Source: Bacteroidales bacterium
GTDB taxonomy: Bacteria > Bacteroidota > Bacteroidia > Bacteroidales > UBA932
DNA: 64,000 bases
NCBI GenBank assembly: GCA_017437125.1
Contig: JAFSBV010000031.1
Coordinates: forward strand, 1-64,000
Direction: 5' to 3'
Part shown: one piece after another, positions 1 to 64,000 of the stretch
Position numbering within the stretch: the stretch's first letter is position 1
How the letters are laid out: every line of letters begins with the position of its first letter
Translations under genes and position numbers: made by a program
Notes under the pieces: model-generated
The model's database searches: none
What the model saw: only the letters and a program-made list of their open reading frames with translations
What the model was told of the DNA's origin: nothing

Positions 1-146
1 AGGAACTCCTCTGAGGCGTGGTGCCACAAGCTTCCCACAGGCTTCCGAAGAAAGACCGTCCAGACCTCTCTGTCAAAAAACAATACCCCGCCCTTCGTTC
101 AAGAAGCAGAAAAAAGGGAAAATGCTTCTCGAGCCGCAGGGCGGGG
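1..146. repeat. Repeat module A: conserved 84-bp segment plus GC-rich hairpin
   Basis: Bases 1-84 are nearly identical to 439-520, differing by a 2-base CT insertion. They are followed by a long hairpin. Outer arms are CCCCGCCCT (86-94) and AGGGCGGGG (138-146); inner arms are AGAAGCA (102-108) and TGCTTCT (123-129). T-runs flank the hairpin on both sides, so it could terminate transcription in either direction. The module may continue beyond the left edge of the window. No gene is assigned here. It could be a structured RNA, a mobile repeat or a terminator-bearing repeat. Confidence 0.8.
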
Positions 147-438
147 ATTTTTTCGCTGGTCTGAATCAGTTCTACTGAACCTGATCCGCTATTTTTTATA
201 AATTGATATATCTTGCTGACCAGAGCCATAACATGAGAATATACTATTGGAAGGATTATATCTCATCCTGTTCCTCGTATTAGTTCGTTGAGCTTTAAAA
301 CGGCGAATCGGGGTTTTCCTCTCCCGTCGAGCGACAAAAGTACAGCCCACGTCCACCATCCGCTCTACGGTACAGAGCCCCCTCCCGCTGAGCGACGTGA
401 TAGGATCCTGCCGGAGATTTTCCGCTCAACGGGGTGTA

Positions 439-582
439 AGGAACTCCTCTGAGGCGTGGTGCCACAAGCTTCCCACAGGCTTCCGAAGAAAGACCGTCCA
501 GACCTCTGTCAAAAAACAATTCCCGCACTGTGGTGAAAGAAGCATTTCCATTTTTCGCTTCTGGCACCCCAATGCGGGAATT
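439..582. repeat. Repeat module B: second copy with a different, covarying stem
   Basis: The conserved segment (439-520) is followed by a hairpin in the same place as in module A. Its outer arms are AATTCCCGCA (518-527) and TGCGGGAATT (573-582), with further pairing GGTG (532-535) to CACC (565-568) and AGAAGC (538-543) to GCTTCT (557-562). The inner stem sequence matches module A, while the outer stem is different yet still self-complementary. Between the modules (147-438) lies GC-richer sequence with several scattered GAGCGG/CTCAGCGG words and no convincing gene. Confidence 0.8.
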
Positions 583-655
583 CTTATTGTCATCAATCTT
601 CACTCATTGCATTATCACTCAGCACTTTGAGAAGAGAATGCGATAGATTTTCAGT

Positions 656-1993
656 TTATTGGTTAGTATATTTATATAGCGAGATTGCCATTTGATTTTC
701 ATAAGTTGATGACTGAAAGTATCTAAATCGATCTTGCCCGTTAGATGTATTAAACCTAAGATGAGCTCCTCCTGAAGAAATAATGTTTACCGTCTTATTA
801 TCATTAATTGAAATCGTATTTTCATATTGTGTAGTAAGATTCGAAAGCAAGCCGTTCGAATTCGCAGTCCGTCCAATATAATATCCACTATTAGATTTCA
901 CCCAATAGTATGAATCATTTTTCCCTATTTCAAATGTAGATTCCAACAAATCAGAAGTAGCATCGATCGTGTTATCCTCAATGCTTACTTCTACATAATT
1001 ATTAGCAGCATCCAATGTTGTCAGGCTTCCGTTAAAAGCGAACTTTTCGTCCTCATAAACAATCAAATAAGTTCCACTCCAATCGTCAGGAGCAGATTCA
1101 ATTTTGACAAATGAGCCTTCTGCAGTATCCAGTTCCGGCTCAATATCTTTCATATTAATTGTAAAACTTGCCACTACGCCTGATTTAAACTCAGTACCTG
1201 CACGGAAAATAACATCTTTCTTAAACTTTCCTTGATCAGTATTTATAATGAAAGTTACTGTTTGTCCAGCAACATTTACAGGAGCACATGCAAACCAAAC
1301 ATCCTGGTCTCTAGAAGTTGTAATAGTAATACTTTTTTCAGCCTCTTTAGGAGCAATTTCTTTAGTATCAACAAAATAATTCCATTTTCCCGCGAGATCA
1401 ACGGTTTCAGATTCCAACACAATATTCTGAATCTCTATGTTTTGGGGAAGATTAGTGAAAGTTAACTTTCCATATGCTGTAAAATGCTGATATGTCAACT
1501 CTACTTCCGCAGGCATTTTATCTGTAGTTATTGATTCTGCATACAACACCTGAGCTGATTCATCTACAGAATTTTCAAGAGTCGTCTGGTGAGAAGGTAT
1601 TGTTACAGTAAAACGTCCCTGGTCAGCACTCTTGCCATTGAATGCAGAAGCAGGAGAGACAGAATAGAATGTATATTCAGTTGTCTCTGGATCTGTTATA
1701 TCCGCATCAAAAACAGCAGAAGTATAATCATCATAAGGAGTGACAGCTACTGTCTTTTCTGTGCCAGCTACAGTTTCTAGATTAAGTAAGATCTTCACTT
1801 TGTCCCCGTCTGACCAGAGTGTAGGATATTCATCATTCACAATTGAGCCAAAAGTAGTCTTTGTTTCAATTGATTCCGTAAAGAAATGAACATTCTTTGT
1901 CTGCGAAACAGTCTCGGTAACTTCCTTAGCACATCCGGCAAATGTAATCATCGCAACGATGATTAAACATAAACAGTTAATTGATCTTTTCAT
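656..1993 (-). CDS. Fimbrillin-like surface lipoprotein
   Basis: A 445-residue predicted lipoprotein. The N-terminus is a signal peptide ending in a lipobox (ITFAGC), so Cys20 should be lipidated and the mature protein anchored at the cell surface. Residues from about 30 to 285 have the beta-rich layout of fimbrillin-like Bacteroidales proteins (for example TLWSDGDKVKI near the start). A separate C-terminal beta domain of about 150 residues begins around SAPDDWSGTYLIVYEDE. The ATG at 1993 is chosen over an upstream in-frame codon because it gives a clean signal peptide and lies one base after the stop of the small upstream ORF. The DNA looks AT-richer than the housekeeping genes. Ligand and exact role are unknown; it may be a fimbrial or adhesin component. 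Confidence 0.75.
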   Translation of the reverse strand: MKRSINCLCLIIVAMITFAGCAKEVTETVSQTKNVHFFTESIETKTTFGSIVNDEYPTLWSDGDKVKILLNLETVAGTEKTVAVTPYDDYTSAVFDADITDPETTEYTFYSVSPASAFNGKSADQGRFTVTIPSHQTTLENSVDESAQVLYAESITTDKMPAEVELTYQHFTAYGKLTFTNLPQNIEIQNIVLESETVDLAGKWNYFVDTKEIAPKEAEKSITITTSRDQDVWFACAPVNVAGQTVTFIINTDQGKFKKDVIFRAGTEFKSGVVASFTINMKDIEPELDTAEGSFVKIESAPDDWSGTYLIVYEDEKFAFNGSLTTLDAANNYVEVSIEDNTIDATSDLLESTFEIGKNDSYYWVKSNSGYYIGRTANSNGLLSNLTTQYENTISINDNKTVNIISSGGAHLRFNTSNGQDRFRYFQSSTYENQMAISLYKYTNQ

Positions 1994-1994
1994 A

Positions 1995-2147
1995 TTAATA
2001 CTCTCCCCAATCTTCAGTGCCAGCAGGATTAATCTTGCTTCCGCCATTACTGATACAGAACACGCCTTCCGACATTACGTCGAGTACTTCTACGGAAGGA
2101 GAAACATAATTCTCTCTTCCGGATTTGTTGATAGTCTTTAGTGTCAT
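1995..2147 (-). CDS. Small Y-x-S-P peptide upstream of a surface lipoprotein
   Basis: A 50-codon ORF starting at ATG 2147 and ending TAA one base before the ATG of the fimbrillin-like gene, an arrangement that suggests translational coupling. The peptide carries NYVSPSVEVLDV, then EGVFCIS and a C-terminal EDWGEY. The same layout (Y-x-S-P, Glu, E-G-x-x-C-x-S, Trp near the end) is found in the ORFs at 18942-19091 and 46860-47018, both also directly upstream of surface lipoproteins. There is no signal peptide or membrane segment. Function is unknown: it could be a peptide substrate, a chaperone-like partner or a translated leader. Confidence 0.7.
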   Translation of the reverse strand: MTLKTINKSGRENYVSPSVEVLDVMSEGVFCISNGGSKINPAGTEDWGEY

Positions 2148-2230
2148 AATGTGTATTGTTTTTGATTATTGATAGAATTCGGCATATTTGGCGAAGTTAC
2201 CATTTAATAATTAAAAGTCAATGGGCTTAA

Positions 2231-2471
2231 TGGAACATTGTGAAACAATTTGTTGTTTTTTGCAAAACATCCGGTTTTCCAGATAATGACCTTTCGCACA
2301 AGTCGCTGTCTTTCCCCAATAAGGTTTGGATCGGGTAGAGCTTGGTCAGAAAACGGTATGGATTCGTCCAAGGTGTGCCGGAAATCGTTGATAAGATCGT
2401 GTTTGATGTAGAGCTTGGAAATAAATTGAAGGAAAAGTGTCCAAGGTGCCATGGAACATTGTGGAACAATT
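2231..2471. repeat. Pair of 20-bp direct repeats in a 461-bp gap
   Basis: The gap 2148-2608 holds two 20-mers, 2231-2250 and 2452-2471, differing at one base and 221 bp apart. Each contains a short inverted repeat, ATTGT-N3-ACAAT. Between them I see only short ORFs without recognisable features. They could be regulator sites or scars of a lost insertion. Confidence 0.6.
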
Positions 2472-2608
2472 AGTTTTGTTTTTATATAAAATCAAACAAA
2501 TTTTCACATCAAAATCTGCTCCTCAAGCCCCTCTAAGGCCGATTTTGACAAATAGCCGTATATTATTTGAGTAAACGGATAACCTTGAGGAACTTTGCCA
2601 AAAAAAGA

Positions 2609-3691
2609 ATGATGGCTGACGAACAGAAAAATGAAGTTATGAAATCCTTGAAGGGATTTGCAAAGATCTCGCTTGACTTCACATTCAAGCGTATTTTCGG
2701 CAATGAGAGTGACAAAGGAGCGTTGATCGCCTTTCTTAACAGGATAATCGGTGATGCGGACATTGAAGATGTACAGCTTCTCCCTACCGAAAGACTTGGG
2801 CTTACGTCTTCCGACAGGAAAACTGTATTTGACGTTTTCTGCAGAAGTAAGGATGGGACGGAATTTATCGTGGAAATGCAGTGCGCCAAGCAGAAGTACT
2901 TCAAGGACAGAGCATTGTATTACGCAGGATATCCTCTCGTCGAGCAAGGACGACAGGCCTTCGAAAGATATGTGGAGTCGTGCAGTTCCGATAAATCAGC
3001 ACATATCAAGCGCAGCTATGAGAGTTTCAAGTGGGATTTCAACCTGAAACCGATTATTTTCGTTGCCGTGCTGGACTTTTCGATGTCTCATTCGGAAGAA
3101 TGGCCTCGTGATAAGTATTATTCATCATACAGTCTGAAAGAGGACACGACCGATGAAGTGATGAATGATAAATTGAGGTTCATTTTCCTTGAATTGGGAA
3201 GATTTGACAAGAAGGAAAATGAGTTATCCGATATGAATGACAAGTGGATGTATGCCCTGAAGCATATGCATGAATTCAACAGCAGACCTGATGAATTGAT
3301 GGAAAATGAGTTAGATGCGTTGTTTAATCTGGCAAAAATCGCTAATTTTACGCCAAAAGACATAAACACATATTTAGACGAGCTGATTATGGAACGCGAT
3401 TATTGGAACTGCATTGATTACGCAAAGGAAGAAGCCATGAAGGAAGGCAGAGAAAAAGGAATGGAGCAGGGAATGGCAGAAGGTATGAAGCAGGGAATGG
3501 CAGAAGGAATGAAGCAAGGAATGGCAGAAGGAATGAAGCAAGGAATGGCAGAAGGTATGGCAAAAGGTAGAGCTGAAGGTAGAGCTGATGCAATCAGGAG
3601 GATGATTGCCGGAGGACTTGAAGTCGAGCATGTATGCACTCTGATGGAAGTCACTCCAGAAGATATCAAGAGAATCATTTCCGAACAATAA
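2609..3691 (+). CDS. Rpn-family PD-(D/E)XK nuclease (transposase-like)
   Basis: About 360 residues. The core matches the Rpn/PDDEXK_2 family of recombination-promoting nucleases: SLDFTFKRIFG near the start, then VFDVFCR and FIVEMQ, which supply the Asp and Glu-x-Gln of the nuclease site, followed by the family's usual ALYY and PIIFVAVLDF stretches. The C-terminus is a Gly/Met/Gln/Glu helix built from tandem GMKQGMAE repeats, a known habit of the family. ATG 2609 is preferred over the in-frame TTG at 2567. The gene stands alone. The family nicks or cuts DNA and stimulates RecA-independent recombination, with possible roles in phage defence; the role here is inferred only. Confidence 0.85.
   Translation: MMADEQKNEVMKSLKGFAKISLDFTFKRIFGNESDKGALIAFLNRIIGDADIEDVQLLPTERLGLTSSDRKTVFDVFCRSKDGTEFIVEMQCAKQKYFKDRALYYAGYPLVEQGRQAFERYVESCSSDKSAHIKRSYESFKWDFNLKPIIFVAVLDFSMSHSEEWPRDKYYSSYSLKEDTTDEVMNDKLRFIFLELGRFDKKENELSDMNDKWMYALKHMHEFNSRPDELMENELDALFNLAKIANFTPKDINTYLDELIMERDYWNCIDYAKEEAMKEGREKGMEQGMAEGMKQGMAEGMKQGMAEGMKQGMAEGMAKGRAEGRADAIRRMIAGGLEVEHVCTLMEVTPEDIKRIISEQ
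3458..3553 (+). repeat. Four 24-bp tandem repeats inside the rpn gene
   Basis: Four in-frame units (3458, 3482, 3506, 3530) encode G-M-(E/K)-Q-G-M-A-E and are followed by degenerate units (GMAKGRAEGRAD). Near-identity makes the region prone to slippage in steps of eight residues, so copy number probably varies between strains. Confidence 0.9.
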
Positions 3692-3708
3692 TTATTGGAC
3701 ACATACAG

Positions 3709-3756
3709 TTCTGCCACCGGATACGGACTTTGATAAATCCGTATCCGGTGGCAGAA
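3709..3756. terminator. Bidirectional hairpin between convergent genes
   Basis: Perfect 19-bp stem: 3709-3727 pairs with 3738-3756, with a 10-base loop. It lies between the stop of the rpn gene (plus) and the stop of the carboxylase-like gene (minus), so it can serve both. There is no long T-run on either side. Confidence 0.75.
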
Positions 3757-3770
3757 GTGCATTGATAAGA

Positions 3771-5558
3771 CTACGCTTCCTGTACGAAAGCGATGATCTC
3801 GCCTTTTGCGACCATGTCACCCTGCTTTGCGCACACAGCGACGATGCGGCCATTCACTGCAGGAACGATATCTTCGATTCCATAATATGTCTGAACATAG
3901 CTCATCGGCTCGCCGACTTTGACCTCTGTACCGACTGAAGGGGCGGTAGATGCATCATCAACGTCATACTGCCATATGAGCTGCCCCTTGACCGGAGCCT
4001 GTACAGGCACTGCCTTAGGATATTTCTCAGCGATCTTTTCGACATCATACTTAGGCATCTCCACCACAGGTCTCGTCACAATGATAGGAGCTCCTGCCTT
4101 AGCCCTTGCCGCCTCAAGATCCTTGTTGAAACGTTCCTTGGCCACACCGCTCTTATAATCACGGTACTGTCTTTCGTGCATTGCAAGCTCGAAGAGTTCC
4201 TCATCATCCTGACCGCAATCCCATCCCTCTTCCTTCATGATTGCGCGGAACTTGTCAAGTTCGTTCGGGAATGCATCCTGAGGGTTTCCGGTATAGAATT
4301 CCAGCCCCTTGTCTTTTGCAAGCTGCACGATTTCCGGAGCAAGTTCGCCAGGAAGCTTACCCATCTTGCCGAGGATCATGTTCCATGTATCCTTGTCGAT
4401 CGTAGTCCAGCGAGGCTGGCCCTTCAGCAGAGCCATGAGGTTCATGAGAGCTGTGTTCTTGACGTACTGGCTGAACGGTGTCACAAGAGGAGGATAACCG
4501 AGGCGCGGCCATACATATTCGACCTCCTGGAAAAGCATCACCATAAGCTGGTCGAGCGAGAGTTCATGCTTGCCCTGGGCACGCAGAGAAGCGTTGATCG
4601 CTCCATGGAAACCCTTGAGGTCAGCCATCATAGATCCCATCATACCGCCAGGAAGGCCACAGCCTACAAGTAGTGAACTCATATGAGAGTTGTTCGGATC
4701 TATCCAATATCCGAGGAAATCATCAATGAACTTCTGAGTCAGGGCACGGACTTCCATATATGCATTCATATTCAGATCCTTGACCTGGAATCCGTCTGCC
4801 TTGAGCATTTCACGTATGGTGATCACGTCCGGATGAACCTTGCCCCATGAAAGAGGTTCCACTGCCACGTCAAGATAATCCGCTCCGGCACGTGCCACTT
4901 CAAGCATTGAAGCAGGTGAAAAACCAGGACCGCAATGTCCGTGATACTGCACCTTTATATGAGGATACTTCTTCTTTATCCTGCCTGTCAGCTCGGCAAG
5001 GAAGGTAGGGCGTCCGATTCCGGCCATATCCTTAAGACATATTTCATCGCATCCATATTCCACTACCTTATCGACCACACCCATATAATAATCAACAGTA
5101 TGGACTGGTGAATTCGTTATGGAAAGAGCGACCTGCGAAATCATACCTCCCTTCTTGGCATATTCAACGCTGAGACGGAGGTTCCTATGGTCATTCAGAC
5201 CGCAGAAAGAACGTGATATATCCGTTCCCTGCGCTTTCTTTACCTTGTACATAAGTTCTCTGACATCCGCAGGCACCGGATTCATTCTCAGGGCATTGAG
5301 ACCACGCTCAAGCATATGAGTCTGTATGCCGGCCTTGTGGAATGGCGCAGTCCATTCACGTACGGCCTTGTTAGGATTCTCACCGAACAGAAGGTTAACC
5401 TGCTCGAAAGCTCCTCCGTTGGTCTCGACACGGTCGAAACATCCCATATCAATGATTGCCGGAGCGACCTCCTTCAACTGTGCGACAGTCGGCACATATT
5501 TGCCCGAAGACTGCCACATATCCCTGTAAACAAGGGAGAATTTTATTTCACGTCCCAT
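3771..5558 (-). CDS. Oxaloacetate decarboxylase alpha / pyruvate carboxylase subunit B-like protein
   Basis: About 595 residues. The N-terminal half is the carboxyltransferase TIM barrel. LKDMAGIGRP has the lysine position that is carbamylated in this family, YHGHCGPG gives the H-x-H metal ligands, and PGGMMGSM is the family glycine loop. A conserved PycA/OADA-type middle domain follows, and the last 75 residues have a biotinyl/lipoyl-domain fold pattern. The expected biotin site A/V-M-K-M is absent: the turn reads GEPMSYVQTYYG, with no lysine. The protein may work with a separate biotin carrier, or be a divergent clade. ATG 5558 (MGREIKFSL) is chosen over the longer ORF. A TATATTTG -7 box lies at 5588-5595 (minus). 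It stands alone. Confidence 0.8.
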   Translation of the reverse strand: MGREIKFSLVYRDMWQSSGKYVPTVAQLKEVAPAIIDMGCFDRVETNGGAFEQVNLLFGENPNKAVREWTAPFHKAGIQTHMLERGLNALRMNPVPADVRELMYKVKKAQGTDISRSFCGLNDHRNLRLSVEYAKKGGMISQVALSITNSPVHTVDYYMGVVDKVVEYGCDEICLKDMAGIGRPTFLAELTGRIKKKYPHIKVQYHGHCGPGFSPASMLEVARAGADYLDVAVEPLSWGKVHPDVITIREMLKADGFQVKDLNMNAYMEVRALTQKFIDDFLGYWIDPNNSHMSSLLVGCGLPGGMMGSMMADLKGFHGAINASLRAQGKHELSLDQLMVMLFQEVEYVWPRLGYPPLVTPFSQYVKNTALMNLMALLKGQPRWTTIDKDTWNMILGKMGKLPGELAPEIVQLAKDKGLEFYTGNPQDAFPNELDKFRAIMKEEGWDCGQDDEELFELAMHERQYRDYKSGVAKERFNKDLEAARAKAGAPIIVTRPVVEMPKYDVEKIAEKYPKAVPVQAPVKGQLIWQYDVDDASTAPSVGTEVKVGEPMSYVQTYYGIEDIVPAVNGRIVAVCAKQGDMVAKGEIIAFVQEA

Positions 5559-5702
5559 ATATTGCGAGATTACATATTCGTATGCAACAAATATATGAAA
5601 GTTTTTCTGTATCACTATACTATTACTGCTCTAAATTCGGTAAAAACAAACGAAAAGTGGTAAAACTCTTGAGGCTGATGTAAAATTTTCACCACACACC
5701 TG

Positions 5703-5732
5703 TTGCAGATTAGGAAATTTTAAGTATCTTTG
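5703..5732 (+). promoter_or_regulatory. Bacteroidales-type promoter for tRNA-His
   Basis: TTG at 5703-5705, a 19-bp spacer, and TATCTTTG at 5725-5732 match the Bacteroidetes -33/-7 consensus. The tRNA begins 18 bp downstream. Confidence 0.75.
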
Positions 5733-5750
5733 CAGTCCTAATCCAACATG

Positions 5751-5824
5751 GTGCCCATAGTTCAGTTGGTTAGAGCGTCAGATTGTGGTTCTGAATGTCG
5801 TGGGTTCGAATCCCACTGGGCACC
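5751..5824 (+). tRNA. tRNA-His (anticodon GTG)
   Basis: A full cloverleaf can be drawn. Acceptor arms are GTGCCCA and TGGGCAC, the D arm contains AGTTGGTTAGAG, the anticodon loop is TTGTGGT with GTG, and the T arm is GTGGGTTCGAATCCCAC. G at 5750 and discriminator C at 5824 fit the extra G-1:C73 pair typical of tRNA-His. CCA is not encoded. A T-rich hairpin terminator follows at about 5829-5858. Confidence 0.95.
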
Positions 5825-5989
5825 CTAAAAAGGTCAATCGTCAGGTTGGCCTTTTTTTGTGTCCGGTGGGGTGAGAACCCCGGGTTCGCCATCGACGAAG
5901 TCGCTTGAGAGGAGCGAAAGAATCCCACTGGGCACCCTAAAAAGGTCAATCGTCAGGTTGGCCTTTTTTTGTGCACGGTGGGGTGAGAA
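5808..5989 (+). repeat. Duplicated tRNA 3' end and terminator (70-bp direct repeat, 112-bp period)
   Basis: Bases 5808-5877 recur at 5920-5989 with only a TC/CA difference. The unit holds the 3' T-arm and acceptor of tRNA-His, the AAGGTCAA...TTGGCCTT terminator with its T-run, and GGTGGGGTGAGAA. Before the second copy, GGGTTCG is separated from AATCCCAC by about 34 bp, as if the T-loop had been split by inserted sequence. This could be a tandem duplication or the scar of an element that used the tRNA as attachment site. No integrase is nearby. Confidence 0.85.
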
Positions 5990-6096
5990 ATGATAAAAAA
6001 AAGACAAAACTTTAAAGAAAAAGAAAATTCTGCAGGGATTTCGTCACATTTTTTCTGCGAGACGGACAGATCGGGATAGATTTGCAGAAAAAAGAA

Positions 6097-6783
6097 ATGA
6101 AGATAAAGGAACTTTGCATGGATGAGAGGCCGAGAGAGAAGATGCTGGAGAAAGGAGCGGAATCCCTTAGCAATACCGATCTTCTGGCGATTTTGCTGAG
6201 GACCGGAACAGGAAAGATGAATGCTATCGATGTTGCAAGAGAACTTCTCAAGAGCGGTAACGGCAAGCTTAACCTGATATCTGCAATGCCGGTCCGGAAA
6301 CTTTGCAGGATCAGCGGGATCGGCCCGGGAAAAGCTGTCACGATAGCTGCCGCATTCGAACTCGGCAGAAGATGCTTCGGAGAATCTATCATAGATTCCC
6401 GTACTCCGGTTTCCTCTCCCAGAACCGTATTCAGAATGTTGCTTCCCCACATGAGAGGACTTGACCATGAGGAATGCTGGGTACTGTACCTCAACAGAGC
6501 CCATTATATGATATCTAAGGAAAGGATAAGCAGCGGAGGGATGGATTCCACGACTCTGGACAGCAGGATGATAGTTCGCAAGGCCTTGGAAATGAAGGCC
6601 AGTGGAATAATAATATCACACAATCATCCTTCCGGAAGCGCAATGCCGGGAAATGCTGACATCCAGGCCACGAGGCAGTTGGAGAAAGCGCTCAAGACTT
6701 GTGACATATCACTTCTGGACCATGTGATCGTCGCTGAAGACAGCTACTACAGCTTTGCTGATGAAGAACTTGTCAGGTGTTGA
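6097..6783 (+). CDS. radC: RadC-family JAB-domain protein
   Basis: About 228 residues. A helix-hairpin-helix (ISGIGPGKA, near residue 70) is followed by the JAB/MPN-like domain with the metal motif HNHPSG and an Asp in GNADI. Family members are called DNA repair protein RadC, but the biochemical role is unsettled; a metal-dependent hydrolase or nuclease role is inferred from the fold. ATG 6097 (MKIKELCMD) is preferred over the TTG five codons upstream. The gene ends 68 bp before upp on the same strand. Confidence 0.9.
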   Translation: MKIKELCMDERPREKMLEKGAESLSNTDLLAILLRTGTGKMNAIDVARELLKSGNGKLNLISAMPVRKLCRISGIGPGKAVTIAAAFELGRRCFGESIIDSRTPVSSPRTVFRMLLPHMRGLDHEECWVLYLNRAHYMISKERISSGGMDSTTLDSRMIVRKALEMKASGIIISHNHPSGSAMPGNADIQATRQLEKALKTCDISLLDHVIVAEDSYYSFADEELVRC

Positions 6784-6851
6784 AAAGGAAAAATTTTGAC
6801 TTCTTGCCAAATAAAGATATATTTGTGAATTGTAAACCAAAACCACATAAT

Positions 6852-7505
6852 ATGAAAGTCATTAACCTTGGTGAGAAGAATTCCATTCTCAACAAATTCG
6901 TTGCGCAGATGCGTGACAAAGGCATACAGAAGGACAGTATGCGTTTCCGCAGAAATCTTGAAAGACTGGGAGAAATCTTTGCATACGAAATCAGCCAGCA
7001 TATGGAATACAGCCACAAGGATTTCATGACACCGCTGGGTATAGCCGACATACAGACATATGACAATCAGGTCGTTGTAGCTACCATCCTCCGTGCCGGA
7101 CTTCCTCTGCATCAGGGTATTCTGAACTATTTCGACGACGCGCAGAACGCTTTCGTGGCAGCATACAGAAAATATGACAAGGGAGAAGACTTCCATATCA
7201 ACATCGAATACTGCAGCACTCCGGACCTTACAGGAAAGACATTGATCCTCGCTGACACTATGCTTGCGACCGGTGCATCACTGGAAATCGCATACAAGCG
7301 TCTCTGTGAAGAAGGAGAGCCAGCTCACACCCATCTTGTCTGCCCTATTTCCAGCGCATATGCAGTGGAATATCTGCAGAAGAACCTTCCGGGTGAGGAT
7401 GTGACCTTGTGGGTTGCCGCTATTGACGAGGAGCTGACAAGCCACTCATACATAGTTCCCGGCCTCGGAGATGCCGGCGACCTCGCTTTCGGCGAAAAGA
7501 AATAG
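6852..7505 (+). CDS. upp: Uracil phosphoribosyltransferase
   Basis: 217 residues, the usual size. It converts uracil and PRPP to UMP in pyrimidine salvage. The PRPP-binding loop ADTMLATGAS and the uracil-binding C-terminal GLGDAGDLAFG are both present and intact. ATG 6852 (MKVINLGEK) is chosen because the longer ORF overlaps the radC end and lacks family similarity. A clear hairpin terminator follows. Confidence 0.93.
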   Translation: MKVINLGEKNSILNKFVAQMRDKGIQKDSMRFRRNLERLGEIFAYEISQHMEYSHKDFMTPLGIADIQTYDNQVVVATILRAGLPLHQGILNYFDDAQNAFVAAYRKYDKGEDFHINIEYCSTPDLTGKTLILADTMLATGASLEIAYKRLCEEGEPAHTHLVCPISSAYAVEYLQKNLPGEDVTLWVAAIDEELTSHSYIVPGLGDAGDLAFGEKK

Positions 7506-7516
7506 CACATCATAAT

Positions 7517-7543
7517 AAACCCAGCTGCAGTTCAGCTGGGTTT
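7517..7543. terminator. Bidirectional terminator between upp and rpoN
   Basis: AAACCCAGCTG pairs with CAGCTGGGTTT around a 5-base loop, with T-rich sequence on the plus side and A-rich sequence before it. The hairpin lies between the converging ends of upp and rpoN. Confidence 0.85.
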
Positions 7544-7549
7544 ATATAT

Positions 7550-8959
7550 CTATAGCTCCTTTCTGAGTCTGGCTTTCGGAATGCCAAGCTGATCTCGATA
7601 TTTCGCGATTGTTCGGCGAGCCACCTTGTAGCCTTTTTCCGTCATTCTCTCGACAAGTTCATCATCAGTAAGAGGCTTGCGCTTGTTCTCGCTATCCACA
7701 CATTCCTGAAGAGCCTTCTTCAGTTCGCGAGTAGAAACCTCTTCACCTTCCTGATTCTCAAGACCTTCAGAGAAGAAATATTTCAGAGAATATATACCGA
7801 AATGAGTCTCGATATATTTGCTGTTCACAACACGCGAAATGGTCGAGATGTCAAAGCCTGTCTTCTCAGCTATATCCTTGAGAACCATCGGCTTCAGATT
7901 AGCCTCATCACCATCGATGAAATACTCTTTCTGATAATCGACAATTGCCTGCATAGTGCTGGAAAGCGTATTGTGGCGCTGCTTGATGGCCTCCACGAAC
8001 CATTTTGCGGAATCCAGCTTCTTCTTTACAAAAGCAGCAGCCTCCTTCTTGTCCCTTTCGGAGGAATTGGCGGCATCAATGAGGATATCAGCATATTTCC
8101 TGTTCACCCTGAGTTCCGGAACGGAGAATCTCGGCATCGAAAGATGCAGCTCGCCATCCCTGTACTCCAGAATGAAATCAGGAACTATCTGCTGGGCCTG
8201 ATCGGTATATGAGTCATCTATCTGGCCTCCCGGAGAAGGATTCAGCTTGAGAATCTTGGCCATGGCCGCCTTCAGTTCAGCCTCTGTCAGACTCATCCTG
8301 TTCATGATCTTCTGGAAATGCTTGTTAGTGAACTCATTGAAATGGTTCTTGAGTATTTTGGTGGCATTTTCAACCTCAGGACTCTTCTTGCAATGTCTGA
8401 TCTGAAGGAGAAGGCACTCGCGCAGATCTCTTGCTCCGACACCTGCCGGATCAAACTCCTGAATGACCTTGAGCATTTCCAGGACCTCTTCCTCCGTGGT
8501 CTCGATACCGGCTCTGAAAGAAAGGTCATCCACAACACTGTCGATGCTTCTTCTCAGATATCCGTCATCATCAAGACTTCCCACGAGGAACGATGCCACA
8601 GCATACTGATGCTCGGTCAGATTCCTGTATCCAAGCTGCTCCTGAAGGCTCTGCGTAAAGCTCTCCTTCACAGAAAACGTATTGTACTGAGGACGTTCAT
8701 CCTTTGAATAATTGTCAGACCTGAGACGATAGCCCGGTATGGAATCATCCTCCTTGTAATCGGAGAGAGATACCTCCCTTGGTGCCTCGTCTTCTTCCTT
8801 CTCACTTGAAACGCCCTCATCCAGAACCGGATTCTCCTCCAGTTCCTTACGGATCCTCTGCTCAAGCTCCTGGATAGGAAGTTCGATGAGCTTGATGGTC
8901 TGGATCTGCAGAGGGGAAAGTTTCTGCGTCTGTTTTAATTCCAGTCCTTGCTTCAACAT
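7550..8959 (-). CDS. rpoN: RNA polymerase sigma-54 factor
   Basis: 469 residues. The Gln/Leu-rich activator-interacting region I is at the N-terminus (LSPLQIQTIKLIELPIQELE), an acidic linker follows (about 50-85), then the core-binding domain, the DNA-binding helix-turn-helix near 375-390, and the C-terminal RpoN box ARRTIAKYRDQLGIPKAR. It directs polymerase to -24/-12 promoters and needs an AAA+ activator; none is visible in the window. It is the last gene of a three-gene minus-strand operon, 7 bp after the SPOR-like gene. Confidence 0.95.
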   Translation of the reverse strand: MLKQGLELKQTQKLSPLQIQTIKLIELPIQELEQRIRKELEENPVLDEGVSSEKEEDEAPREVSLSDYKEDDSIPGYRLRSDNYSKDERPQYNTFSVKESFTQSLQEQLGYRNLTEHQYAVASFLVGSLDDDGYLRRSIDSVVDDLSFRAGIETTEEEVLEMLKVIQEFDPAGVGARDLRECLLLQIRHCKKSPEVENATKILKNHFNEFTNKHFQKIMNRMSLTEAELKAAMAKILKLNPSPGGQIDDSYTDQAQQIVPDFILEYRDGELHLSMPRFSVPELRVNRKYADILIDAANSSERDKKEAAAFVKKKLDSAKWFVEAIKQRHNTLSSTMQAIVDYQKEYFIDGDEANLKPMVLKDIAEKTGFDISTISRVVNSKYIETHFGIYSLKYFFSEGLENQEGEEVSTRELKKALQECVDSENKRKPLTDDELVERMTEKGYKVARRTIAKYRDQLGIPKARLRKEL

Positions 8960-8966
8960 AATTACA

Positions 8967-9554
8967 CTACCTGCTTTTAACCACCTGCTGTATAGGTCTC
9001 AGGACTTTGACGGTATCAATAATAACGGCATTTCTGCTGTCAACGACAGGATACCCGATATTTTCCTTCACGACGAATGCACTCGGGAACTCCACCTTGA
9101 TCCTGGCCAGAAGCGCCATAGCTTCCGACTTTGTCCTGAAATCACCTACCGTAACCTTGAAATATGGATTTGCATAAAGTCTGTATGCCATGATTTCCGG
9201 ATACAGACTCTTGAATTTCTTCAATGTAGCCTCTGATTCGGTTCTTGCCGTCTGGCGGTTGTCGAAAAAGATCCTGACACGGTAACCGCTCATGGTCCTG
9301 TCTTCATTTGCAGCCATGTGCGACTCCATAGAACCGGAAATCAGCTGAGACTGTCTTACTTCCACATCCACGTCTTCTGACGAAATAAGACTGAATATAT
9401 CCTTGCCGGCCAAGGTAGTATCCACGGCAGACACAGGACGATATACTATCGAATCCACCAGTTCATATCCCTCCGGCACAGTCTGAGCCGAAAGATCGGT
9501 ACCGCATACGAGTGCGGCAATAACAGATATCAATGATAAAAGAATTCTTTTCAT
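8967..9554 (-). CDS. Exported SPOR-like domain protein
   Basis: 195 residues with a signal peptide (cleavage probably after LSAQ). The C-terminal 80-90 residues resemble a SPOR domain: GYRVRIFFDNRQTA, KVTVGDFRTKSEA and FPSAFVVKENI in the usual order. SPOR domains bind denuded peptidoglycan strands at division sites, so a periplasmic cell-wall role is likely but inferred. The gene overlaps the upstream LEA-like gene by 4 bp and is followed by rpoN, so the three are probably co-transcribed. Confidence 0.75.
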   Translation of the reverse strand: MKRILLSLISVIAALVCGTDLSAQTVPEGYELVDSIVYRPVSAVDTTLAGKDIFSLISSEDVDVEVRQSQLISGSMESHMAANEDRTMSGYRVRIFFDNRQTARTESEATLKKFKSLYPEIMAYRLYANPYFKVTVGDFRTKSEAMALLARIKVEFPSAFVVKENIGYPVVDSRNAVIIDTVKVLRPIQQVVKSR

Positions 9555-10036
9555 TTTGCAGTCTCCAAAAGTTTCTTCACGGGTATGTCATTATAAACCA
9601 GCTTCCTGGAAATTCCTCCTTTCAGTCTGACATTTGCGGAAAAATCCACGACAGCCTCTTCAAGAACGGCCTTGTTCATAAGCCTTCCCAGATCAAAAAG
9701 AGATGTATTCTCACTGAGGCTAATATCGGCTTTGAGGTTATAGACCTCTTCAGTCCGGGCATGCAGGGTAAAAGGATCAACGGCGACCATACCAAGAACC
9801 TTGCCAGAATGCTTGAACGAGCAGGAAATTTCTGAAAGAGACACCTGGACGCCAGGATTGTCAACCCCTACAGCCAGTCCGAGCCTGACTCCTCTCAGGC
9901 CATCCGGTGTCATGGACTCGATATTTGCAGAAGTCACCTTTATATCCTCAAGCTTCTTGATTCCGCTGCAGCCGGAAAGGCATATGATCATTGTGACAAC
10001 GGCCACAATCAATGTCATGAAGCGTTTATTTTTCAT
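9551..10036 (-). CDS. LEA14-like lipoprotein
   Basis: 161 residues. A lipobox signal peptide (ICLSGC) predicts a lipoprotein. The body resembles LEA type-2/WHy immunoglobulin-like domains: VGVDNPGVQVSLSEISCSF and VLGMVAVDPFTL have the N-P and alternating hydrophobic pattern of that family. First gene of the operon with the SPOR-like gene (ATGA-type overlap) and rpoN. A TATCTTTG -7 box lies 22 bp upstream (10059-10066, minus). Function unknown. Confidence 0.7.
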   Translation of the reverse strand: MKNKRFMTLIVAVVTMIICLSGCSGIKKLEDIKVTSANIESMTPDGLRGVRLGLAVGVDNPGVQVSLSEISCSFKHSGKVLGMVAVDPFTLHARTEEVYNLKADISLSENTSLFDLGRLMNKAVLEEAVVDFSANVRLKGGISRKLVYNDIPVKKLLETAK

Positions 10037-10058
10037 CTTCGGGCTTTTTACATCATCG

Positions 10059-10095
10059 CAAAGATAACTATATTCGACGAAAAATCCTATCTTTG
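10059..10095. promoter_or_regulatory. Divergent -7 boxes for the LEA-like gene and miaB
   Basis: TATCTTTG occurs on the minus strand at 10059-10066 and on the plus strand at 10088-10095, 21 bp apart. Neither has a clear TTTG at -33. The plus-strand box ends only 8 bp before the miaB ATG. Confidence 0.55.
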
Positions 10096-10103
10096 TATCT
10101 TAC

Positions 10104-11480
10104 ATGAAAAGACGTGACAATATGCGCAACATAAGACCGATAACAGATCCTTCAAGACCGAAGGTTTATATTGAAACATACGGATGTCAGATGAATGTCA
10201 ATGACAGCGAGGTTATCCTGTCAATACTTCAGGACGCCGGATACGCCCTCACAGAAGATATTGAAGAGGCGAATGTGATCCTTGCCAACACATGCTCGAT
10301 CAGAGACAATGCCGAGCAGAGGATATGGGGCAGGATCGACCAGTTCAAGCTCCAGAAGAGAAAGCGTGAGGATGTAGTCATAGGTATCGTGGGCTGCATG
10401 GCAGAAAGACTCAAGGACAAGCTTCTTGAGGCGGTGGACATCGTTGCCGGTCCGGATTCATACAGGACACTCCCTGAACTTCTCAAGGCAGTAAGGCCGG
10501 ACAGGCCGCAGATCAACGTCCTTCTGTCGCATGAAGAGACATATGCCGAGATTTCACCGGTACGCCTCGACAAGAACGGGGTGTCGGCATTCATATCCAT
10601 CATGCGCGGATGCAACAACGTATGTTCATACTGCGTGGTACCTTACACAAGAGGAGCAGAACGAAGCAGGGATCCATATACTATCGTCCGTGAAGCTCAG
10701 GAACTATACGAGAACGGCTACAAGGAAGTGACGCTGCTCGGCCAGAATGTTGACTCCTATTATTGGAAGGATGAGGAAAATGCCGACAGGAACGTGAATT
10801 TCGCCCAGCTTCTGGAAATGGTTGCGAAGATCAGTCCCGAGCTCCGCGTAAGATTCTCCACATCACACCCTAAGGACATCAGCGACGAGGTCATCTATAC
10901 AATGGCCCTATATGAAAACATATGCAATCATATCCACCTCCCTGTTCAGTCCGGCAGCAGCATCATGCTCGAGAAGATGAGGCGCAAATATGACCGTGAA
11001 TGGTATCTGGAGAGGGTCAGGAAGATAAGAAGCGTCATTCCGGACTGCGGAATCACCACAGATGTGATAGCAGGCTTCTGCGGCGAGACAGAGCAGGATC
11101 ACCAGGACACGCTCAGCCTCATGGAAGAAGTTGTGTTCGACTCCGCATTCATGTTCGCATATTCGGAGCGTCCCGGCACGCTCGCATCAAGGAAATATCC
11201 TGATGACATCCCGTATGAAGAAAAGACAAGAAGGCTTAACGAGATAATCGCGCTTCAGGGACGCATGAGCCTGAAGAGCAATGAGAGGGAGATAGGAAGG
11301 AGGCTGAAGGTTCTCGTGGAAGGACCTTCCAAAAGGAATCCTGACGAACTCTGCGGAAGGGCAGGAAGCAACAAGATGTGCGTTTTCCCTTCACGTGGAG
11401 AGAAGGCGGGAGACTACTGCGAGGTGGAGGTAGTATCAGTGACCTCTGCCACTCTGCTGTGTCGTCGTCTTGACGATTAG
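10104..11480 (+). CDS. miaB: tRNA-2-methylthio-N6-dimethylallyladenosine synthase
   Basis: 458 residues, radical-SAM methylthiotransferase acting on i6A37 of tRNAs reading UNN codons. The UPF0004 N-terminal domain has [17 protein letters not shown] and VGCMAER, whose three cysteines hold the auxiliary 4Fe-4S cluster. The radical-SAM motif GCNNVCSYC (C-x3-C-x2-C) and a C-terminal TRAM domain (about 390-455) follow. ATG 10104 sits 8 bp after a -7 box, implying an almost leaderless message; ATG 10122 (MRNIRPITD) is an alternative start. Confidence 0.94.
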
Positions 11481-11524
11481 GCACGGCATGGCTTTGTCCG
11501 AAAGACAACACAAACCACATAATT

Positions 11525-13009
11525 ATGGAGAAGTACATTCTCGCTCTCGATCAAGGCACGAGCAGTTCGAGGGCAATCGTATTTGATGAACACGGCCATA
11601 CAAAGGCTGTTTCACAGAAGGAATTCACCCAGATATTCCCGAAACCTGGCTGGGTGGAGCATAATCCGATGGAGATATGGTCTTCACAGGCATCAGTCAT
11701 CGCAGAAGCCATCACGTCCATTGACATCAACGGCCTCAATATCGCCGGAATCGGCATAACGAACCAGCGTGAGACCACGATCGTATGGGATGCTTACACT
11801 GGTGAGCCTGTCTATAATGCGATAGTATGGCAGGACCGAAGGACATCCGAATTCTGCGACGCTCTGAAGAGAGACGGACGCACCGACCTCATCAGAAGCA
11901 AGACAGGACTCATAATCGACGCATATTTCAGTGCGACCAAGATCCTCTGGATCCTTGAAAACGTGCCGGGAGCACGTGAAAAGGCTGATGAAGGACGACT
12001 CAGGTTCGGCACTGTTGACACATGGCTGATATGGATGCTCACCCGTGGAGAAGTACATGTTACGGATGTCAGCAATGCATCAAGGACCATGCTCTTCAAC
12101 ATTCACACCCTCGAATGGGACAATGAGCTTCTCCAGCTTTTCGGAATTCCGGCTTCAATGATGCCTCAGGTCAAGTCTTCAAGCGAGGTCTATGGATATA
12201 CCAAGACTACCCTCTTCGCTCATGAAGTTCCTATCGCAGGTATCGCCGGAGACCAGCAGGCAGCGCTCTTCGGACAGATGTGTACCGAGCCGGGATCTGT
12301 CAAGAACACATACGGAACCGGATGCTTCCTTCTGATGAACAGCGGTGAAAGGCCTATAATGTCTTCGAACAACCTTCTAACCACAGTAGCATGGAAAATC
12401 GGTGACAAGGTCAATTATGCCCTTGAAGGCAGCATTTTCGTTGCCGGATCGGTAGTGCAGTGGCTTCGCGACGGCCTCGGAGTGATAAATTCCTCATCGG
12501 AAATAGAAGCACTTGCATGTACGGTTCCTGATAACGGAGGAGTATATTTCGTTCCTGCCTTGACAGGTCTGGGTGCTCCGCATTGGGATCAGTATGCCAA
12601 GGGAAGCATATATGGAATCAGCCGAGGTACGACAGCGGCACATATCGCACGAGCAGCTCTTGAAGGAATAGCATTCCAGACAATGGATATCGTCAACGCA
12701 ATGCAGAAGGATGCCGGCGTGACCCTCAAGGAGCTCAAAGTCGATGGAGGAGCATCAAGAAACAATCTACTCATGCAGTTCCAGGCAGACATTCTCGGCA
12801 CTGCAGTGATCAGACCGACCGTAACAGAAACCACAGCCCTCGGAGCGGCTTACCTCGCAGGTCTCGCTGTCGGATATTGGGAGAGCATCGACCATATCAA
12901 GAGCCAGTGGGGCGTCGAGAGCAGGTTCAATCCTGTCGCTTCACCGGAGGATGTAGCCTCACTGAAGGAAGGATGGGCAGACGCCATCAGAAGAACACTT
13001 ACGAAGTAA
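11525..13009 (+). CDS. glpK: Glycerol kinase
   Basis: 494 residues, full length. It phosphorylates glycerol to glycerol-3-phosphate. FGGY-kinase signatures are intact: [16 protein letters not shown] at the N-terminus, NQRETT, the ATP-site loop GTGCFLLMN, and [16 protein letters not shown] near the C-terminus. It is followed by the glycerol facilitator, then cardiolipin synthase, a sensible glycerol/phospholipid grouping. Confidence 0.96.
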
Positions 13010-13011
13010 CC

Positions 13012-13079
13012 ATGTCATCCCGACACAGGTAATGTCATTACGACACAGGTAATGTCATCCCGAGCCTGTCGAGGGATCC
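13012..13079 (+). repeat. Three 20-bp-period direct repeats between glpK and glpF
   Basis: Units begin ATGTCATCCCGACACAGGTA (13012), ATGTCATTACGACACAGGTA (13032) and ATGTCATCCCGAGCCTGTCG (13052). The last copy ends CGAGGGATCC. They look like a small dispersed chromosomal repeat rather than an operator. Confidence 0.75.
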
Positions 13080-13094
13080 AAACCAATAAAAACC

Positions 13095-13847
13095 ATGTTT
13101 GAAAAATACATATTCGAATTCATCGGCACGATGGTGCTGATGCTTTTAGGCGACGGAGTATGCGCCGCCACAAGTCTGAACAAGAGCAAGGCAAAGGGAG
13201 CAGGATGGGTAGTAGTGACCATGGGATGGGGATTTGCCGTAATGGTCGGCGTATTCATCGCCGGATCGGTATCAGGAGCACACCTCAACCCTGCTGTCAG
13301 CATCGGATGTGCCGTTGCCGGAACAATGGAATGGAGCGCGGTTCCCGGCTACGTGATCGCACAGATGCTCGGCGGATTCGTAGGAGCTACACTTGTATGG
13401 ATGTTCTACAAAGACCACTATGATGCTACTGAAGACCCTGACACAAAGCTCGGAACATTCTGCACCATGCCTGCTATCGAAGGTCACAAGGCACGCAATT
13501 TCTTCTGCGAGGTCGTTGCCTCATGGGTACTCGTATTCGTTATCCTCGTATTCGGTGTTGACGCGAACATTCCGACCATTGATGCTGCCGGACAGCATCT
13601 GCATATTGGAATGGGAGAACTTGGAGCCATCCCTGTAACCTGCCTGATCATGTCCATAGGTATGTCTCTCGGAGGAGCGACAGGCTATGCTATCAACCCG
13701 GCCCGTGACCTCGCTCCACGTATCGCACACGCAGTTCTTCCGATCAAGGGAAAGCGTGACAGCGGATGGGGTTACAGCTGGATACCTGTAGCAGGACCGA
13801 TTGTCGGCGCAATTCTTGCAGCACTGACATATCTGGTACTCTACTAA
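13095..13847 (+). CDS. glpF: Glycerol uptake facilitator (MIP/aquaglyceroporin)
   Basis: 250 residues with six membrane segments. Both half-helix motifs are present: HLNPAVS, and INPARDLAPR, whose Asp after the Arg is typical of glycerol-conducting rather than water-specific channels. It lets glycerol cross the inner membrane for GlpK, encoded 85 bp upstream. Length is slightly short of the Escherichia coli protein but all elements are there. Confidence 0.93.
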   Translation: MFEKYIFEFIGTMVLMLLGDGVCAATSLNKSKAKGAGWVVVTMGWGFAVMVGVFIAGSVSGAHLNPAVSIGCAVAGTMEWSAVPGYVIAQMLGGFVGATLVWMFYKDHYDATEDPDTKLGTFCTMPAIEGHKARNFFCEVVASWVLVFVILVFGVDANIPTIDAAGQHLHIGMGELGAIPVTCLIMSIGMSLGGATGYAINPARDLAPRIAHAVLPIKGKRDSGWGYSWIPVAGPIVGAILAALTYLVLY

Positions 13848-13856
13848 AATCTTTCA

Positions 13857-15287
13857 ATGGGCAGCATATATACGATAACGATCTCCATCATCGGCGTACT
13901 CCTGATTACAGGAGCCATTCTGGTGATATTGAATGACAATCAGGATTCGGGCAGAAAGGTGGCCTGGATCCTGATTATCGGCATATTGCCCGTCATAGGA
14001 CTGCTGCTGTATATCGTCTTCGGCATGAATTTCCGCAAGCCGGGCTTCTTCCAGTACAGAAACCGGCAGTTCCTCGACATATTCGAGGAAAAGGCAAGCC
14101 AGGAGACGAAGAACCTGTTGTTCGACACGATAGAGGAAGACAGGATACGTCCTGAGTACCGCAGTCTCAGCCGTCTCCTGAAGAAGGACAGCGGGCTGAC
14201 AGTCACCGACAACAACGAGGTTGAGATCATAACCTCCGGAGGCAGGAAGCTGGAAGCGCTTGTGAACGACCTGCTTGCGGCAAAGCATCATATCCATTTC
14301 GAATACTTCTACTTTCTCAAGGACGACGGAAGCAAAAGGATAAAGAATCTGCTCATGCAGAAGGCCAGAGAGGGGGTGAAGGTGCGTTTCATCCATGAAA
14401 ACATCGCCAACATAACCATATGGCCTGGCTACTACGATGAGATGAAGGAAGCCGGAGTCGAGATTGTGAAATTCACCAATCCCAATTCATTCCTGCTGTC
14501 GAAGTTCAATTACCGTGACCACAGGAAGATCGTCGTAATAGATGGAAAGGTCGGATATACCGGAGGGATGAACATCGGCGACGACTATTTCTTCCGCTGG
14601 CGTGACACGCATATGAGGATCACCGGAAACGCCGTGGCTGCACTGCAGTACAGTTTCCTTAATTCATGGATCACTTCCGGAGGCAGGATAGAAGGAAACT
14701 TCGACGGATTCTTCCCTCTGAAAAGGGCGGTGCATGACCACAAGCTTGTGCAGATAATTCCGGACGAACCGGACAGGGAATTCCCGATCCTGCACATGGG
14801 AGCCCTCTGGACAGCACATCATGCAGAGAGGTATCTATATATCCAGACACCGTACTTCGTGCCTCCTGAGCCTCTTCTCATGGCCCTGAAGGCCGCGGCA
14901 TTCAAAGGATGCGATGTCAGGCTGATGGTTCCGAAGAAGGCCGACCTGTTCTTCATGGGGCCCGCAAACAAGTCTTTCTATCAGGACTGTCTTGAAGCAG
15001 GAATCAGGGTATTTGAAAAGGGAGGCCGGTTCATACATGCCAAGACCATGGTTTCGGATGACTATCTCTCGATCATCGGCTCTGCGAACATGGACTGCAG
15101 GAGCATGGAACTGAGCTATGAGATAAATACATATATCTATAACGAGGATATCGCCCGTGAGAATTACCGCATATTCATGGAGGATCTGCGCGAATGCCGG
15201 GAGATAAAGCTCGAAGATTGGGCAAAACGCCCTTGGTATCACAGATTTACACAATCAGTAATGCGTCTGTTCGCACCTTTGCTTTAA
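13857..15287 (+). CDS. cls: Cardiolipin synthase (phospholipase D superfamily)
   Basis: 476 residues. Two N-terminal membrane segments (about 5-25 and 35-58) precede two PLD domains with catalytic HKD motifs: HRKIVVIDGKVGYTGG and IHAKTMVSDDYLSIIGSAN. It condenses phosphatidylglycerol into cardiolipin at the inner membrane. It begins 9 bp after glpF, so it is probably co-transcribed with the glycerol genes, whose product glycerol-3-phosphate feeds phospholipid synthesis. Confidence 0.92.
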   Translation: MGSIYTITISIIGVLLITGAILVILNDNQDSGRKVAWILIIGILPVIGLLLYIVFGMNFRKPGFFQYRNRQFLDIFEEKASQETKNLLFDTIEEDRIRPEYRSLSRLLKKDSGLTVTDNNEVEIITSGGRKLEALVNDLLAAKHHIHFEYFYFLKDDGSKRIKNLLMQKAREGVKVRFIHENIANITIWPGYYDEMKEAGVEIVKFTNPNSFLLSKFNYRDHRKIVVIDGKVGYTGGMNIGDDYFFRWRDTHMRITGNAVAALQYSFLNSWITSGGRIEGNFDGFFPLKRAVHDHKLVQIIPDEPDREFPILHMGALWTAHHAERYLYIQTPYFVPPEPLLMALKAAAFKGCDVRLMVPKKADLFFMGPANKSFYQDCLEAGIRVFEKGGRFIHAKTMVSDDYLSIIGSANMDCRSMELSYEINTYIYNEDIARENYRIFMEDLRECREIKLEDWAKRPWYHRFTQSVMRLFAPLL

Positions 15288-15291
15288 CATT

Positions 15292-15978
15292 ATGAAAAGA
15301 TATTCCGAAATACGAGACAGTCTGGAAAGATATGTCTTTGACGAAATAGTACCACGATATGCGGGCTTTGATCCGGCTCACAGAGAGGATCATGCTCTTA
15401 CCGTCATAGGACAGGCAATGGAGTTGCTTGACCGGATGCCGGGCTGGCTGTCAGAACAGTCTGCTGATGAGAGAGTCATATGGGGAACCGTTCCGGACAG
15501 AGAAGTGCTTTTTGCAGCTGCGGCATGCCATGATCTCGGACTCGTGAACGGACGTGAAAGGCATCATCTGGATTCAGGAACTATCATAAGGTCGGATCCA
15601 AGACTTAGGGAATGGTTTTCTGAAGAACAGATAGAAGCCATCGCCCAGGCTGCAGAAGATCATCGTGCATCTGGGAAATCCGCCCCGAGAAGCATATATG
15701 GAATGCTTGTAGCAGAGGCGGACCGCGTCATCGACGGTGAAACGATAATCAGACGTACGATACAGTACGGTCTGACGAATTATCCGGAACTGGATCGTGA
15801 AGGACATATAATCCGTTCCGTTGGACATCTCCGCGAGAAATACGGACGCGGCGGATACCTGAAGCTATGGATTCCATGGAGTGACAATGCAGCCAGCCTT
15901 GCCTCTCTTCAGGAAACGATTGCGGACGATTCCGCAATCTATCGCGAAACCGCCCGCATCTACGACTCATTAGTCTGA
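15292..15978 (+). CDS. HD-domain phosphohydrolase of unknown substrate
   Basis: 228 residues. Histidine and aspartate metal ligands are visible as HREDHALTV near the start, ACHDLGL (the HD pair) and a later DHRASG, the arrangement of small HD hydrolases. The region around AEADRVIDG supplies the last conserved Asp. It begins 4 bp after the cls stop, so it closes the glp-cls operon. Nucleotide or phosphoester hydrolysis is inferred from the fold. Confidence 0.8.
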   Translation: MKRYSEIRDSLERYVFDEIVPRYAGFDPAHREDHALTVIGQAMELLDRMPGWLSEQSADERVIWGTVPDREVLFAAAACHDLGLVNGRERHHLDSGTIIRSDPRLREWFSEEQIEAIAQAAEDHRASGKSAPRSIYGMLVAEADRVIDGETIIRRTIQYGLTNYPELDREGHIIRSVGHLREKYGRGGYLKLWIPWSDNAASLASLQETIADDSAIYRETARIYDSLV

Positions 15979-15985
15979 ACCTGAC

Positions 15986-18934
15986 TTACCTCACGGCATC
16001 CCTCCATGATCCCTTGATGATCACAGGAGGGGCTGTAGGCTCGAAAGATTTCTCCACATAGTTCATACGACGTTTCTGCATTCCAGCATCCTCCGGAGCT
16101 GATTTGCGGTTTATCGCATCGTATTCCACGAACTTCTCATAGTCATATTCCCAGTCCGGACCATATGCCAGCTTGTGGATCCTGTAATATATCGCCTCGC
16201 GGGACGGAGCGTTGAAACCTCCCCTGTTGTAACGCATTATGCTGTCTTCTGTCGGACGATAAGCACCAGTCCAGAATGTACACGCTCCCTCGATCACGCC
16301 CAAGCCCTCTCCAGCATAGCGGCTGTCTGTCAGGAAATGGCTCCATTTAACTTCAGCAGGATCGCTTGTAAAGTCGATATTCCTTCCCCAGCCATACGGC
16401 TCCATACTTCTATAAGCCTCTACTTCCTCATCCGGAATATGACCGTTTTCATAATAGGCATACTCATCAGACAATTTGGCAAATCCGTGTCCTGCAGCCT
16501 CATGTCGTATAGTTCGTCCAAGTTCCTCATCATCCGATCCAACCGGGAGATAAGATACTGACGCACCGTTGCTCCAGTCTCCTTCTGTAGAAACATACAT
16601 ATAGCAGGTTCCTGCATTTGCGACAGAATTCATCATGACTATAACCAGCGTCTGATCCATATGATCCTCACCTATGGCCTTGGCAGCATATGAGAATGCC
16701 GCATCATTATCTCCTCCGACTATTGTCAGTTCGCCAAAATAGCAGTCAAATGCTGTTTCCGAGTATTGTGAATAAACCTCGTTCTTCGACACTGCCGTTA
16801 CCGAATAAACATTGAAGTGGTCACGGAATGACTTGTATGGTTCTTCTTCAAAGATCTTCTCCATAGCTGTCTGCATTATCCTGTCATAGGTACCGTCTGC
16901 AATCAGACGGTCAGAGAAAGCATCACCCATCAGCACTATATCTATACCATTCCCTTTTGTCGCAACCTGCAGCTGCTTGACTTCACCATCCCTCGAGTAA
17001 TCAGTAGATTCATACAGTTTTGGTGTATCTGACGGATCTGTCGGATCAGGCTCTCCCAACTTCTCCAGAAGGAACTCATCAAGATCATTATAATCATCTG
17101 TACAATAATTAAATATGATATAACCCTCCTTGTCAACTACGCACACTGCCGGAGACTCCCAGTACCGGCCATTATAGAAATCTTCAGACAGCATGAGATA
17201 TGGCCATTCTGTATTATGCATTTCAGCATATGCCCTATGAGACTCTATTGTTCCATCAAAAGAGTAAGCGATGACTGCCAGTCCCTTATTCCTGTAGCCT
17301 TTATATAATTCAACAAGAACAGGGGTAAAATCATGAGCCCAATGACACCAATCGTTATAATGATACAATATCGTATATTCATTTTTCGAGTATATGGAGT
17401 CGTCTATCATCTCACCGTCTATTGTCTTTTCAGTGAATCTCGGTGCAGGAATAATCAGTCCCTCACTGGAAAAGCCCTCCCCTCGCTGTTCCAGCACATC
17501 ATGCCAGCTCGTCGGCCATGATTCCATTTCCATTATACGCATGGGAACGGTTCCTGTAAAGAAATTACTGAAGATGATGAAATTTTCCAGACTGGTCATT
17601 CCGCTGACAGATTCAGGAATGCTTCCGGTAAGATTGTTACCTGGTATCACGAATTCCTTAAGCATTGTCAGGTTACCAATCGAAGAAGGCAATTCACCAG
17701 TAAGTGCATTCCCGTCCAGATTTAAATATTCCAGATTTACCATATCTCCGATAGATTCAGGAATATTTCCGGTAAGGTTATTATTTATAGCACTGAAATG
17801 AGTAAGGTTTATCATGTTGCCGATTGAATTCGGCAATTCGCCTTCGAGCGAGTTGAAATCCAGAATTAAAGACTGCAGATGTTTCAAGTTACCTATTGTC
17901 TCTGGGATAGTTCCGGTAAGATTATTTTCATTCAGATATATCCACGAGACCGTACCTGCATCATCAGTAATCACTCCATTCCATTCGCCTAACGGCTTAT
18001 CCGAACACCAACCAGCATTATTATGCCAGTTATCTCCATCTGTCGCATTATATAAATCAATCAACGCCTCACGCTCCAAGGCCATCTGTTCATCGGAATC
18101 CTTCCACCAGGAATCAGACATCGTACCTAAATCAGTTATGGTTCCGCTTTCGATAACGACTTTCTGAGCGATATCTCTGACAGCTACCTTTCCGTCCTGC
18201 GACTTGAAAGAAAATTTCAAGCCGTTGGAATATGTTCCGGGATACAACGCAATATAGTAGTCTCCAGCCATCTTTGCTGACTCGAAATTCAAGTAAAGGT
18301 AAGGGAAAGGGTACACATCCGGGGCAGGTTCGTTCAAGACAAGAACAGGCCTGTCACTCGAAAAATCTACAACCGCAGACCAGTCACTCATGGCCTCTGC
18401 ACCTTTTGCCCATACTTCCACTTGTGACAGTTTCCTGGACTCATCAGGCAGAGTGAACTTGATGTAACCTAAAAGATTGCAGAAATGAAGAGCAGAATCA
18501 GAATCGGAACAATCTGCAGCGAAAAGGGAAACCGGCAGAGTATTCTTGATTGCTGTCTGAGATGGAAGAACAAAAATATAATCCTTTCCATTCCATTCAA
18601 TATGCAGATTCGAACTTACAGCATGATATACTTCTGCCGGCATAGTCTTGCCGACAAATTCCGAACAAGATGCAGGTTCTTTCAACGTAGAAACAAACTC
18701 ATCTCCATTTATCCGGATGCGGTCACCAGGCTTCCACCAGAGTTCCTCGCCATCAACCAATATTGTCTTGGTCAGATTATCCAATGTCGCCGAAAAGCTC
18801 ATACTGACCTTTTCCCCGACAGGGTCTATAGGGCCTGTCGGTTTCTGAGGAGGTTCCGGTGATTCTTCCCCGACACATGCCGCTGACATCATGGCTGCCA
18901 TGATGACCAGTATATTTCCGAATATTCTTCTCAT
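15986..18934 (-). CDS. Multidomain surface lipoprotein: LRR, thioredoxin-like and M64 metallopeptidase
   Basis: 982 residues. A lipobox (SAAC, Cys20) is followed by a fimbrillin-like beta domain (about 40-275). Leucine-rich repeats follow (about 300-475; units such as NNLTGTIPETIGNL). Next comes a thioredoxin/AhpC-like domain (about 495-627). Its active-site turn reads NDWCHWAH, so the second Cys of CxxC is missing. Last is a peptidase M64 domain (about 660-925) with HEAAGHGFAKLSDEY, residues 811-825, the zinc-binding HExxH plus downstream ligands. M64 includes secreted IgA-cleaving proteases; the substrate here is unknown. A Y-x-S-P small ORF ends 7 bp upstream. Converges with the HD gene. 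Confidence 0.85.
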   Translation of the reverse strand: MRRIFGNILVIMAAMMSAACVGEESPEPPQKPTGPIDPVGEKVSMSFSATLDNLTKTILVDGEELWWKPGDRIRINGDEFVSTLKEPASCSEFVGKTMPAEVYHAVSSNLHIEWNGKDYIFVLPSQTAIKNTLPVSLFAADCSDSDSALHFCNLLGYIKFTLPDESRKLSQVEVWAKGAEAMSDWSAVVDFSSDRPVLVLNEPAPDVYPFPYLYLNFESAKMAGDYYIALYPGTYSNGLKFSFKSQDGKVAVRDIAQKVVIESGTITDLGTMSDSWWKDSDEQMALEREALIDLYNATDGDNWHNNAGWCSDKPLGEWNGVITDDAGTVSWIYLNENNLTGTIPETIGNLKHLQSLILDFNSLEGELPNSIGNMINLTHFSAINNNLTGNIPESIGDMVNLEYLNLDGNALTGELPSSIGNLTMLKEFVIPGNNLTGSIPESVSGMTSLENFIIFSNFFTGTVPMRIMEMESWPTSWHDVLEQRGEGFSSEGLIIPAPRFTEKTIDGEMIDDSIYSKNEYTILYHYNDWCHWAHDFTPVLVELYKGYRNKGLAVIAYSFDGTIESHRAYAEMHNTEWPYLMLSEDFYNGRYWESPAVCVVDKEGYIIFNYCTDDYNDLDEFLLEKLGEPDPTDPSDTPKLYESTDYSRDGEVKQLQVATKGNGIDIVLMGDAFSDRLIADGTYDRIMQTAMEKIFEEEPYKSFRDHFNVYSVTAVSKNEVYSQYSETAFDCYFGELTIVGGDNDAAFSYAAKAIGEDHMDQTLVIVMMNSVANAGTCYMYVSTEGDWSNGASVSYLPVGSDDEELGRTIRHEAAGHGFAKLSDEYAYYENGHIPDEEVEAYRSMEPYGWGRNIDFTSDPAEVKWSHFLTDSRYAGEGLGVIEGACTFWTGAYRPTEDSIMRYNRGGFNAPSREAIYYRIHKLAYGPDWEYDYEKFVEYDAINRKSAPEDAGMQKRRMNYVEKSFEPTAPPVIIKGSWRDAVR

Positions 18935-18941
18935 AGCATCA

Positions 18942-19091
18942 TCAGTCTAAAAGGTCAGCCCAATCATCATCCTCGGTAAGAGGATCATGCACTCCACTTG
19001 CACAAAGCAGCCCTTCGCTGCATATGACATATTCCATGACCGCCGGACTTTCATAAATGTCCTGAGGCCGGGCATTGACAGTGTTTTTCAT
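18942..19091 (-). CDS. Small Y-x-S-P peptide upstream of the M64 lipoprotein
   Basis: 49 codons from ATG 19091 to TGA 18942, 7 bp before the M64 lipoprotein ATG. Key residues are IYESPAVMEYV, then EGLLCAS and EDDDWADLLD. It aligns without gaps over the first 33 residues with the peptide at 1995-2147 (Y-x-S-P, Glu20, E-G-x-x-C-x-S) and shares YESP-x-V/M-M-E with the peptide at 46860-47018. No signal peptide. Function unknown; co-translation with the lipoprotein is likely. Confidence 0.7.
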   Translation of the reverse strand: MKNTVNARPQDIYESPAVMEYVICSEGLLCASGVHDPLTEDDDWADLLD

Positions 19092-19219
19092 ATTGACAGT
19101 TATTAGAGTCTGTAAAATTACACTCTTGCCTCGAGAATTACAAATCTTCGGTCACCCACGACGAATCTTCCATAAGCGCCAAGAATCGAGTGCAACACAT
19201 ATTACTGATACTCAGACAG

Positions 19220-19265
19220 TTAAGCGATAACCCTGCCGTCTTGGGACGGCAGGGTTATCGCTTAA
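19220..19265. repeat. 21-bp-stem palindrome downstream of lacZ
   Basis: 19220-19240 is perfectly complementary to 19245-19265 around a TTGG loop. It contains AACCCTGC...GCAGGGTT, also seen at 56354-56381 and 62731-62758. It may terminate lacZ transcription, but no T-run follows on the minus strand, so a repeated palindromic element is equally likely. The rest of 19092-19313 shows nothing else. Confidence 0.8.
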
Positions 19266-19313
19266 AATATTGGCTATCAGCAACTTATGTTGCACTGAAC
19301 TTCCTATAGCAAA

Positions 19314-22478
<3,165 letters not shown>

Positions 22479-25085
22479 TTAAATTGTTTCTATGTCACCG
22501 GCAGGGATCCATCCCTGACGTCCGTCAGCAAGTTCGATATTGTTCCATGAACCGACCTCATCGATGATCCTCACTTTGGTACCTTCGTGAAGGATGAAGA
22601 GATCCTTGGAAGCCTCTGATGACGGAGAACTCTTAACCGAGGTCACAGGACGCATGACTATCGCATCATCAGCCCTCATGTAGTCCTTCTTCTGCCATAT
22701 CGAGAATGTCAGGGAGAATGCTGCAAGAAGAATCATGACGATTCCGGCAAAGAATCCCGTACGACGTCCTGCAACAGACGGAGAGAGAATGAACAGAAGG
22801 ACAAGTGCAAGAGCAAGAGCCATGAATACGATGAAGCAGACTGCCCACGCATCGGAATCCATGATATAGCAGACTTCCCTGCTCCATGCCTTGAGCACGA
22901 ACTCCGGAACAGGATCTATCCTGTCCTGGATTCCCATGTTCAGAAGTTCCAGATTATATCTTGCATCCGAATATGAAGGATCAAGCTTGAGCGCCCTTTC
23001 GTAATACAATATGGCTCCAGGTACATTACCAGCCTTGAAGCATGCATCTCCGGTATTGCAATAGAGAGCTGCCGACTCCAGACCCATACCCGATATGAGT
23101 TCATAATCAGACAGAGCATCATTCCAGCGTCCTTCAGCATATGCCTGATTGGCTGCATTCCATAACGAATCCACATATTCCTTCTGCTGGGCAGATACTG
23201 TAGGAGCTACAGCCATAAGCATGATCACTGCAAGCATGGCTCCTTTTCCTGAACTCTTTCTTGACTTCATTTCAGAATCGATTGATGATATGACCTCAAC
23301 TGCAGACTGATAATGTGCTTCCATAGCCTCGTGTCCGGCATCCGGTGCATATCGGGCGAACTCGCAAGCATCGAGGATGCCGATGAATGTCTCTGCAAGT
23401 CCTGAGTTTACATTACCCTCCTTCAGAGACTCGGCTATACGGTCACGGGAGAGTTCCGATACCGGCATGTTCAGCTTGTCGGAAATGAATCCGAGAAGAG
23501 CCTTGTGGAGTTCCTCATAGAATGCGGTATAAAGGTTCTGCTTGAGGAATGTGCCTGCAAGCTGCAGTCTCTTGAGGGCCATCTTAGTGGCCTTTCTGTT
23601 CTTGGTTCCTACGACATCAGCCCTTCTGGCAGCGAGATGGCGGAGAGCAGCCCAGCATATGGCAGCAGCAGCCGCAAGTACAGCCAGAATGATCCAGAAC
23701 AGGACTGATCCGACAAAGAATACGCCCTTTGAAGAAAGGTCCGGATCCTTTGTACTTATAAATCTGATGTCGCTTCCGAGATTCCTCACATCCTTCTGGA
23801 CATTGCCAGCCACGACGATTCCACCGGCATCGGTTTCATTTCCACGCTCGACGCTGATAGGAATCGGAGGAGTTTCCAAAGTCACATATTTCTTCTGATT
23901 GACATCATAGTATGAATATCTTATCGGCTCGATGACGAAGTCACCGTGGCTTCTTGGAATGAAAGGAAATTCGTAATATTTGCTTCCAGCTGTTCCTCCC
24001 TTGTCGATCTTGTCCGATATCTTCGTATCATAAACCTCCATGTCAGGAGGGAAGTTTACCTTAGGAGCCTCCAGGAGGGAAACATTTCCCCTGCCTGTCA
24101 CCGTCACAAGGAGAGAGGCTGCTTCATGAGTCCTGATGGTATCCTTGCTCAGCTCGGCAGAAATACGGAATTCACCCACGCCTCCTGCGAAAGAAGCCGG
24201 AGCACCGGCAGGAAGTGGCGAGACATTCACTGTCAGAGGCTTTGAAGCTACCTTCTTCCTGACTGTCCTGTAATCATCAAAGAAGCCGTCGAAAATGCTT
24301 GCTCCACCGGTTGATACCCTGACATTGACAAGGCATACAAGTTCCGCCGGACCAATCTTTATCTGTCCCTGCTGCTGAGGGATGAGGATGAATTTTCTGA
24401 GAAGGGCTGAATTATATATCTGTCCGTCATATGTCTCCCTTACGAACTCGATATTGGTCGGAGCCTCGATCTCCTGACTCCAGAATCCGTTGAAAGTCGG
24501 GAACTCGGCACTTTCAAAACCTGCTATATTCACCTTCTGATACAATTTCAAAGTCGCTGTAATCGGCTCACCAACAACCACATTGCTGCGGCTCAGTTCC
24601 AGAGTGAGGAATATATCGTCATCCTGGATCATTCCGTTCTGAGACTGCCTCTGAGCCTGCTGTCCTCCCTGCGACGAGCCGTCAGTCTGACGGTTGGCAG
24701 ATCCGGAAGCCACGACCTCTATGCTTACGGGCTCGGAAAAGATATCCTGACCCTTCACCTTGGCACTCGCACGGGCGATGGTGAACTTTCCGGCCTTAAG
24801 CGGACGCAGCACATATGAATATGTCGTCTGAACTGACTTGGTCGTCTTTCCGTTGATCATCTGCACACTTGTGGAACGTCCCTGCTGAGGTCCCCACAAG
24901 AGCTGGAAGTCATCTCCCGGATTCCATGTGAAATCAGACGGCTTGGATTCTCCGTCAATGATGAATGTGACATTGAACTGTTCGTCTGCCGCAACGACGT
25001 TATGAGTCTGAACCTTGATTTCAGACTGAGCGAAAGCCGGAACGACTGACAATATCATCAATGCTGTGAATAGTAATTTTCTCAT
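22479..25085 (-). CDS. BatD-BatE fusion protein
   Basis: 868 residues. A signal peptide (VVPAFAQ) and the BatD beta-domain region (about 20-440) come first, then a membrane segment near 455-475 and a cytoplasmic helical region. From about residue 606 a second signal-like hydrophobic stretch (MLAVIMLMAVAPTVSAQ) starts a BatE-like part: TPR repeats (GRWNDALSDYELI; PGAILYYERALKLDPS), two more membrane helices, and a bacterial SH3 domain ending GRQGWIPAGDIE. In many Bacteroidetes BatD and BatE are separate proteins of an inner-membrane complex linked to aerotolerance. The internal ATG at 23270 could also start BatE alone. The gene lies 15 bp after batC. Confidence 0.85.
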   Translation of the reverse strand: MRKLLFTALMILSVVPAFAQSEIKVQTHNVVAADEQFNVTFIIDGESKPSDFTWNPGDDFQLLWGPQQGRSTSVQMINGKTTKSVQTTYSYVLRPLKAGKFTIARASAKVKGQDIFSEPVSIEVVASGSANRQTDGSSQGGQQAQRQSQNGMIQDDDIFLTLELSRSNVVVGEPITATLKLYQKVNIAGFESAEFPTFNGFWSQEIEAPTNIEFVRETYDGQIYNSALLRKFILIPQQQGQIKIGPAELVCLVNVRVSTGGASIFDGFFDDYRTVRKKVASKPLTVNVSPLPAGAPASFAGGVGEFRISAELSKDTIRTHEAASLLVTVTGRGNVSLLEAPKVNFPPDMEVYDTKISDKIDKGGTAGSKYYEFPFIPRSHGDFVIEPIRYSYYDVNQKKYVTLETPPIPISVERGNETDAGGIVVAGNVQKDVRNLGSDIRFISTKDPDLSSKGVFFVGSVLFWIILAVLAAAAAICWAALRHLAARRADVVGTKNRKATKMALKRLQLAGTFLKQNLYTAFYEELHKALLGFISDKLNMPVSELSRDRIAESLKEGNVNSGLAETFIGILDACEFARYAPDAGHEAMEAHYQSAVEVISSIDSEMKSRKSSGKGAMLAVIMLMAVAPTVSAQQKEYVDSLWNAANQAYAEGRWNDALSDYELISGMGLESAALYCNTGDACFKAGNVPGAILYYERALKLDPSYSDARYNLELLNMGIQDRIDPVPEFVLKAWSREVCYIMDSDAWAVCFIVFMALALALVLLFILSPSVAGRRTGFFAGIVMILLAAFSLTFSIWQKKDYMRADDAIVMRPVTSVKSSPSSEASKDLFILHEGTKVRIIDEVGSWNNIELADGRQGWIPAGDIETI

Positions 25086-25100
25086 ATTCCCTTCTCCCTG

Positions 25101-25826
25101 TTACCAATTCTTTTCCTTCTGCCTTGACTTCAGGGCTTCGGCCTTCTGCTTGTTGACTTTGTCCTGAGTCTCCTTTTCCTTTGCCTGGATCGCCTGCAGC
25201 ATCTGTTGTGCCGCCTGAGGGGTTATCTTAGGCTGCTGGCCCTGCTGAGGCTGCTTCTGCTGATCATTCTTGTCCTGATCCTGGTTTTGATCCTGATTAT
25301 CCTTGTTCTGATCATTCTGGTCGTTCTGATCCTGATTGTTCTGATTGTCCTGATTCTGATCGTTGTTCTGATTCTGCTGATTCTGCTGCTGGTTCTGGAG
25401 CATCTTCTTCGCATAGATGTAGTTCTCCTTAGCCTGCAGGTCATCCGGCCTCATTATAAGAGACTGAGTGAAAGCCTCCACGGCCTTCTGATAATCCTTC
25501 TGCTGCAGAGCTGCATCTCCCAGATTGAAAAAATAATCAGCCGCAGAAGCAGACATCGGAGCCACATCCTTGACACGTTCCATAGTCTGCATAGCCTGTG
25601 CATAATCACCCTCACGATACAAGGTGTTCGCAAGATTATAGTTGGCGGCGACAGAAAGGGAATCCTTCACCAGAGCCTTGCGGTAATCAATCTCCGCTTC
25701 ACGGTAATTCTCCTTCCTGAAATCCCTGTTTCCCCTGCGCACATCCTTCTTATCCACCTGCGCCACGGCATCAGAAGCCGACAGCATAAGCAGAACAACA
25801 GTCAATATGCCATATATCCTATTCAT
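25101..25826 (-). CDS. batC: BatC: TPR protein with Gln/Asn-rich tail
   Basis: About 241 residues. A signal peptide (SASDAVAQ) is followed by three TPR-like repeats (for example NYREAEIDYRKALVKD and KDYQKAVEAFTQSLIMRPDD). A long Gln/Asn/Asp low-complexity run (about 150-200) and a charged helix close the protein. ATG 25826 is preferred over ATG 25832 because AGGAGG lies at a usable distance from it, whereas it abuts the first ATG. The start overlaps or adjoins the batB stop. TPRs suggest a scaffold for the Bat complex in the periplasm. Confidence 0.85.
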   Translation of the reverse strand: MNRIYGILTVVLLMLSASDAVAQVDKKDVRRGNRDFRKENYREAEIDYRKALVKDSLSVAANYNLANTLYREGDYAQAMQTMERVKDVAPMSASAADYFFNLGDAALQQKDYQKAVEAFTQSLIMRPDDLQAKENYIYAKKMLQNQQQNQQNQNNDQNQDNQNNQDQNDQNDQNKDNQDQNQDQDKNDQQKQPQQGQQPKITPQAAQQMLQAIQAKEKETQDKVNKQKAEALKSRQKEKNW

Positions 25827-25831
25827 AATCA

Positions 25832-26836
25832 TTACCTCCTGAACAAATGTCTCCTCGACTTCCTGTCTCCTATCAGCATCTCGATGACAAAGAAGAACAA
25901 TGCAAATCCGAGGAAATACATGAACTGTTCGTCATATTCCTCGAAAACGATGGAGTTATATTTCTCATCTTCCATCTTCCTTATGTCATCAATTATCGGA
26001 TTCAGTCCGAACTCGCTGTTTCCAGCACGGACATATACACCATTTCCGGCCTCAGCGACCTCCTTGAGGACAGATTCGTCAAGACGCGTCACGACGATCT
26101 CGCCGTCCTTGTCTTTCAGAAGCTCTCCATCCATAGGGATAGGCTTACCTTCCGGTGATCCCACGCCGATTGTAAACACACGGATTCCCAGTTCGGCAGC
26201 CTGCTTTGCAGCCTCGACAGGATCATCCTCGTGGTTCTCACCGTCAGTTATGACGATGATGGCACGGCTTTTCTCACTTTGTGCACTGAAACTTCTGACA
26301 GCTGTATTCAAGGCATCTCCTATAGCCGTTCCCTGTACCGGAACCGATTCCGTGGATATCGAATTCAGGAACATCTTTGCAGATACATAATCTGTAGTTA
26401 TCGGAAGCTGCACGAACGAGTTTCCTGCAAAGACAATAAGTCCTATACGGTCATCCCTGAGCTTATCGACAAGTCGTGAAATGGCAAGTTTCGCACGATC
26501 CAGCCTGTTGGGCGAATAATCTTCCGCCAGCATGGAGTTGGACACATCGAGAACGATCATGATCTCTGCGCCCTTGGTCTCATGTTCCTTCAGCTTGGCT
26601 CCTATCTGAGGTCTTGAAAGACCTATGACGAAGAAGAAGAAACCTATGGAGAACAACACGAGGCGGACCCATGTCCTTGCTTTTGCATATGACGGCATGA
26701 GACGTGCCACAAGCGCCTCATCACCGAACTTCCTTATTCTCCTCCTCCTGAGCTTCAGTATAAGGGCCTGGGCCACAAAGAAGAAAGGGATCAGGAGAAG
26801 CAGGAAAAGATATTGAGCCTGTGCAAAGTTTATCAT
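25832..26836 (-). CDS. batB: BatB: von Willebrand factor A membrane protein
   Basis: 334 residues. Membrane segments at the N-terminus (about 8-26 and 58-76) and C-terminus (about 310-328) bracket a VWA domain. The metal-binding MIDAS motif DVSNS is intact (IVLDVSNSMLAEDYSPNR), as are the Thr in GTAIGDAL and Asp in ITDGENHED. It starts inside the batA end (4-bp overlap). It acts with BatA and MoxR in an inner-membrane complex whose loss lowers oxygen tolerance in Bacteroides; that link comes from the family, not from this sequence. Confidence 0.92.
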   Translation of the reverse strand: MINFAQAQYLFLLLLIPFFFVAQALILKLRRRRIRKFGDEALVARLMPSYAKARTWVRLVLFSIGFFFFVIGLSRPQIGAKLKEHETKGAEIMIVLDVSNSMLAEDYSPNRLDRAKLAISRLVDKLRDDRIGLIVFAGNSFVQLPITTDYVSAKMFLNSISTESVPVQGTAIGDALNTAVRSFSAQSEKSRAIIVITDGENHEDDPVEAAKQAAELGIRVFTIGVGSPEGKPIPMDGELLKDKDGEIVVTRLDESVLKEVAEAGNGVYVRAGNSEFGLNPIIDDIRKMEDEKYNSIVFEEYDEQFMYFLGFALFFFVIEMLIGDRKSRRHLFRR

Positions 26837-27819
26837 GGCAACCTCCTTATTACAAACCAGTTAAACACAAGTTCCAGAAGGATGGCAAGCAATGCAAGAA
26901 GTGCGAACCTTCCGTAAAGTTCCTTATATACAGGGAAGCTGTCCACAGTAGTGCGGGCCTTCTCCATCTTGTTGATCTCGCTGTAGATCTCCGAGAGCTT
27001 CGTATTGTCCGTAGCCCTGAAATAACGTCCTCCTGTTGACTCGGCGATCTCCGAAAGAAGGGCCTCATCGATCTCTACCTTGACATTCTGAACCTCGACA
27101 CCCCAAGGAGTCATCACCGGATACGGAGCCATTCCCTCCTTTCCGACACCTATCGTATATACTCTTACGCCATAGGTCTTTGCGATCTCGGCAGCCATCT
27201 GAGGGGAAATCTCTCCCCTGTTGTTGACTCCGTCCGTAAGCAGTATGACCACACGGCTCTTTGCATCGGAATCCTTCATTCTGGCCACTGCAGTAGCCAG
27301 TCCGTTGCCAATAGCTGTTCCGTCCTCGATCAGATCTGTCTGCACTTCCTTCATGAGGTTTATCAGCGTTGCGCGATCTGTAGTAAGAGGGCACTGGGTG
27401 AAGCTTTCTCCGGCAAAGACCACGATTCCCATCCTGTCAGTCGGACGCTGGGCGATGAACTCGATAGCGATATCCTTGGAAGCGCTGATACGGTCCGGAG
27501 TAAGGTCACGGGCGAGCATGGACGTTGAAACGTCCATTGCAAGGACTATATCAATACCTTCTGTATCAACCCTTTCCATTTCCTCGGAAGATCTCGGACG
27601 CGCGATGGCTACAACTATCATCGCCAATGCAAAGATCCTCAGGACGAAAGGCACATGCCTGAGAACAGACATGAATGATCTTCTTCCTGCTGTCCATGGA
27701 ACCGAAGTGGAGACCCTCAGATGCGGACGCCTCTCTGACAGCTCTACGAATATGTAATGCAATACCAGCAGAAGCGGTATCACAAGCAGCCATAAAAGTC
27801 TGGGATATTCAAAAAACAT
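26833..27819 (-). CDS. batA: BatA: von Willebrand factor A membrane protein
   Basis: 328 residues with the same plan as BatB: N-terminal helices (about 8-25 and 57-73), VWA domain with MIDAS DVSTS (LAMDVSTSMLARDLTPDR), GTAIGNGL and LTDGVNNRG, and a C-terminal helix. It overlaps the upstream membrane protein gene by one base and batB by 4 bp, so the set is tightly coupled. Role as for BatB. Confidence 0.92.
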   Translation of the reverse strand: MFFEYPRLLWLLVIPLLLVLHYIFVELSERRPHLRVSTSVPWTAGRRSFMSVLRHVPFVLRIFALAMIVVAIARPRSSEEMERVDTEGIDIVLAMDVSTSMLARDLTPDRISASKDIAIEFIAQRPTDRMGIVVFAGESFTQCPLTTDRATLINLMKEVQTDLIEDGTAIGNGLATAVARMKDSDAKSRVVILLTDGVNNRGEISPQMAAEIAKTYGVRVYTIGVGKEGMAPYPVMTPWGVEVQNVKVEIDEALLSEIAESTGGRYFRATDNTKLSEIYSEINKMEKARTTVDSFPVYKELYGRFALLALLAILLELVFNWFVIRRLP

Positions 27820-28868
27820 TATTCCTTCCCTCCTTCTTCTTTATCGCTTTCCGTCTCTATTTCAGCCTGATATGTCTCCGTCACGAAGCGTACAGCCACA
27901 GGTAATGCTGCTGCATTGTCATCATCAGAAGCCACATATTTGGCGAATTTGACGAAATCGGCTCTTTCAAAAAGTTCCTTTGTCTCCTGAACCAGTTCCT
28001 TCGGTGCATCAACAGACTTCATTTCATCGAATATCTCAGCCGTGGTCATCTCCATCGCACCGATTCCGTATCTTTCGGACATATATTCCCTCAACGTGTC
28101 GGTAACTCCGGAATAAAACGCCTTCTGCTTCTCCGGAGCCCACATCTTGCTGCCTCTGTACTGGTCAAGCTTCCTCAAGGCAACGATATGAGCCGGATCC
28201 TTGTGAGCGAATGCAGGATCGTTCCTGCGACGGTGCATGATGATCAGACAGACAATCAGAATCACCAGCATTGCAGATACCCAGAACAATATCAGCCACG
28301 GCAATATCTCGGCAAATGTCACCGGATAACGCATCTGTCCCTTTATATCATGAGGAACGAATGTGGCGGTATCCACCGGCATGGTCCTTACATCCAGTCT
28401 CATCGGATCGAATACCAGGGTATCGATTGTTCCGTCCGACGTCATCCTGCGTACAGCAATCTGAGGCAGGTCATATACTCCTTCCTCAAACGATGTCACA
28501 AGAACCCGTCCTCTAAGGTCCAGAAGCCTTGGCTCACCTTTGCCTTGCTTCGTCACCTTCAACGTATCCAGAACCCATGGGGAAAGATACATGAACCTGA
28601 TGTCCTGTTTCTCTGGGATTTCCGGAAGCTGAAGTCCTGTTCCTTCTGTAACTCCGTCAAGACGGAATCCGTAAAGGAACTGATCGGCTATGAGAACGGA
28701 ATCCCTCTCCTGCAGAGGCTGCAGGAAAGCACCGGTCACAGGTATGACCTTCCCTTTGGGATGTATTTCAAGAGTATCAGCATCCTGCACAGCCACCGTA
28801 TCGGCCTCCTGAGCCGAGAGCGGAAGCATGCACAAGAGCATCATCATATATATCAATGCATTACGCAT
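27819..28868 (-). CDS. Bat-operon membrane protein with large periplasmic domain
   Basis: 349 residues. A signal peptide (CMLPLSAQ), a beta-rich periplasmic region of about 170 residues, one membrane helix near 190-212 (WLILFWVSAMLVILIVCL) and a helical cytoplasmic tail. This matches the protein usually found between DUF58 and BatA in Bacteroidetes bat operons; no enzymatic motif is visible. It is 6 bp after the DUF58 gene and overlaps batA by one base. Probably a structural partner of the complex. Confidence 0.75.
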   Translation of the reverse strand: MRNALIYMMMLLCMLPLSAQEADTVAVQDADTLEIHPKGKVIPVTGAFLQPLQERDSVLIADQFLYGFRLDGVTEGTGLQLPEIPEKQDIRFMYLSPWVLDTLKVTKQGKGEPRLLDLRGRVLVTSFEEGVYDLPQIAVRRMTSDGTIDTLVFDPMRLDVRTMPVDTATFVPHDIKGQMRYPVTFAEILPWLILFWVSAMLVILIVCLIIMHRRRNDPAFAHKDPAHIVALRKLDQYRGSKMWAPEKQKAFYSGVTDTLREYMSERYGIGAMEMTTAEIFDEMKSVDAPKELVQETKELFERADFVKFAKYVASDDDNAAALPVAVRFVTETYQAEIETESDKEEGGKE

Positions 28869-28874
28869 ATTCTA

Positions 28875-29765
28875 CTATCTGTTTTTAAACAAGGACATAA
28901 GTCCCTTGACATAATCCTCATCAAGAGATATGCTGACCTTATCGACATTATATTTCATGAAAAGACGCGAAGAGGTCTGTTCCACGTTACGGAACCACTC
29001 TTCATATGCCGCCCTCATCTTCCTGTCAGACGTATTCACCCACGCAGCCTTTCCTGTCTCGGAATCCTTGATATGCACAAGTCCGATGTCAGGAATGCTT
29101 CTCTCCCTTGGATCATAGACCTCGATGACAGAAAGATCGTGTCTGTTCACTGCGATCTTGAGAGCTTCTTCATAACGCGGGCTTCCATCCGTATTGACAT
29201 CGATCATGTCCGAAAGAAGGAAGGCCGTACATTTCTTCTTGATGGCGTTGGTCAGATATCGCAATGCCTCGGATATGTCGGTTCCATCTGAAGATGGCTC
29301 GAACTCGATGATCTCGCGGATTATATGGAGCAGATGGCTGCGTCCCTTCTTCGGCGGAATGAACTTCTCTACCTTGTCGCTGAAGAACAAGGCTCCCACC
29401 TTGTCATTGTTGATTATGGCGGAAAACGAAAGGACTGCAGCGATTTCCGCAAGCATATCCTTCCTGCTTGAGCCGACGGTTCCGAAAAGTCTCGAACGGC
29501 TCACGTCAACAAGAAGCACCACAGTAAGTTCTCTCTCCTCTTCGAAGACCTTGACATACGGAGAACGCATGCGCGCAGTGACATTCCAGTCCATATTGCG
29601 CACATCATCGCCATACTGGTACTCACGCACCTCGCTGAAGGCCATACCACGGCCCTTGAAGGCCGAATGATACTCGCCCGCAAATATCTGATGCGACAGA
29701 GCCCTGGTCTTGATCTCGATCTTCCTGACCTTCTTGAGAAGGTCGTTTGCACTCATTCCCTCCAT
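28875..29765 (-). CDS. DUF58 protein of the Bat operon
   Basis: About 296 residues, cytoplasmic. The DUF58 signature is clear: AFSEVREYQYGDDVRNMDWN followed by VTARMRSPYVK, then a VWA-like fold with VLLVDVSRSRLFG. ATG 29765 overlaps the moxR stop (TAATG), which supports it; ATG 29756 is an alternative. DUF58 proteins occur next to MoxR ATPases and VWA proteins and are thought to help assemble metal or protein complexes. Confidence 0.9.
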   Translation of the reverse strand: MEGMSANDLLKKVRKIEIKTRALSHQIFAGEYHSAFKGRGMAFSEVREYQYGDDVRNMDWNVTARMRSPYVKVFEEERELTVVLLVDVSRSRLFGTVGSSRKDMLAEIAAVLSFSAIINNDKVGALFFSDKVEKFIPPKKGRSHLLHIIREIIEFEPSSDGTDISEALRYLTNAIKKKCTAFLLSDMIDVNTDGSPRYEEALKIAVNRHDLSVIEVYDPRERSIPDIGLVHIKDSETGKAAWVNTSDRKMRAAYEEWFRNVEQTSSRLFMKYNVDKVSISLDEDYVKGLMSLFKNR

Positions 29766-30757
29766 TATGGAACTTCTACTGCATTTATGATTTCTGAAAT
29801 TATCTGGTCGGTAGTCATGTTTTCGGCTTCTGCCTCGTAAGTCAGGCCTATACGATGGCGGAGCACTTCGTAGCATACTGCACGCACATCCTCAGGAATC
29901 ACATATCCCCTTCTCTTGATGAAGGCATATGCCTTGGAAGCCATTGCCAATGAAATGCTTGCTCGAGGCGATGCACCGTATGAAATGAAGTTGGCGATCT
30001 TTCCGAGGTTGTAGTCCTCAGGGGTTCTGGTCGCATATACGATATCGACGATATATCTTTCGATCTTCTCGTCCATATAAACATCCTTCACGACCTCACG
30101 AGCCCTCACTATATCCTCCGGCTTGAGAACCGGATGTGCCTTAGGGAATTCTCCCGAATTGTTCATGCGCACGATCTGACGTTCCTCATCCTTCTTCGGA
30201 TAGGTCACCACGACCTTCAGCATGAAACGGTCCAGCTGGGCCTCAGGAAGAGGATATGTTCCCTCCTGCTCGATAGGGTTCTGGGTTGCCATCACGAGGA
30301 ATGGTTGAGGCAGAGGGAAGGTTTCATCTCCGATCGTCACCTGACGCTCCTGCATGGCTTCGAGAAGAGCCGACTGAACCTTTGCAGGCGAACGGTTTAT
30401 CTCATCCGCAAGGACGAAATTCGCAAAGACAGGACCTTTCCTTATCTGAAACTGTTCGCTCTTCTGAGAATAGATAAGAGTACCCAGGACGTCTGCAGGC
30501 AGAAGGTCCGGAGTAAACTGGATTCGGCTGAACTTCGAGTCAACAGCCTGAGACAAAGTGTTGATTGCCAGAGTCTTTGCCAGTCCCGGAACACCTTCGA
30601 GAAGGATATGTCCGTTGGCCAGAAGACCGATAAGGAGATTCTCGACAAGATGCTTCTGTCCTACGATGACCTTGTTCATTTCCATCGTCAGGATATCCAC
30701 AAACGAGCTCTCTCTCTGGATGCGATCGTTCAATTCTTTGATGTTTATGCTCTCCAT
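29765..30757 (-). CDS. moxR: MoxR-family AAA+ ATPase
   Basis: 330 residues. Walker A GVPGLAKT, Walker B LADEINRSPAKVQ, sensor 1 MATQNPIEQEGTYPLPEAQ and sensor 2 region GASPRASISL are all intact. MoxR ATPases act as chaperones that insert cofactors or mature partner VWA proteins, here BatA/BatB. First gene of the bat operon; a TAACTTTG -7 box lies at 30795-30802 (minus), 37 bp upstream. Confidence 0.93.
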   Translation of the reverse strand: MESINIKELNDRIQRESSFVDILTMEMNKVIVGQKHLVENLLIGLLANGHILLEGVPGLAKTLAINTLSQAVDSKFSRIQFTPDLLPADVLGTLIYSQKSEQFQIRKGPVFANFVLADEINRSPAKVQSALLEAMQERQVTIGDETFPLPQPFLVMATQNPIEQEGTYPLPEAQLDRFMLKVVVTYPKKDEERQIVRMNNSGEFPKAHPVLKPEDIVRAREVVKDVYMDEKIERYIVDIVYATRTPEDYNLGKIANFISYGASPRASISLAMASKAYAFIKRRGYVIPEDVRAVCYEVLRHRIGLTYEAEAENMTTDQIISEIINAVEVP

Positions 30758-30817
30758 AAATATGATTTTTGATATTTTTGCATTTTAAAACTTACAAAGT
30801 TACTCAATTATTTGAAT

Positions 30818-31594
30818 ATGCGATACATTATCAGGCTTTCATACGACGGAAGTGCATTCTGCGGCTGGCAGATCCAGAACAACGACGAGACCGTACAGGG
30901 TGATCTGGAAAAGGCCCTCAAGACCCTGACCGGAACAGACGTACAGGTCACTGGTGCAGGACGCACCGATTCGGATGTCAACGCCATCAACTATATCGCC
31001 CACTTTGAACTCCCTGACAAAGTCAGGATTGAAGCGGCACAGCTATGCTACAAATTAAATGCCATCCTGCCCCGACAGATTGCCGTTCATGAAGTTTGCG
31101 AAACAGAAAGTGGATTTCATGCAAGATTTGACGCAAGATCAAGGGAATATCATTATTTCATCCATTTCTGCAAGGACCCTTTCTGCGAACGGTTTTCCTA
31201 CAGGATGCGCTACCCGCTGGACATAGAGCGGATGAATGCCGCCGCGGCACATCTTTTGGGGGAACATGACTTCAGCTGTTTCGAAAAGACAGGAGGAAAC
31301 AATGCCACCTCGATATGCACGGTCACGGAAGCCGGATGGAGCACATACAGGCCGGACCATGTCACATTGATGGGATATCCTTATGCCGAAGGCAGTTACA
31401 TCGTGTTCAGGATAAAGGCAAACCGCTTTCTGAGGAACATGGTCAGAGCCATCGTAGGATCGCTGATAGAGGTAGGACGAGGCAAGCAGGAGCCCGGATG
31501 GATTGCAGAACTGATAGAGAAAGGCAACCGTTCCGATGCAGGCAGCTCGGTCCCTGGCAAAGCCCTGTTTTTCAGTGGAGCATCATATAAATAA
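30818..31594 (+). CDS. truA: tRNA pseudouridine(38-40) synthase
   Basis: 258 residues. It makes pseudouridine at positions 38-40 of the tRNA anticodon stem. The catalytic Asp51 lies in GAGRTDSDVNA; RYIIRLSYDGSAFCGWQ at the N-terminus and FLRNMVRAIVGSLIEVG near the C-terminus are family hallmarks. ATG 30818 is chosen over a TTG two codons upstream. Divergent from moxR. Confidence 0.93.
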   Translation: MRYIIRLSYDGSAFCGWQIQNNDETVQGDLEKALKTLTGTDVQVTGAGRTDSDVNAINYIAHFELPDKVRIEAAQLCYKLNAILPRQIAVHEVCETESGFHARFDARSREYHYFIHFCKDPFCERFSYRMRYPLDIERMNAAAAHLLGEHDFSCFEKTGGNNATSICTVTEAGWSTYRPDHVTLMGYPYAEGSYIVFRIKANRFLRNMVRAIVGSLIEVGRGKQEPGWIAELIEKGNRSDAGSSVPGKALFFSGASYK

Positions 31595-31595
31595 A

Positions 31596-31627
31596 TTTGA
31601 GTTTTCCCGTTTTTTTGACTATTTTTG
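31596..31627 (+). promoter_or_regulatory. Promoter of the exbB-exbD-tonB operon
   Basis: TTTG (31596-31599), a 20-bp spacer and TATTTTTG (31620-31627) match the Bacteroidetes consensus, 64 bp upstream of the exbB ATG. Confidence 0.65.
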
Positions 31628-31691
31628 CACGATTTCGCGCATTTGCGTAATCACACCTTGAAATGACAATTAAAAAGACCGTAAAATAACT

Positions 31692-32390
31692 ATGCTTTTC
31701 AATCTTTTACAGGCAGCCGTTGACACGACGGCACTTGCTCCTGCAGCTCCGATTGCGCAGGAGAAGACATTCTCTCTCATTGAAATGGCAATGAAGGGAG
31801 GATGGCTCATGATCGTTCTTCTCATCCTTTCAATCATGGCGATCTACATCTTCGGAAACAAGTGGTGGATGATCCGCAAGGCAGGAAAGATTGACAGGAA
31901 CTTCATGAAGGACATCCGCGACATGATCCATGAAGGAAAAATCAAGTCCGCACTGGCTCTCTGCCAGAAATACGATTCTCCGGTTGCAAGACTCGTCGAA
32001 AAAGGAATTGAAAGAATCGGAAGACCGCTTCCTGACATCCAGGCTGCAGTCGAGAACATGGGCAATGTAGAGGTGGCAAGACTCGAGAAGGGTCTCCCGA
32101 TGCTTGCGACGATTTCGGGAGGTGCTCCTATGATCGGATTCCTCGGTACTGTTACCGGTATGATCCGCGCATTCTTCGAAATGGCGAACGCAGGCAACAA
32201 CATCGACATCACCCTCCTCTCTGGAGGTATCTATGAGGCAATGGTGACAACTGTCGGCGGTCTCTTCGTCGGTATCATCGCTTACTTCGGATATAACTTC
32301 CTCACATCGCAGATATCGAACCTCGTGTTCAAGATGGAAAGGACAACTATCGAATTCATCGACATGCTCCATGAGCCTGCCGAAAACTAA
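31692..32390 (+). CDS. exbB: ExbB/TolQ/MotA-family proton channel
   Basis: 232 residues with three membrane helices (about 36-53, 133-152 and 170-195). The family region GLPMLATISGGAPMIGFLGT and TVTGMIRAFFEM is intact, and TTVGGLFVGIIAY forms the pore-lining helix. It couples the proton gradient to TonB-dependent transport across the outer membrane. First of three genes, 12 bp before exbD. Confidence 0.9.
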   Translation: MLFNLLQAAVDTTALAPAAPIAQEKTFSLIEMAMKGGWLMIVLLILSIMAIYIFGNKWWMIRKAGKIDRNFMKDIRDMIHEGKIKSALALCQKYDSPVARLVEKGIERIGRPLPDIQAAVENMGNVEVARLEKGLPMLATISGGAPMIGFLGTVTGMIRAFFEMANAGNNIDITLLSGGIYEAMVTTVGGLFVGIIAYFGYNFLTSQISNLVFKMERTTIEFIDMLHEPAEN

Positions 32391-32402
32391 AAGACAGGAC
32401 AG

Positions 32403-32816
32403 ATGGCAATAAAAAGGACAACAAAGGTTGACTCCGGATTCTCGATGTCGTCCATGACCGATATCGTGTTCCTGCTGCTCATCTTCTTCCTGGTGACTTC
32501 AACGCTCATCAATCCCAATGCGTTGAAGCTTCTCCTTCCGAAGAGCACAGGACAGGTATCAGCCAAGGCTACCGTGAGCGTATCCATCAAGCACTGGCAG
32601 GATACAGACGACTTTTCATATCACATCAACGGAGACGAGACACCGATAAGATTCGACCTGATAGAGGACGAACTCATAGAGCTCCTTCAGACTGAAGAAG
32701 ATCCTACATTCTCGATATATGCGGATGAGACTGTTCCGATCAGGGAGGTCGTTGCTGTGATGAACATAGCGAAAAGGAACCATTACAAGGTGATAATGGC
32801 TACATCACCGGAATAG
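32403..32816 (+). CDS. exbD: ExbD/TolR-family protein
   Basis: 137 residues. One membrane helix near the N-terminus carries the functional Asp (SMTDIVFLLLIFFLVTST), followed by the periplasmic ExbD domain ending in VAVMNIAKRNHYKVIMAT. It is the proton-path partner of ExbB. Only one exbD is present here, whereas many Bacteroidetes loci have two in a row. Confidence 0.92.
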   Translation: MAIKRTTKVDSGFSMSSMTDIVFLLLIFFLVTSTLINPNALKLLLPKSTGQVSAKATVSVSIKHWQDTDDFSYHINGDETPIRFDLIEDELIELLQTEEDPTFSIYADETVPIREVVAVMNIAKRNHYKVIMATSPE

Positions 32817-32851
32817 GAAACATACCGGCATGGCCGGTCAAATGAAGGAAA

Positions 32852-33640
32852 ATGGCAGAACAATATCTGAGAGAAAGAGAAAGACAGGAAAGAAAATCGA
32901 GGGTGACAGGAGTCGCCCTTACGGTGTCTATGCACATCGCTCTCCTGATATGCTGCTTTTTCATGGGGTTCACATATCTTGATCCGCCTCCTCCAGAGCA
33001 GGAACAGATCCTGATAGAATTCGACGAACCGGAGATAGCGAAGCCGCGCCAGACATGGGACGGCACAAGGCCAAGGGCTGTAGAACCGGATCCTACGAAG
33101 GACATCAATCTCGTACAGAGGTCCGAGGCACCGGTCGAAGGCACGAAAAGCAACGAGGCTCCGGAGGCGACTGTCGATGATTTCGGTGACGTTGAAGTAC
33201 CGGAACCAAAGCGCGAGAAGGAGATCAACCGAAAGGCTCTGTTCTCTGCAGCTGACAACAAGACACAGAAGGACACTCTTGCCGCACAGACGGCACGTGA
33301 TGTCAGCGATGCCCTCAAGGCAGGACATGCTTCAGGAAACACAAGGACCGGAGAGACTTCCGGCGAGCCTAACGCGAAGCTTGCAGGACGAAGCGTAAAC
33401 GGAACATTGCCGAGACCTTCATACTCCGTGCAGGAGTCCGGAAAGGTCGTGGTCGATATCTGGGTGGACAATTACGGAAACGTACAGAAGGCGGTAGCAG
33501 GTGCGGAAGGCACAACCGTGACGGACAAGACCCTTTGGCAGGCAGCAAGAAAAGCGGCACTCGGAGCCCATTTCAATATGAGCGCCGACGCGCCGGCCCT
33601 TCAGAAGGGAACGATAACTTATATTTTCAAATTGAATTAA
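32852..33640 (+). CDS. TonB-like energy transducer
   Basis: 262 residues. A short basic cytoplasmic segment, one membrane anchor (about 21-42; ALTVSMHIALLICCFFMG), an acidic and proline-bearing linker (about 45-120), and a weakly TonB-like C-terminal domain (about 185-262; GKVVVDIWVDNYGNVQKAVAG). Position after exbB and exbD supports the call. The bases after it (33641-33716) hold three small stem-loops, CGGCC/GGCCG, TTGGC/GCCAA and GCCTT/AAGGC, before the next gene. Confidence 0.8.
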   Translation: MAEQYLRERERQERKSRVTGVALTVSMHIALLICCFFMGFTYLDPPPPEQEQILIEFDEPEIAKPRQTWDGTRPRAVEPDPTKDINLVQRSEAPVEGTKSNEAPEATVDDFGDVEVPEPKREKEINRKALFSAADNKTQKDTLAAQTARDVSDALKAGHASGNTRTGETSGEPNAKLAGRSVNGTLPRPSYSVQESGKVVVDIWVDNYGNVQKAVAGAEGTTVTDKTLWQAARKAALGAHFNMSADAPALQKGTITYIFKLN

Positions 33641-33716
33641 ACGGCCCTGAGGCCGGAATTGGCGTGAGCCAACATAATATTATTTAATCTTAAAACTGCC
33701 TTTAAGGCGCAAGAAA

Positions 33717-35099
33717 ATGGAAGACAACAGAAGAGGCGGCAATGGCCGCAGGACAGAAGGCCGTAGAGAGTACGGTGAAAGAAGGAATCACTCGAACAAC
33801 GGTGAAAGAAGAAGCTTCAGCAGTGACAGACCGCGCAGATCATTCTCTGAAGATGGAGAAAGAAGATCATCATTCTCTGGCGAGAGAAGGTCATACGGAA
33901 ACGGTGAAAGAAGGAACTTCAACAACGACAGACCGCGCAGATCATTCTCTGAAGATGGAGAAAGAAGATCATCATTCTCTGGCGAGAGAAGATCTTTCGG
34001 CAACGGCGAAAGAAGAAGTTTCAACAACGACAGACCGCGCAGATCATTCTCTGAAGATGGAGAAAGAAGATCATCATTCTCTGGCGAGAGAAGATCTTTC
34101 GGCAACGGCGAAAGAAGAAGTTTCAACAGCGACAGACCACGCAGATCATTCTCTGAGGGTGGTGAAAGAAGATCATCATTCTCTGGTGAAAGGAAATCAT
34201 ACGGTGACAGAAGAAACGGAAACGGATTCAGGAACACCGGCAAGAAGAGCTTCTACAAGAAGGATTTCAATTATTTCCGTGATGAGGACGAGAGCGGAAT
34301 CAACAAGATGATCAGCAGAAGGCCTCAGCTCAACAGCGGAGAATCATATTCTGACAACGACATGGTATCTGCTCCTATCAAGGAGGAGGTAAGACTCAAC
34401 AAGTTCATCGCCAACTCGGGCGTATGCTCAAGAAGAGAGGCTGACAACTTCATCCTCGCAGGAGTGGTTACAGTGAACGGCGAGGTTGTTACCGAGCTTG
34501 GTACCAAGGTAAACATCAACACTGACGACATCCGTTTCAACGGTGAGAGACTCAAGGGTGAGGAGAAGGTTTACATCGTAATGAACAAGCCTAAGGGATT
34601 TGTGACTACAGCAAGCGATCCTCATGCAGACAAGACCGTCATGGATCTTCTGAAAGGATGCCCTACACGAGTGTTCCCTGTAGGTCGCCTCGACAAGAAC
34701 ACAACAGGTGTGCTCATGTTCACAAACGACGGAGAGATTGCCGAGAAGCTTACACATCCTTCTTATGACAAGAAGAAGATATATCAGGTATCGCTCGACG
34801 GCAAGCTCAAGAAGGAAGACTTCGACAAGATCCTCAGCGGAATCGAGCTTTCAGACGGAGCGATCGCTGCAGACGAGCTCGAATATATTGAGGAGGACGA
34901 CCACAGAAAGCTCGGAATCGAGATCCACTCGGGAAAGAACCGCATCGTAAGAAGGATATTCGAATCCCTCGGATACGAGGTGAAGGCTCTTGACAGAGTA
35001 TATTTCGCAGGCCTTACAAAGAGAGGTCTGAAGAGAGGTGAGTGGAGATACCTTACAGAAGGAGAGACAAACCTTCTCAAGATGGGTGCATACCTTTAA
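33717..35099 (+). CDS. 23S rRNA pseudouridine synthase (RsuA/RluB family) with Arg/Ser/Phe repeat tail
   Basis: 460 residues. The first 200 or so are a low-complexity, strongly basic region built from GERRSF and DRPRRSFSE words. The enzyme follows: an S4 RNA-binding domain (LNKFIANSGVCSRREAD) and the catalytic domain with the Asp in GRLDKNTTGVL. It converts uridine to pseudouridine in 23S rRNA. Such disordered basic tails are common in Bacteroidetes RluB homologues and probably bind RNA. It begins 76 bp after tonB and its stop overlaps the era start (TAATG). Confidence 0.88.
   Translation: MEDNRRGGNGRRTEGRREYGERRNHSNNGERRSFSSDRPRRSFSEDGERRSSFSGERRSYGNGERRNFNNDRPRRSFSEDGERRSSFSGERRSFGNGERRSFNNDRPRRSFSEDGERRSSFSGERRSFGNGERRSFNSDRPRRSFSEGGERRSSFSGERKSYGDRRNGNGFRNTGKKSFYKKDFNYFRDEDESGINKMISRRPQLNSGESYSDNDMVSAPIKEEVRLNKFIANSGVCSRREADNFILAGVVTVNGEVVTELGTKVNINTDDIRFNGERLKGEEKVYIVMNKPKGFVTTASDPHADKTVMDLLKGCPTRVFPVGRLDKNTTGVLMFTNDGEIAEKLTHPSYDKKKIYQVSLDGKLKKEDFDKILSGIELSDGAIAADELEYIEEDDHRKLGIEIHSGKNRIVRRIFESLGYEVKALDRVYFAGLTKRGLKRGEWRYLTEGETNLLKMGAYL
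33825..34214 (+). repeat. 102-bp tandem repeats in the rluB-like gene
   Basis: Nearly four units of 102 bp (starts 33825, 33927, 34029, 34131), each encoding 34 residues beginning DRPRRSFSE. Near-identity at DNA level creates long open frames on both strands that are artefacts. Copy number should vary by recombination without breaking the reading frame. Confidence 0.9.
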
Positions 35100-36001
35100 T
35101 GAATATGACTGAACAGACTCAAAGACATCGCGCTGGATTTGTCAACATCATCGGTAACCCGAATGTCGGCAAATCCACGCTTATGAATGCCCTTGTCGGC
35201 GAAAAGCTTTCAATCGTCACTGCCAAGGCCCAGACAACCAGACACAGGATCATGGGCATCGTGAACGGAGAGGATTACCAGATCGTCTATTCCGACACTC
35301 CGGGCATCCTGAAGCCGAATTACAGACTTCAGCAGAGCATGATGAACTTCGTTGACACCGCCATCGGTGATGCCGACATCATCCTCTATGTGACGGATAC
35401 TGTGGAGAAAGGCGACAAGAATGAGGAATATATAGCCAAGCTCCAGAAGATAAGCTGTCCTGTCATATTGGTAATCAACAAGATAGACATCAGCAGTCAG
35501 GAGCAGGTGCTGGAACTTATGAACTGGTGGAAGGAGCAGATTCCCAATGCAATCATATTCCCGGCATCGGCACAGGAAAGATTCAATCTCGAGAACATCT
35601 TCGATGCCATCGTACAGAATCTCCCTGTAGCTCCGGCATGGTATGACAAGGATGTGTTCACAGACAAGAACCTGCGATTCTTCGCATCTGAGATCGTTAG
35701 GGAGAAGATCTTCCTCAACTATAAGGAGGAGATCCCGTACAGCTGCGAGGTTGTGGTGGAGGAATTCAAGGAAGGTGCTGAGAGATACGACATCAGCGCT
35801 GTGATTTATGTGATGCGTGATTCCCAGAAAGGAATAATCATAGGCAAGGCAGGCCAATCTCTCAAGAAAGTCGGCACCCAGGCTCGCATCGATATGGAAG
35901 ACTTCTTCCAGAAGAAAGTTTTCCTGAGGCTGTTCGTCAAGGTCGATCCCGATTGGCGCGAGAGCAAGAAGGAGCTGAGGAAATTCGGATACGAATACTA
36001 A
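35099..36001 (+). CDS. era: GTPase Era
   Basis: 300 residues. GTPase motifs: G1 GNPNVGKS, G3 DTPG and G4 NKID. The C-terminal KH domain contains GIIIGKAGQSLKKVGTQAR. Era binds the 3' end of 16S rRNA and acts in 30S assembly. ATG 35099 overlaps the preceding stop; ATG 35105 is possible. It sits between two RNA/DNA housekeeping genes in a co-directional string. Confidence 0.95.
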   Translation: MNMTEQTQRHRAGFVNIIGNPNVGKSTLMNALVGEKLSIVTAKAQTTRHRIMGIVNGEDYQIVYSDTPGILKPNYRLQQSMMNFVDTAIGDADIILYVTDTVEKGDKNEEYIAKLQKISCPVILVINKIDISSQEQVLELMNWWKEQIPNAIIFPASAQERFNLENIFDAIVQNLPVAPAWYDKDVFTDKNLRFFASEIVREKIFLNYKEEIPYSCEVVVEEFKEGAERYDISAVIYVMRDSQKGIIIGKAGQSLKKVGTQARIDMEDFFQKKVFLRLFVKVDPDWRESKKELRKFGYEY

Positions 36002-36028
36002 TAACCATTTGAACAAGTGAGGTGATAT

Positions 36029-38692
36029 ATGAGTTTTGAAGACGAAGAGCTGATTGAAGAAAGCGTTCCCGGCAAATTCGGAAAGCTGTTCGGAGAAAAC
36101 AGCAGGAAATACAAGCTGTCCAAGATGTTCCGTGAATGGTACATCGATTATTCGTCATATACCATACTGTACAGGGCCGTACCTCATCTGATAGACGGAC
36201 TCAAGCCAGTACAGAGGCGTGTTCTTCACGCAATGTGGAGAATAGACGACGGCAGCTATACAAAGGTGGCCAATATCGTCGGTCAGGCCATGCAGTTCCA
36301 TCCGCATGGAGACCAGTCGATCCTGGGTGCTCTCGTCTGGATCGGTCAGAGGAACTATCTTGTTGACTGTCAGGGAAACTGGGGTAACATACTTACAGGA
36401 GATGCGAATGCGGCTCCACGATATATCGAGGCGCGACTCAGCAAGTTCGCCAAGGAAGTGATGTTCAATCCTAAGACGACCAACTGGATGACTTCCTATG
36501 ACGGAAGGAACCAGGAGCCGGTCGAGCTTCCTGTAAAGTTCCCTATCCTTCTTGCACAAGGTACTGAAGGTATCGGTACCGGATTCGCATCAAAGATTCT
36601 TCCTCACAACTTCAACGAGCTTATCGATGCTTCCATATCCGTTCTTGAGGGCAAGGATTTCGAGATATACCCGGATTTCCTTACCGGAGGATATGCCGAC
36701 TGCTCGAAATACAGCAGCAAGAAGAAGGGCGGCAAGATCAAGGTACGCGCCAAGATCGAGAAGATAGACAAGAATACACTGGCCATTACGGAGATACCTT
36801 TCAGCAAGACTACGGATGCCGTCAAGGAATCCATAATGGAGGCGAAGGAAAGCGGCAAGATCAAGGTCAAGAAGATCGACGATCTCACCAGTGCTTCAGC
36901 CAACATCCTCATCCATCTTCCTAATGACGTATCACCAGATAAGACCATCGATGCGCTTTATGCTTTCACAGCATGTGAGGTGGCCATCACCCCTAATACA
37001 TGCGTGATACATGAGAACAAGCCTCAGGTGCTCAGTGTCAATGAGATACTCACACACAGCACATTGCACACGAAGGATCTGCTCGGTCAGGAACTCTCGA
37101 TCAGACTGAGCGAGCTGGAGAATGAATGGCATTACAACTCGCTTGAAAAGATATTCTTCGAAAACAAGGTATATAAGATCCTCGAAGGAGATGCCAAGAC
37201 ATGGGAAGACCAGTTGCAGGAGGTATTCGACGAAATGATGAAATACCAGAAGTTCCTCAAGAGGCCTATCCTGATGGAGGATATCAACAAGCTGGTAGAG
37301 AAACCTGTACGCAAGATTTCCAAGTTCGATACAAAGGCTGTCGATGAGAAGCTGAAAGGAATCGAGGCTGAGATGGATGAGGTTCAGAACCATCTGGATC
37401 ATCTGACACAGTTCACGATAAACTACTTCAAGAACCTCAAGAAGAAATACGGAAAGGCATATCCGAGACTTACCGAAATCGTGGAATTCGAATCAATCGA
37501 GTCAACGAAGGTCGTAAGCAACAACGCGAAGCTTTATGCAAACAAGGCGGAGGGCTTCGTCGGAACCAACCTCAAGAAGGAGGATAACGCCGAGTACATA
37601 TGCGACTGCTCTGATCTTTCGGAGATCATCGTCATCCATAATGATGGAAAATACGTTGTCACGAAGGTCAGCGAGAAGGCATTCTTCGGAAAGGATATCC
37701 TTTATGTAGGCATTTTCAACAGGAACGACAGCAGAACGATATATAATGTAATATATCGTGAAGGCAAGACCTCTGTGAGCTATGCCAAGAGATTTGCAGT
37801 GACCGGAATCACAAGAGACAAGGAGTACGACATGACACAGGGTACTCCAGGTTCCAAGATCCTCTGGTTCACAGTAAACCATAACGGAGAGGCCGAGACT
37901 GTCAAGATATACCTTCGTCCGCGTCCGAAGCTGAAGAAGCTCATTGATGAATATGACTTCTCGCAGCTCGGCATCAAGGGAAGGGCATCAAGAGGTAATC
38001 TTGTTTCAAAGAATCCGATCCAGAAGATCAGCCTCAAGTCGAAAGGCGTCTCTACGATCGGTGGTAAGGACATATGGTTCGATGAGGATATACAGCGTCT
38101 CAATGAGGACGGCCGCGGTCTCCACCTCGGACAGTTCAATACCGGAGACCATATCCTTGCCATATTCAAGGACGGCACATACTACACCACTACATGTGAC
38201 CTCAGCAACAGGTATCAGGGCGATATCCTCAAGATAGAGAAGCTGGACACCAACAAGACATATACTGCATTGTATTATGACAAGGCGGTGGCGGCCTTCT
38301 ATGTCAAGAGATTTTCGTTCGACATCAGCGACAACACTCCTGTCAGCTTCATATCGGAAGCAAAAGGATCATATCTTGTTGCCATAAGCGACGATCTCCA
38401 TCCGCAGATCGAGGTGATCTTCGGAGGCAAGAACGAGAACAGGGATCCTGAACATATCGATGCAGAGGAATTCATCGCCAAGAAGGGTCTTCAGGCCAAA
38501 GGAAAGAAGACCAGTCTGTACGATGTCAGGAAGGTTCAGTTCATAGAGCCTCTTCACAAGCCCGAGGATGATATTCTTCCTGAGGAGTCAGAGGCAGAGA
38601 ATCAGGCAGGAGAGATCGACAATACGGATGTCATTGATGAAGAGCCTGTTGACATCACTCTTGATGATGACGCACAGCTGACACTGTTTTAG
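36029..38692 (+). CDS. parC: DNA topoisomerase IV subunit A
   Basis: 887 residues. The winged-helix region has RAVPHLIDGLKPVQRRVL, and the catalytic tyrosine is Tyr132 in AAPRYIEARLS. A tower/coiled-coil region and a C-terminal beta-pinwheel follow; the tail is acidic. A GyrA-type GQRGGRG box is not evident in the C-terminal domain, which favours ParC over GyrA, as is usual for this shorter Bacteroidetes paralogue. The B subunit is not in the window. It starts 27 bp after era. Confidence 0.85.
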   Translation: MSFEDEELIEESVPGKFGKLFGENSRKYKLSKMFREWYIDYSSYTILYRAVPHLIDGLKPVQRRVLHAMWRIDDGSYTKVANIVGQAMQFHPHGDQSILGALVWIGQRNYLVDCQGNWGNILTGDANAAPRYIEARLSKFAKEVMFNPKTTNWMTSYDGRNQEPVELPVKFPILLAQGTEGIGTGFASKILPHNFNELIDASISVLEGKDFEIYPDFLTGGYADCSKYSSKKKGGKIKVRAKIEKIDKNTLAITEIPFSKTTDAVKESIMEAKESGKIKVKKIDDLTSASANILIHLPNDVSPDKTIDALYAFTACEVAITPNTCVIHENKPQVLSVNEILTHSTLHTKDLLGQELSIRLSELENEWHYNSLEKIFFENKVYKILEGDAKTWEDQLQEVFDEMMKYQKFLKRPILMEDINKLVEKPVRKISKFDTKAVDEKLKGIEAEMDEVQNHLDHLTQFTINYFKNLKKKYGKAYPRLTEIVEFESIESTKVVSNNAKLYANKAEGFVGTNLKKEDNAEYICDCSDLSEIIVIHNDGKYVVTKVSEKAFFGKDILYVGIFNRNDSRTIYNVIYREGKTSVSYAKRFAVTGITRDKEYDMTQGTPGSKILWFTVNHNGEAETVKIYLRPRPKLKKLIDEYDFSQLGIKGRASRGNLVSKNPIQKISLKSKGVSTIGGKDIWFDEDIQRLNEDGRGLHLGQFNTGDHILAIFKDGTYYTTTCDLSNRYQGDILKIEKLDTNKTYTALYYDKAVAAFYVKRFSFDISDNTPVSFISEAKGSYLVAISDDLHPQIEVIFGGKNENRDPEHIDAEEFIAKKGLQAKGKKTSLYDVRKVQFIEPLHKPEDDILPEESEAENQAGEIDNTDVIDEEPVDITLDDDAQLTLF

Positions 38693-38698
38693 AAAATT

Positions 38699-39226
38699 AT
38701 GACATTATCATTGATAGGATTCATGGGATGCGGCAAGAGCAGCGTCGGGAGGAGACTCTCGGAGCTGCTCTGCTGCGATTTCATAGATCTGGATAATGAA
38801 ATTGTAGCTTGGGCAGGGAAAAGTATCCCGGAGATCTTTGCTGAAGAGGGAGAAGAAGGGTTCAGGACTATCGAAGCCGAGAGGTTGCGTGAGATATTGG
38901 CCCCCCGATCCGATCAATCATCAATGATACTGTCATTGGGTGGTGGTACGGTGATGAATCCTGAATCTGCAGAACTTGTTCACGGAAAGACCATCAGCAT
39001 CTATCTCAGGGCATCCATAGACACGTTAGTTAACAACCTGGCGGAAGAGTCTGAGGGAAGGCCCATGCTCAGGACATCCCAAGGCGTATCATTGCGGGAA
39101 AGGATAGAGGATCTGATGTCCATCCGGTCACGGACATATGAAGAAACCGCCCATATCATCATAGATACAGACGGCAGGACTATCGATCAGATTTCATCTG
39201 AAATAATGTCACTCGCTCTCGATTGA
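38699..39226 (+). CDS. aroK: Shikimate kinase
   Basis: 175 residues. Walker A GFMGCGKSS, the shikimate-binding Asp in FIDLDNEI, GFRTIEAE and the LSLGGGTV loop are intact. It phosphorylates shikimate in aromatic amino acid synthesis; the preceding enzyme of the pathway, AroE, is encoded 24 kb away at 62783. It starts 6 bp after parC. Its last 18 bases overlap the 3' end of the convergent helicase gene. Confidence 0.93.
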   Translation: MTLSLIGFMGCGKSSVGRRLSELLCCDFIDLDNEIVAWAGKSIPEIFAEEGEEGFRTIEAERLREILAPRSDQSSMILSLGGGTVMNPESAELVHGKTISIYLRASIDTLVNNLAEESEGRPMLRTSQGVSLRERIEDLMSIRSRTYEETAHIIIDTDGRTIDQISSEIMSLALD

Positions 39227-41386
39227 GGCTATGACCAGAACTATGTCCTGATATGTAACATCTGACGGACAGGCTTCCTTTATTGCTGAAAGACTTTTCA
39301 CCGAGCCCATTTCCGACACGACTTCACGAATCGCTTCGGCCTTTGAAGAAGGTACGAGCTCATCCGCCGATATCATTCCCTTTGCCACATAGTGGGCCAG
39401 ATGACGGACAATCGTCTGCTGATTCAGATCGCGTTCCTTTGCGATTTCCCTGACTGACTTACCCTGCTTATACAGCTTGAACGTGGTAACCTTGGTATCC
39501 TCCTTCTTTTCCTTGGCAGGCTTGGAGGCTGATTTTCTTGCCGGCTTCGGAGTCTTGAGTTCCTTTGGTACTATTCCCGAAGCCTCGAATATCGCTTTCT
39601 GCCTCTCCCTCAGATAGTTATCAGTAGAAAACGAGACTTCTGACATAGATTTCAGAAGCAGACGGACGCCGGACAATTCCACATCAAGCTCATTCCACAC
39701 ATTTCCATATCTCTTGACCAGGTCCTTGTTCTCGGCCTTTATATCCTGAGTCTTTTGCAGAAAATCTCCGTAAATCCGCTCCAGTTCTTCAAGGAAATAT
39801 GAACTGCCGCTTCTGACTCTGGCGAGAAACGTCTCGGAAGATATTTCGTCAAATGATTTCTGCATTATGAGCATACGCCATTTCGTACCGACCGGAACGA
39901 CCTTTTCATCGAGGCTGTTCAATATTTCATTATGCTTATGCGCAAGGCCGACCACAGTTCCGGAAGGAAATTCGGAAGATATTCCGAGCATCCTTTTCTG
40001 AAGATATGCAAGCTGTCTGAAGTCAAAGAGCTCGCACAGAAGTTCACGATAGTATTCCTCCTTTATGGATTCGAGACGGGCGACACTCTGCATAGCTGCC
40101 GCCTCCTGGCCCTCGATATAGTCATTGACATTCATATCCGTCATGACGGCATCCTGCCTCAACGGAGTCGCCAGCACCATTCCTTCCAATGTGCGGCATC
40201 GGCTGAGGGCGACATATACCTGTCCGGATGCGAATGAGGCCGCAGCGTCGATTATGGCATGGTCGAATGTGAGTCCCTGGCTCTTATGTATGGTTATCGC
40301 CCATGCAAGCCGCAGAGGATATTGCCTGAAAACACCAAGGACTTCCGTTTCCATTTCCTGGGTCTGCTCGTTTATGACATATCGGCAATTCTCCCATTCA
40401 AGCGGCTCCACTGCAATCTTCTCCTCATCTCCTGGACATTGTACCAATATATATTCCTCATAGAAGTCCGTAATGATTCCAATCCTTCCGTTGAAATACC
40501 TTCTTTCCGAAGAAGGATCATTCTTGACGAACATGATCTGTGCTCCGACCTTCAGTTCCAGGCGGGAATCAGTAGGATAGGAATATTCCGGAAACACTCC
40601 CTCCACGACAGCATCGAAGAAATGAGAAGGCTCGTCTATCCTGTCCAGCTGCTGTTCGTTATAGCCGGAAGCAATATGGTTGTGGGTAGTAAGGCGTATG
40701 TATCCGTCTTCTGCAGCAGGGACAAAGCCCGGATCATATCTTTCATTGAGGGCCCTTATCACATCCGGCGACGGATGACCGCCACGCACTGAATTCAGTA
40801 TTGATATGAATCTTTCGTCCTGCTGTCTGTAAACTTCCTTCAGCTCGATTGTCACATAGTCCGTCATTCCGAGAGCACGGCTGCCGAAGAAATACGGAGT
40901 CTTGTAATATGATGACAGCAGCTGGGCTTCCTCATCGGTCACGACAGGTGTAAGCTGCTGGAGGTCACCTATCATAAGCAGCTGCACACCGCCGAACGGC
41001 CTGGATCTGTTGCGGAAACGCCTGAGTACGGAATCGACTGCATCGAGAAGGTCGCTCCTGACCATGCTTATCTCGTCGATGACAAGAATATCCATAGTCT
41101 TGATGATGCTGCGCTTTTCCTTGCTGAATGCAAATCTGGATTCTATCTTGGCCCCCGGGATGAAAGGATGAAGAGGAAGCTGGAAGAATGAATGTATGGT
41201 CACTCCGCCTGCATTGATGGCGGCGATACCGGTCGGTGCTACAACCACTACCCTCTTATGTGATTCCTCGACGACCTTCTTAAGAAACGTGGTCTTGCCG
41301 GTACCTGCTTTTCCTGTAAGGAATACACTCTTACCTGTCTTTTCGACAAATTCCCAAGCGGTCTTCAATTCTCTGTTACCCTCCAT
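39209..41386 (-). CDS. PIF1-like superfamily 1 helicase with C-terminal HTH
   Basis: 725 residues. Walker A GKAGTGKTTFLKK, APTGIAA, Walker B LVIDEISMV, GDLQQL and the C-terminal TIHKSQGLTFD/VALSRC motifs place it with PIF1/RecD2-type 5'-3' DNA helicases. A Lys-rich linker (about 630-645) leads to a helix-turn-helix resembling the helicase-associated HTH_40 type (GKSVREIAKERDLNQQTI). A replication-fork or G-quadruplex role is inferred from the family. Downstream of recJ, 71 bp away, on the same strand. Confidence 0.87.
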   Translation of the reverse strand: MEGNRELKTAWEFVEKTGKSVFLTGKAGTGKTTFLKKVVEESHKRVVVVAPTGIAAINAGGVTIHSFFQLPLHPFIPGAKIESRFAFSKEKRSIIKTMDILVIDEISMVRSDLLDAVDSVLRRFRNRSRPFGGVQLLMIGDLQQLTPVVTDEEAQLLSSYYKTPYFFGSRALGMTDYVTIELKEVYRQQDERFISILNSVRGGHPSPDVIRALNERYDPGFVPAAEDGYIRLTTHNHIASGYNEQQLDRIDEPSHFFDAVVEGVFPEYSYPTDSRLELKVGAQIMFVKNDPSSERRYFNGRIGIITDFYEEYILVQCPGDEEKIAVEPLEWENCRYVINEQTQEMETEVLGVFRQYPLRLAWAITIHKSQGLTFDHAIIDAAASFASGQVYVALSRCRTLEGMVLATPLRQDAVMTDMNVNDYIEGQEAAAMQSVARLESIKEEYYRELLCELFDFRQLAYLQKRMLGISSEFPSGTVVGLAHKHNEILNSLDEKVVPVGTKWRMLIMQKSFDEISSETFLARVRSGSSYFLEELERIYGDFLQKTQDIKAENKDLVKRYGNVWNELDVELSGVRLLLKSMSEVSFSTDNYLRERQKAIFEASGIVPKELKTPKPARKSASKPAKEKKEDTKVTTFKLYKQGKSVREIAKERDLNQQTIVRHLAHYVAKGMISADELVPSSKAEAIREVVSEMGSVKSLSAIKEACPSDVTYQDIVLVIASIESE

Positions 41387-41457
41387 AGCACAAGCCTCCT
41401 GTATTTTCTGCTAATATAGGTAAAATCTTTTTAGAGTATGTCAAAAGGGGATGAAAA

Positions 41458-43194
41458 TCAGATCATTTCATCACGTTCATGCATATCCTTGATGCGGAGC
41501 TGGGTATTTGCCGTGCCTCTGTAATAGTTCTCCACAATAGAATAGCAGACGTCAATGGAATTACCGGCCTTTATATGGTCGAAGAAATCTGCCATATTGA
41601 AGGCTATCGCGGAAATATGATGATACGGATGTGATTCCTGTATGAGTTCGAGCTTGAGATGTCCTCCTTCCGCGCCCACCTTTCTTCCATTTCCGTTGTC
41701 ATATACATTCTCGGTAAGGAATACCGGTGCGCTGTTGCCCGGGCCGAAAGGCTGGAACTGCTTCAATATGCGGAGGAATTTCGGGGTTATCTGCGAGAAG
41801 TTCAGCCTTGCATCGACATCCACGACAGGAGTCTGCATTTCAGGAATTATTGCTGTCGATATGAACTTCTCTATCCTTTCACAGAATGCAGGAAGATTCT
41901 CCTCCTTCATGGTAAGTCCGGCAGCATAGAGATGGCCTCCGAAATTCTCAAGAAGATCCGAGCAGCTTTCGATCGCATCATAAAGATCAAATCCGTGCAC
42001 ACTTCTTGCCGATCCTGTAACCAGGCCGTCCTGGAAACGCGTGAACACGATGGTTGGCTTATAGAATGCCTCGACAAGACGTGAAGCGACGATTCCTACC
42101 ACACCCTTGTGCCACTGAGGGTTATATACGATTGTAGCATTCTCTCCTGAAAGGCAATTGCCGGAATGAACCATCTCCAGGGCCTCCTGAGTAATCCTGC
42201 GGTCAATGTTCTTCCTTTCGTTGTTGTGTTCGTTGATCTCGGTACCAATACGGATGGCCTCGTCAACGCTTGTGGCTGTCAGGAGCTCCACAGCGATTCT
42301 GCCGGACTCCATTCTGCCGGCCGCATTGATACGCGGGCCGATCTTGAAGACGATGTCATCAATGGAAACATGAGCCGGCTCCAGACCTGAAAGCTGAATC
42401 ATCGCGAAGAGTCCCTCACGAGGATTTCCGTTCAGCTGCTTGAGTCCATAATGGGCAAGGACGCGGTTCTCGTCGGTTACAGATACGAGATCGGCTGCAA
42501 TGCTGACGACAAGAAGGTCAAGCAGAGGAATAAGCGACTCGAACGGAATATCGTATTTCTGAGAATATGCCTGGACGAGCTTGAATCCAACGCCGCAGCC
42601 AGAAAGATCATCAAAAGGATAATGGCAGTCCTCTCTCTTAGGGTCAAGCACGGCCACGGCACGAGGAAGTTCCGCCTCAGGAAGATGATGATCGCATATG
42701 ATCATCTCGATTCCCTTCGACTTGGCGTAATCCACCTTTTCTATCGCCTTGATGCCGCAGTCAAGAGTGATTATGAGCTTGAACCCGTTCTCGGCAGCCC
42801 AGTCGATGCCCTTGTACGACACTCCGTAACCCTCGTCATATCTTTCAGGAATATAAAAATCCAGAGCCTTTGTAAGACGGCGGAGGAATGAGTAAACGAG
42901 AGATACGGCAGTGGTTCCGTCAACATCATAGTCTCCGTAAACAAGGATCTTTTCACCGGCTACTACAGCCTGATGAACCCTTTCCACAGCCTTGTCCATA
43001 TCCTTCATCAGGAACGGATCATGAAGGTCGTTCAGATCCGGACGGAAGAACGAACGTGCCTGGTGGAATGTATGGACACCCCTCTGGACAAGGAGCTCCG
43101 CCAATACCGGATCCACTCCAAGTTCAGAAGAAAGCTGTCTTACCGTCTCAGATTCAGCGTTTTCTTTCAATATCCATTTCTTTTCCACTACCAT
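41458..43194 (-). CDS. recJ: Single-stranded-DNA-specific exonuclease RecJ
   Basis: 578 residues. DHH phosphoesterase motifs are intact: VYGDYDVDGTTA, ITLDCGIKA, ICDHHLPEA, and the DHHA1 motif GGHLYAAGLTM. It degrades ssDNA 5' to 3' in repair and recombination. ATG 43194 (MVVEKKW) is used; the longer ORF start lies upstream of the -7 box TATCTTTG (43201-43208, minus). Only 6 bp separate that box from the ATG, so the message should be leaderless or nearly so. Confidence 0.94.
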   Translation of the reverse strand: MVVEKKWILKENAESETVRQLSSELGVDPVLAELLVQRGVHTFHQARSFFRPDLNDLHDPFLMKDMDKAVERVHQAVVAGEKILVYGDYDVDGTTAVSLVYSFLRRLTKALDFYIPERYDEGYGVSYKGIDWAAENGFKLIITLDCGIKAIEKVDYAKSKGIEMIICDHHLPEAELPRAVAVLDPKREDCHYPFDDLSGCGVGFKLVQAYSQKYDIPFESLIPLLDLLVVSIAADLVSVTDENRVLAHYGLKQLNGNPREGLFAMIQLSGLEPAHVSIDDIVFKIGPRINAAGRMESGRIAVELLTATSVDEAIRIGTEINEHNNERKNIDRRITQEALEMVHSGNCLSGENATIVYNPQWHKGVVGIVASRLVEAFYKPTIVFTRFQDGLVTGSARSVHGFDLYDAIESCSDLLENFGGHLYAAGLTMKEENLPAFCERIEKFISTAIIPEMQTPVVDVDARLNFSQITPKFLRILKQFQPFGPGNSAPVFLTENVYDNGNGRKVGAEGGHLKLELIQESHPYHHISAIAFNMADFFDHIKAGNSIDVCYSIVENYYRGTANTQLRIKDMHERDEMI

Positions 43195-43316
43195 AGCATA
43201 CAAAGATAAAGATTTTGTTTCAAATTCAGAATTATTTATGTTATTTTTGTGCATTATTTGCCGTTTTATGGCTTCAAATGAAAATTAGAGAAACAAAATA
43301 ATAAAGATTTACAATT

Positions 43317-44831
43317 ATGAGCATTATGGACCTCAACGAGCAGGAGCTGTTCAGAAGAGAATCGCTCGCAAAGCTCAGAGAACTCGGAATCGAACCTTAT
43401 CCGGCACCACTCTACCCTATCAATACATCTGCAGCGCAGGTGAAGGCTGAGTATGACGAAGAGAAAGGCAATTTCCAGGATGTGGTCATTGCGGGACGTA
43501 TCATGTCGAGACGTATCATGGGTGCTGCATCATTCGGAGAACTTCAGGACGAGACCGGCCGTATCCAGATCTATGTGAACCGTGACGAAATCTGCCCTGG
43601 CGAAGACAAGACAATGTATAACACAGTATGGAAGAAGCTTCTTGACATCGGTGACATCATCGGAATCAAGGGATTCGCATTCATTACCAAGACAGGACAG
43701 CTTTCGATCCATGCGAAGGAGCTTACCCTCCTCAGCAAGTCTCTCCGCGTCCTCCCTATCGTAAAGGAGAAGGACGGCGAGGTTTTCGATGCATTCTCGG
43801 ATCCTGAGCTCAAGTACAGACAGAGATATGTCGATCTCATCGTGAACCCTCAGGTACGCGACACTTTCATCAAGAGAAGCCAGATCGTGGCTACAATGCG
43901 TGAGTACTTCAATGAGGCAGGCTGCCTTGAAGTGGAGACACCTATCCTCCAGAGCATCCCTGGCGGTGCTACAGCGCGTCCGTTCATCACTCACCACAAC
44001 GCTCTCGACATTCCGCTTTATCTCCGTATCGCCAACGAGCTCTATCTCAAGAGACTCATCGTCGGCGGATATCACGGAGTATATGAGTTTGCTAAGGACT
44101 TCCGCAACGAGGGTATGGACAAGACCCACAATCCTGAGTTCACATGCATGGAGATCTACGTTGCTTACAAGGATTATATCTGGATGATGGAGTTCGTGGA
44201 GAAGCTTCTCGAGAAGATTGCCCTCAAGCTTCATGGAAAGACAGAGGTAACCATCGGAGAGAATCAGGTTGACTTCAAGCCGCCTTTCCGCCGCCTCCCT
44301 ATCCTCGAGGCCATCAAGGAATATGCAGGAGTTGACGTGGCAGGAATGTCTGAGGACGAGCTCCGCGAGACCTGCAAGAAGCTTCACGTTGAGACAGATC
44401 CTTCATTCGGAAAGGGCAAGCTCATCGACGCCATCTTCGGAGAGTACTGCGAGAAGCACCTTGTACAGCCTACATTCATCACTGACTATCCTGTGGAAAT
44501 GTCACCGCTCACAAAGCGTCACCGCACGAATCCTGAGCTTACCGAGCGCTTCGAGCTCTTCGTATGCGGAAAGGAGCTTGCAAATGCATACAGCGAGCTG
44601 AACGACCCGATCGACCAGTACGAGCGTTTCCAGGATCAGCTCAAACTGAAGGACAAGGGAGACGACGAGGCTATGTTCATCGACATGGACTTTGTCCGTG
44701 CTCTCGAGTACGGTATGCCTCCTACATCTGGACTCGGTATGGGAATCGACCGTCTGACCATGTTCATGACCAACTCTCCTACCATCCAGGATGTTCTCTT
44801 CTTCCCGCAGATGAGACCGAAGAGTCTATAG
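43317..44831 (+). CDS. lysS: Lysyl-tRNA synthetase, class II
   Basis: 504 residues. An N-terminal OB-fold anticodon-binding domain (about 50-150) and the class II catalytic core with motif 2 ([15 protein letters not shown]) and motif 3 ([11 protein letters not shown]) are complete. It charges tRNA-Lys. Divergent from recJ; a TATTTTTG -7 box lies at 43242-43249, 67 bp upstream. A hairpin terminator follows. Confidence 0.96.
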
Positions 44832-44852
44832 AACAGACTCCGTCTGATGATG

Positions 44853-44876
44853 AAGCCGACCCAAAAGGGTCGGCTT
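44853..44876 (+). terminator. lysS terminator
   Basis: AAGCCGACCC and GGGTCGGCTT form a perfect 10-bp stem with an AAAA loop, followed by TATCGTTTTA. It lies 21 bp past the lysS stop. From here to 45071 I see no gene or other structure. Confidence 0.85.
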
Positions 44877-45071
44877 TATCGTTTTATCGGATCAACGGAA
44901 ATATGTAAGAATAACCGTGGGTACGGGAATGCCTTTAAACTCGCACCGACGGTATCAAAAAGCGCATCATATTGAAGTAAATCATGAGCGTGGGTGCATG
45001 TTTGAACATATTCTCGTACCAACGCTACCAGAATGAAAACAAGCTACGCCAAAGGCTTATCTCAACCCCAG

Positions 45072-46841
45072 TCACTGACAAGCCGGAGTATCTCCATATT
45101 CGAGAGAGAAATCGTCTATATATAATGTACTACCTTTGCCTCCATGCTGGTAATCGCCATACTTACTTGAAGTGAATACTATAAGCAAATGAGTAGGCTT
45201 TTTATTCAAATCTCTGTACACCAAAGGAATATTCACCTCTTTCCATTGTCCGTCGGTGCTTACGCTCTGCTCGGCAGGAAGAGCGCCATACGCTATGACA
45301 CGAGGATCGGTTTCCAAATCGGGAAAAGTACTCATATCCGTATTGTCAACAGTTAAAGCCTCAGACAGGAGAGCGCAAAATATAGCACAGACATCAGGCT
45401 CACCTTTGCCAGGTGCATCTGCCGGTGCATCAGAACTGAAGCCTTGAGTTCCCGCAATAACAGCTGGAGCATACTGCATCCAACCTTTTAGTGCAGTAGG
45501 ACGCGAAGTAAAGGGTGTACCCCAATTAACACTATCTCCATCTGTCCCAATCAGGCATTCAAACGAACCGGTGTAAAGACTTGCTGCAGAAAACTTGATA
45601 ACGATATACTTTGACTCCAGCCTGGCTGCCATATACCCTCCGTGTACAATATCTGTGATTCCAGTCGTATTAGACCCTCCAAATGATGCTGATGATTTGT
45701 TTTTTGTGTCCCAAAAATTAGTGCCTTGCTCATTTGGATATTCGGTCTTACCATCCACCCACCAATCCTCAAATCCACCATTGTATAGAGATATCTGTTC
45801 CTCAGTAGTAAAGGCAACAGGTTCAGATATGCTTTCAATGTCACCATCTTCATACCGCAGGCGATATTCATAATCAGTATCTGGCGTCAGTCCTTTCAAA
45901 GTTGCCTTTATATCATTTGAAACGCTTACATTCAACGACTGGGAACTCATCTCGGTCCAGACATCATCTCACTTTTTCTTCCACTGGATCGTCAATCCTG
46001 ATTCTTTGACAGCACCTGTCTTGGATGCTATAGATGCGTCAAGTATTGCAAAATTACTCCAGGCATTAGCAGAAGCCGAAAAAGTATGGTACGGTGGTGC
46101 TGCATCCAACGCATAACTCTTGTTGTGTTCTGTGCCGTTGGGGGTCTTCTCGGCTGTGAAGGTATAGTCTTTAACAGTCACCTCGCCCAGTTTCACACTC
46201 AAGGTAGCGCCCACTGAGAATGTACCATACAGATAGGCATTACCCTTTGCATCCGGAGTGACTGTATAACTTGTGGATACTGATAATTCCTCCGGACCGG
46301 CGGGAATAAACCCAGTCACATCAACGGTCAGAGCCTTATCCGGTTCTCCCACAATGCGCAGACGACTATAGTCGCGGGTTACACCATCGAAGGTAATATT
46401 TACAGTAAGACCGTCAATAACAGTTTCTGCAGGAATGTATTCTGCCATACCATACAGTCTGCCGTCGACAAGCCCGATGCTTCCGTCAGACTTTATCTCG
46501 CAGTCGGGTGCATACAGGACAAGGATTCCTGCAATATCTGAACTGGCAAGGACTTTATCATGAGTCCACTCACCCGACATATATTCAAGTGTATATCCTT
46601 GTTTCTTACTACTTTCGGAAGTAATGGACAACAATAATCTGTCACCGTCTTCCCAAGCTGTCTTGCCGGCATCTGGCGTACCGACAGCACGGGTACCGGC
46701 CCCAAACTGAGGAAAACCACCTATCACGAACTGCAAATCACCCGGACCGGAAGGCTGCATCACCTCTTCCAGTTCATTGCCGCACGAAACCGTAACTGCC
46801 ATTGCGGCAAGCATCATCATAAATTGAATTATCTTTCGCAT
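45072..46841 (-). pseudogene. PCMD-type surface lipoprotein interrupted by one in-frame TGA
   Basis: Two ORFs in the same frame, 46841-45969 and 45968-45072, are separated by a single TGA and together make 589 codons. The first part has a lipobox (AVTVSC) and a beta-rich DUF4493-like domain, ending ESGLTIQWKKK. The second opens DDVWTEMSSQ, a fibronectin-III-like strand set with LKGLTPDTDYEYRL, then the PCMD (putative carbohydrate metabolism) domain, NGGFEDWWVDGKTEYPN to YIDDFSLEYG. Full-length relatives usually carry K-x-G-D at the join, so a GGA to TGA change would explain the break. It may be a recent pseudogene, a readthrough site or a sequencing error. Confidence 0.75.
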
Positions 46842-46859
46842 AATCTGATCCTCCTGTCG

Positions 46860-47018
46860 CTAAAGTTCCTCCTCATCGCTCCATCCATTCCCAAATGGAT
46901 TGCCGGAGCCATTTAAATCAAATACGCTTCCCTGAAGAATAATCTGCTCGACCTTCATCTCCATAATCTCCATCACAGGAGATTCATAGCCTTTGTATGC
47001 CTTACCGTTATTTTCCAT
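46860..47018 (-). CDS. Small Y-x-S-P peptide upstream of the PCMD lipoprotein
   Basis: 52 codons from ATG 47018 to TAG 46860; a GGAGG ribosome site lies between its stop and the lipoprotein ATG 18 bp on. Key residues: GYESPVMEIMEMKVEQIILQ, then a Gly/Asn-rich stretch and NGWSDEEEL. It keeps Y-x-S-P, the following Glu residues, a Ser and the late Trp with acidic tail of the peptides at 1995-2147 and 18942-19091, but lacks their Cys. A TATATTTG box at 47047-47054 (minus) is a likely -7 element. Function unknown. Confidence 0.65.
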   Translation of the reverse strand: MENNGKAYKGYESPVMEIMEMKVEQIILQGSVFDLNGSGNPFGNGWSDEEEL

Positions 47019-47102
47019 ATCACAGTGTACTTAATTTTCATTCCCCCAAATATATAAAATCTATTTTAAAATATTTCTATTTTATCAACAAAAATGAAGA
47101 AT

Positions 47103-47390
47103 TTATGAATGTTCTTGTCTCCACCTGATAAAGCGCAGCAAGGTAAAAAAAAGAAAAATGTGACGAAATCCGGGCAGGAATGTATAGAGATTGACACGCA
47201 AGCCGGCACGGACTGAAAGCATCAGTTCGCGGTTAGAGCGGAAAGTAGTTATTTCCGGTCTGTTGAGATTAACAGTCAGTTCGGGTTCGAGATAGAGGCC
47301 GAAGCGGTCGTTGATATTGTATTGGAGACCGCAGACGCCGTTTACAGAGAACAAGCGTTTTCTTGGTACATCACTTGCTTTTGGGGGGCA
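47103..47390 (-). pseudogene. Remnant of an outer-membrane beta-barrel protein
   Basis: The frame reads VNGVCGLQYNINDRFGLYLE then NRELMLSVRAGLRVNL. This aligns with the C-terminal strands of the barrel protein at 58686-59927 (AGVSLGFQYDISDRTALFVE; EHDLMFTARAGFRIDL). There is no proper start codon and no upstream barrel, and the natural end is lost, so translation would run into unrelated residues. It is a decayed fragment sitting directly behind the LytTR gene. Confidence 0.65.
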
Positions 47391-47399
47391 TCTGAGAGA

Positions 47400-48116
47400 T
47401 CATGCAGGCAACAGATTCTTTCTGAATGTTTTCGACACCGGGATTTCCGTATCGTCATCGAGGATGATATGCTCAGAATCCACATTCACGATAATGTCCC
47501 TTCTGACAAGATAGGACCGATGCACACGGACAAAATTCTCTCCCAGAAGATTCTCCCACTGGGTGATGCCGGTCCTGTTGCGGAAGATGCGGTCTTCGGT
47601 CGCATATATCCATACTTCGGTATCGCGGGATTCGATATATCTGATCTCTGTAGAAGCCAGAGTGATCTTCCGGTATTCGGAATTGAAAGTGATCATATCC
47701 GGTTCCGATTCAGAGTCCGGCTTGAACAATCTTGAGAGCAACCAGTCACCTGAGGAGAGAACCAGCATCACGGCAGCGATGAACATAGGGTTCACCAGTA
47801 TCGGATTGATATATTCACTCTGATAGACTCCATCCATATTCAGCCGCAATTGCGTGATCATCAGCACGAGCATCACAGTCAGGACGACGGCACATAGGAT
47901 GTAGAGAAGATTCAGAAGTCCTTCGCGAAGATTGCGGAAAGATATCTTCGGCAAGATGAACTTCAACGCCATGCATCCGGGGATAAAGAGAAGTGCCATC
48001 AGCACGGTCTCCCATGACTGAAGGCCTGCCCGCCAAAGTACAAAGGCTATTGCCGATACCGCAAAAACCCAATATGATATGGTCATAACAATTTTCTTCA
48101 TCCGTACTTTCATCAT
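47400..48116 (-). CDS. Membrane-anchored LytTR transcriptional regulator
   Basis: 238 residues. Four membrane helices fill the first 125 or so residues. A linker leads to a LytTR DNA-binding domain at about 140-235: ITLASTEIRYIESRDTEVWI and LGENFVRVHRSYLVR are typical. No receiver domain, so it senses through the membrane part or a partner. A TAATTTTG -7 box lies at 48127-48134 (minus), 10 bp before the ATG. It is divergent from the propeller gene at 48271, and the repeats between them are likely its binding sites. Confidence 0.85.
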   Translation of the reverse strand: MMKVRMKKIVMTISYWVFAVSAIAFVLWRAGLQSWETVLMALLFIPGCMALKFILPKISFRNLREGLLNLLYILCAVVLTVMLVLMITQLRLNMDGVYQSEYINPILVNPMFIAAVMLVLSSGDWLLSRLFKPDSESEPDMITFNSEYRKITLASTEIRYIESRDTEVWIYATEDRIFRNRTGITQWENLLGENFVRVHRSYLVRRDIIVNVDSEHIILDDDTEIPVSKTFRKNLLPA

Positions 48117-48169
48117 TATTACATTGCAAAATTATCAATTATATTTGTATTGCACATTTAAAAATCATG

Positions 48170-48216
48170 TCAAATCCCCGTTTTATGGGATTTGAAAGCC
48201 ATCTCATGGGATTTGA
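48170..48216. promoter_or_regulatory. Candidate LytTR operator: three GGGATTTGA sites
   Basis: GGGATTTGA occurs at 48187-48195 and 48208-48216, exactly 21 bp apart, and inverted (TCAAATCCC) at 48170-48178. Two 9-bp direct repeats about two helical turns apart is the layout bound by LytTR proteins such as AgrA. The pair lies just upstream of the promoter of the 48271 gene. Confidence 0.6.
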
Positions 48217-48217
48217 A

Positions 48218-48249
48218 TTGGCATTTCTTGTTCATTACGCATAGATTTG
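48218..48249 (+). promoter_or_regulatory. Promoter of the propeller-protein operon
   Basis: TTG (48218-48220), a 21-bp spacer, and TAGATTTG (48242-48249), 21 bp before ATG 48271. The downstream LytTR half-site ends 1 bp before the TTG, a position suited to activation. Confidence 0.55.
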
Positions 48250-48270
48250 CCGAAACTAAATCACATTATC

Positions 48271-49386
48271 ATGAAAACGAACATCATCACTCTGCTTATT
48301 GCAGCATCATGCTTCATTACACTCGAAGCAAACGCACAGGTCATTTTTGAAAAGGTTGACTCCCATATGCCTTTCGCGGAAATGATTTCAGAAATCGAGC
48401 TTATTCCCCTGGATACCGACACGGTAAACATGCTCCGTACCGAAATATGGTGCAAGCACGGTTACTGCCCGGTTCCCGAAGTCCCGATTCATTCCACCGG
48501 CCCTGAGATCATAGTAACGGAAGATGCATTCATATTGCCCGATCACGGCCAGGACAGGATTTACAGATATTCCCTGAACGGAAAATTCATCAATTCCATC
48601 GGTTCGACTGAAAATGAAGATCAGATTACGTTGAATACACAGTTATATGATGGTAATGTCCATGTGTTTTATACATTGCCTGATGTCGCCGCCTGCTACA
48701 GGCCTGACGGTACCCTGATCCGTTCGGAGAAGATTGAAGATTCCGGATTCGAAGGATGGATCACAAAGGAAGGCAGGCTGTCATGGTACGGATACGGAAG
48801 CGGAAGGCCTGGAAGGCTCGGATTATGGAAGGATAAGGATTCCACAACATTTCTTCCTACAGATGCAAAAGTTCTTTACCTTGATCTTAATGTTCCTGTA
48901 TTCACCCAGAATGGAAAGGAAGTGCTTTTCATTGACGGAACCAGAAGCACGGTGATGGAATACCGCAAAGGAAAGGTCAGGGAGCATATTGACATCGACC
49001 TCGGTGAGTTTGAAATAAATGACAGCTATTATACGCATGACGATTCGATGAAAGCGGCAATGGAAATGATGTCGAAGCCATTCGGTCTGGTCGAAAGATA
49101 TGTGCTTGACGGGAAATATGGCTTTGCAGAAGTAACCGTTCAAGACAATACCCTGAACGAGTATTACGGAATCTGCGTGAAAGGAAAATGGACATGGTTC
49201 TCCCCTGGCACTCCGAACACCCATCCGTTCGTAAGCTCATTCAAGGCAATCAAAGGAAAGACGATTTACGCAATCATCAATCCGGACATTCTCGACAACA
49301 TGCAGGAAGAGCTTAAAGCGAAGATAACCACTGTCCTGAAGGAAAAACCGGACGACTTCATCATAGCAAAAATTCATCTTAAATAA
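48271..49386 (+). CDS. Exported 6-bladed beta-propeller protein
   Basis: 371 residues with a signal peptide (ITLEANAQ). The rest resembles the 6-bladed-propeller proteins of Bacteroidetes: FEKVDSHMPFAEMISEIELIPLDT opening, then ILPDHGQDRIYRYSLNGKFINSIG and repeated strand-turn units. No enzymatic motif. ATG 48271 is preferred over the ORF start 24 bp upstream because it begins the signal peptide. Probably regulated by the divergent LytTR protein and translated with the small membrane protein 2 bp downstream. Confidence 0.7.
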   Translation: MKTNIITLLIAASCFITLEANAQVIFEKVDSHMPFAEMISEIELIPLDTDTVNMLRTEIWCKHGYCPVPEVPIHSTGPEIIVTEDAFILPDHGQDRIYRYSLNGKFINSIGSTENEDQITLNTQLYDGNVHVFYTLPDVAACYRPDGTLIRSEKIEDSGFEGWITKEGRLSWYGYGSGRPGRLGLWKDKDSTTFLPTDAKVLYLDLNVPVFTQNGKEVLFIDGTRSTVMEYRKGKVREHIDIDLGEFEINDSYYTHDDSMKAAMEMMSKPFGLVERYVLDGKYGFAEVTVQDNTLNEYYGICVKGKWTWFSPGTPNTHPFVSSFKAIKGKTIYAIINPDILDNMQEELKAKITTVLKEKPDDFIIAKIHLK

Positions 49387-49388
49387 AT

Positions 49389-49799
49389 ATGGACACTACT
49401 ACAATCATTCAGGCCGTCGATACACTGGCTCATGTTATCGCAGAGGAGCCCGTACAGGTCGAAATCCCGGCACGGCATTCCATAATGCACTTCTTCATCA
49501 ACGGAGGAGCCGGATACATGAGTATCCTGACCCTGTTCCTGATAGGCATATTCATCGCAGCGTGGAAGGCCCCCGCATGGGTCAGGGACATCGGATTCGG
49601 TGCTTTCATCGCATCCGTCGTGGCAGCACTCATCGCCTCCCATCAGTTTTTCGGACTGATTCTGCGTGACGCAGACAAGATAATAACGTTCAGAATATCA
49701 TGCGGAGGCATTCAATGCATACTCATTCCGCTGATCTACGGCCTGATGATCTATCTGATATCCATCCTCATCAGCACGTTCCAGAAACCGAGGATATAA
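49389..49799 (+). CDS. Small inner-membrane protein, function unknown
   Basis: 136 residues. Three predicted membrane helices: about 45-60 (MSILTLFLIGIFIAAW), 68-88 and 108-128. The middle part has a faint likeness to MotA/ExbB-type small membrane proteins (LFLIGIFIAAWKAPAWVRDIG), but no diagnostic motif. It begins 2 bp after the propeller gene and is likely its partner. Confidence 0.65.
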   Translation: MDTTTIIQAVDTLAHVIAEEPVQVEIPARHSIMHFFINGGAGYMSILTLFLIGIFIAAWKAPAWVRDIGFGAFIASVVAALIASHQFFGLILRDADKIITFRISCGGIQCILIPLIYGLMIYLISILISTFQKPRI

Positions 49800-49802
49800 A
49801 AA

Positions 49803-49859
49803 TACTACTAAATTTTTAGAAGAAACCCTTGCACTTCTAAAAATTTAGTAGTACTTTTG
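49803..49859 (+). promoter_or_regulatory. BlaI operator and promoter, cassette 1
   Basis: A 20-bp inverted repeat: 49803-49822 and 49834-49853 are perfectly complementary with an 11-bp spacer. Each arm itself contains CTAAA-NN-TTTAG (49808-49819 and 49837-49848). The arms surround the promoter TTG (49829-49831)-N20-TACTTTTG (49852-49859), so a bound dimer pair would block polymerase. Confidence 0.75.
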
Positions 49860-49878
49860 CATCATAATCATCAGGAAT

Positions 49879-50259
49879 ATGTCTGTAAAAGCGAAATCAT
49901 TGACCAAAGGCGAAGAGGATGTAATGAAGATCCTCTGGACGCTTGGCAAGGGAACAGTCAACGACATTCTCGAACACTGCACCGAGCCCAAGCCCAAATA
50001 TACGACTGTGGCCACCTTCCTCAAGCTCCTTGAGGACAAAGGCTTTGCCGGCCACACATCCACAGGGAAGAGCAACATGTACTACCCGGTAATTGAACGG
50101 AAGGAATATGCAGGAAGCGTTGCAGGAAACATGCTGGACAGCTTCTTCGGAGGCTCCCTGATCCAGATGCTTTCATTCTTCTCCAGCGAAAAGAAACTCT
50201 CGTCACAGGAGAAGCAGGATCTTCTCAGACTCGCTCAGGAAATAATCGACAAGGAATAA
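49879..50259 (+). CDS. BlaI/MecI-family repressor, cassette 1
   Basis: 126 residues. The winged helix spans about 8-75: LTKGEEDVMKILWTLGKGTV, then KPKYTTVATFLKLLEDKGF, the recognition region of BlaI/MecI repressors. A C-terminal dimerisation helix follows. In known systems the repressor is cut or released when its M56 sensor protease is activated; here that partner starts 4 bp downstream. It sits 19 bp behind its own palindromic operator, so autoregulation is likely. Confidence 0.9.
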   Translation: MSVKAKSLTKGEEDVMKILWTLGKGTVNDILEHCTEPKPKYTTVATFLKLLEDKGFAGHTSTGKSNMYYPVIERKEYAGSVAGNMLDSFFGGSLIQMLSFFSSEKKLSSQEKQDLLRLAQEIIDKE

Positions 50260-50263
50260 GGAT

Positions 50264-51259
50264 ATGGGAATAATCATCGACATGATGCTCTTCAGCAGCA
50301 TTTCATACCTGCTCTACTGCATTCTCCCCAAGAGCAGGATGCCTTTCGCGGCCAGAAGGATGTATCTCCTGCTGTCCGTAATCATGTCTGCAGCCGTTCC
50401 GTTCATACATATTCCGGTCAGAACCGGATCCATTCCGGACATTCTGACAAGATTCAGATATTACGGAACATTCCCATCAGAAACAACCGAAACCCTTCGG
50501 ATCATCTATCTGGCAGTTGCAGCGTGCCTTTTCATATCCCTGACGGTCCAGCTGGCCAGGTTCGCAGCAGAAGGTAAAAGACGCACTGTCCGTGAATATG
50601 AATATAAAGGATATAAGGTAAAGGAACTTGACAACAAAGGCACGTCCGCATATTCGTTCATCAGCTGCATCCATATTTCCGCAGATCTCCCCGCTGCGGA
50701 AAAGGCGATGATCCTCGAGCATGAGGCCAGCCATCTCAGGCACCGCCATACATGGGAAAAGCTGCTTATGCACATCATGAAGATACTCATGTGGTTCAAT
50801 CCGTTCGTACATCTGTCGGAGATACATCTGGATGAAGTGCAGGAGTGCGAGGCCGATTGCGATGTTCTCACAAACGGAGCCGACAGGAAGGAATACGTGA
50901 GTCTGATACTTGATCAGATACTCGCGAAAAAGGCTCCTTCATTCACCTCGGAATTCCACAACTCCCTCACCCGCAAGAGGTTCGAATCCATGCTGAATCC
51001 ACCTTCGGGAAAGACAGGAATGATGAAATATGCATATCTGACGCTCACGCTTATACTTCTGGCACTATCGGCAGAGTTCACCGAAGCAGGCCATGGCAAG
51101 GAAGAGATGCTGAAGATTCCGACATACAGCGAAGATTCCAGAATGCAGAGCGACACATCTGCGTCTCAGATAATCATAAGCACGGACAAAGCTTCACGCA
51201 CCAGATCGAAAGACGCATCGATAGAGCCTGAAGACAATATAATCCTCATAATAAAATAA
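50264..51259 (+). CDS. M56-family membrane sensor metalloprotease, cassette 1
   Basis: 331 residues. Membrane helices at about 5-20, 33-50 and 80-95 precede the zinc protease domain with HEASHLRHRH (HExxH, near residue 152) and the third ligand in DEVQECEADCDVL. One more helix lies near 250-266, after which the protein has only a short extracytoplasmic tail; no penicillin-binding sensor domain is present. It should cleave or inactivate the BlaI encoded 4 bp upstream. The inducing signal may come through the downstream exported proteins. Confidence 0.87.
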   Translation: MGIIIDMMLFSSISYLLYCILPKSRMPFAARRMYLLLSVIMSAAVPFIHIPVRTGSIPDILTRFRYYGTFPSETTETLRIIYLAVAACLFISLTVQLARFAAEGKRRTVREYEYKGYKVKELDNKGTSAYSFISCIHISADLPAAEKAMILEHEASHLRHRHTWEKLLMHIMKILMWFNPFVHLSEIHLDEVQECEADCDVLTNGADRKEYVSLILDQILAKKAPSFTSEFHNSLTRKRFESMLNPPSGKTGMMKYAYLTLTLILLALSAEFTEAGHGKEEMLKIPTYSEDSRMQSDTSASQIIISTDKASRTRSKDASIEPEDNIILIIK

Positions 51260-51266
51260 CATCATC

Positions 51267-53390
51267 ATGAAACGGACAACTTTTGCTGCAGCAAGCATAA
51301 TCCTTGCTGTAGTAGCCCTCCTCACATCTTCAACAAGGGCAGACGCCCAGCTTCTATGGCCTGTAAAGGGTGCAGAACCTGGTGAAGGAATCATCTGCAA
51401 GCCTCAGCAGTACATTGGCTCCGAAATGAATTTCGACGACCTCTTCATAACCGCAGAAGAAGGAACCGAGGTCGTTTCTCCATGCGACGGAACGCTCATC
51501 AACTACATTATAGATCAGCAGACATCACTTGTCACACTCTACACTTCACGTCTGCCGGAGCTGACATTCGATGAAGGAATATCGGAAGTAATCAAAGAAA
51601 ACAAATTGAAAGTCCCTTCGAAATATGTGTGCGGAAGCTTAGGCATAAGGATGAATGACGGCAGAAGACTGTATATCAGCGGACTTACAGGAAATGTAAG
51701 GTTCAAGACAGGAATGAAGATAAGCAAGGGAGACCTTCTGGGAAAGGTCGGGTATGCATTCAAGGAATTCGATGAGCCTCATATCAGTCTCTCGATCAGC
51801 ACGTCGGGCGGAAAGACGGATGATCCTATGACCCCGTTCGGACTGGAAACCACTTTTATCGCACCAGGCGAAATGATCATTCCGGAAACTCTGACCCCGG
51901 AGCAGGCTCAGCAGGACTTCACCGTCCTCATGGATGCATATCAGGAAGTATTTCCTTCACTGGACGAGATCGTCACCAAGGAGCAGTTCGATGCTTTCAG
52001 GAACGAAGGCATGAAGATGCTGGAAAAAGAGATCAGCTATGTGGATTTCTATAATCTTGCAAGACGGACTACATCAGCTGAACTGGTTCACGACTCGCAT
52101 GTCAGCCTGCTTACCCGTGATCCGAGACTTGGAGACGACAGACGCGCCCTTTATTCCCCTAACCTCATGCTGGGAATAATTAAGGATACATTGTTCGTGA
52201 CCATGGCAGACATCAGCTGCAAGGATATGGTGGGACGCAAGGTCGCTTTCCTCGACGACGTACCGGCCGCAGAAGTCATTGAAAGGACAGAGAAGATGAT
52301 GACCGGATACGACGGTGAAAACGAAAGCTACAGGGAATATCTCAAGCTGATGGCATGGAATTACATTTATGGCAATGAGGTCACGAAGCCGAGAACGTCA
52401 ACTGTCCGTCTTGATGACGGAACAGAATATGTGGACGTATGGAAAGATTCGAGAAAGGTCAGATATACCCCTGTACGCAGTACAAGACTTGGCTACTACA
52501 AAAGGATGTATGAAGCAATGGACAAGAGCTGGAAATATGAAAACATAAATGACAGCACCGGACTGCTCACCATCAGCTCTTTCGTCCTCAATGAAATCGA
52601 GCTCGATGACATTACCGACACCGTCAGGGCAGAATCAGGGAAAAAGAATATGATCATAGACGTCAGATTCAATGACGGAGGCCACATAGACCCTTTGAAC
52701 CGTCTTCTGTCCCTCTTCATGGACAAGCCTTCAGCCGACCTTGAATCGTATCAGATGGTCAATTCGGATTCGACATTCAACAGCTTCAGGTACAGTGCCA
52801 ATTATACAGTCGATATGACACCATTTGCAGATTTCGTGGTGAAGAAAGGCAAGGAAGGATACTGTATGGAATCTGACTTATATTACCATTCTTCAGCTGC
52901 CGGTCTGGAGGCAAGCTACAAGGGAAAGCTATACATCCTTACAGATGAGACTTCTGTTTCTGCCGCGACATATTTCCCTGCATATCTGGTCAGGAACCAC
53001 AGGGCTGTCACAGTCGGCAGGGAGACAAAGACTGGCTATCATTATATGACCGCTCTTAAATTCGTTGACATCATACTTCCTAATTCAAGGATACAGGTCA
53101 GGATTCCTATGGTCAAGGATGTATTTGATGATGTCGAGACGCCTCGCACACCGCATGGACGCGGCCTGCTTCCTGATTATGAAGTCCCATTGACTTATGA
53201 AGAATTGTTTACTGACGAGAATGACCCTGTTCTGGACAAGGCTCTGGAACTGATTGCAGAAGGCAAGTATCTGGAAGAGAATCCTTTTGCAGTGATCGAG
53301 CATGACAGGAAACTGGGCAGGATAGCTCTGGCGGCAGGAGGAATCGGTCTGATCGCCCTGTTGGTTCTCGGATACAGGAAGAGAGGATGA
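51267..53390 (+). CDS. Exported M23-like plus S41 peptidase fusion
   Basis: 707 residues. Signal peptide (STRADAQ), then an M23/lysostaphin-like beta domain (about 30-190; EEGTEVVSPCDGTLINYI) whose HxH zinc motif is missing, the position reading EPHISLSIS. From about 210 it is an S41 (C-terminal processing) peptidase: NDSTGLLTISSF, MIIDVRFNDGGH, and catalytic-Ser region LTDETSVSAATYFPAYL with KTGY following. A membrane helix ends it (about 684-703). The M23 part is probably a binding rather than cutting domain. It starts 7 bp after the M56 gene. Confidence 0.8.
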   Translation: MKRTTFAAASIILAVVALLTSSTRADAQLLWPVKGAEPGEGIICKPQQYIGSEMNFDDLFITAEEGTEVVSPCDGTLINYIIDQQTSLVTLYTSRLPELTFDEGISEVIKENKLKVPSKYVCGSLGIRMNDGRRLYISGLTGNVRFKTGMKISKGDLLGKVGYAFKEFDEPHISLSISTSGGKTDDPMTPFGLETTFIAPGEMIIPETLTPEQAQQDFTVLMDAYQEVFPSLDEIVTKEQFDAFRNEGMKMLEKEISYVDFYNLARRTTSAELVHDSHVSLLTRDPRLGDDRRALYSPNLMLGIIKDTLFVTMADISCKDMVGRKVAFLDDVPAAEVIERTEKMMTGYDGENESYREYLKLMAWNYIYGNEVTKPRTSTVRLDDGTEYVDVWKDSRKVRYTPVRSTRLGYYKRMYEAMDKSWKYENINDSTGLLTISSFVLNEIELDDITDTVRAESGKKNMIIDVRFNDGGHIDPLNRLLSLFMDKPSADLESYQMVNSDSTFNSFRYSANYTVDMTPFADFVVKKGKEGYCMESDLYYHSSAAGLEASYKGKLYILTDETSVSAATYFPAYLVRNHRAVTVGRETKTGYHYMTALKFVDIILPNSRIQVRIPMVKDVFDDVETPRTPHGRGLLPDYEVPLTYEELFTDENDPVLDKALELIAEGKYLEENPFAVIEHDRKLGRIALAAGGIGLIALLVLGYRKRG

Positions 53391-53394
53391 TCTT

Positions 53395-54555
53395 ATGAAG
53401 CGTTATAGAAGTCTGAGGGCTTTCATCGGCTGTATCGCGATGCTTGCCCTCAGCTCCTGCAAGCCGGGAGCTGACGATGACAATGTCATCACAGTAAATC
53501 TGTCTGATGTGAACAAGAAACGGGTGGTCAATCTTTCGGATTGGGTGTTGGAGCCTGAATTCATTGCCCTTGACAGCAGTTCAAAGGATGCATATACCGA
53601 GGGTGGAAACTGTTGTGTATCTGATAATTATATCGGAATATACGGCTCCAGCCAGGTATATAAACTGTATGACAGGAAGACAGGTAAATATCTGCGCAAC
53701 ATCGGAAGGATAGGTAAGAATTCCGGAGAATATACCAATGTTTACCGCTCCGAGATTGATGAGGAGAATTCTATGGTGTATATCCTTCCTTGGACTGCTA
53801 AGGAGTTATTATGTTATGACCTCAATACAGGAGAGCTGATTGAAGCACGTCAATTGAAATATAATGTACCGAAGGGAGCGTTTGCCATTGATCCGGAGAC
53901 AGGTGAACTGACAGTAGCGACACTTCCTTTTGAAGGTGAGAATGAAACAGTTGTCTGGAAGCAGGATAAGGAGGACAATGTTCTTTGGGAGGTTCCGGCC
54001 GGCGATCTTTCTCTTGTCCCTGATTACAGCCACGAAATAGTTGGCGCTTTCAATACTGAAGATTTTGATTTATCAATAAGCACCTGGGGTGGCAGAGTGG
54101 ATTCTCTTTATGTTGTCAAAGATGGATTCCTCAAGCCGATCTTCACGATGAATTTCCTTAAGGACAATCAAAAGGCTGCCACGAGCATCCTGCCGAATCA
54201 TACATACATATTGCTTCCTGACCATATAATCACTTCGGTGAGTATGCCTGTTCGAAGGGCAAGCGGATATTATAGTTATGGCAAACCGGTTTATGTGGTC
54301 ACGGAAAGGGGAATGGAACATTCATACGTGGCAGAATTTACTGATGACATTTTGAACAGAAAGCTGGAATATCTGCCTTTTACGCAAGGATATTATAAGG
54401 AAGTGTTTTCTGCTGAAGATTTTATGAAGATAGGAAAGGCGGCCCTCTCCAAAGGAAAACTTTCCGAGACCTCAAAAGCAAGGATATCGGATATCCTGAG
54501 GACTATCACTCCTGAAAGCAATGATGTAATTCTTTTAGCTCCATTGAAACGATAA
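53395..54555 (+). CDS. 6-bladed beta-propeller lipoprotein
   Basis: 386 residues. A lipobox (LALSSC) predicts lipidation at Cys22. The body fits the 6-bladed-propeller family: LSDWVLEPEFIALDSS, DNYIGIYGSSQVYKLYDRKT, GKYLRNIGRIGKNSGEY and later blades. No catalytic residues. It begins 4 bp after the S41 gene. Probably an extracytoplasmic binding or sensing part of cassette 1. Confidence 0.75.
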   Translation: MKRYRSLRAFIGCIAMLALSSCKPGADDDNVITVNLSDVNKKRVVNLSDWVLEPEFIALDSSSKDAYTEGGNCCVSDNYIGIYGSSQVYKLYDRKTGKYLRNIGRIGKNSGEYTNVYRSEIDEENSMVYILPWTAKELLCYDLNTGELIEARQLKYNVPKGAFAIDPETGELTVATLPFEGENETVVWKQDKEDNVLWEVPAGDLSLVPDYSHEIVGAFNTEDFDLSISTWGGRVDSLYVVKDGFLKPIFTMNFLKDNQKAATSILPNHTYILLPDHIITSVSMPVRRASGYYSYGKPVYVVTERGMEHSYVAEFTDDILNRKLEYLPFTQGYYKEVFSAEDFMKIGKAALSKGKLSETSKARISDILRTITPESNDVILLAPLKR

Positions 54556-54557
54556 GT

Positions 54558-55781
54558 ATGAAATCTGCCGTTTATCTTCTTATACTTTGTTTTTCTGTAG
54601 TATCCTGCAGGCAGGAGATAGCCTCTACGGCAGTCCTGGATGCTGAGGACGGAAATTTCACATATTCCGCAGAAGGTTCAACCAGACTGATAATAATGGA
54701 CATTCCTATCGGCTCAGGAAAGAGTTCACTGATTTTCGACACTGGTGGTCTGGGCTTGTTGCTGGACAGTCTCACAGCTGCTCAATGCCTCAATATGAAG
54801 AAGCTGGAGCGTGAGGGTAAGGCGACAGAAAGCAGTGTGTATTTTCCTGCAGCATCGAGGGATTTTTTCGGAACCACATATTTCCATCCCATTGACATAC
54901 CTTTCTATGGTGGAACTCTTCATTATGACTGGTTTATGGTCTTCGATGGATTGAAAGATGAGTTTGAATACGACGGCATCTTCTCTATCCCTCAAGATGA
55001 CACCCGCATATGGAACTTTGATTTCGAGAATCTTTCGATATCAGTTTCAGATGCGATGTCGGTCAGTCAGAGAGACAGCTGCGACTTTATATGTAATATA
55101 GAGAGACGTGGGGAAAAGATATATCTGACTGATTTTCCGATATGTCTTTCCGGTAAGGAAAGGCTTTCAATGAATCAGGAGCTGCTTCTTGATACAGGCT
55201 GCAGTTCCGCCCTTGCATTCAATTTCAATGAAGGAGAACTTGAAGAGGAACGGCAGTTCATGGAGGATAATGCCTTGCTTTACTATAAGACCTATGTAGG
55301 AGACCATACTTTCGTCATCTACTCCCCTGACATTATAAATGACACCTTGATGGTGACTTTCAGGCAGAAGGATCAGAGGTCGGCCGGTTTTCCTCATTTT
55401 GTCGGTCTGGAACTGCTGGCAAAATTCAATATTGCTATTGATCTTGCTGATGGAAAGGCTTATTTCAAAAGAAACGGTATAGGCAACTGGGCTGAATATC
55501 TAAATGAGAATTCGTCGTTTGAAAGGATGGCGCTCAGCCTTATTCCTGATGATGATTTCAAGACTGCATTCGTAAAATCAATCGGCAAGGAGTCCCCTGC
55601 ATACATAGGAGGATTGAGACAATATGATGTCATCGAGAAATTTGACGGAGGAACTTTCCAGTCATATAACACCAAATACATGAAGATGCGGCAAAGAGGT
55701 GAAAGAGAGACATTTAGCTTCGATATTGACCGTTTCGGAGAGAAAAAGCAGATTCAGGTGTATTGGAGAGCGTCGGAATAG
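54558..55781 (+). CDS. Retropepsin-like aspartic protease lipoprotein with PDZ-like end
   Basis: 407 residues. A lipobox (FSVVSC) is followed by two Asp-Thr-Gly sites: IFDTGGLGLLLD near residue 60 and LLDTGCSSALAF near 213, the pair expected of a bilobed aspartic protease. The last 80 residues (KESPAYIGGLRQYDVIEKFDG) look like a PDZ peptide-binding domain. Last gene of the BlaI cassette 1 operon, 2 bp after the propeller gene. Activity and substrate are inferred only. Confidence 0.75.
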   Translation: MKSAVYLLILCFSVVSCRQEIASTAVLDAEDGNFTYSAEGSTRLIIMDIPIGSGKSSLIFDTGGLGLLLDSLTAAQCLNMKKLEREGKATESSVYFPAASRDFFGTTYFHPIDIPFYGGTLHYDWFMVFDGLKDEFEYDGIFSIPQDDTRIWNFDFENLSISVSDAMSVSQRDSCDFICNIERRGEKIYLTDFPICLSGKERLSMNQELLLDTGCSSALAFNFNEGELEEERQFMEDNALLYYKTYVGDHTFVIYSPDIINDTLMVTFRQKDQRSAGFPHFVGLELLAKFNIAIDLADGKAYFKRNGIGNWAEYLNENSSFERMALSLIPDDDFKTAFVKSIGKESPAYIGGLRQYDVIEKFDGGTFQSYNTKYMKMRQRGERETFSFDIDRFGEKKQIQVYWRASE

Positions 55782-55806
55782 TTCCAACTAAAAACATCTT
55801 ATATTT

Positions 55807-55851
55807 AACTAAATATTTAGTTGTTAAATTAAAATAATAGTTTTACATTTG
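55807..55851 (+). promoter_or_regulatory. BlaI operator and promoter, cassette 2
   Basis: AACTAAATATTTAGTT (55807-55822) is a perfect palindrome containing CTAAA-TA-TTTAG (55809-55820). It covers the -33 region of TTG (55821-55823)-N20-TACATTTG (55844-55851). The 12-bp core has the same form as both operator halves of cassette 1. Confidence 0.72.
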
Positions 55852-55935
55852 CATCGGGAAGTCCGGAAACCGGATTTTCCGATGTGGTTTTACATGCAAT
55901 CCTGAACATCAGTCCAGGATCTTTAACAAATGATT

Positions 55936-56325
55936 ATGGGAGAGAATTTGAAGAACAGACCTCAGGAACTCACAAAGGCTGAGCTGGAGATAATGCAGAT
56001 AATCTGGAAGAAGGAAAAGGTGCTTGTACATGACATCCTTGCCGAATTTCCGGAACCTAAGCCTGCTTACAATACCGTTTCGACAATAGTGCGCATCCTC
56101 GAGAACAAAGGATTCGTATCACACAAGGCATATGGAAGGACATACGAGTACTTCCCTGCCGTGGCAAAGGAAGATTATACCAACAGTTACATGAAGAATG
56201 TGCTCAACAACTTCTTTGACGGTTCAGTAAGCCGTATGGTGAACTTCTTCTCGGCACAAAAATCCATTTCGCTGGAAGAGACTGACGAAATCCTAAAGAT
56301 CTTGAACGGAGGGAGTGGAGCGTAA
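55936..56325 (+). CDS. BlaI/MecI-family repressor, cassette 2
   Basis: 129 residues, winged helix LTKAELEIMQIIWKKEKVLV followed by KPAYNTVSTIVRILENKGF, and a C-terminal dimerisation helix. Clearly homologous to the cassette 1 repressor (shared PEPKP and TVxTxxxxLExKGF). ATG 55936 (MGENLKN) is preferred over the ATG two codons upstream. Transcribed from the palindrome-bearing promoter 85 bp upstream. The M56 partner starts 99 bp downstream, with a hairpin between them. Confidence 0.9.
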   Translation: MGENLKNRPQELTKAELEIMQIIWKKEKVLVHDILAEFPEPKPAYNTVSTIVRILENKGFVSHKAYGRTYEYFPAVAKEDYTNSYMKNVLNNFFDGSVSRMVNFFSAQKSISLEETDEILKILNGGSGA

Positions 56326-56353
56326 CCTCTTGACACTCAATCGAATAGTTCCA

Positions 56354-56381
56354 AACCCTGCTGTCCCAGCCATGCAGGGTT
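56354..56381. repeat. AACCCTGC/GCAGGGTT palindrome between blaI-like and M56 genes
   Basis: 8-bp arms with a 12-base loop. On the minus strand it reads like the copy at 62731-62758, sharing AACCCTGCATGGC. It could cap or attenuate transcription between repressor and sensor. Confidence 0.65.
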
Positions 56382-56424
56382 ACCAAGTAAAGCATTGACT
56401 TTCACACACTTACATTGCACTCTA

Positions 56425-58689
56425 ATGTCAGCACTAAGATATATAATCGAGGTCATAGTCTGCAGCGGCCTGTTCATGGTGTTCTACCGATGGCTGCTGG
56501 CAGGAAAGGTCAGCTTCAGGATATGCAGGGCCTATATCATGGTGACTATGGCTCTTGCTCTCATCATACCGATGATGAACATTCCTGTATATACGGCGGA
56601 TCCGGTGACGGAATCATTGCTGGAGACATTTGTGATGGAGGGTATCGAGAGCCCTGATGAGGCCATGGGGACATATGCGGAAGCAGACGGAGACATCTCG
56701 AAGGCAGGCGGAACGGAAAGCGAGGTGCAGAAAAAGAACAGTAAAGGGAATACACGGATAGCGGCAGCCGTAAGGATATCTGCGATAATGATATATGTAT
56801 TTACGGCAATGGCATCGATATTCCTGATCATAAGGAACATATTGAATATAAGGAGATTGAAGAAGCGTTCAAGGCTGACTCATACCGATGAATATACCCT
56901 TGCGGAAAATGAAGAGATTACCACTCCGTTTTCTTTCATACGGACAATTTTCATGGGCTTCAACTACGAGCCTCACGAACGGAGGCAGATCCTGACTCAT
57001 GAAGCAAGCCATGTAAGACACAGGCATTCATATGAGAGGCTTGCCCTCACTGCGCTTAGATCGCTGTTCTGGTTTAACCCGTTCTTCTGGATGGCAGAGA
57101 AGGATCTTGAGGAGGTGCAGGAATGGGAGGCTGACAAGGATGTGCTGAGCGAGGGACATGATCTGAAAGTCTATAGAACAACCATATTCAAGCAGCTCTT
57201 CGGGTATAATCCGGATATATCCTGCGGGCTGAACAATTCAATGACAAAACAAAGATTTATTATGATGAACCGAACTTTGAACGGCAGAGGAGCCCTCCTC
57301 AGACTCGCTGCCACAATCCCCGCAATCGCAGCCACATTCCTCGCATTCGGCTGCGGTACAAAAGCTCAGGCAGAAGCCACGCCGGAAACGGCACAGACGA
57401 ACTTGGCAGACAGCACGGACATAGAATATGTGATCCCATGCCTCCCTGTTGCCGGACAGGGTACTTACCACGACGGTATCGACTATATACTGGATGAAGG
57501 AGATGCCGTATGGGCGGCAGCAGACGGAAAGATAGTCGATATCCACGACGGATACAGAAGCCTGGTTGAATTCAGACCGGCAATAATCGAATTGCTGAAG
57601 CCTTGCACAAAGATCAAGGAAGAGCCAGGCATCACCATATATGACTGCGGCAACGGAACCATAGCCACCATGGGATACAAAGTCGAAGGCTGTGATCATT
57701 TCACGAGCAATGCCAAGGGCACAGGAAAGGGCCTCAACGTTACGATCGAACATGCCGACGGAAGCAGGACGACATATGCCCACCTGTCAAGGATCCTTTT
57801 CAGAGACCCGTACATCAAGGCCGGTGAAATCATCGGATACGCAGGCAGTACCGGCAATGCCACCGGTGCACATCTTCATTTCGAGGTGATAAAGAGCGGA
57901 AAGGCTGTCGATCCTGGCGAAATGAAGCCGATCCAGTCGCTATCCCTTACCATAAAAGGTGACAAGGTATATCATGACCGTATGCCGCTTGACCTGGAGA
58001 AGGACGAAGTCACAAGGCTCGCAAGAAGATTTGCAGAAGTCAGCGACTATCCTACCATCCACCTCAACATCAAGGACGACGTCAAGGTAGGAACAGTGAC
58101 CGATGTCAAGGATCAGTTAAGGAAGGCCGGAACAACGCGTCTGACTGTCGATAATGATAGTGATGTAACCATAACCAAACCGCTTCCTCCGCATCAGGCA
58201 TCGATTGTCGGGGTAAAGGTGGTGGATCTCGGAGAAGTCCTTGAGTCCGTCAGCCGGAGAAACCTCATACAGATAAAGATAAACAAGGACGGAAAGGTGC
58301 TGATGTTCGGCAATGACGGTGAACATTACATCAGCGAAGCAGACGACCTCGACATCGAGGTTCTTCAGAACATGATCATCAATCCTCAGGACAGAAGCGA
58401 CCTTCCTGAAAAGGAATTAAAGGAACTCCCTATGCCGGACGGCAGCAATTCCAGGATGGAAGTCAGCAAGGCGATCGTGACCCTGGAGCCAAGCGAAGCC
58501 ACAGACCAGAACGATTATCTCGTGCTGCAGAAAAGGGTAAGGCAGGCATATGCAGATATGAGAGAAGCCGCAGCTTCGGTAATATTCGGTCGGAAGATGG
58601 ATGAACTTTCAAAGGAGGAAAAGCTCTTCATACACATGTACATTCCTGTTTCCATCTGCGAGGTCGCTCCGAAACCGGAGAAGAATTAA
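56425..58689 (+). CDS. M56 sensor protease fused to M23 endopeptidase and ExbD-like domain
   Basis: 754 residues. An M56 domain spans about 1-290: N-terminal helices, zinc motif HEASHVRHRH near residue 192, third ligand in EEVQEWEADKD. A fourth hydrophobic segment ending AFGC (about 293-308) leads to the periplasm. An M23 peptidase follows (about 345-500) with both zinc motifs, HDGID and HLHFE, and the TTYAHLS strand. After it, YPTIHLNIKDDVKVGTVTDV and AGTTRLTVDN resemble the ExbD/TolR periplasmic fold. The sensor thus carries its own cell-wall hydrolase-type domain outside the membrane. ATG 56425 (MSALRYI) is preferred over an upstream TTG. Confidence 0.82.
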   Translation: MSALRYIIEVIVCSGLFMVFYRWLLAGKVSFRICRAYIMVTMALALIIPMMNIPVYTADPVTESLLETFVMEGIESPDEAMGTYAEADGDISKAGGTESEVQKKNSKGNTRIAAAVRISAIMIYVFTAMASIFLIIRNILNIRRLKKRSRLTHTDEYTLAENEEITTPFSFIRTIFMGFNYEPHERRQILTHEASHVRHRHSYERLALTALRSLFWFNPFFWMAEKDLEEVQEWEADKDVLSEGHDLKVYRTTIFKQLFGYNPDISCGLNNSMTKQRFIMMNRTLNGRGALLRLAATIPAIAATFLAFGCGTKAQAEATPETAQTNLADSTDIEYVIPCLPVAGQGTYHDGIDYILDEGDAVWAAADGKIVDIHDGYRSLVEFRPAIIELLKPCTKIKEEPGITIYDCGNGTIATMGYKVEGCDHFTSNAKGTGKGLNVTIEHADGSRTTYAHLSRILFRDPYIKAGEIIGYAGSTGNATGAHLHFEVIKSGKAVDPGEMKPIQSLSLTIKGDKVYHDRMPLDLEKDEVTRLARRFAEVSDYPTIHLNIKDDVKVGTVTDVKDQLRKAGTTRLTVDNDSDVTITKPLPPHQASIVGVKVVDLGEVLESVSRRNLIQIKINKDGKVLMFGNDGEHYISEADDLDIEVLQNMIINPQDRSDLPEKELKELPMPDGSNSRMEVSKAIVTLEPSEATDQNDYLVLQKRVRQAYADMREAAASVIFGRKMDELSKEEKLFIHMYIPVSICEVAPKPEKN

Positions 58690-59927
58690 AGGTCTATTCG
58701 GAAGCCGGCTCTGGCTGTGAACATCAGGTCGTGTTCCAGACGGTATGTTTCCAGAGTTCCACGGTTGAGTTTCCAGGAAACATCAGGTTCTACGAAAAGT
58801 GCCGTACGATCTGAAATGTCGTACTGAAAGCCAAGGGAAACGCCTGCAGACCAGAGCGGTTTCTTCTCATGAAGCCTCTCGGAACCGGCTTTAGCATAAA
58901 CGCACTTTTCTACCTGGCCTCCAAAACCAAGATACATATCCAGATTGCTTTTGTCCATTATCTTCCAGTCGCATCTGAGCGGTATGCCAAGGTAATGGAC
59001 ATTCTGCATATCGTTCTCGACAGAACCATCCGTATATGTCCTGGTTCTGCGCGACGCATACATTGAATAATTCAGACCTGTACTGAGAGAAAGACGGTCA
59101 GTCAGACCGAATCGTGCAGAAAGGCCGAACGATACGGGCATATAATGATGCCAGTCTGTATCCTTCAGGCTTCTGCCGGCAAAAGAGTGTGCCTTCGTCA
59201 TCGGTTCAGGATGGCTGAAAGTCTGCACCTCCGCTCCTGTAGTATCTGTCGGGTCGATCGGTTCCGGCATCGGCGACATGAACCTTGGTATCACGTTTCC
59301 GCCACCAAGACCGCCTGAAGCTGTGGTTCCCATGGATACGCGCACCTTCCGACGCGGCATATCCTCGGCAAAGACATCTTCATTCCAATAATCCTCTTCC
59401 ACAGACGTACTGCTGTCAGCAATCAGCTTCTCCGGTCCCGGAGTATCAGTATCTTTCACGACATCAAATGTTTCTGCCGTGTCCGGCATATGCTGTTCAT
59501 CTGAGTTTTCATGCGGCCTCCGGATTTCCGGAGATTCTGAAGCATCCGATGACTCTGATGATTCTGAAACATCGGCTGGTCGGGATGCATTCTGACCTGG
59601 ATCGACAGCCTCCGCCATCATATCGCCAGTTATTTCAATCGGTTTCTCGGATATCTGGAACAATGACGAATCCGGCCGGACAGGAACATGCTCATGATTT
59701 TCCTCTGAATATTGAGGAACCTCCTCCGGCTCATTACGGAAAACCAAGAATACGATGGCCAGTACTGCGGCGACAGAAGACACAGCACCAAGCCAACGCC
59801 ACACAACAGCCTTGCGACGACGCTGCACAGCATCATATTTCGCCCTGAACATATCAAGATCGCCATCAGGAAGAGGCGCTTCAATGTCCTTCAGCTCTTC
59901 AGCAAATATGTCAGTCCACTCTTCCAT
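58686..59927 (-). CDS. Anti-sigma-like membrane protein with C-terminal outer-membrane-type beta-barrel domain
   Basis: 413 residues. A cytoplasmic N-terminus (about 1-42) leads to one membrane helix (about 43-62), a long Ser/Glu/Pro-rich linker (about 65-240), and a C-terminal domain (about 245-413) with the alternating strands of small barrel proteins, ending RAGFRIDL. Its place directly after the ECF sigma gene (TGATG overlap) and its N-terminal shape suggest an anti-sigma role. Start ATG 59927 is used rather than the GTG one codon earlier. Its stop overlaps the stop of the M56-M23 gene on the other strand. Confidence 0.7.
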   Translation of the reverse strand: MEEWTDIFAEELKDIEAPLPDGDLDMFRAKYDAVQRRRKAVVWRWLGAVSSVAAVLAIVFLVFRNEPEEVPQYSEENHEHVPVRPDSSLFQISEKPIEITGDMMAEAVDPGQNASRPADVSESSESSDASESPEIRRPHENSDEQHMPDTAETFDVVKDTDTPGPEKLIADSSTSVEEDYWNEDVFAEDMPRRKVRVSMGTTASGGLGGGNVIPRFMSPMPEPIDPTDTTGAEVQTFSHPEPMTKAHSFAGRSLKDTDWHHYMPVSFGLSARFGLTDRLSLSTGLNYSMYASRRTRTYTDGSVENDMQNVHYLGIPLRCDWKIMDKSNLDMYLGFGGQVEKCVYAKAGSERLHEKKPLWSAGVSLGFQYDISDRTALFVEPDVSWKLNRGTLETYRLEHDLMFTARAGFRIDL

Positions 59928-60484
59928 CACCCGTTTTCTCTTAAATAATCCCTTACATTTCTTGAAAGCTGCTCCCTGGCCTTGAAAAGGAGTGACGAAG
60001 ATGTCTTCTCCTTAATTCCGAGCATCACCGATATGTCCTTATGAGAATAGCCTTCCACACAGAACAGATTGAATATCACCCTCTTGGCCTCTGGAAGTTC
60101 ACTGACCATCCTCATGATCTGATCCTTAGGCACTGTCCTCATTTCCTCGACGGACGGCTCAGGTATCTTCTCATATTCCCTTTCCATAGACACGAATTGA
60201 TATTTCCTTTCCCTGCGGATATGATCTATCAGAAGATTGACCGTCACCTTCGACATCCATGATTTCAATGTTCCTGTCGGGCGATACTTCCCTATCGTGT
60301 CATATATCCTTATCATGCTGTCGTGCATAAGGTCGCGCGCAAGTTCCCGGTCTCCGACATACCTTATGCATATGGCATAGAGGGAGCCTGCATATCGGAT
60401 ATACATCTCCTTTCTGGCATTCTCATCTCCACGGGCACATAGCCGGGCCAGTTCCAGATCCTCTATGTTTACTGATTCTTTCAA
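59927..60484 (-). CDS. ECF RNA polymerase sigma factor
   Basis: About 185 residues. Sigma region 2 (LARDLMHDSMIRIYD, LKSWMSKVTVNLLIDHIRRE) and region 4 (LPEAKRVIFNLFCVEGYSHKDISVMLGI) are complete. No in-frame ATG precedes region 2. The longest ORF would start at TTG 60532, inside the -7 box TACCTTTG (60530-60537, minus), so TTG 60484 is proposed. Followed by the membrane/barrel protein with a one-base overlap. Expected to respond to an envelope signal; target promoters unknown. Confidence 0.88.
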   Translation of the reverse strand: MKESVNIEDLELARLCARGDENARKEMYIRYAGSLYAICIRYVGDRELARDLMHDSMIRIYDTIGKYRPTGTLKSWMSKVTVNLLIDHIRRERKYQFVSMEREYEKIPEPSVEEMRTVPKDQIMRMVSELPEAKRVIFNLFCVEGYSHKDISVMLGIKEKTSSSLLFKAREQLSRNVRDYLRENG

Positions 60485-60517
60485 ATTGCTTTCTGATGAT
60501 ATAACGGACGACGGTCT

Positions 60518-60569
60518 TAAATACTTCCGCAAAGGTATGAATATTTTTTCTGCACATTGCGGAAGTATT
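60518..60569. promoter_or_regulatory. 15-bp perfect inverted repeat between sigma and barrel genes
   Basis: TAAATACTTCCGCAA (60518-60532) pairs with TTGCGGAAGTATTTA (60555-60569), 22 bp apart. The left arm overlaps the -7 box of the sigma gene. It looks like an operator for the divergent pair, and it also creates matching false N-termini (MRKYLR) in both directions. Confidence 0.7.
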
Positions 60570-60619
60570 TACGGAAGCCTGCCGTTATATATGCAGTTAA
60601 CAATTCAAACGGACAAGAC

Positions 60620-61201
60620 ATGAAAAGATTTTTTACACTGATCGCAATCGCATTCCTGTCAGTTGCAGGAGCTGCGGACTCGGAAGCACAGGAATCAAGA
60701 CTCTACAGAAAAGGATACGGCAGCAATGTAGAGCTCGGCATCATCGCCAAGGGATATCCTTACGGAAGCCTCTCCACCACACATGGATACAACTTCGGCA
60801 ACGGCTGGTTCATCGGTGGCGGTGCTGCCTTTCAGTCCGGACTTTATCCAAGGATATACAGCTATCCCATACCTGCTGCCGGCAATGATGAAATCATAAA
60901 TATCGAGCGCCCCAACCGAGAACAATTCGAGGGCGGTTTCCTGCTGAGAGGTTATCTTGACGCAAGATATGCTTTCAGAAACAACAGGTTCACCCCATTC
61001 CTGGAAGTGAGGACCGGAGCCACTTATGACCTTGCCCTTGAGGCATTCGGTGCCTTCATCATGCCTTCTGCAGGCATATCCTACGGCCGTATGTCCTTCT
61101 CTGCCGGACTTGACATGCACCTCGGCCAGGAGTCAAGCGGATGCCTGATCAGGCCTGATTTCAAGTTCATGCCATATTTCGGCATCGCTGTGAATTTCTA
61201 A
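60620..61201 (+). CDS. Small outer-membrane beta-barrel protein
   Basis: 193 residues. Signal peptide (LSVAGAADSEAQ), then amphipathic strands with Gly/aromatic turns (GYNFGNGWFIGGGAAF, FEGGFLLRGYLDARYAF), ending in a C-terminal aromatic residue (FGIAVNF) typical of barrels recognised by BamA. ATG 60620 starts the signal peptide; the longer ORF begins in the inverted repeat. Divergent from the ECF sigma gene and possibly under its control. Confidence 0.75.
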   Translation: MKRFFTLIAIAFLSVAGAADSEAQESRLYRKGYGSNVELGIIAKGYPYGSLSTTHGYNFGNGWFIGGGAAFQSGLYPRIYSYPIPAAGNDEIINIERPNREQFEGGFLLRGYLDARYAFRNNRFTPFLEVRTGATYDLALEAFGAFIMPSAGISYGRMSFSAGLDMHLGQESSGCLIRPDFKFMPYFGIAVNF

Positions 61202-61244
61202 GCACCGGAAACATAACCTGCTGACCTACAGCAGATTCCCCATT

Positions 61245-61272
61245 CAAGGTTGTGCTGAGTTGCGCAACCTTG
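61245..61272 (+). terminator. Terminator after the barrel protein
   Basis: CAAGGTTGTGC pairs with GCGCAACCTTG (one wobble) around a 6-base loop and is followed by ATTTTATATA. Confidence 0.75.
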
Positions 61273-61371
61273 ATTTTATATATAGCTGACAATCAACATA
61301 TTACAGAGAAGCAACAGCAACGAATGCTTTGCAATAGTTTTTTGCTATCTTTGAAGGACAATTGGGAATAT

Positions 61372-61878
61372 ATGGCGATAATCAAGGAACTCAAGGGCGA
61401 CATGCCCATAATCGGCGAGCGTGCGTTTCTGGCGGAAACGGCCACGATAATAGGCACTGTGGAAATAGGTGACGACTGCAGCATATGGTATGGAGCCGTA
61501 CTGCGTGGCGATGTCGGTGCGATACACATCGGCGACCGTGTGAACATTCAGGACAATGCCGTACTTCATGCCACATATCAGCAGTCGGAGTGCATAATCG
61601 GTGACGATGTTTCCATCGGGCACGGTGCGAACATTCACGGATGCATCATCGGAAACGATGTGATAGTGGGCATGGGCGCGATTGTCATGGACAATACGGT
61701 CGTACCGGACGGAACCATCATCGCAGCCGGAGCCGTAGTGCCTGCAAATCAGACTCTCGAGCCAGGAATATGGGCGGGGATACCAGCCCGCAAGATAAAG
61801 GACGCATCCGAAGCTGTTCTGGCCAAGGCCCATGCCAACGCCGAGCATTATCTCTTTTATAAGAAATGGTATGAATAA
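61372..61878 (+). CDS. Gamma-carbonic-anhydrase-like hexapeptide-repeat protein
   Basis: 168 residues of left-handed beta-helix repeats (IGDDCSIWYGAVLRGDVGAI, IGDDVSIGHGANIHG), the LbH gamma-CA/YrdA type. Metal-ligand histidines are visible at HAT, GHG and IHG. Family members bind zinc or iron and some are carbonic anhydrases; activity here is not certain. ATG 61372 (MAIIKELKG) is chosen; a TATCTTTG -7 box lies at 61346-61353, 18 bp upstream. Confidence 0.88.
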   Translation: MAIIKELKGDMPIIGERAFLAETATIIGTVEIGDDCSIWYGAVLRGDVGAIHIGDRVNIQDNAVLHATYQQSECIIGDDVSIGHGANIHGCIIGNDVIVGMGAIVMDNTVVPDGTIIAAGAVVPANQTLEPGIWAGIPARKIKDASEAVLAKAHANAEHYLFYKKWYE

Positions 61879-61896
61879 AACTGCTATATTTGTACT

Positions 61897-62706
61897 ATGA
61901 GAATCGAAACCATAACATCGGCGCAGAATCCCAAGATCAAGGATCTGCTGGCACTTCAGGAGAAATCGAAGGAAAGGAGGAAGAAAGGCCTGTTCGTGGT
62001 CGAAGGACGACGCGAGCTTCTTCATTGCATAGAGGCTGGATACGAGCCTCACACCGTGTTCATATGCCCTGAGATACTGCAGAAGGCCGATTTCGAGGAA
62101 ATCGCTTCGAAATGCAGATGTAATTTCATCGAGATTCCTCAGCATCTTTACGACAAGGTTGCATACCGCGGAGGGACAGAGGGAGTGATTGCCGAGCTGC
62201 ACTGCAAGGAGATGAACCTCGAAAGTCTGAAGTTGAAGAAGAATCCTCTGATTGTGGTGCTTGAGTCCGTCGAGAAGCCGGGCAATCTCGGTGCTGTCCT
62301 CAGAAGTGCAGATGCTTCAGGAGTCGATGCCGTGATCGTATGCGACCCGCTTACGGATATGTACAATCCGAATCTCATACGTTCGAGTATCGGAGCTATC
62401 TTCACGGTACCTGTAGCGACCGCTTCTTCTGATGAGACCATCAAGTGGCTCAAGGTCAATGGAATAAAGATATACACGGCCCAGCTTCAGGATTCAGAAT
62501 GGTATTATGATACCGACATGAAAGGCGGCACGGCTATAATTATGGGTACGGAGGCGACCGGACTTACCGACGCCTGGAGAAAGGCTGCCGACGCGCATAT
62601 AAAGATCCCGATGCTCGGCAAGCTCGATTCTCTGAACGTATCGGTATCGGCCGCAATCCTCATGTTCGAAGCTGTACGGCAGAGAAACAGAGTGGAACAC
62701 AACTAA
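61897..62706 (+). CDS. SpoU/TrmH-family RNA 2'-O-methyltransferase
   Basis: 269 residues. The N-terminal substrate-binding domain (about 1-95; GLFVVEGRRELLHCI) precedes the SPOUT domain with its three motifs: EKPGNLGAVLRSAD, IMGTEATGL and LDSLNVSVSAAILMFE. It methylates ribose in rRNA or tRNA; RlmB-like 23S rRNA activity is most likely but not provable here. The -7 box TATATTTG (61885-61892) ends 4 bp before the ATG, implying a leaderless message. Confidence 0.88.
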   Translation: MRIETITSAQNPKIKDLLALQEKSKERRKKGLFVVEGRRELLHCIEAGYEPHTVFICPEILQKADFEEIASKCRCNFIEIPQHLYDKVAYRGGTEGVIAELHCKEMNLESLKLKKNPLIVVLESVEKPGNLGAVLRSADASGVDAVIVCDPLTDMYNPNLIRSSIGAIFTVPVATASSDETIKWLKVNGIKIYTAQLQDSEWYYDTDMKGGTAIIMGTEATGLTDAWRKAADAHIKIPMLGKLDSLNVSVSAAILMFEAVRQRNRVEHN

Positions 62707-62730
62707 CTGACAATCAACGACTTCATCAAC

Positions 62731-62758
62731 AACCCTGCATGGCAAGGAAGGCAGGGTT
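62731..62758 (+). repeat. AACCCTGC/GCAGGGTT hairpin after the methyltransferase gene
   Basis: 8-bp arms and a 12-base loop followed by ATTCGTTAAA. It probably ends the methyltransferase transcript. On the minus strand TTAACGAATAACCCTGCC closely matches the arm of the palindrome at 19220. Confidence 0.7.
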
Positions 62759-62782
62759 ATTCGTTAAACTCCTGGATATCAA

Positions 62783-63715
62783 ATGGTTAAGTTGCACTAT
62801 AAATTCGGGCTTATCGGTCACCCGATAGCACATTCACTGTCCCCTGCCCTCTTCAAGGCCGGATATGACGGCAGATATCCATATGAACTGATCGAAACAG
62901 CTGATTTTGAAGAGGCGTATCAGAGATTCCTGGACGGATATGACGGAATAAACGTCACGGCCCCGTTCAAGGAACTGGCTTATGCCAAAGCCGACATTCT
63001 TTCAGAAGAGTGCCAGACAGTCAAAGCTACAAATCTGCTTATAAAGACTCCGGAAGGCGTAAAGGCTTATAATTCCGACTATCTTGGTGTCAGGATGTGG
63101 CTTTCAGAGGTGGCAGAGCGTTTGAAAAAAGTATCTGAGCCACATAAAAAGGCATCCTCAGATGCCGTGACACTCGCGTCTGCGAAACTTTCGCAGAAAG
63201 TTGAAGCAGCGATGTCACCCGATCCGAACGACAGTGAGCGATCGGTATGCCCCTCGGGGCTGTCACGCAGTGACTGGGGGTTGACAATCAGGCCGACAAT
63301 CCTGATTGTCGGCTTAGGCGGAGCTGGAAAGGCGGCAGCAGCTGCAGCTGAATCGCTGGGTATGGAGGTGATCCGCATGAACCGCACGGTAAGGGATGAA
63401 CAGACACGGCCGCTGAGCGATTTCACAACATGTTTCAGGGAAGCTGATATAATCATATACAACATCCCGACGGCCATACCGGAGCTGAATGATCTGACAG
63501 ACAGCGATTTCAATCCCGGAAAGCCGAAATTCATCATGGAAGCCAATTATAAGAATCCGTCGTTTGACGAAGCATTCATAGCAGGAATGAAGAAGGCGAA
63601 CCCGATGGCGGAATATACGGGAGGCAGAACATGGCTGCTGTACCAGGCCCTGACCGGATATCGGATTTTTACAGGAGAAACTCCTGATTTGGACAAGATG
63701 AGTGCTGTTTTATAA
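62783..63715 (+). CDS. aroE: Shikimate dehydrogenase with an inserted linker
   Basis: 310 residues, about 50 longer than usual. It reduces 3-dehydroshikimate with NADPH. Substrate-site motifs SLSPALF, NVTAPFKE, ATNLLIK and NSDYLG are present, and the Rossmann loop is VGLGGAGKAAAAAA. Between the two domains, residues about 113-171 are an extra stretch (KASSDAVTLASAKL to SRSDWGLTI) whose DNA is full of short palindromes (GTCAC-GCA-GTGAC, CCCCTCGGGG). That suggests a repeat inserted in frame. The linker position should leave both domains intact. Confidence 0.9.
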   Translation: MVKLHYKFGLIGHPIAHSLSPALFKAGYDGRYPYELIETADFEEAYQRFLDGYDGINVTAPFKELAYAKADILSEECQTVKATNLLIKTPEGVKAYNSDYLGVRMWLSEVAERLKKVSEPHKKASSDAVTLASAKLSQKVEAAMSPDPNDSERSVCPSGLSRSDWGLTIRPTILIVGLGGAGKAAAAAAESLGMEVIRMNRTVRDEQTRPLSDFTTCFREADIIIYNIPTAIPELNDLTDSDFNPGKPKFIMEANYKNPSFDEAFIAGMKKANPMAEYTGGRTWLLYQALTGYRIFTGETPDLDKMSAVL

Positions 63716-63784
63716 GAAAATATCACTATCTTGCAAAGTTTTTGGGCCAAGCCTTAAGAAAGACACATTTAAACACACAATATT

Positions 63785-64000
63785 ATGTCATTGAACAAAG
63801 CTATGCTGATCGGTAACGTTGGACGCGACCCTGAAGTACGTTACCTTGATGGACAATCCGGAAATGCAAAAGTGGCGACCTTCACACTGGCCACAACCGA
63901 GAGGTACAGGGACCGTAACGGTGAAACACGTGAAAACACAGAATGGCACAACATCGTGGCCTGGAGGAATACGGCTGATGTTGTTGAGAGATTCGTAAAG
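63785..64000 (+). CDS. ssb: Single-stranded DNA-binding protein (5' part)
   Basis: 72 codons are visible before the window ends. The OB-fold start is typical: LNKAMLIGNVGRDPEVRYL, VATFTLATTERY and TEWHNIVAW. It coats ssDNA in replication and repair. The C-terminal tail lies outside the window. It starts 69 bp after aroE. Confidence 0.93.
   Translation, partial: MSLNKAMLIGNVGRDPEVRYLDGQSGNAKVATFTLATTERYRDRNGETRENTEWHNIVAWRNTADVVERFVK

Follow-up and report, generated by a model that had tools for sequence, protein, structure and literature searches.

Linear polyphosphorylated peptides (LPPs; LppA/K/B/S/D/N) have been described by Popov et al. (2026, Nat Commun, PMC13381572), and the passages of that paper considered here give their enzyme set as SpI, a discrete RRE, an HprK-like kinase, an NTP transferase and an MsbA-like transporter. 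The precursors follow the pattern YxxPxVLxHQxIxFETxxS and are phosphorylated on that Ser (Y+18), to which the kinase LppK adds several phosphates. The RRE LppB binds YxxP through N33/D70, which hold the Pro and the Tyr, and LppS, assisted by LppB, cuts so that the Ser becomes the third core residue. According to the same passages, LPPs occur in Bacillota only, and the authors leave their role open. In passages of two papers (PMC12710340; PMC13381572), YxxP is also the leader motif read by lasso-peptide RREs, and paeninodin-type phosphorylated lasso peptides resemble the system reported here in their HprK-like kinase, NTP transferase, discrete RRE and [Y/W]xxP-kind leader (PMC13381572, in part). 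RiPP precursors are likewise found in the same order, Bacteroidales, in the GG-motif/PCAT clusters of a mining study (PMC10352776), which differ in their radical SAM or YcaO enzymes, peptidase-containing transporters and GG leaders; in the passages of that study a YxxP/kinase/SpI system was not found. No account of a Bacteroidales LPP-type system, or of the peptides themselves, was found in the open-licence literature. The YxSP peptides reported here are read, with a probability of roughly 85%, as precursors of a Bacteroidales version of the LPP-type RiPP system, which depends on an RRE and whose enzymes would be supplied in trans. What is new here is the phylum, the altered leader, the many dispersed precursors and the tie to surface proteins.

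The window, which is the whole stretch of 64,000 nucleotides of Bacteroidales DNA that was analysed, had been predicted to contain three short ORFs, each directly ahead of a surface lipoprotein gene. The coordinates of these ORFs stood, but they lie on the minus strand, translation of which yields the peptides, whereas plus-strand translation does not. Two further claims were borne out, namely that the ORFs end 1, 7 and 18 nt ahead of the lipoprotein start codon and that they share a Y-x-S-P motif, at residues 14-17, 13-16 and 11-14 in peptides 1, 2 and 3. The features are as follows.

1995..2147, minus strand: putative precursor peptide 1 (translation, profile member), 50 aa; leader Y14-V-S-P17, E27; Ser33 at Y+19; acidic core with a Trp near the end.
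656..1993, minus strand: lipoprotein with a fimbrillin-like head (head alignment and profile), 1 nt after peptide 1.
18942..19091, minus strand: putative precursor peptide 2 (translation, profile member), 49 aa; leader Y13-E-S-P16, E26; Ser32 at Y+19.
15986..18934, minus strand: 982-aa lipoprotein, starting 7 nt after peptide 2; a head of the same type precedes LRR, AhpC/thioredoxin-like and M64 peptidase domains.
46860..47018, minus strand: putative precursor peptide 3 (translation, profile member), 52 aa, EQ-type; leader Y11-E-S-P14, E24; Ser31 at Y+20.
45969..46841, minus strand: head-type lipoprotein of 290 aa, separated from peptide 3 by 18 nt; the PCMD ORF 45072-45950 comes next.

The lipoproteins had been thought to differ from one another. 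This is true of their C-terminal parts, but the N-terminal domain type is common to all three, which align and match the head profile in 3/3 cases, being themselves rows of the profile that recovers them. After the lipobox Cys, this head runs C..E ... TKT/TRx ... W..GD. A Pfam scan of the lipoprotein at 656..1993 returned nothing above cut-off. AlphaFold models of a paired lipoprotein (pLDDT 36.9) and of the peptide (59.7) were both of insufficient quality for searching by fold. The peptides gave nothing relevant against Pfam and NCBIfam, and no relative was found in the viral contigs searched. At 45072-46841 (minus strand), the 290-aa head ORF is followed, after an 18-nt gap, by a 292-aa PCMD (PF13201) ORF. 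Since many other heads run into a long tail within a single protein, this region may be a split gene or contain a sequencing frameshift. An ORF with EGMKQGMAEG-type repeats near its C-terminus was also seen in the window (2567-3691, plus strand), and ORFs with GRAEGR-type repeats occur upstream of some peptides in two other genomes (G077 and G307).

A profile built from the three peptides found further places in the window's genome, 7 with E ≤ 0.01 and 9 when the limit was relaxed to E ≤ 10. Because their own profile finds further places in the same genome, the three ORFs are not a chance trio. A 12-member profile found 14 places in all in this genome (weakest 2.2e-5), and 13 of these 14 copies stand directly ahead of a lipoprotein gene. 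The 14th (G000:C53:132195-132290; L005, L024) encodes only 28 aa, with the full leader and the Ser kept, the core absent and a terminator-like hairpin after it. Head-type domains numbered 16 by profile, 13 of them with a peptide; two of the three peptide-less heads start directly behind another same-strand frame (gaps 11 and -4), and the third is on contig C3, on which a family peptide was not observed. Two peptide-less head-type lipoproteins that begin right behind a same-strand frame are those at G000:C29:43946 and 47200 (L165, L169), and the frame ahead of L169 ends like the window's M64-type lipoprotein.

With their TKT...W..GD motifs, the heads of the paired lipoproteins resemble fimbrillin/Mfa_like_1 (PF13149) lipoproteins, and among the 13 heads that are linked to a peptide in the window's genome, one (L007, on G000:C29) passed the PF13149 cut-off (30.8 vs 27 bits). 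The other 12, however, were absent from the PF13149 matches, and no family peptide was found upstream of seven PF13149 genes, one of them sub-threshold. Upstream of two of these seven, a chance Y..P was seen in a frame taken as the end of the preceding gene. A profile search of PDB sequences with the heads returned no fimbrillin. Apart from this one member, the heads resemble fimbrillins weakly.

The set assembled across Bacteroidales comprised 108 members (107 distinct). Its counts leave out L043, which has two stops, and 23 unexamined, mostly lowest-scoring hits of the genus search; L080, L082 and L084 were likewise left out as repeats of loci already in the set, and 28 further members lie outside the 108. 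Of the 24 other genomes of the genus, 17 contained related peptides (E ≤ 0.1). Among 295 sampled Bacteroidales genomes, broader profiles gave 20 and 28 positives at E ≤ 0.01 (union 29). Copy numbers reach 14 in the window's genome (G000) and 17 in G077. Seven named loci come from six MAGs labelled Bacteroidales bacterium, and at least five of these MAGs are from ruminant guts.

The leader consensus of the family was Y-x-[SA]-P-x-x-E-V-x-E-V-x-x-E, then [GQ]. In an ungapped count anchored on Y..P, with YxxP as the anchor in all 108 members, Glu occurred at Y+13 in 92/108 members and Ser at Y+19 or Y+20 in 104/108, the window peptides included; one of the four Ser misses, L011, was anchored on the wrong Tyr. 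An aromatic residue lies inside the last ten residues of 105/108 members. We take these leaders to resemble those of fusilassin and paeninodin. With LPP precursors the peptides share a YxxP leader, a variable C-terminus and a conserved Ser 18-20 residues past the Tyr, but the leader here reads E-V-x-E-V-x-x-E-[GQ] instead of V-L-x-H-Q-x-I-x-F-E-T, HQ and FET are absent in the 108 members, the Ser is shifted by 1-2 positions and the core is shorter. A sub-group with an ISLVMMS..PP.DP-like pattern (L220, L223-L227, L242, L243 and L250), often with a C-terminal NPF/SPF-like motif, was also observed; in other Bacteroidales families, several of its members follow a T9SS cargo gene, and its core is strongly unlike that of the window peptides.

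Coding constraint, which had been named as a check on the original prediction, was found, with pN/pS well below 1 in the listed pairs. The ratio was 0.16-0.53 in seven non-identical pairs at ≥ 80% amino acid identity and 0.16-0.68 in all 21 non-identical pairs at ≥ 60%, in pairs that are non-independent and were selected by amino acid identity, which favours low pN. The pair L083 and L085 illustrates this, with 8 non-synonymous against 13 synonymous changes in 47 codons. The conserved Tyr, Pro, Glu and Ser are each written with several synonymous codons, and entropy was highest at the third codon position (1.81 bits, against 1.45 at the first and 1.18 at the second). The family is protein-coding and under strong purifying selection; with synonymous changes far exceeding non-synonymous ones, the peptide product therefore matters.

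Linkage to lipoproteins, likewise proposed as a check, held well beyond the three window loci. Two members (L116 and L135) lie too close to a contig end for the neighbour test, and in 92 of the remaining 106 a lipoprotein gene starts within 47 nt after the peptide, a count in which L027, L061 and L102 were scored as without a lipoprotein by the script and look lipoprotein-like by eye. The gap ranged from -23 to 47 nt (median 15.5; 14/92 negative), and a simple fimbrillin-like head motif was present in 67 of the 92 following lipoproteins. The box TAnnTTTG, a Bacteroides-type promoter motif, was found less than 100 nt upstream of the peptide in 29/105 cases (5.5 expected from shuffling), in the next three 100-nt windows upstream in 10, 3 and 4 of 104, and between the peptide start and the lipoprotein start in 1/92. 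Since it sits upstream of the peptide and rarely between the two starts, peptide and lipoprotein are probably co-transcribed. A same-strand long frame ends no more than 60 nt ahead of the peptide in 23/102 cases. Some members are located downstream of T9SS-cargo genes or alone, some of them ahead of a terminator-like hairpin. Among 13 upstream secreted-protein genes whose last 110-300 residues were scanned, the T9SS type A sorting domain was above cut-off in six, below it in three and not found in four.

The distribution of the HprK-like kinase followed that of the peptides. Among the 295 Bacteroidales genomes, a kinase at E ≤ 1e-20 was found in 27/29 peptide-positive and 15/266 peptide-negative genomes (p = 2.7e-25, uncorrected for phylogeny), with a threshold chosen after the list was seen (42/295 genomes positive). 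At E ≤ 1e-6 the corresponding numbers were 27/29 and 50/266 (p = 9e-16), and after removal of the eight sampled genomes represented among the profile rows they were 19/21 and 15/266 (p = 1.6e-18), both again uncorrected for phylogeny. Peptide-positive genomes without a kinase were G174 and G278. These two and the 15 peptide-negative genomes with a kinase count against the LPP reading, as does the commonness of RREs in genomes without the peptide. Within the 25 genomes of the window's genus, co-occurrence was weak (both present in 15, peptide only in three, kinase only in four, neither in three), a result put down to the incompleteness of many of these MAGs and to the narrow peptide profile applied to them. 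Leaders were more alike within a genome than between genomes: for 32 peptides from eight genomes, mostly outside the window's genus, the leader distance was 0.49 within vs 0.73 between genomes (p = 0.0005), even where the lipoproteins were unrelated; inside the window's genus this effect was absent (p = 0.24). Such likeness is as expected for one shared machinery, and thus points to a single partner shared by the peptides of each lineage.

PqqD-like RREs (PF05402) were above cut-off in 14/14 chosen peptide-positive and 10/17 chosen peptide-negative genomes (p = 0.009). Of 20 RRE neighbourhoods fetched, 15 were read, and 12 of the 15 contained an HprK-like kinase within about 3 kb; the three without a kinase were one G012 locus, G107 and the window's genome. 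Kinase-bearing RRE loci usually also had a small SpI/S24-like peptidase, a nucleotidyltransferase and an ABC exporter. Four genomes carry a family peptide within this cassette, with gene orders as follows.

G230, all on one strand: peptide, head-type lipoprotein, kinase, SpI, RRE, NTP_transf_5, ABC exporter.
G110: T9SS cargo, RRE, peptide, kinase, SpI, ABC exporter.
G237: RRE, peptide, kinase, SpI, ABC exporter.
G043: peptide, kinase, SpI, RRE, NTP_transf_5, ABC exporter.

The peptide was also located about 5, 4 and 9 kb from a kinase in G131 (where it was spotted by eye), G250 and G186, respectively. In the G230 operon the lipoprotein is head-type by motif only and gave no Pfam hit. The RREs and ABC exporters of G110, G237 and G230 and the NTP_transf_5 protein of G230 were above the Pfam cut-off, an RRE (PF05402) was also found by Pfam in the G043 operon, and the kinases of G110, G237 and G230 were identified by profile. 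NTP_transf_5 (PF14907) matched at 3.9e-33 in the G043 and 6.2e-40 in the G230 operon and was not seen in those of G110 and G237. Bacteroides ihuae, a named control genome, also gave PqqD and NTP_transf_5 matches. For SpI, the best NCBIfam match of 5/5 proteins (L271, L321, L322, L323 and L324) was TIGR02228, archaeal-type signal peptidase I, with scores of 22.5-49.6 bits that all fall short of the curated cut-off (51.85); L324 also passed PF00717 (Peptidase_S24), and L271 had no Pfam hit. The kinase P-loop G.SG.GKST was kept in 10/10 aligned rows, and the match to HprK-related kinase A (NCBIfam) was weak in the three kinases tested (3/3; 19-21.6 bits, cut-off 200). The SpI and kinase labels are thus putative assignments that combine sub-cut-off matches with operon context. 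The top NCBIfam match of the G043 exporter was TIGR02203 (MsbA; 3e-77, below the equivalog cut-off), and MsbA models ranked second or third, below their equivalog cut-offs, for the exporters of G024 and the window's genome. Contig C8 of the latter carries the kinase, the SpI-like gene (on the opposite strand) and the ABC exporter side by side, the RRE lies on C55, and NTP_transf_5 is on C16 and C55 (three matches, one with an internal stop); none of these three contigs carries any of the 14 peptides. By eye, no radical-SAM or C39/GG-type RiPP cluster was noticed beside the peptide-lipoprotein pairs in the ORF lists shown for 17 neighbourhoods.

The enzyme set of archaeal-type SpI, discrete RRE, HprK-like kinase, NTP transferase and MsbA-like exporter is the one described for LPPs. 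In addition, an Asn (15/16 rows) and an Asp (16/16 rows) are kept in the RREs at a spacing close to that of LppB N33/D70, to which they probably correspond; the residues that hold YxxP thus appear conserved. The peptides are read as LPP-type and served in trans because of the Ser at Y+19/+20, the RRE Asn/Asp at LppB-like spacing and the same enzyme set. Points against this reading are the missing HQ and FET parts of the leader, the spread of the enzymes of the window's genome over three contigs that carry none of its 14 peptides, the sub-cut-off SpI and kinase matches, the weak co-occurrence and absent leader effect within the genus, the core-less copy on C53 and the G110 and G237 operons in which no NTP_transf_5 gene was seen.

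Three other explanations were weighed against this reading. If the peptide were a regulatory leader or a translational-coupling ORF, translation of the short ORF would control the following lipoprotein gene, as the short gaps and the position of the promoter box, with its probable co-transcription, would allow. The conservation lies, however, in amino acids and not in RNA, some members stand alone, behind T9SS-cargo genes or before a terminator-like hairpin, and others lie within RRE/kinase/exporter operons, so that we regard this explanation as extremely unlikely. A role as a small chaperone, export aid or assembly partner dedicated to the neighbouring lipoprotein would fit the position of 92/106 members directly ahead of a lipoprotein gene and the peptide carried by 13/16 head-type lipoproteins of the window's genome, yet it too seems highly improbable. 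Over 91 peptide-lipoprotein pairs, the Mantel correlation between peptide and head distances was 0.31, yet tails gave 0.29; since tails correlate nearly as well, this signal mostly reflects shared ancestry, and co-evolution of peptide and lipoprotein was rejected, the head correlation being no stronger than that of the tail. Moreover, near-identical peptides precede unrelated lipoproteins (L134/L138, L098/L113 and L113/L121; core distance 0.06-0.11, head distance 0.84-0.99), the AlphaFold prediction for the peptide is of low confidence (pLDDT 59.7), and the RRE/kinase linkage would be left unexplained. A cis-acting leader or a dedicated chaperone is therefore unlikely, given these near-identical peptides and the members found behind type IX cargo or alone. 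Of the four functions originally proposed, this disfavours the regulatory leader and the co-translated partner or export aid, and the processed peptide is retained, as an RRE-dependent RiPP precursor.

There is also little likelihood that the product is an RRE-dependent RiPP of the lasso or another cyclised class instead of a linear phosphopeptide. The YxxP motif is that of lasso leaders, and the RREs match the NCBIfam lasso PqqD models weakly (best 3.7e-6, below cut-off). Against this, Pfam found no asparagine-synthetase-like cyclase or B2-type protease among 25 ORFs in the four operon neighbourhoods, and the peptidase present is SpI-like. The lack of a cyclase and B2 protease among these ORFs also separates the system from paeninodin-type peptides, as do a leader with Tyr, not Trp, and RREs with the Asn/Asp described for Tyr-binding RREs. 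A GG-leader reading of the E-G-x-x-C-x-S motif did not fit by eye and was rejected.

For the LPP-type reading, the following route is proposed by analogy. The conserved first half of the peptide would serve as the leader, bound through YxxP by the small PqqD-like RRE, and the near-invariant Ser at Y+19/+20 would be the phosphorylation site of the HprK-like kinase. The archaeal-type signal peptidase would then remove the leader just ahead of that Ser, with a cut predicted between Y+16 and Y+18 as in LPPs. The short acidic core left by this cut, ending near an aromatic residue, may be further modified by the NTP_transf_5 protein and would be sent out by the MsbA-like ABC exporter. Unlike LPPs of Bacillota, the Bacteroidales form would have up to 14 (G000) or 17 (G077) scattered precursors, served mostly in trans; each as a rule shares an operon with the gene of a surface lipoprotein, or with that of a T9SS cargo in other families. 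The coupling of peptide production to an adhesin-like surface protein suggests that the product acts at the cell surface. A further idea, tentative and rather doubtful at present, is a genome-wide scheme that pairs every surface adhesin with its own exported phosphopeptide. A single kinase/RRE/SpI/exporter machine would then mature at least a dozen different short acidic phosphopeptides; production of each would keep pace with that of one fimbrillin-headed lipoprotein or T9SS cargo, on which the peptide would act or which it would serve as label or ligand.

If the main reading is true, the unnamed short ORFs that form a large class in Bacteroidales of gut and rumen would gain a concrete biochemical role open to testing. 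The range of a RiPP class described in 2026 as limited to Bacillota would also extend to a second phylum, with many scattered precursors per enzyme set. Mining for a precursor beside its enzymes would miss such peptides, as 0/14 peptides of the window's genome share a contig with the enzymes found. The link from peptide to adhesin-like protein would provide a handle on the purpose of the phosphopeptides, which passages of the LPP paper (PMC13381572) leave open.
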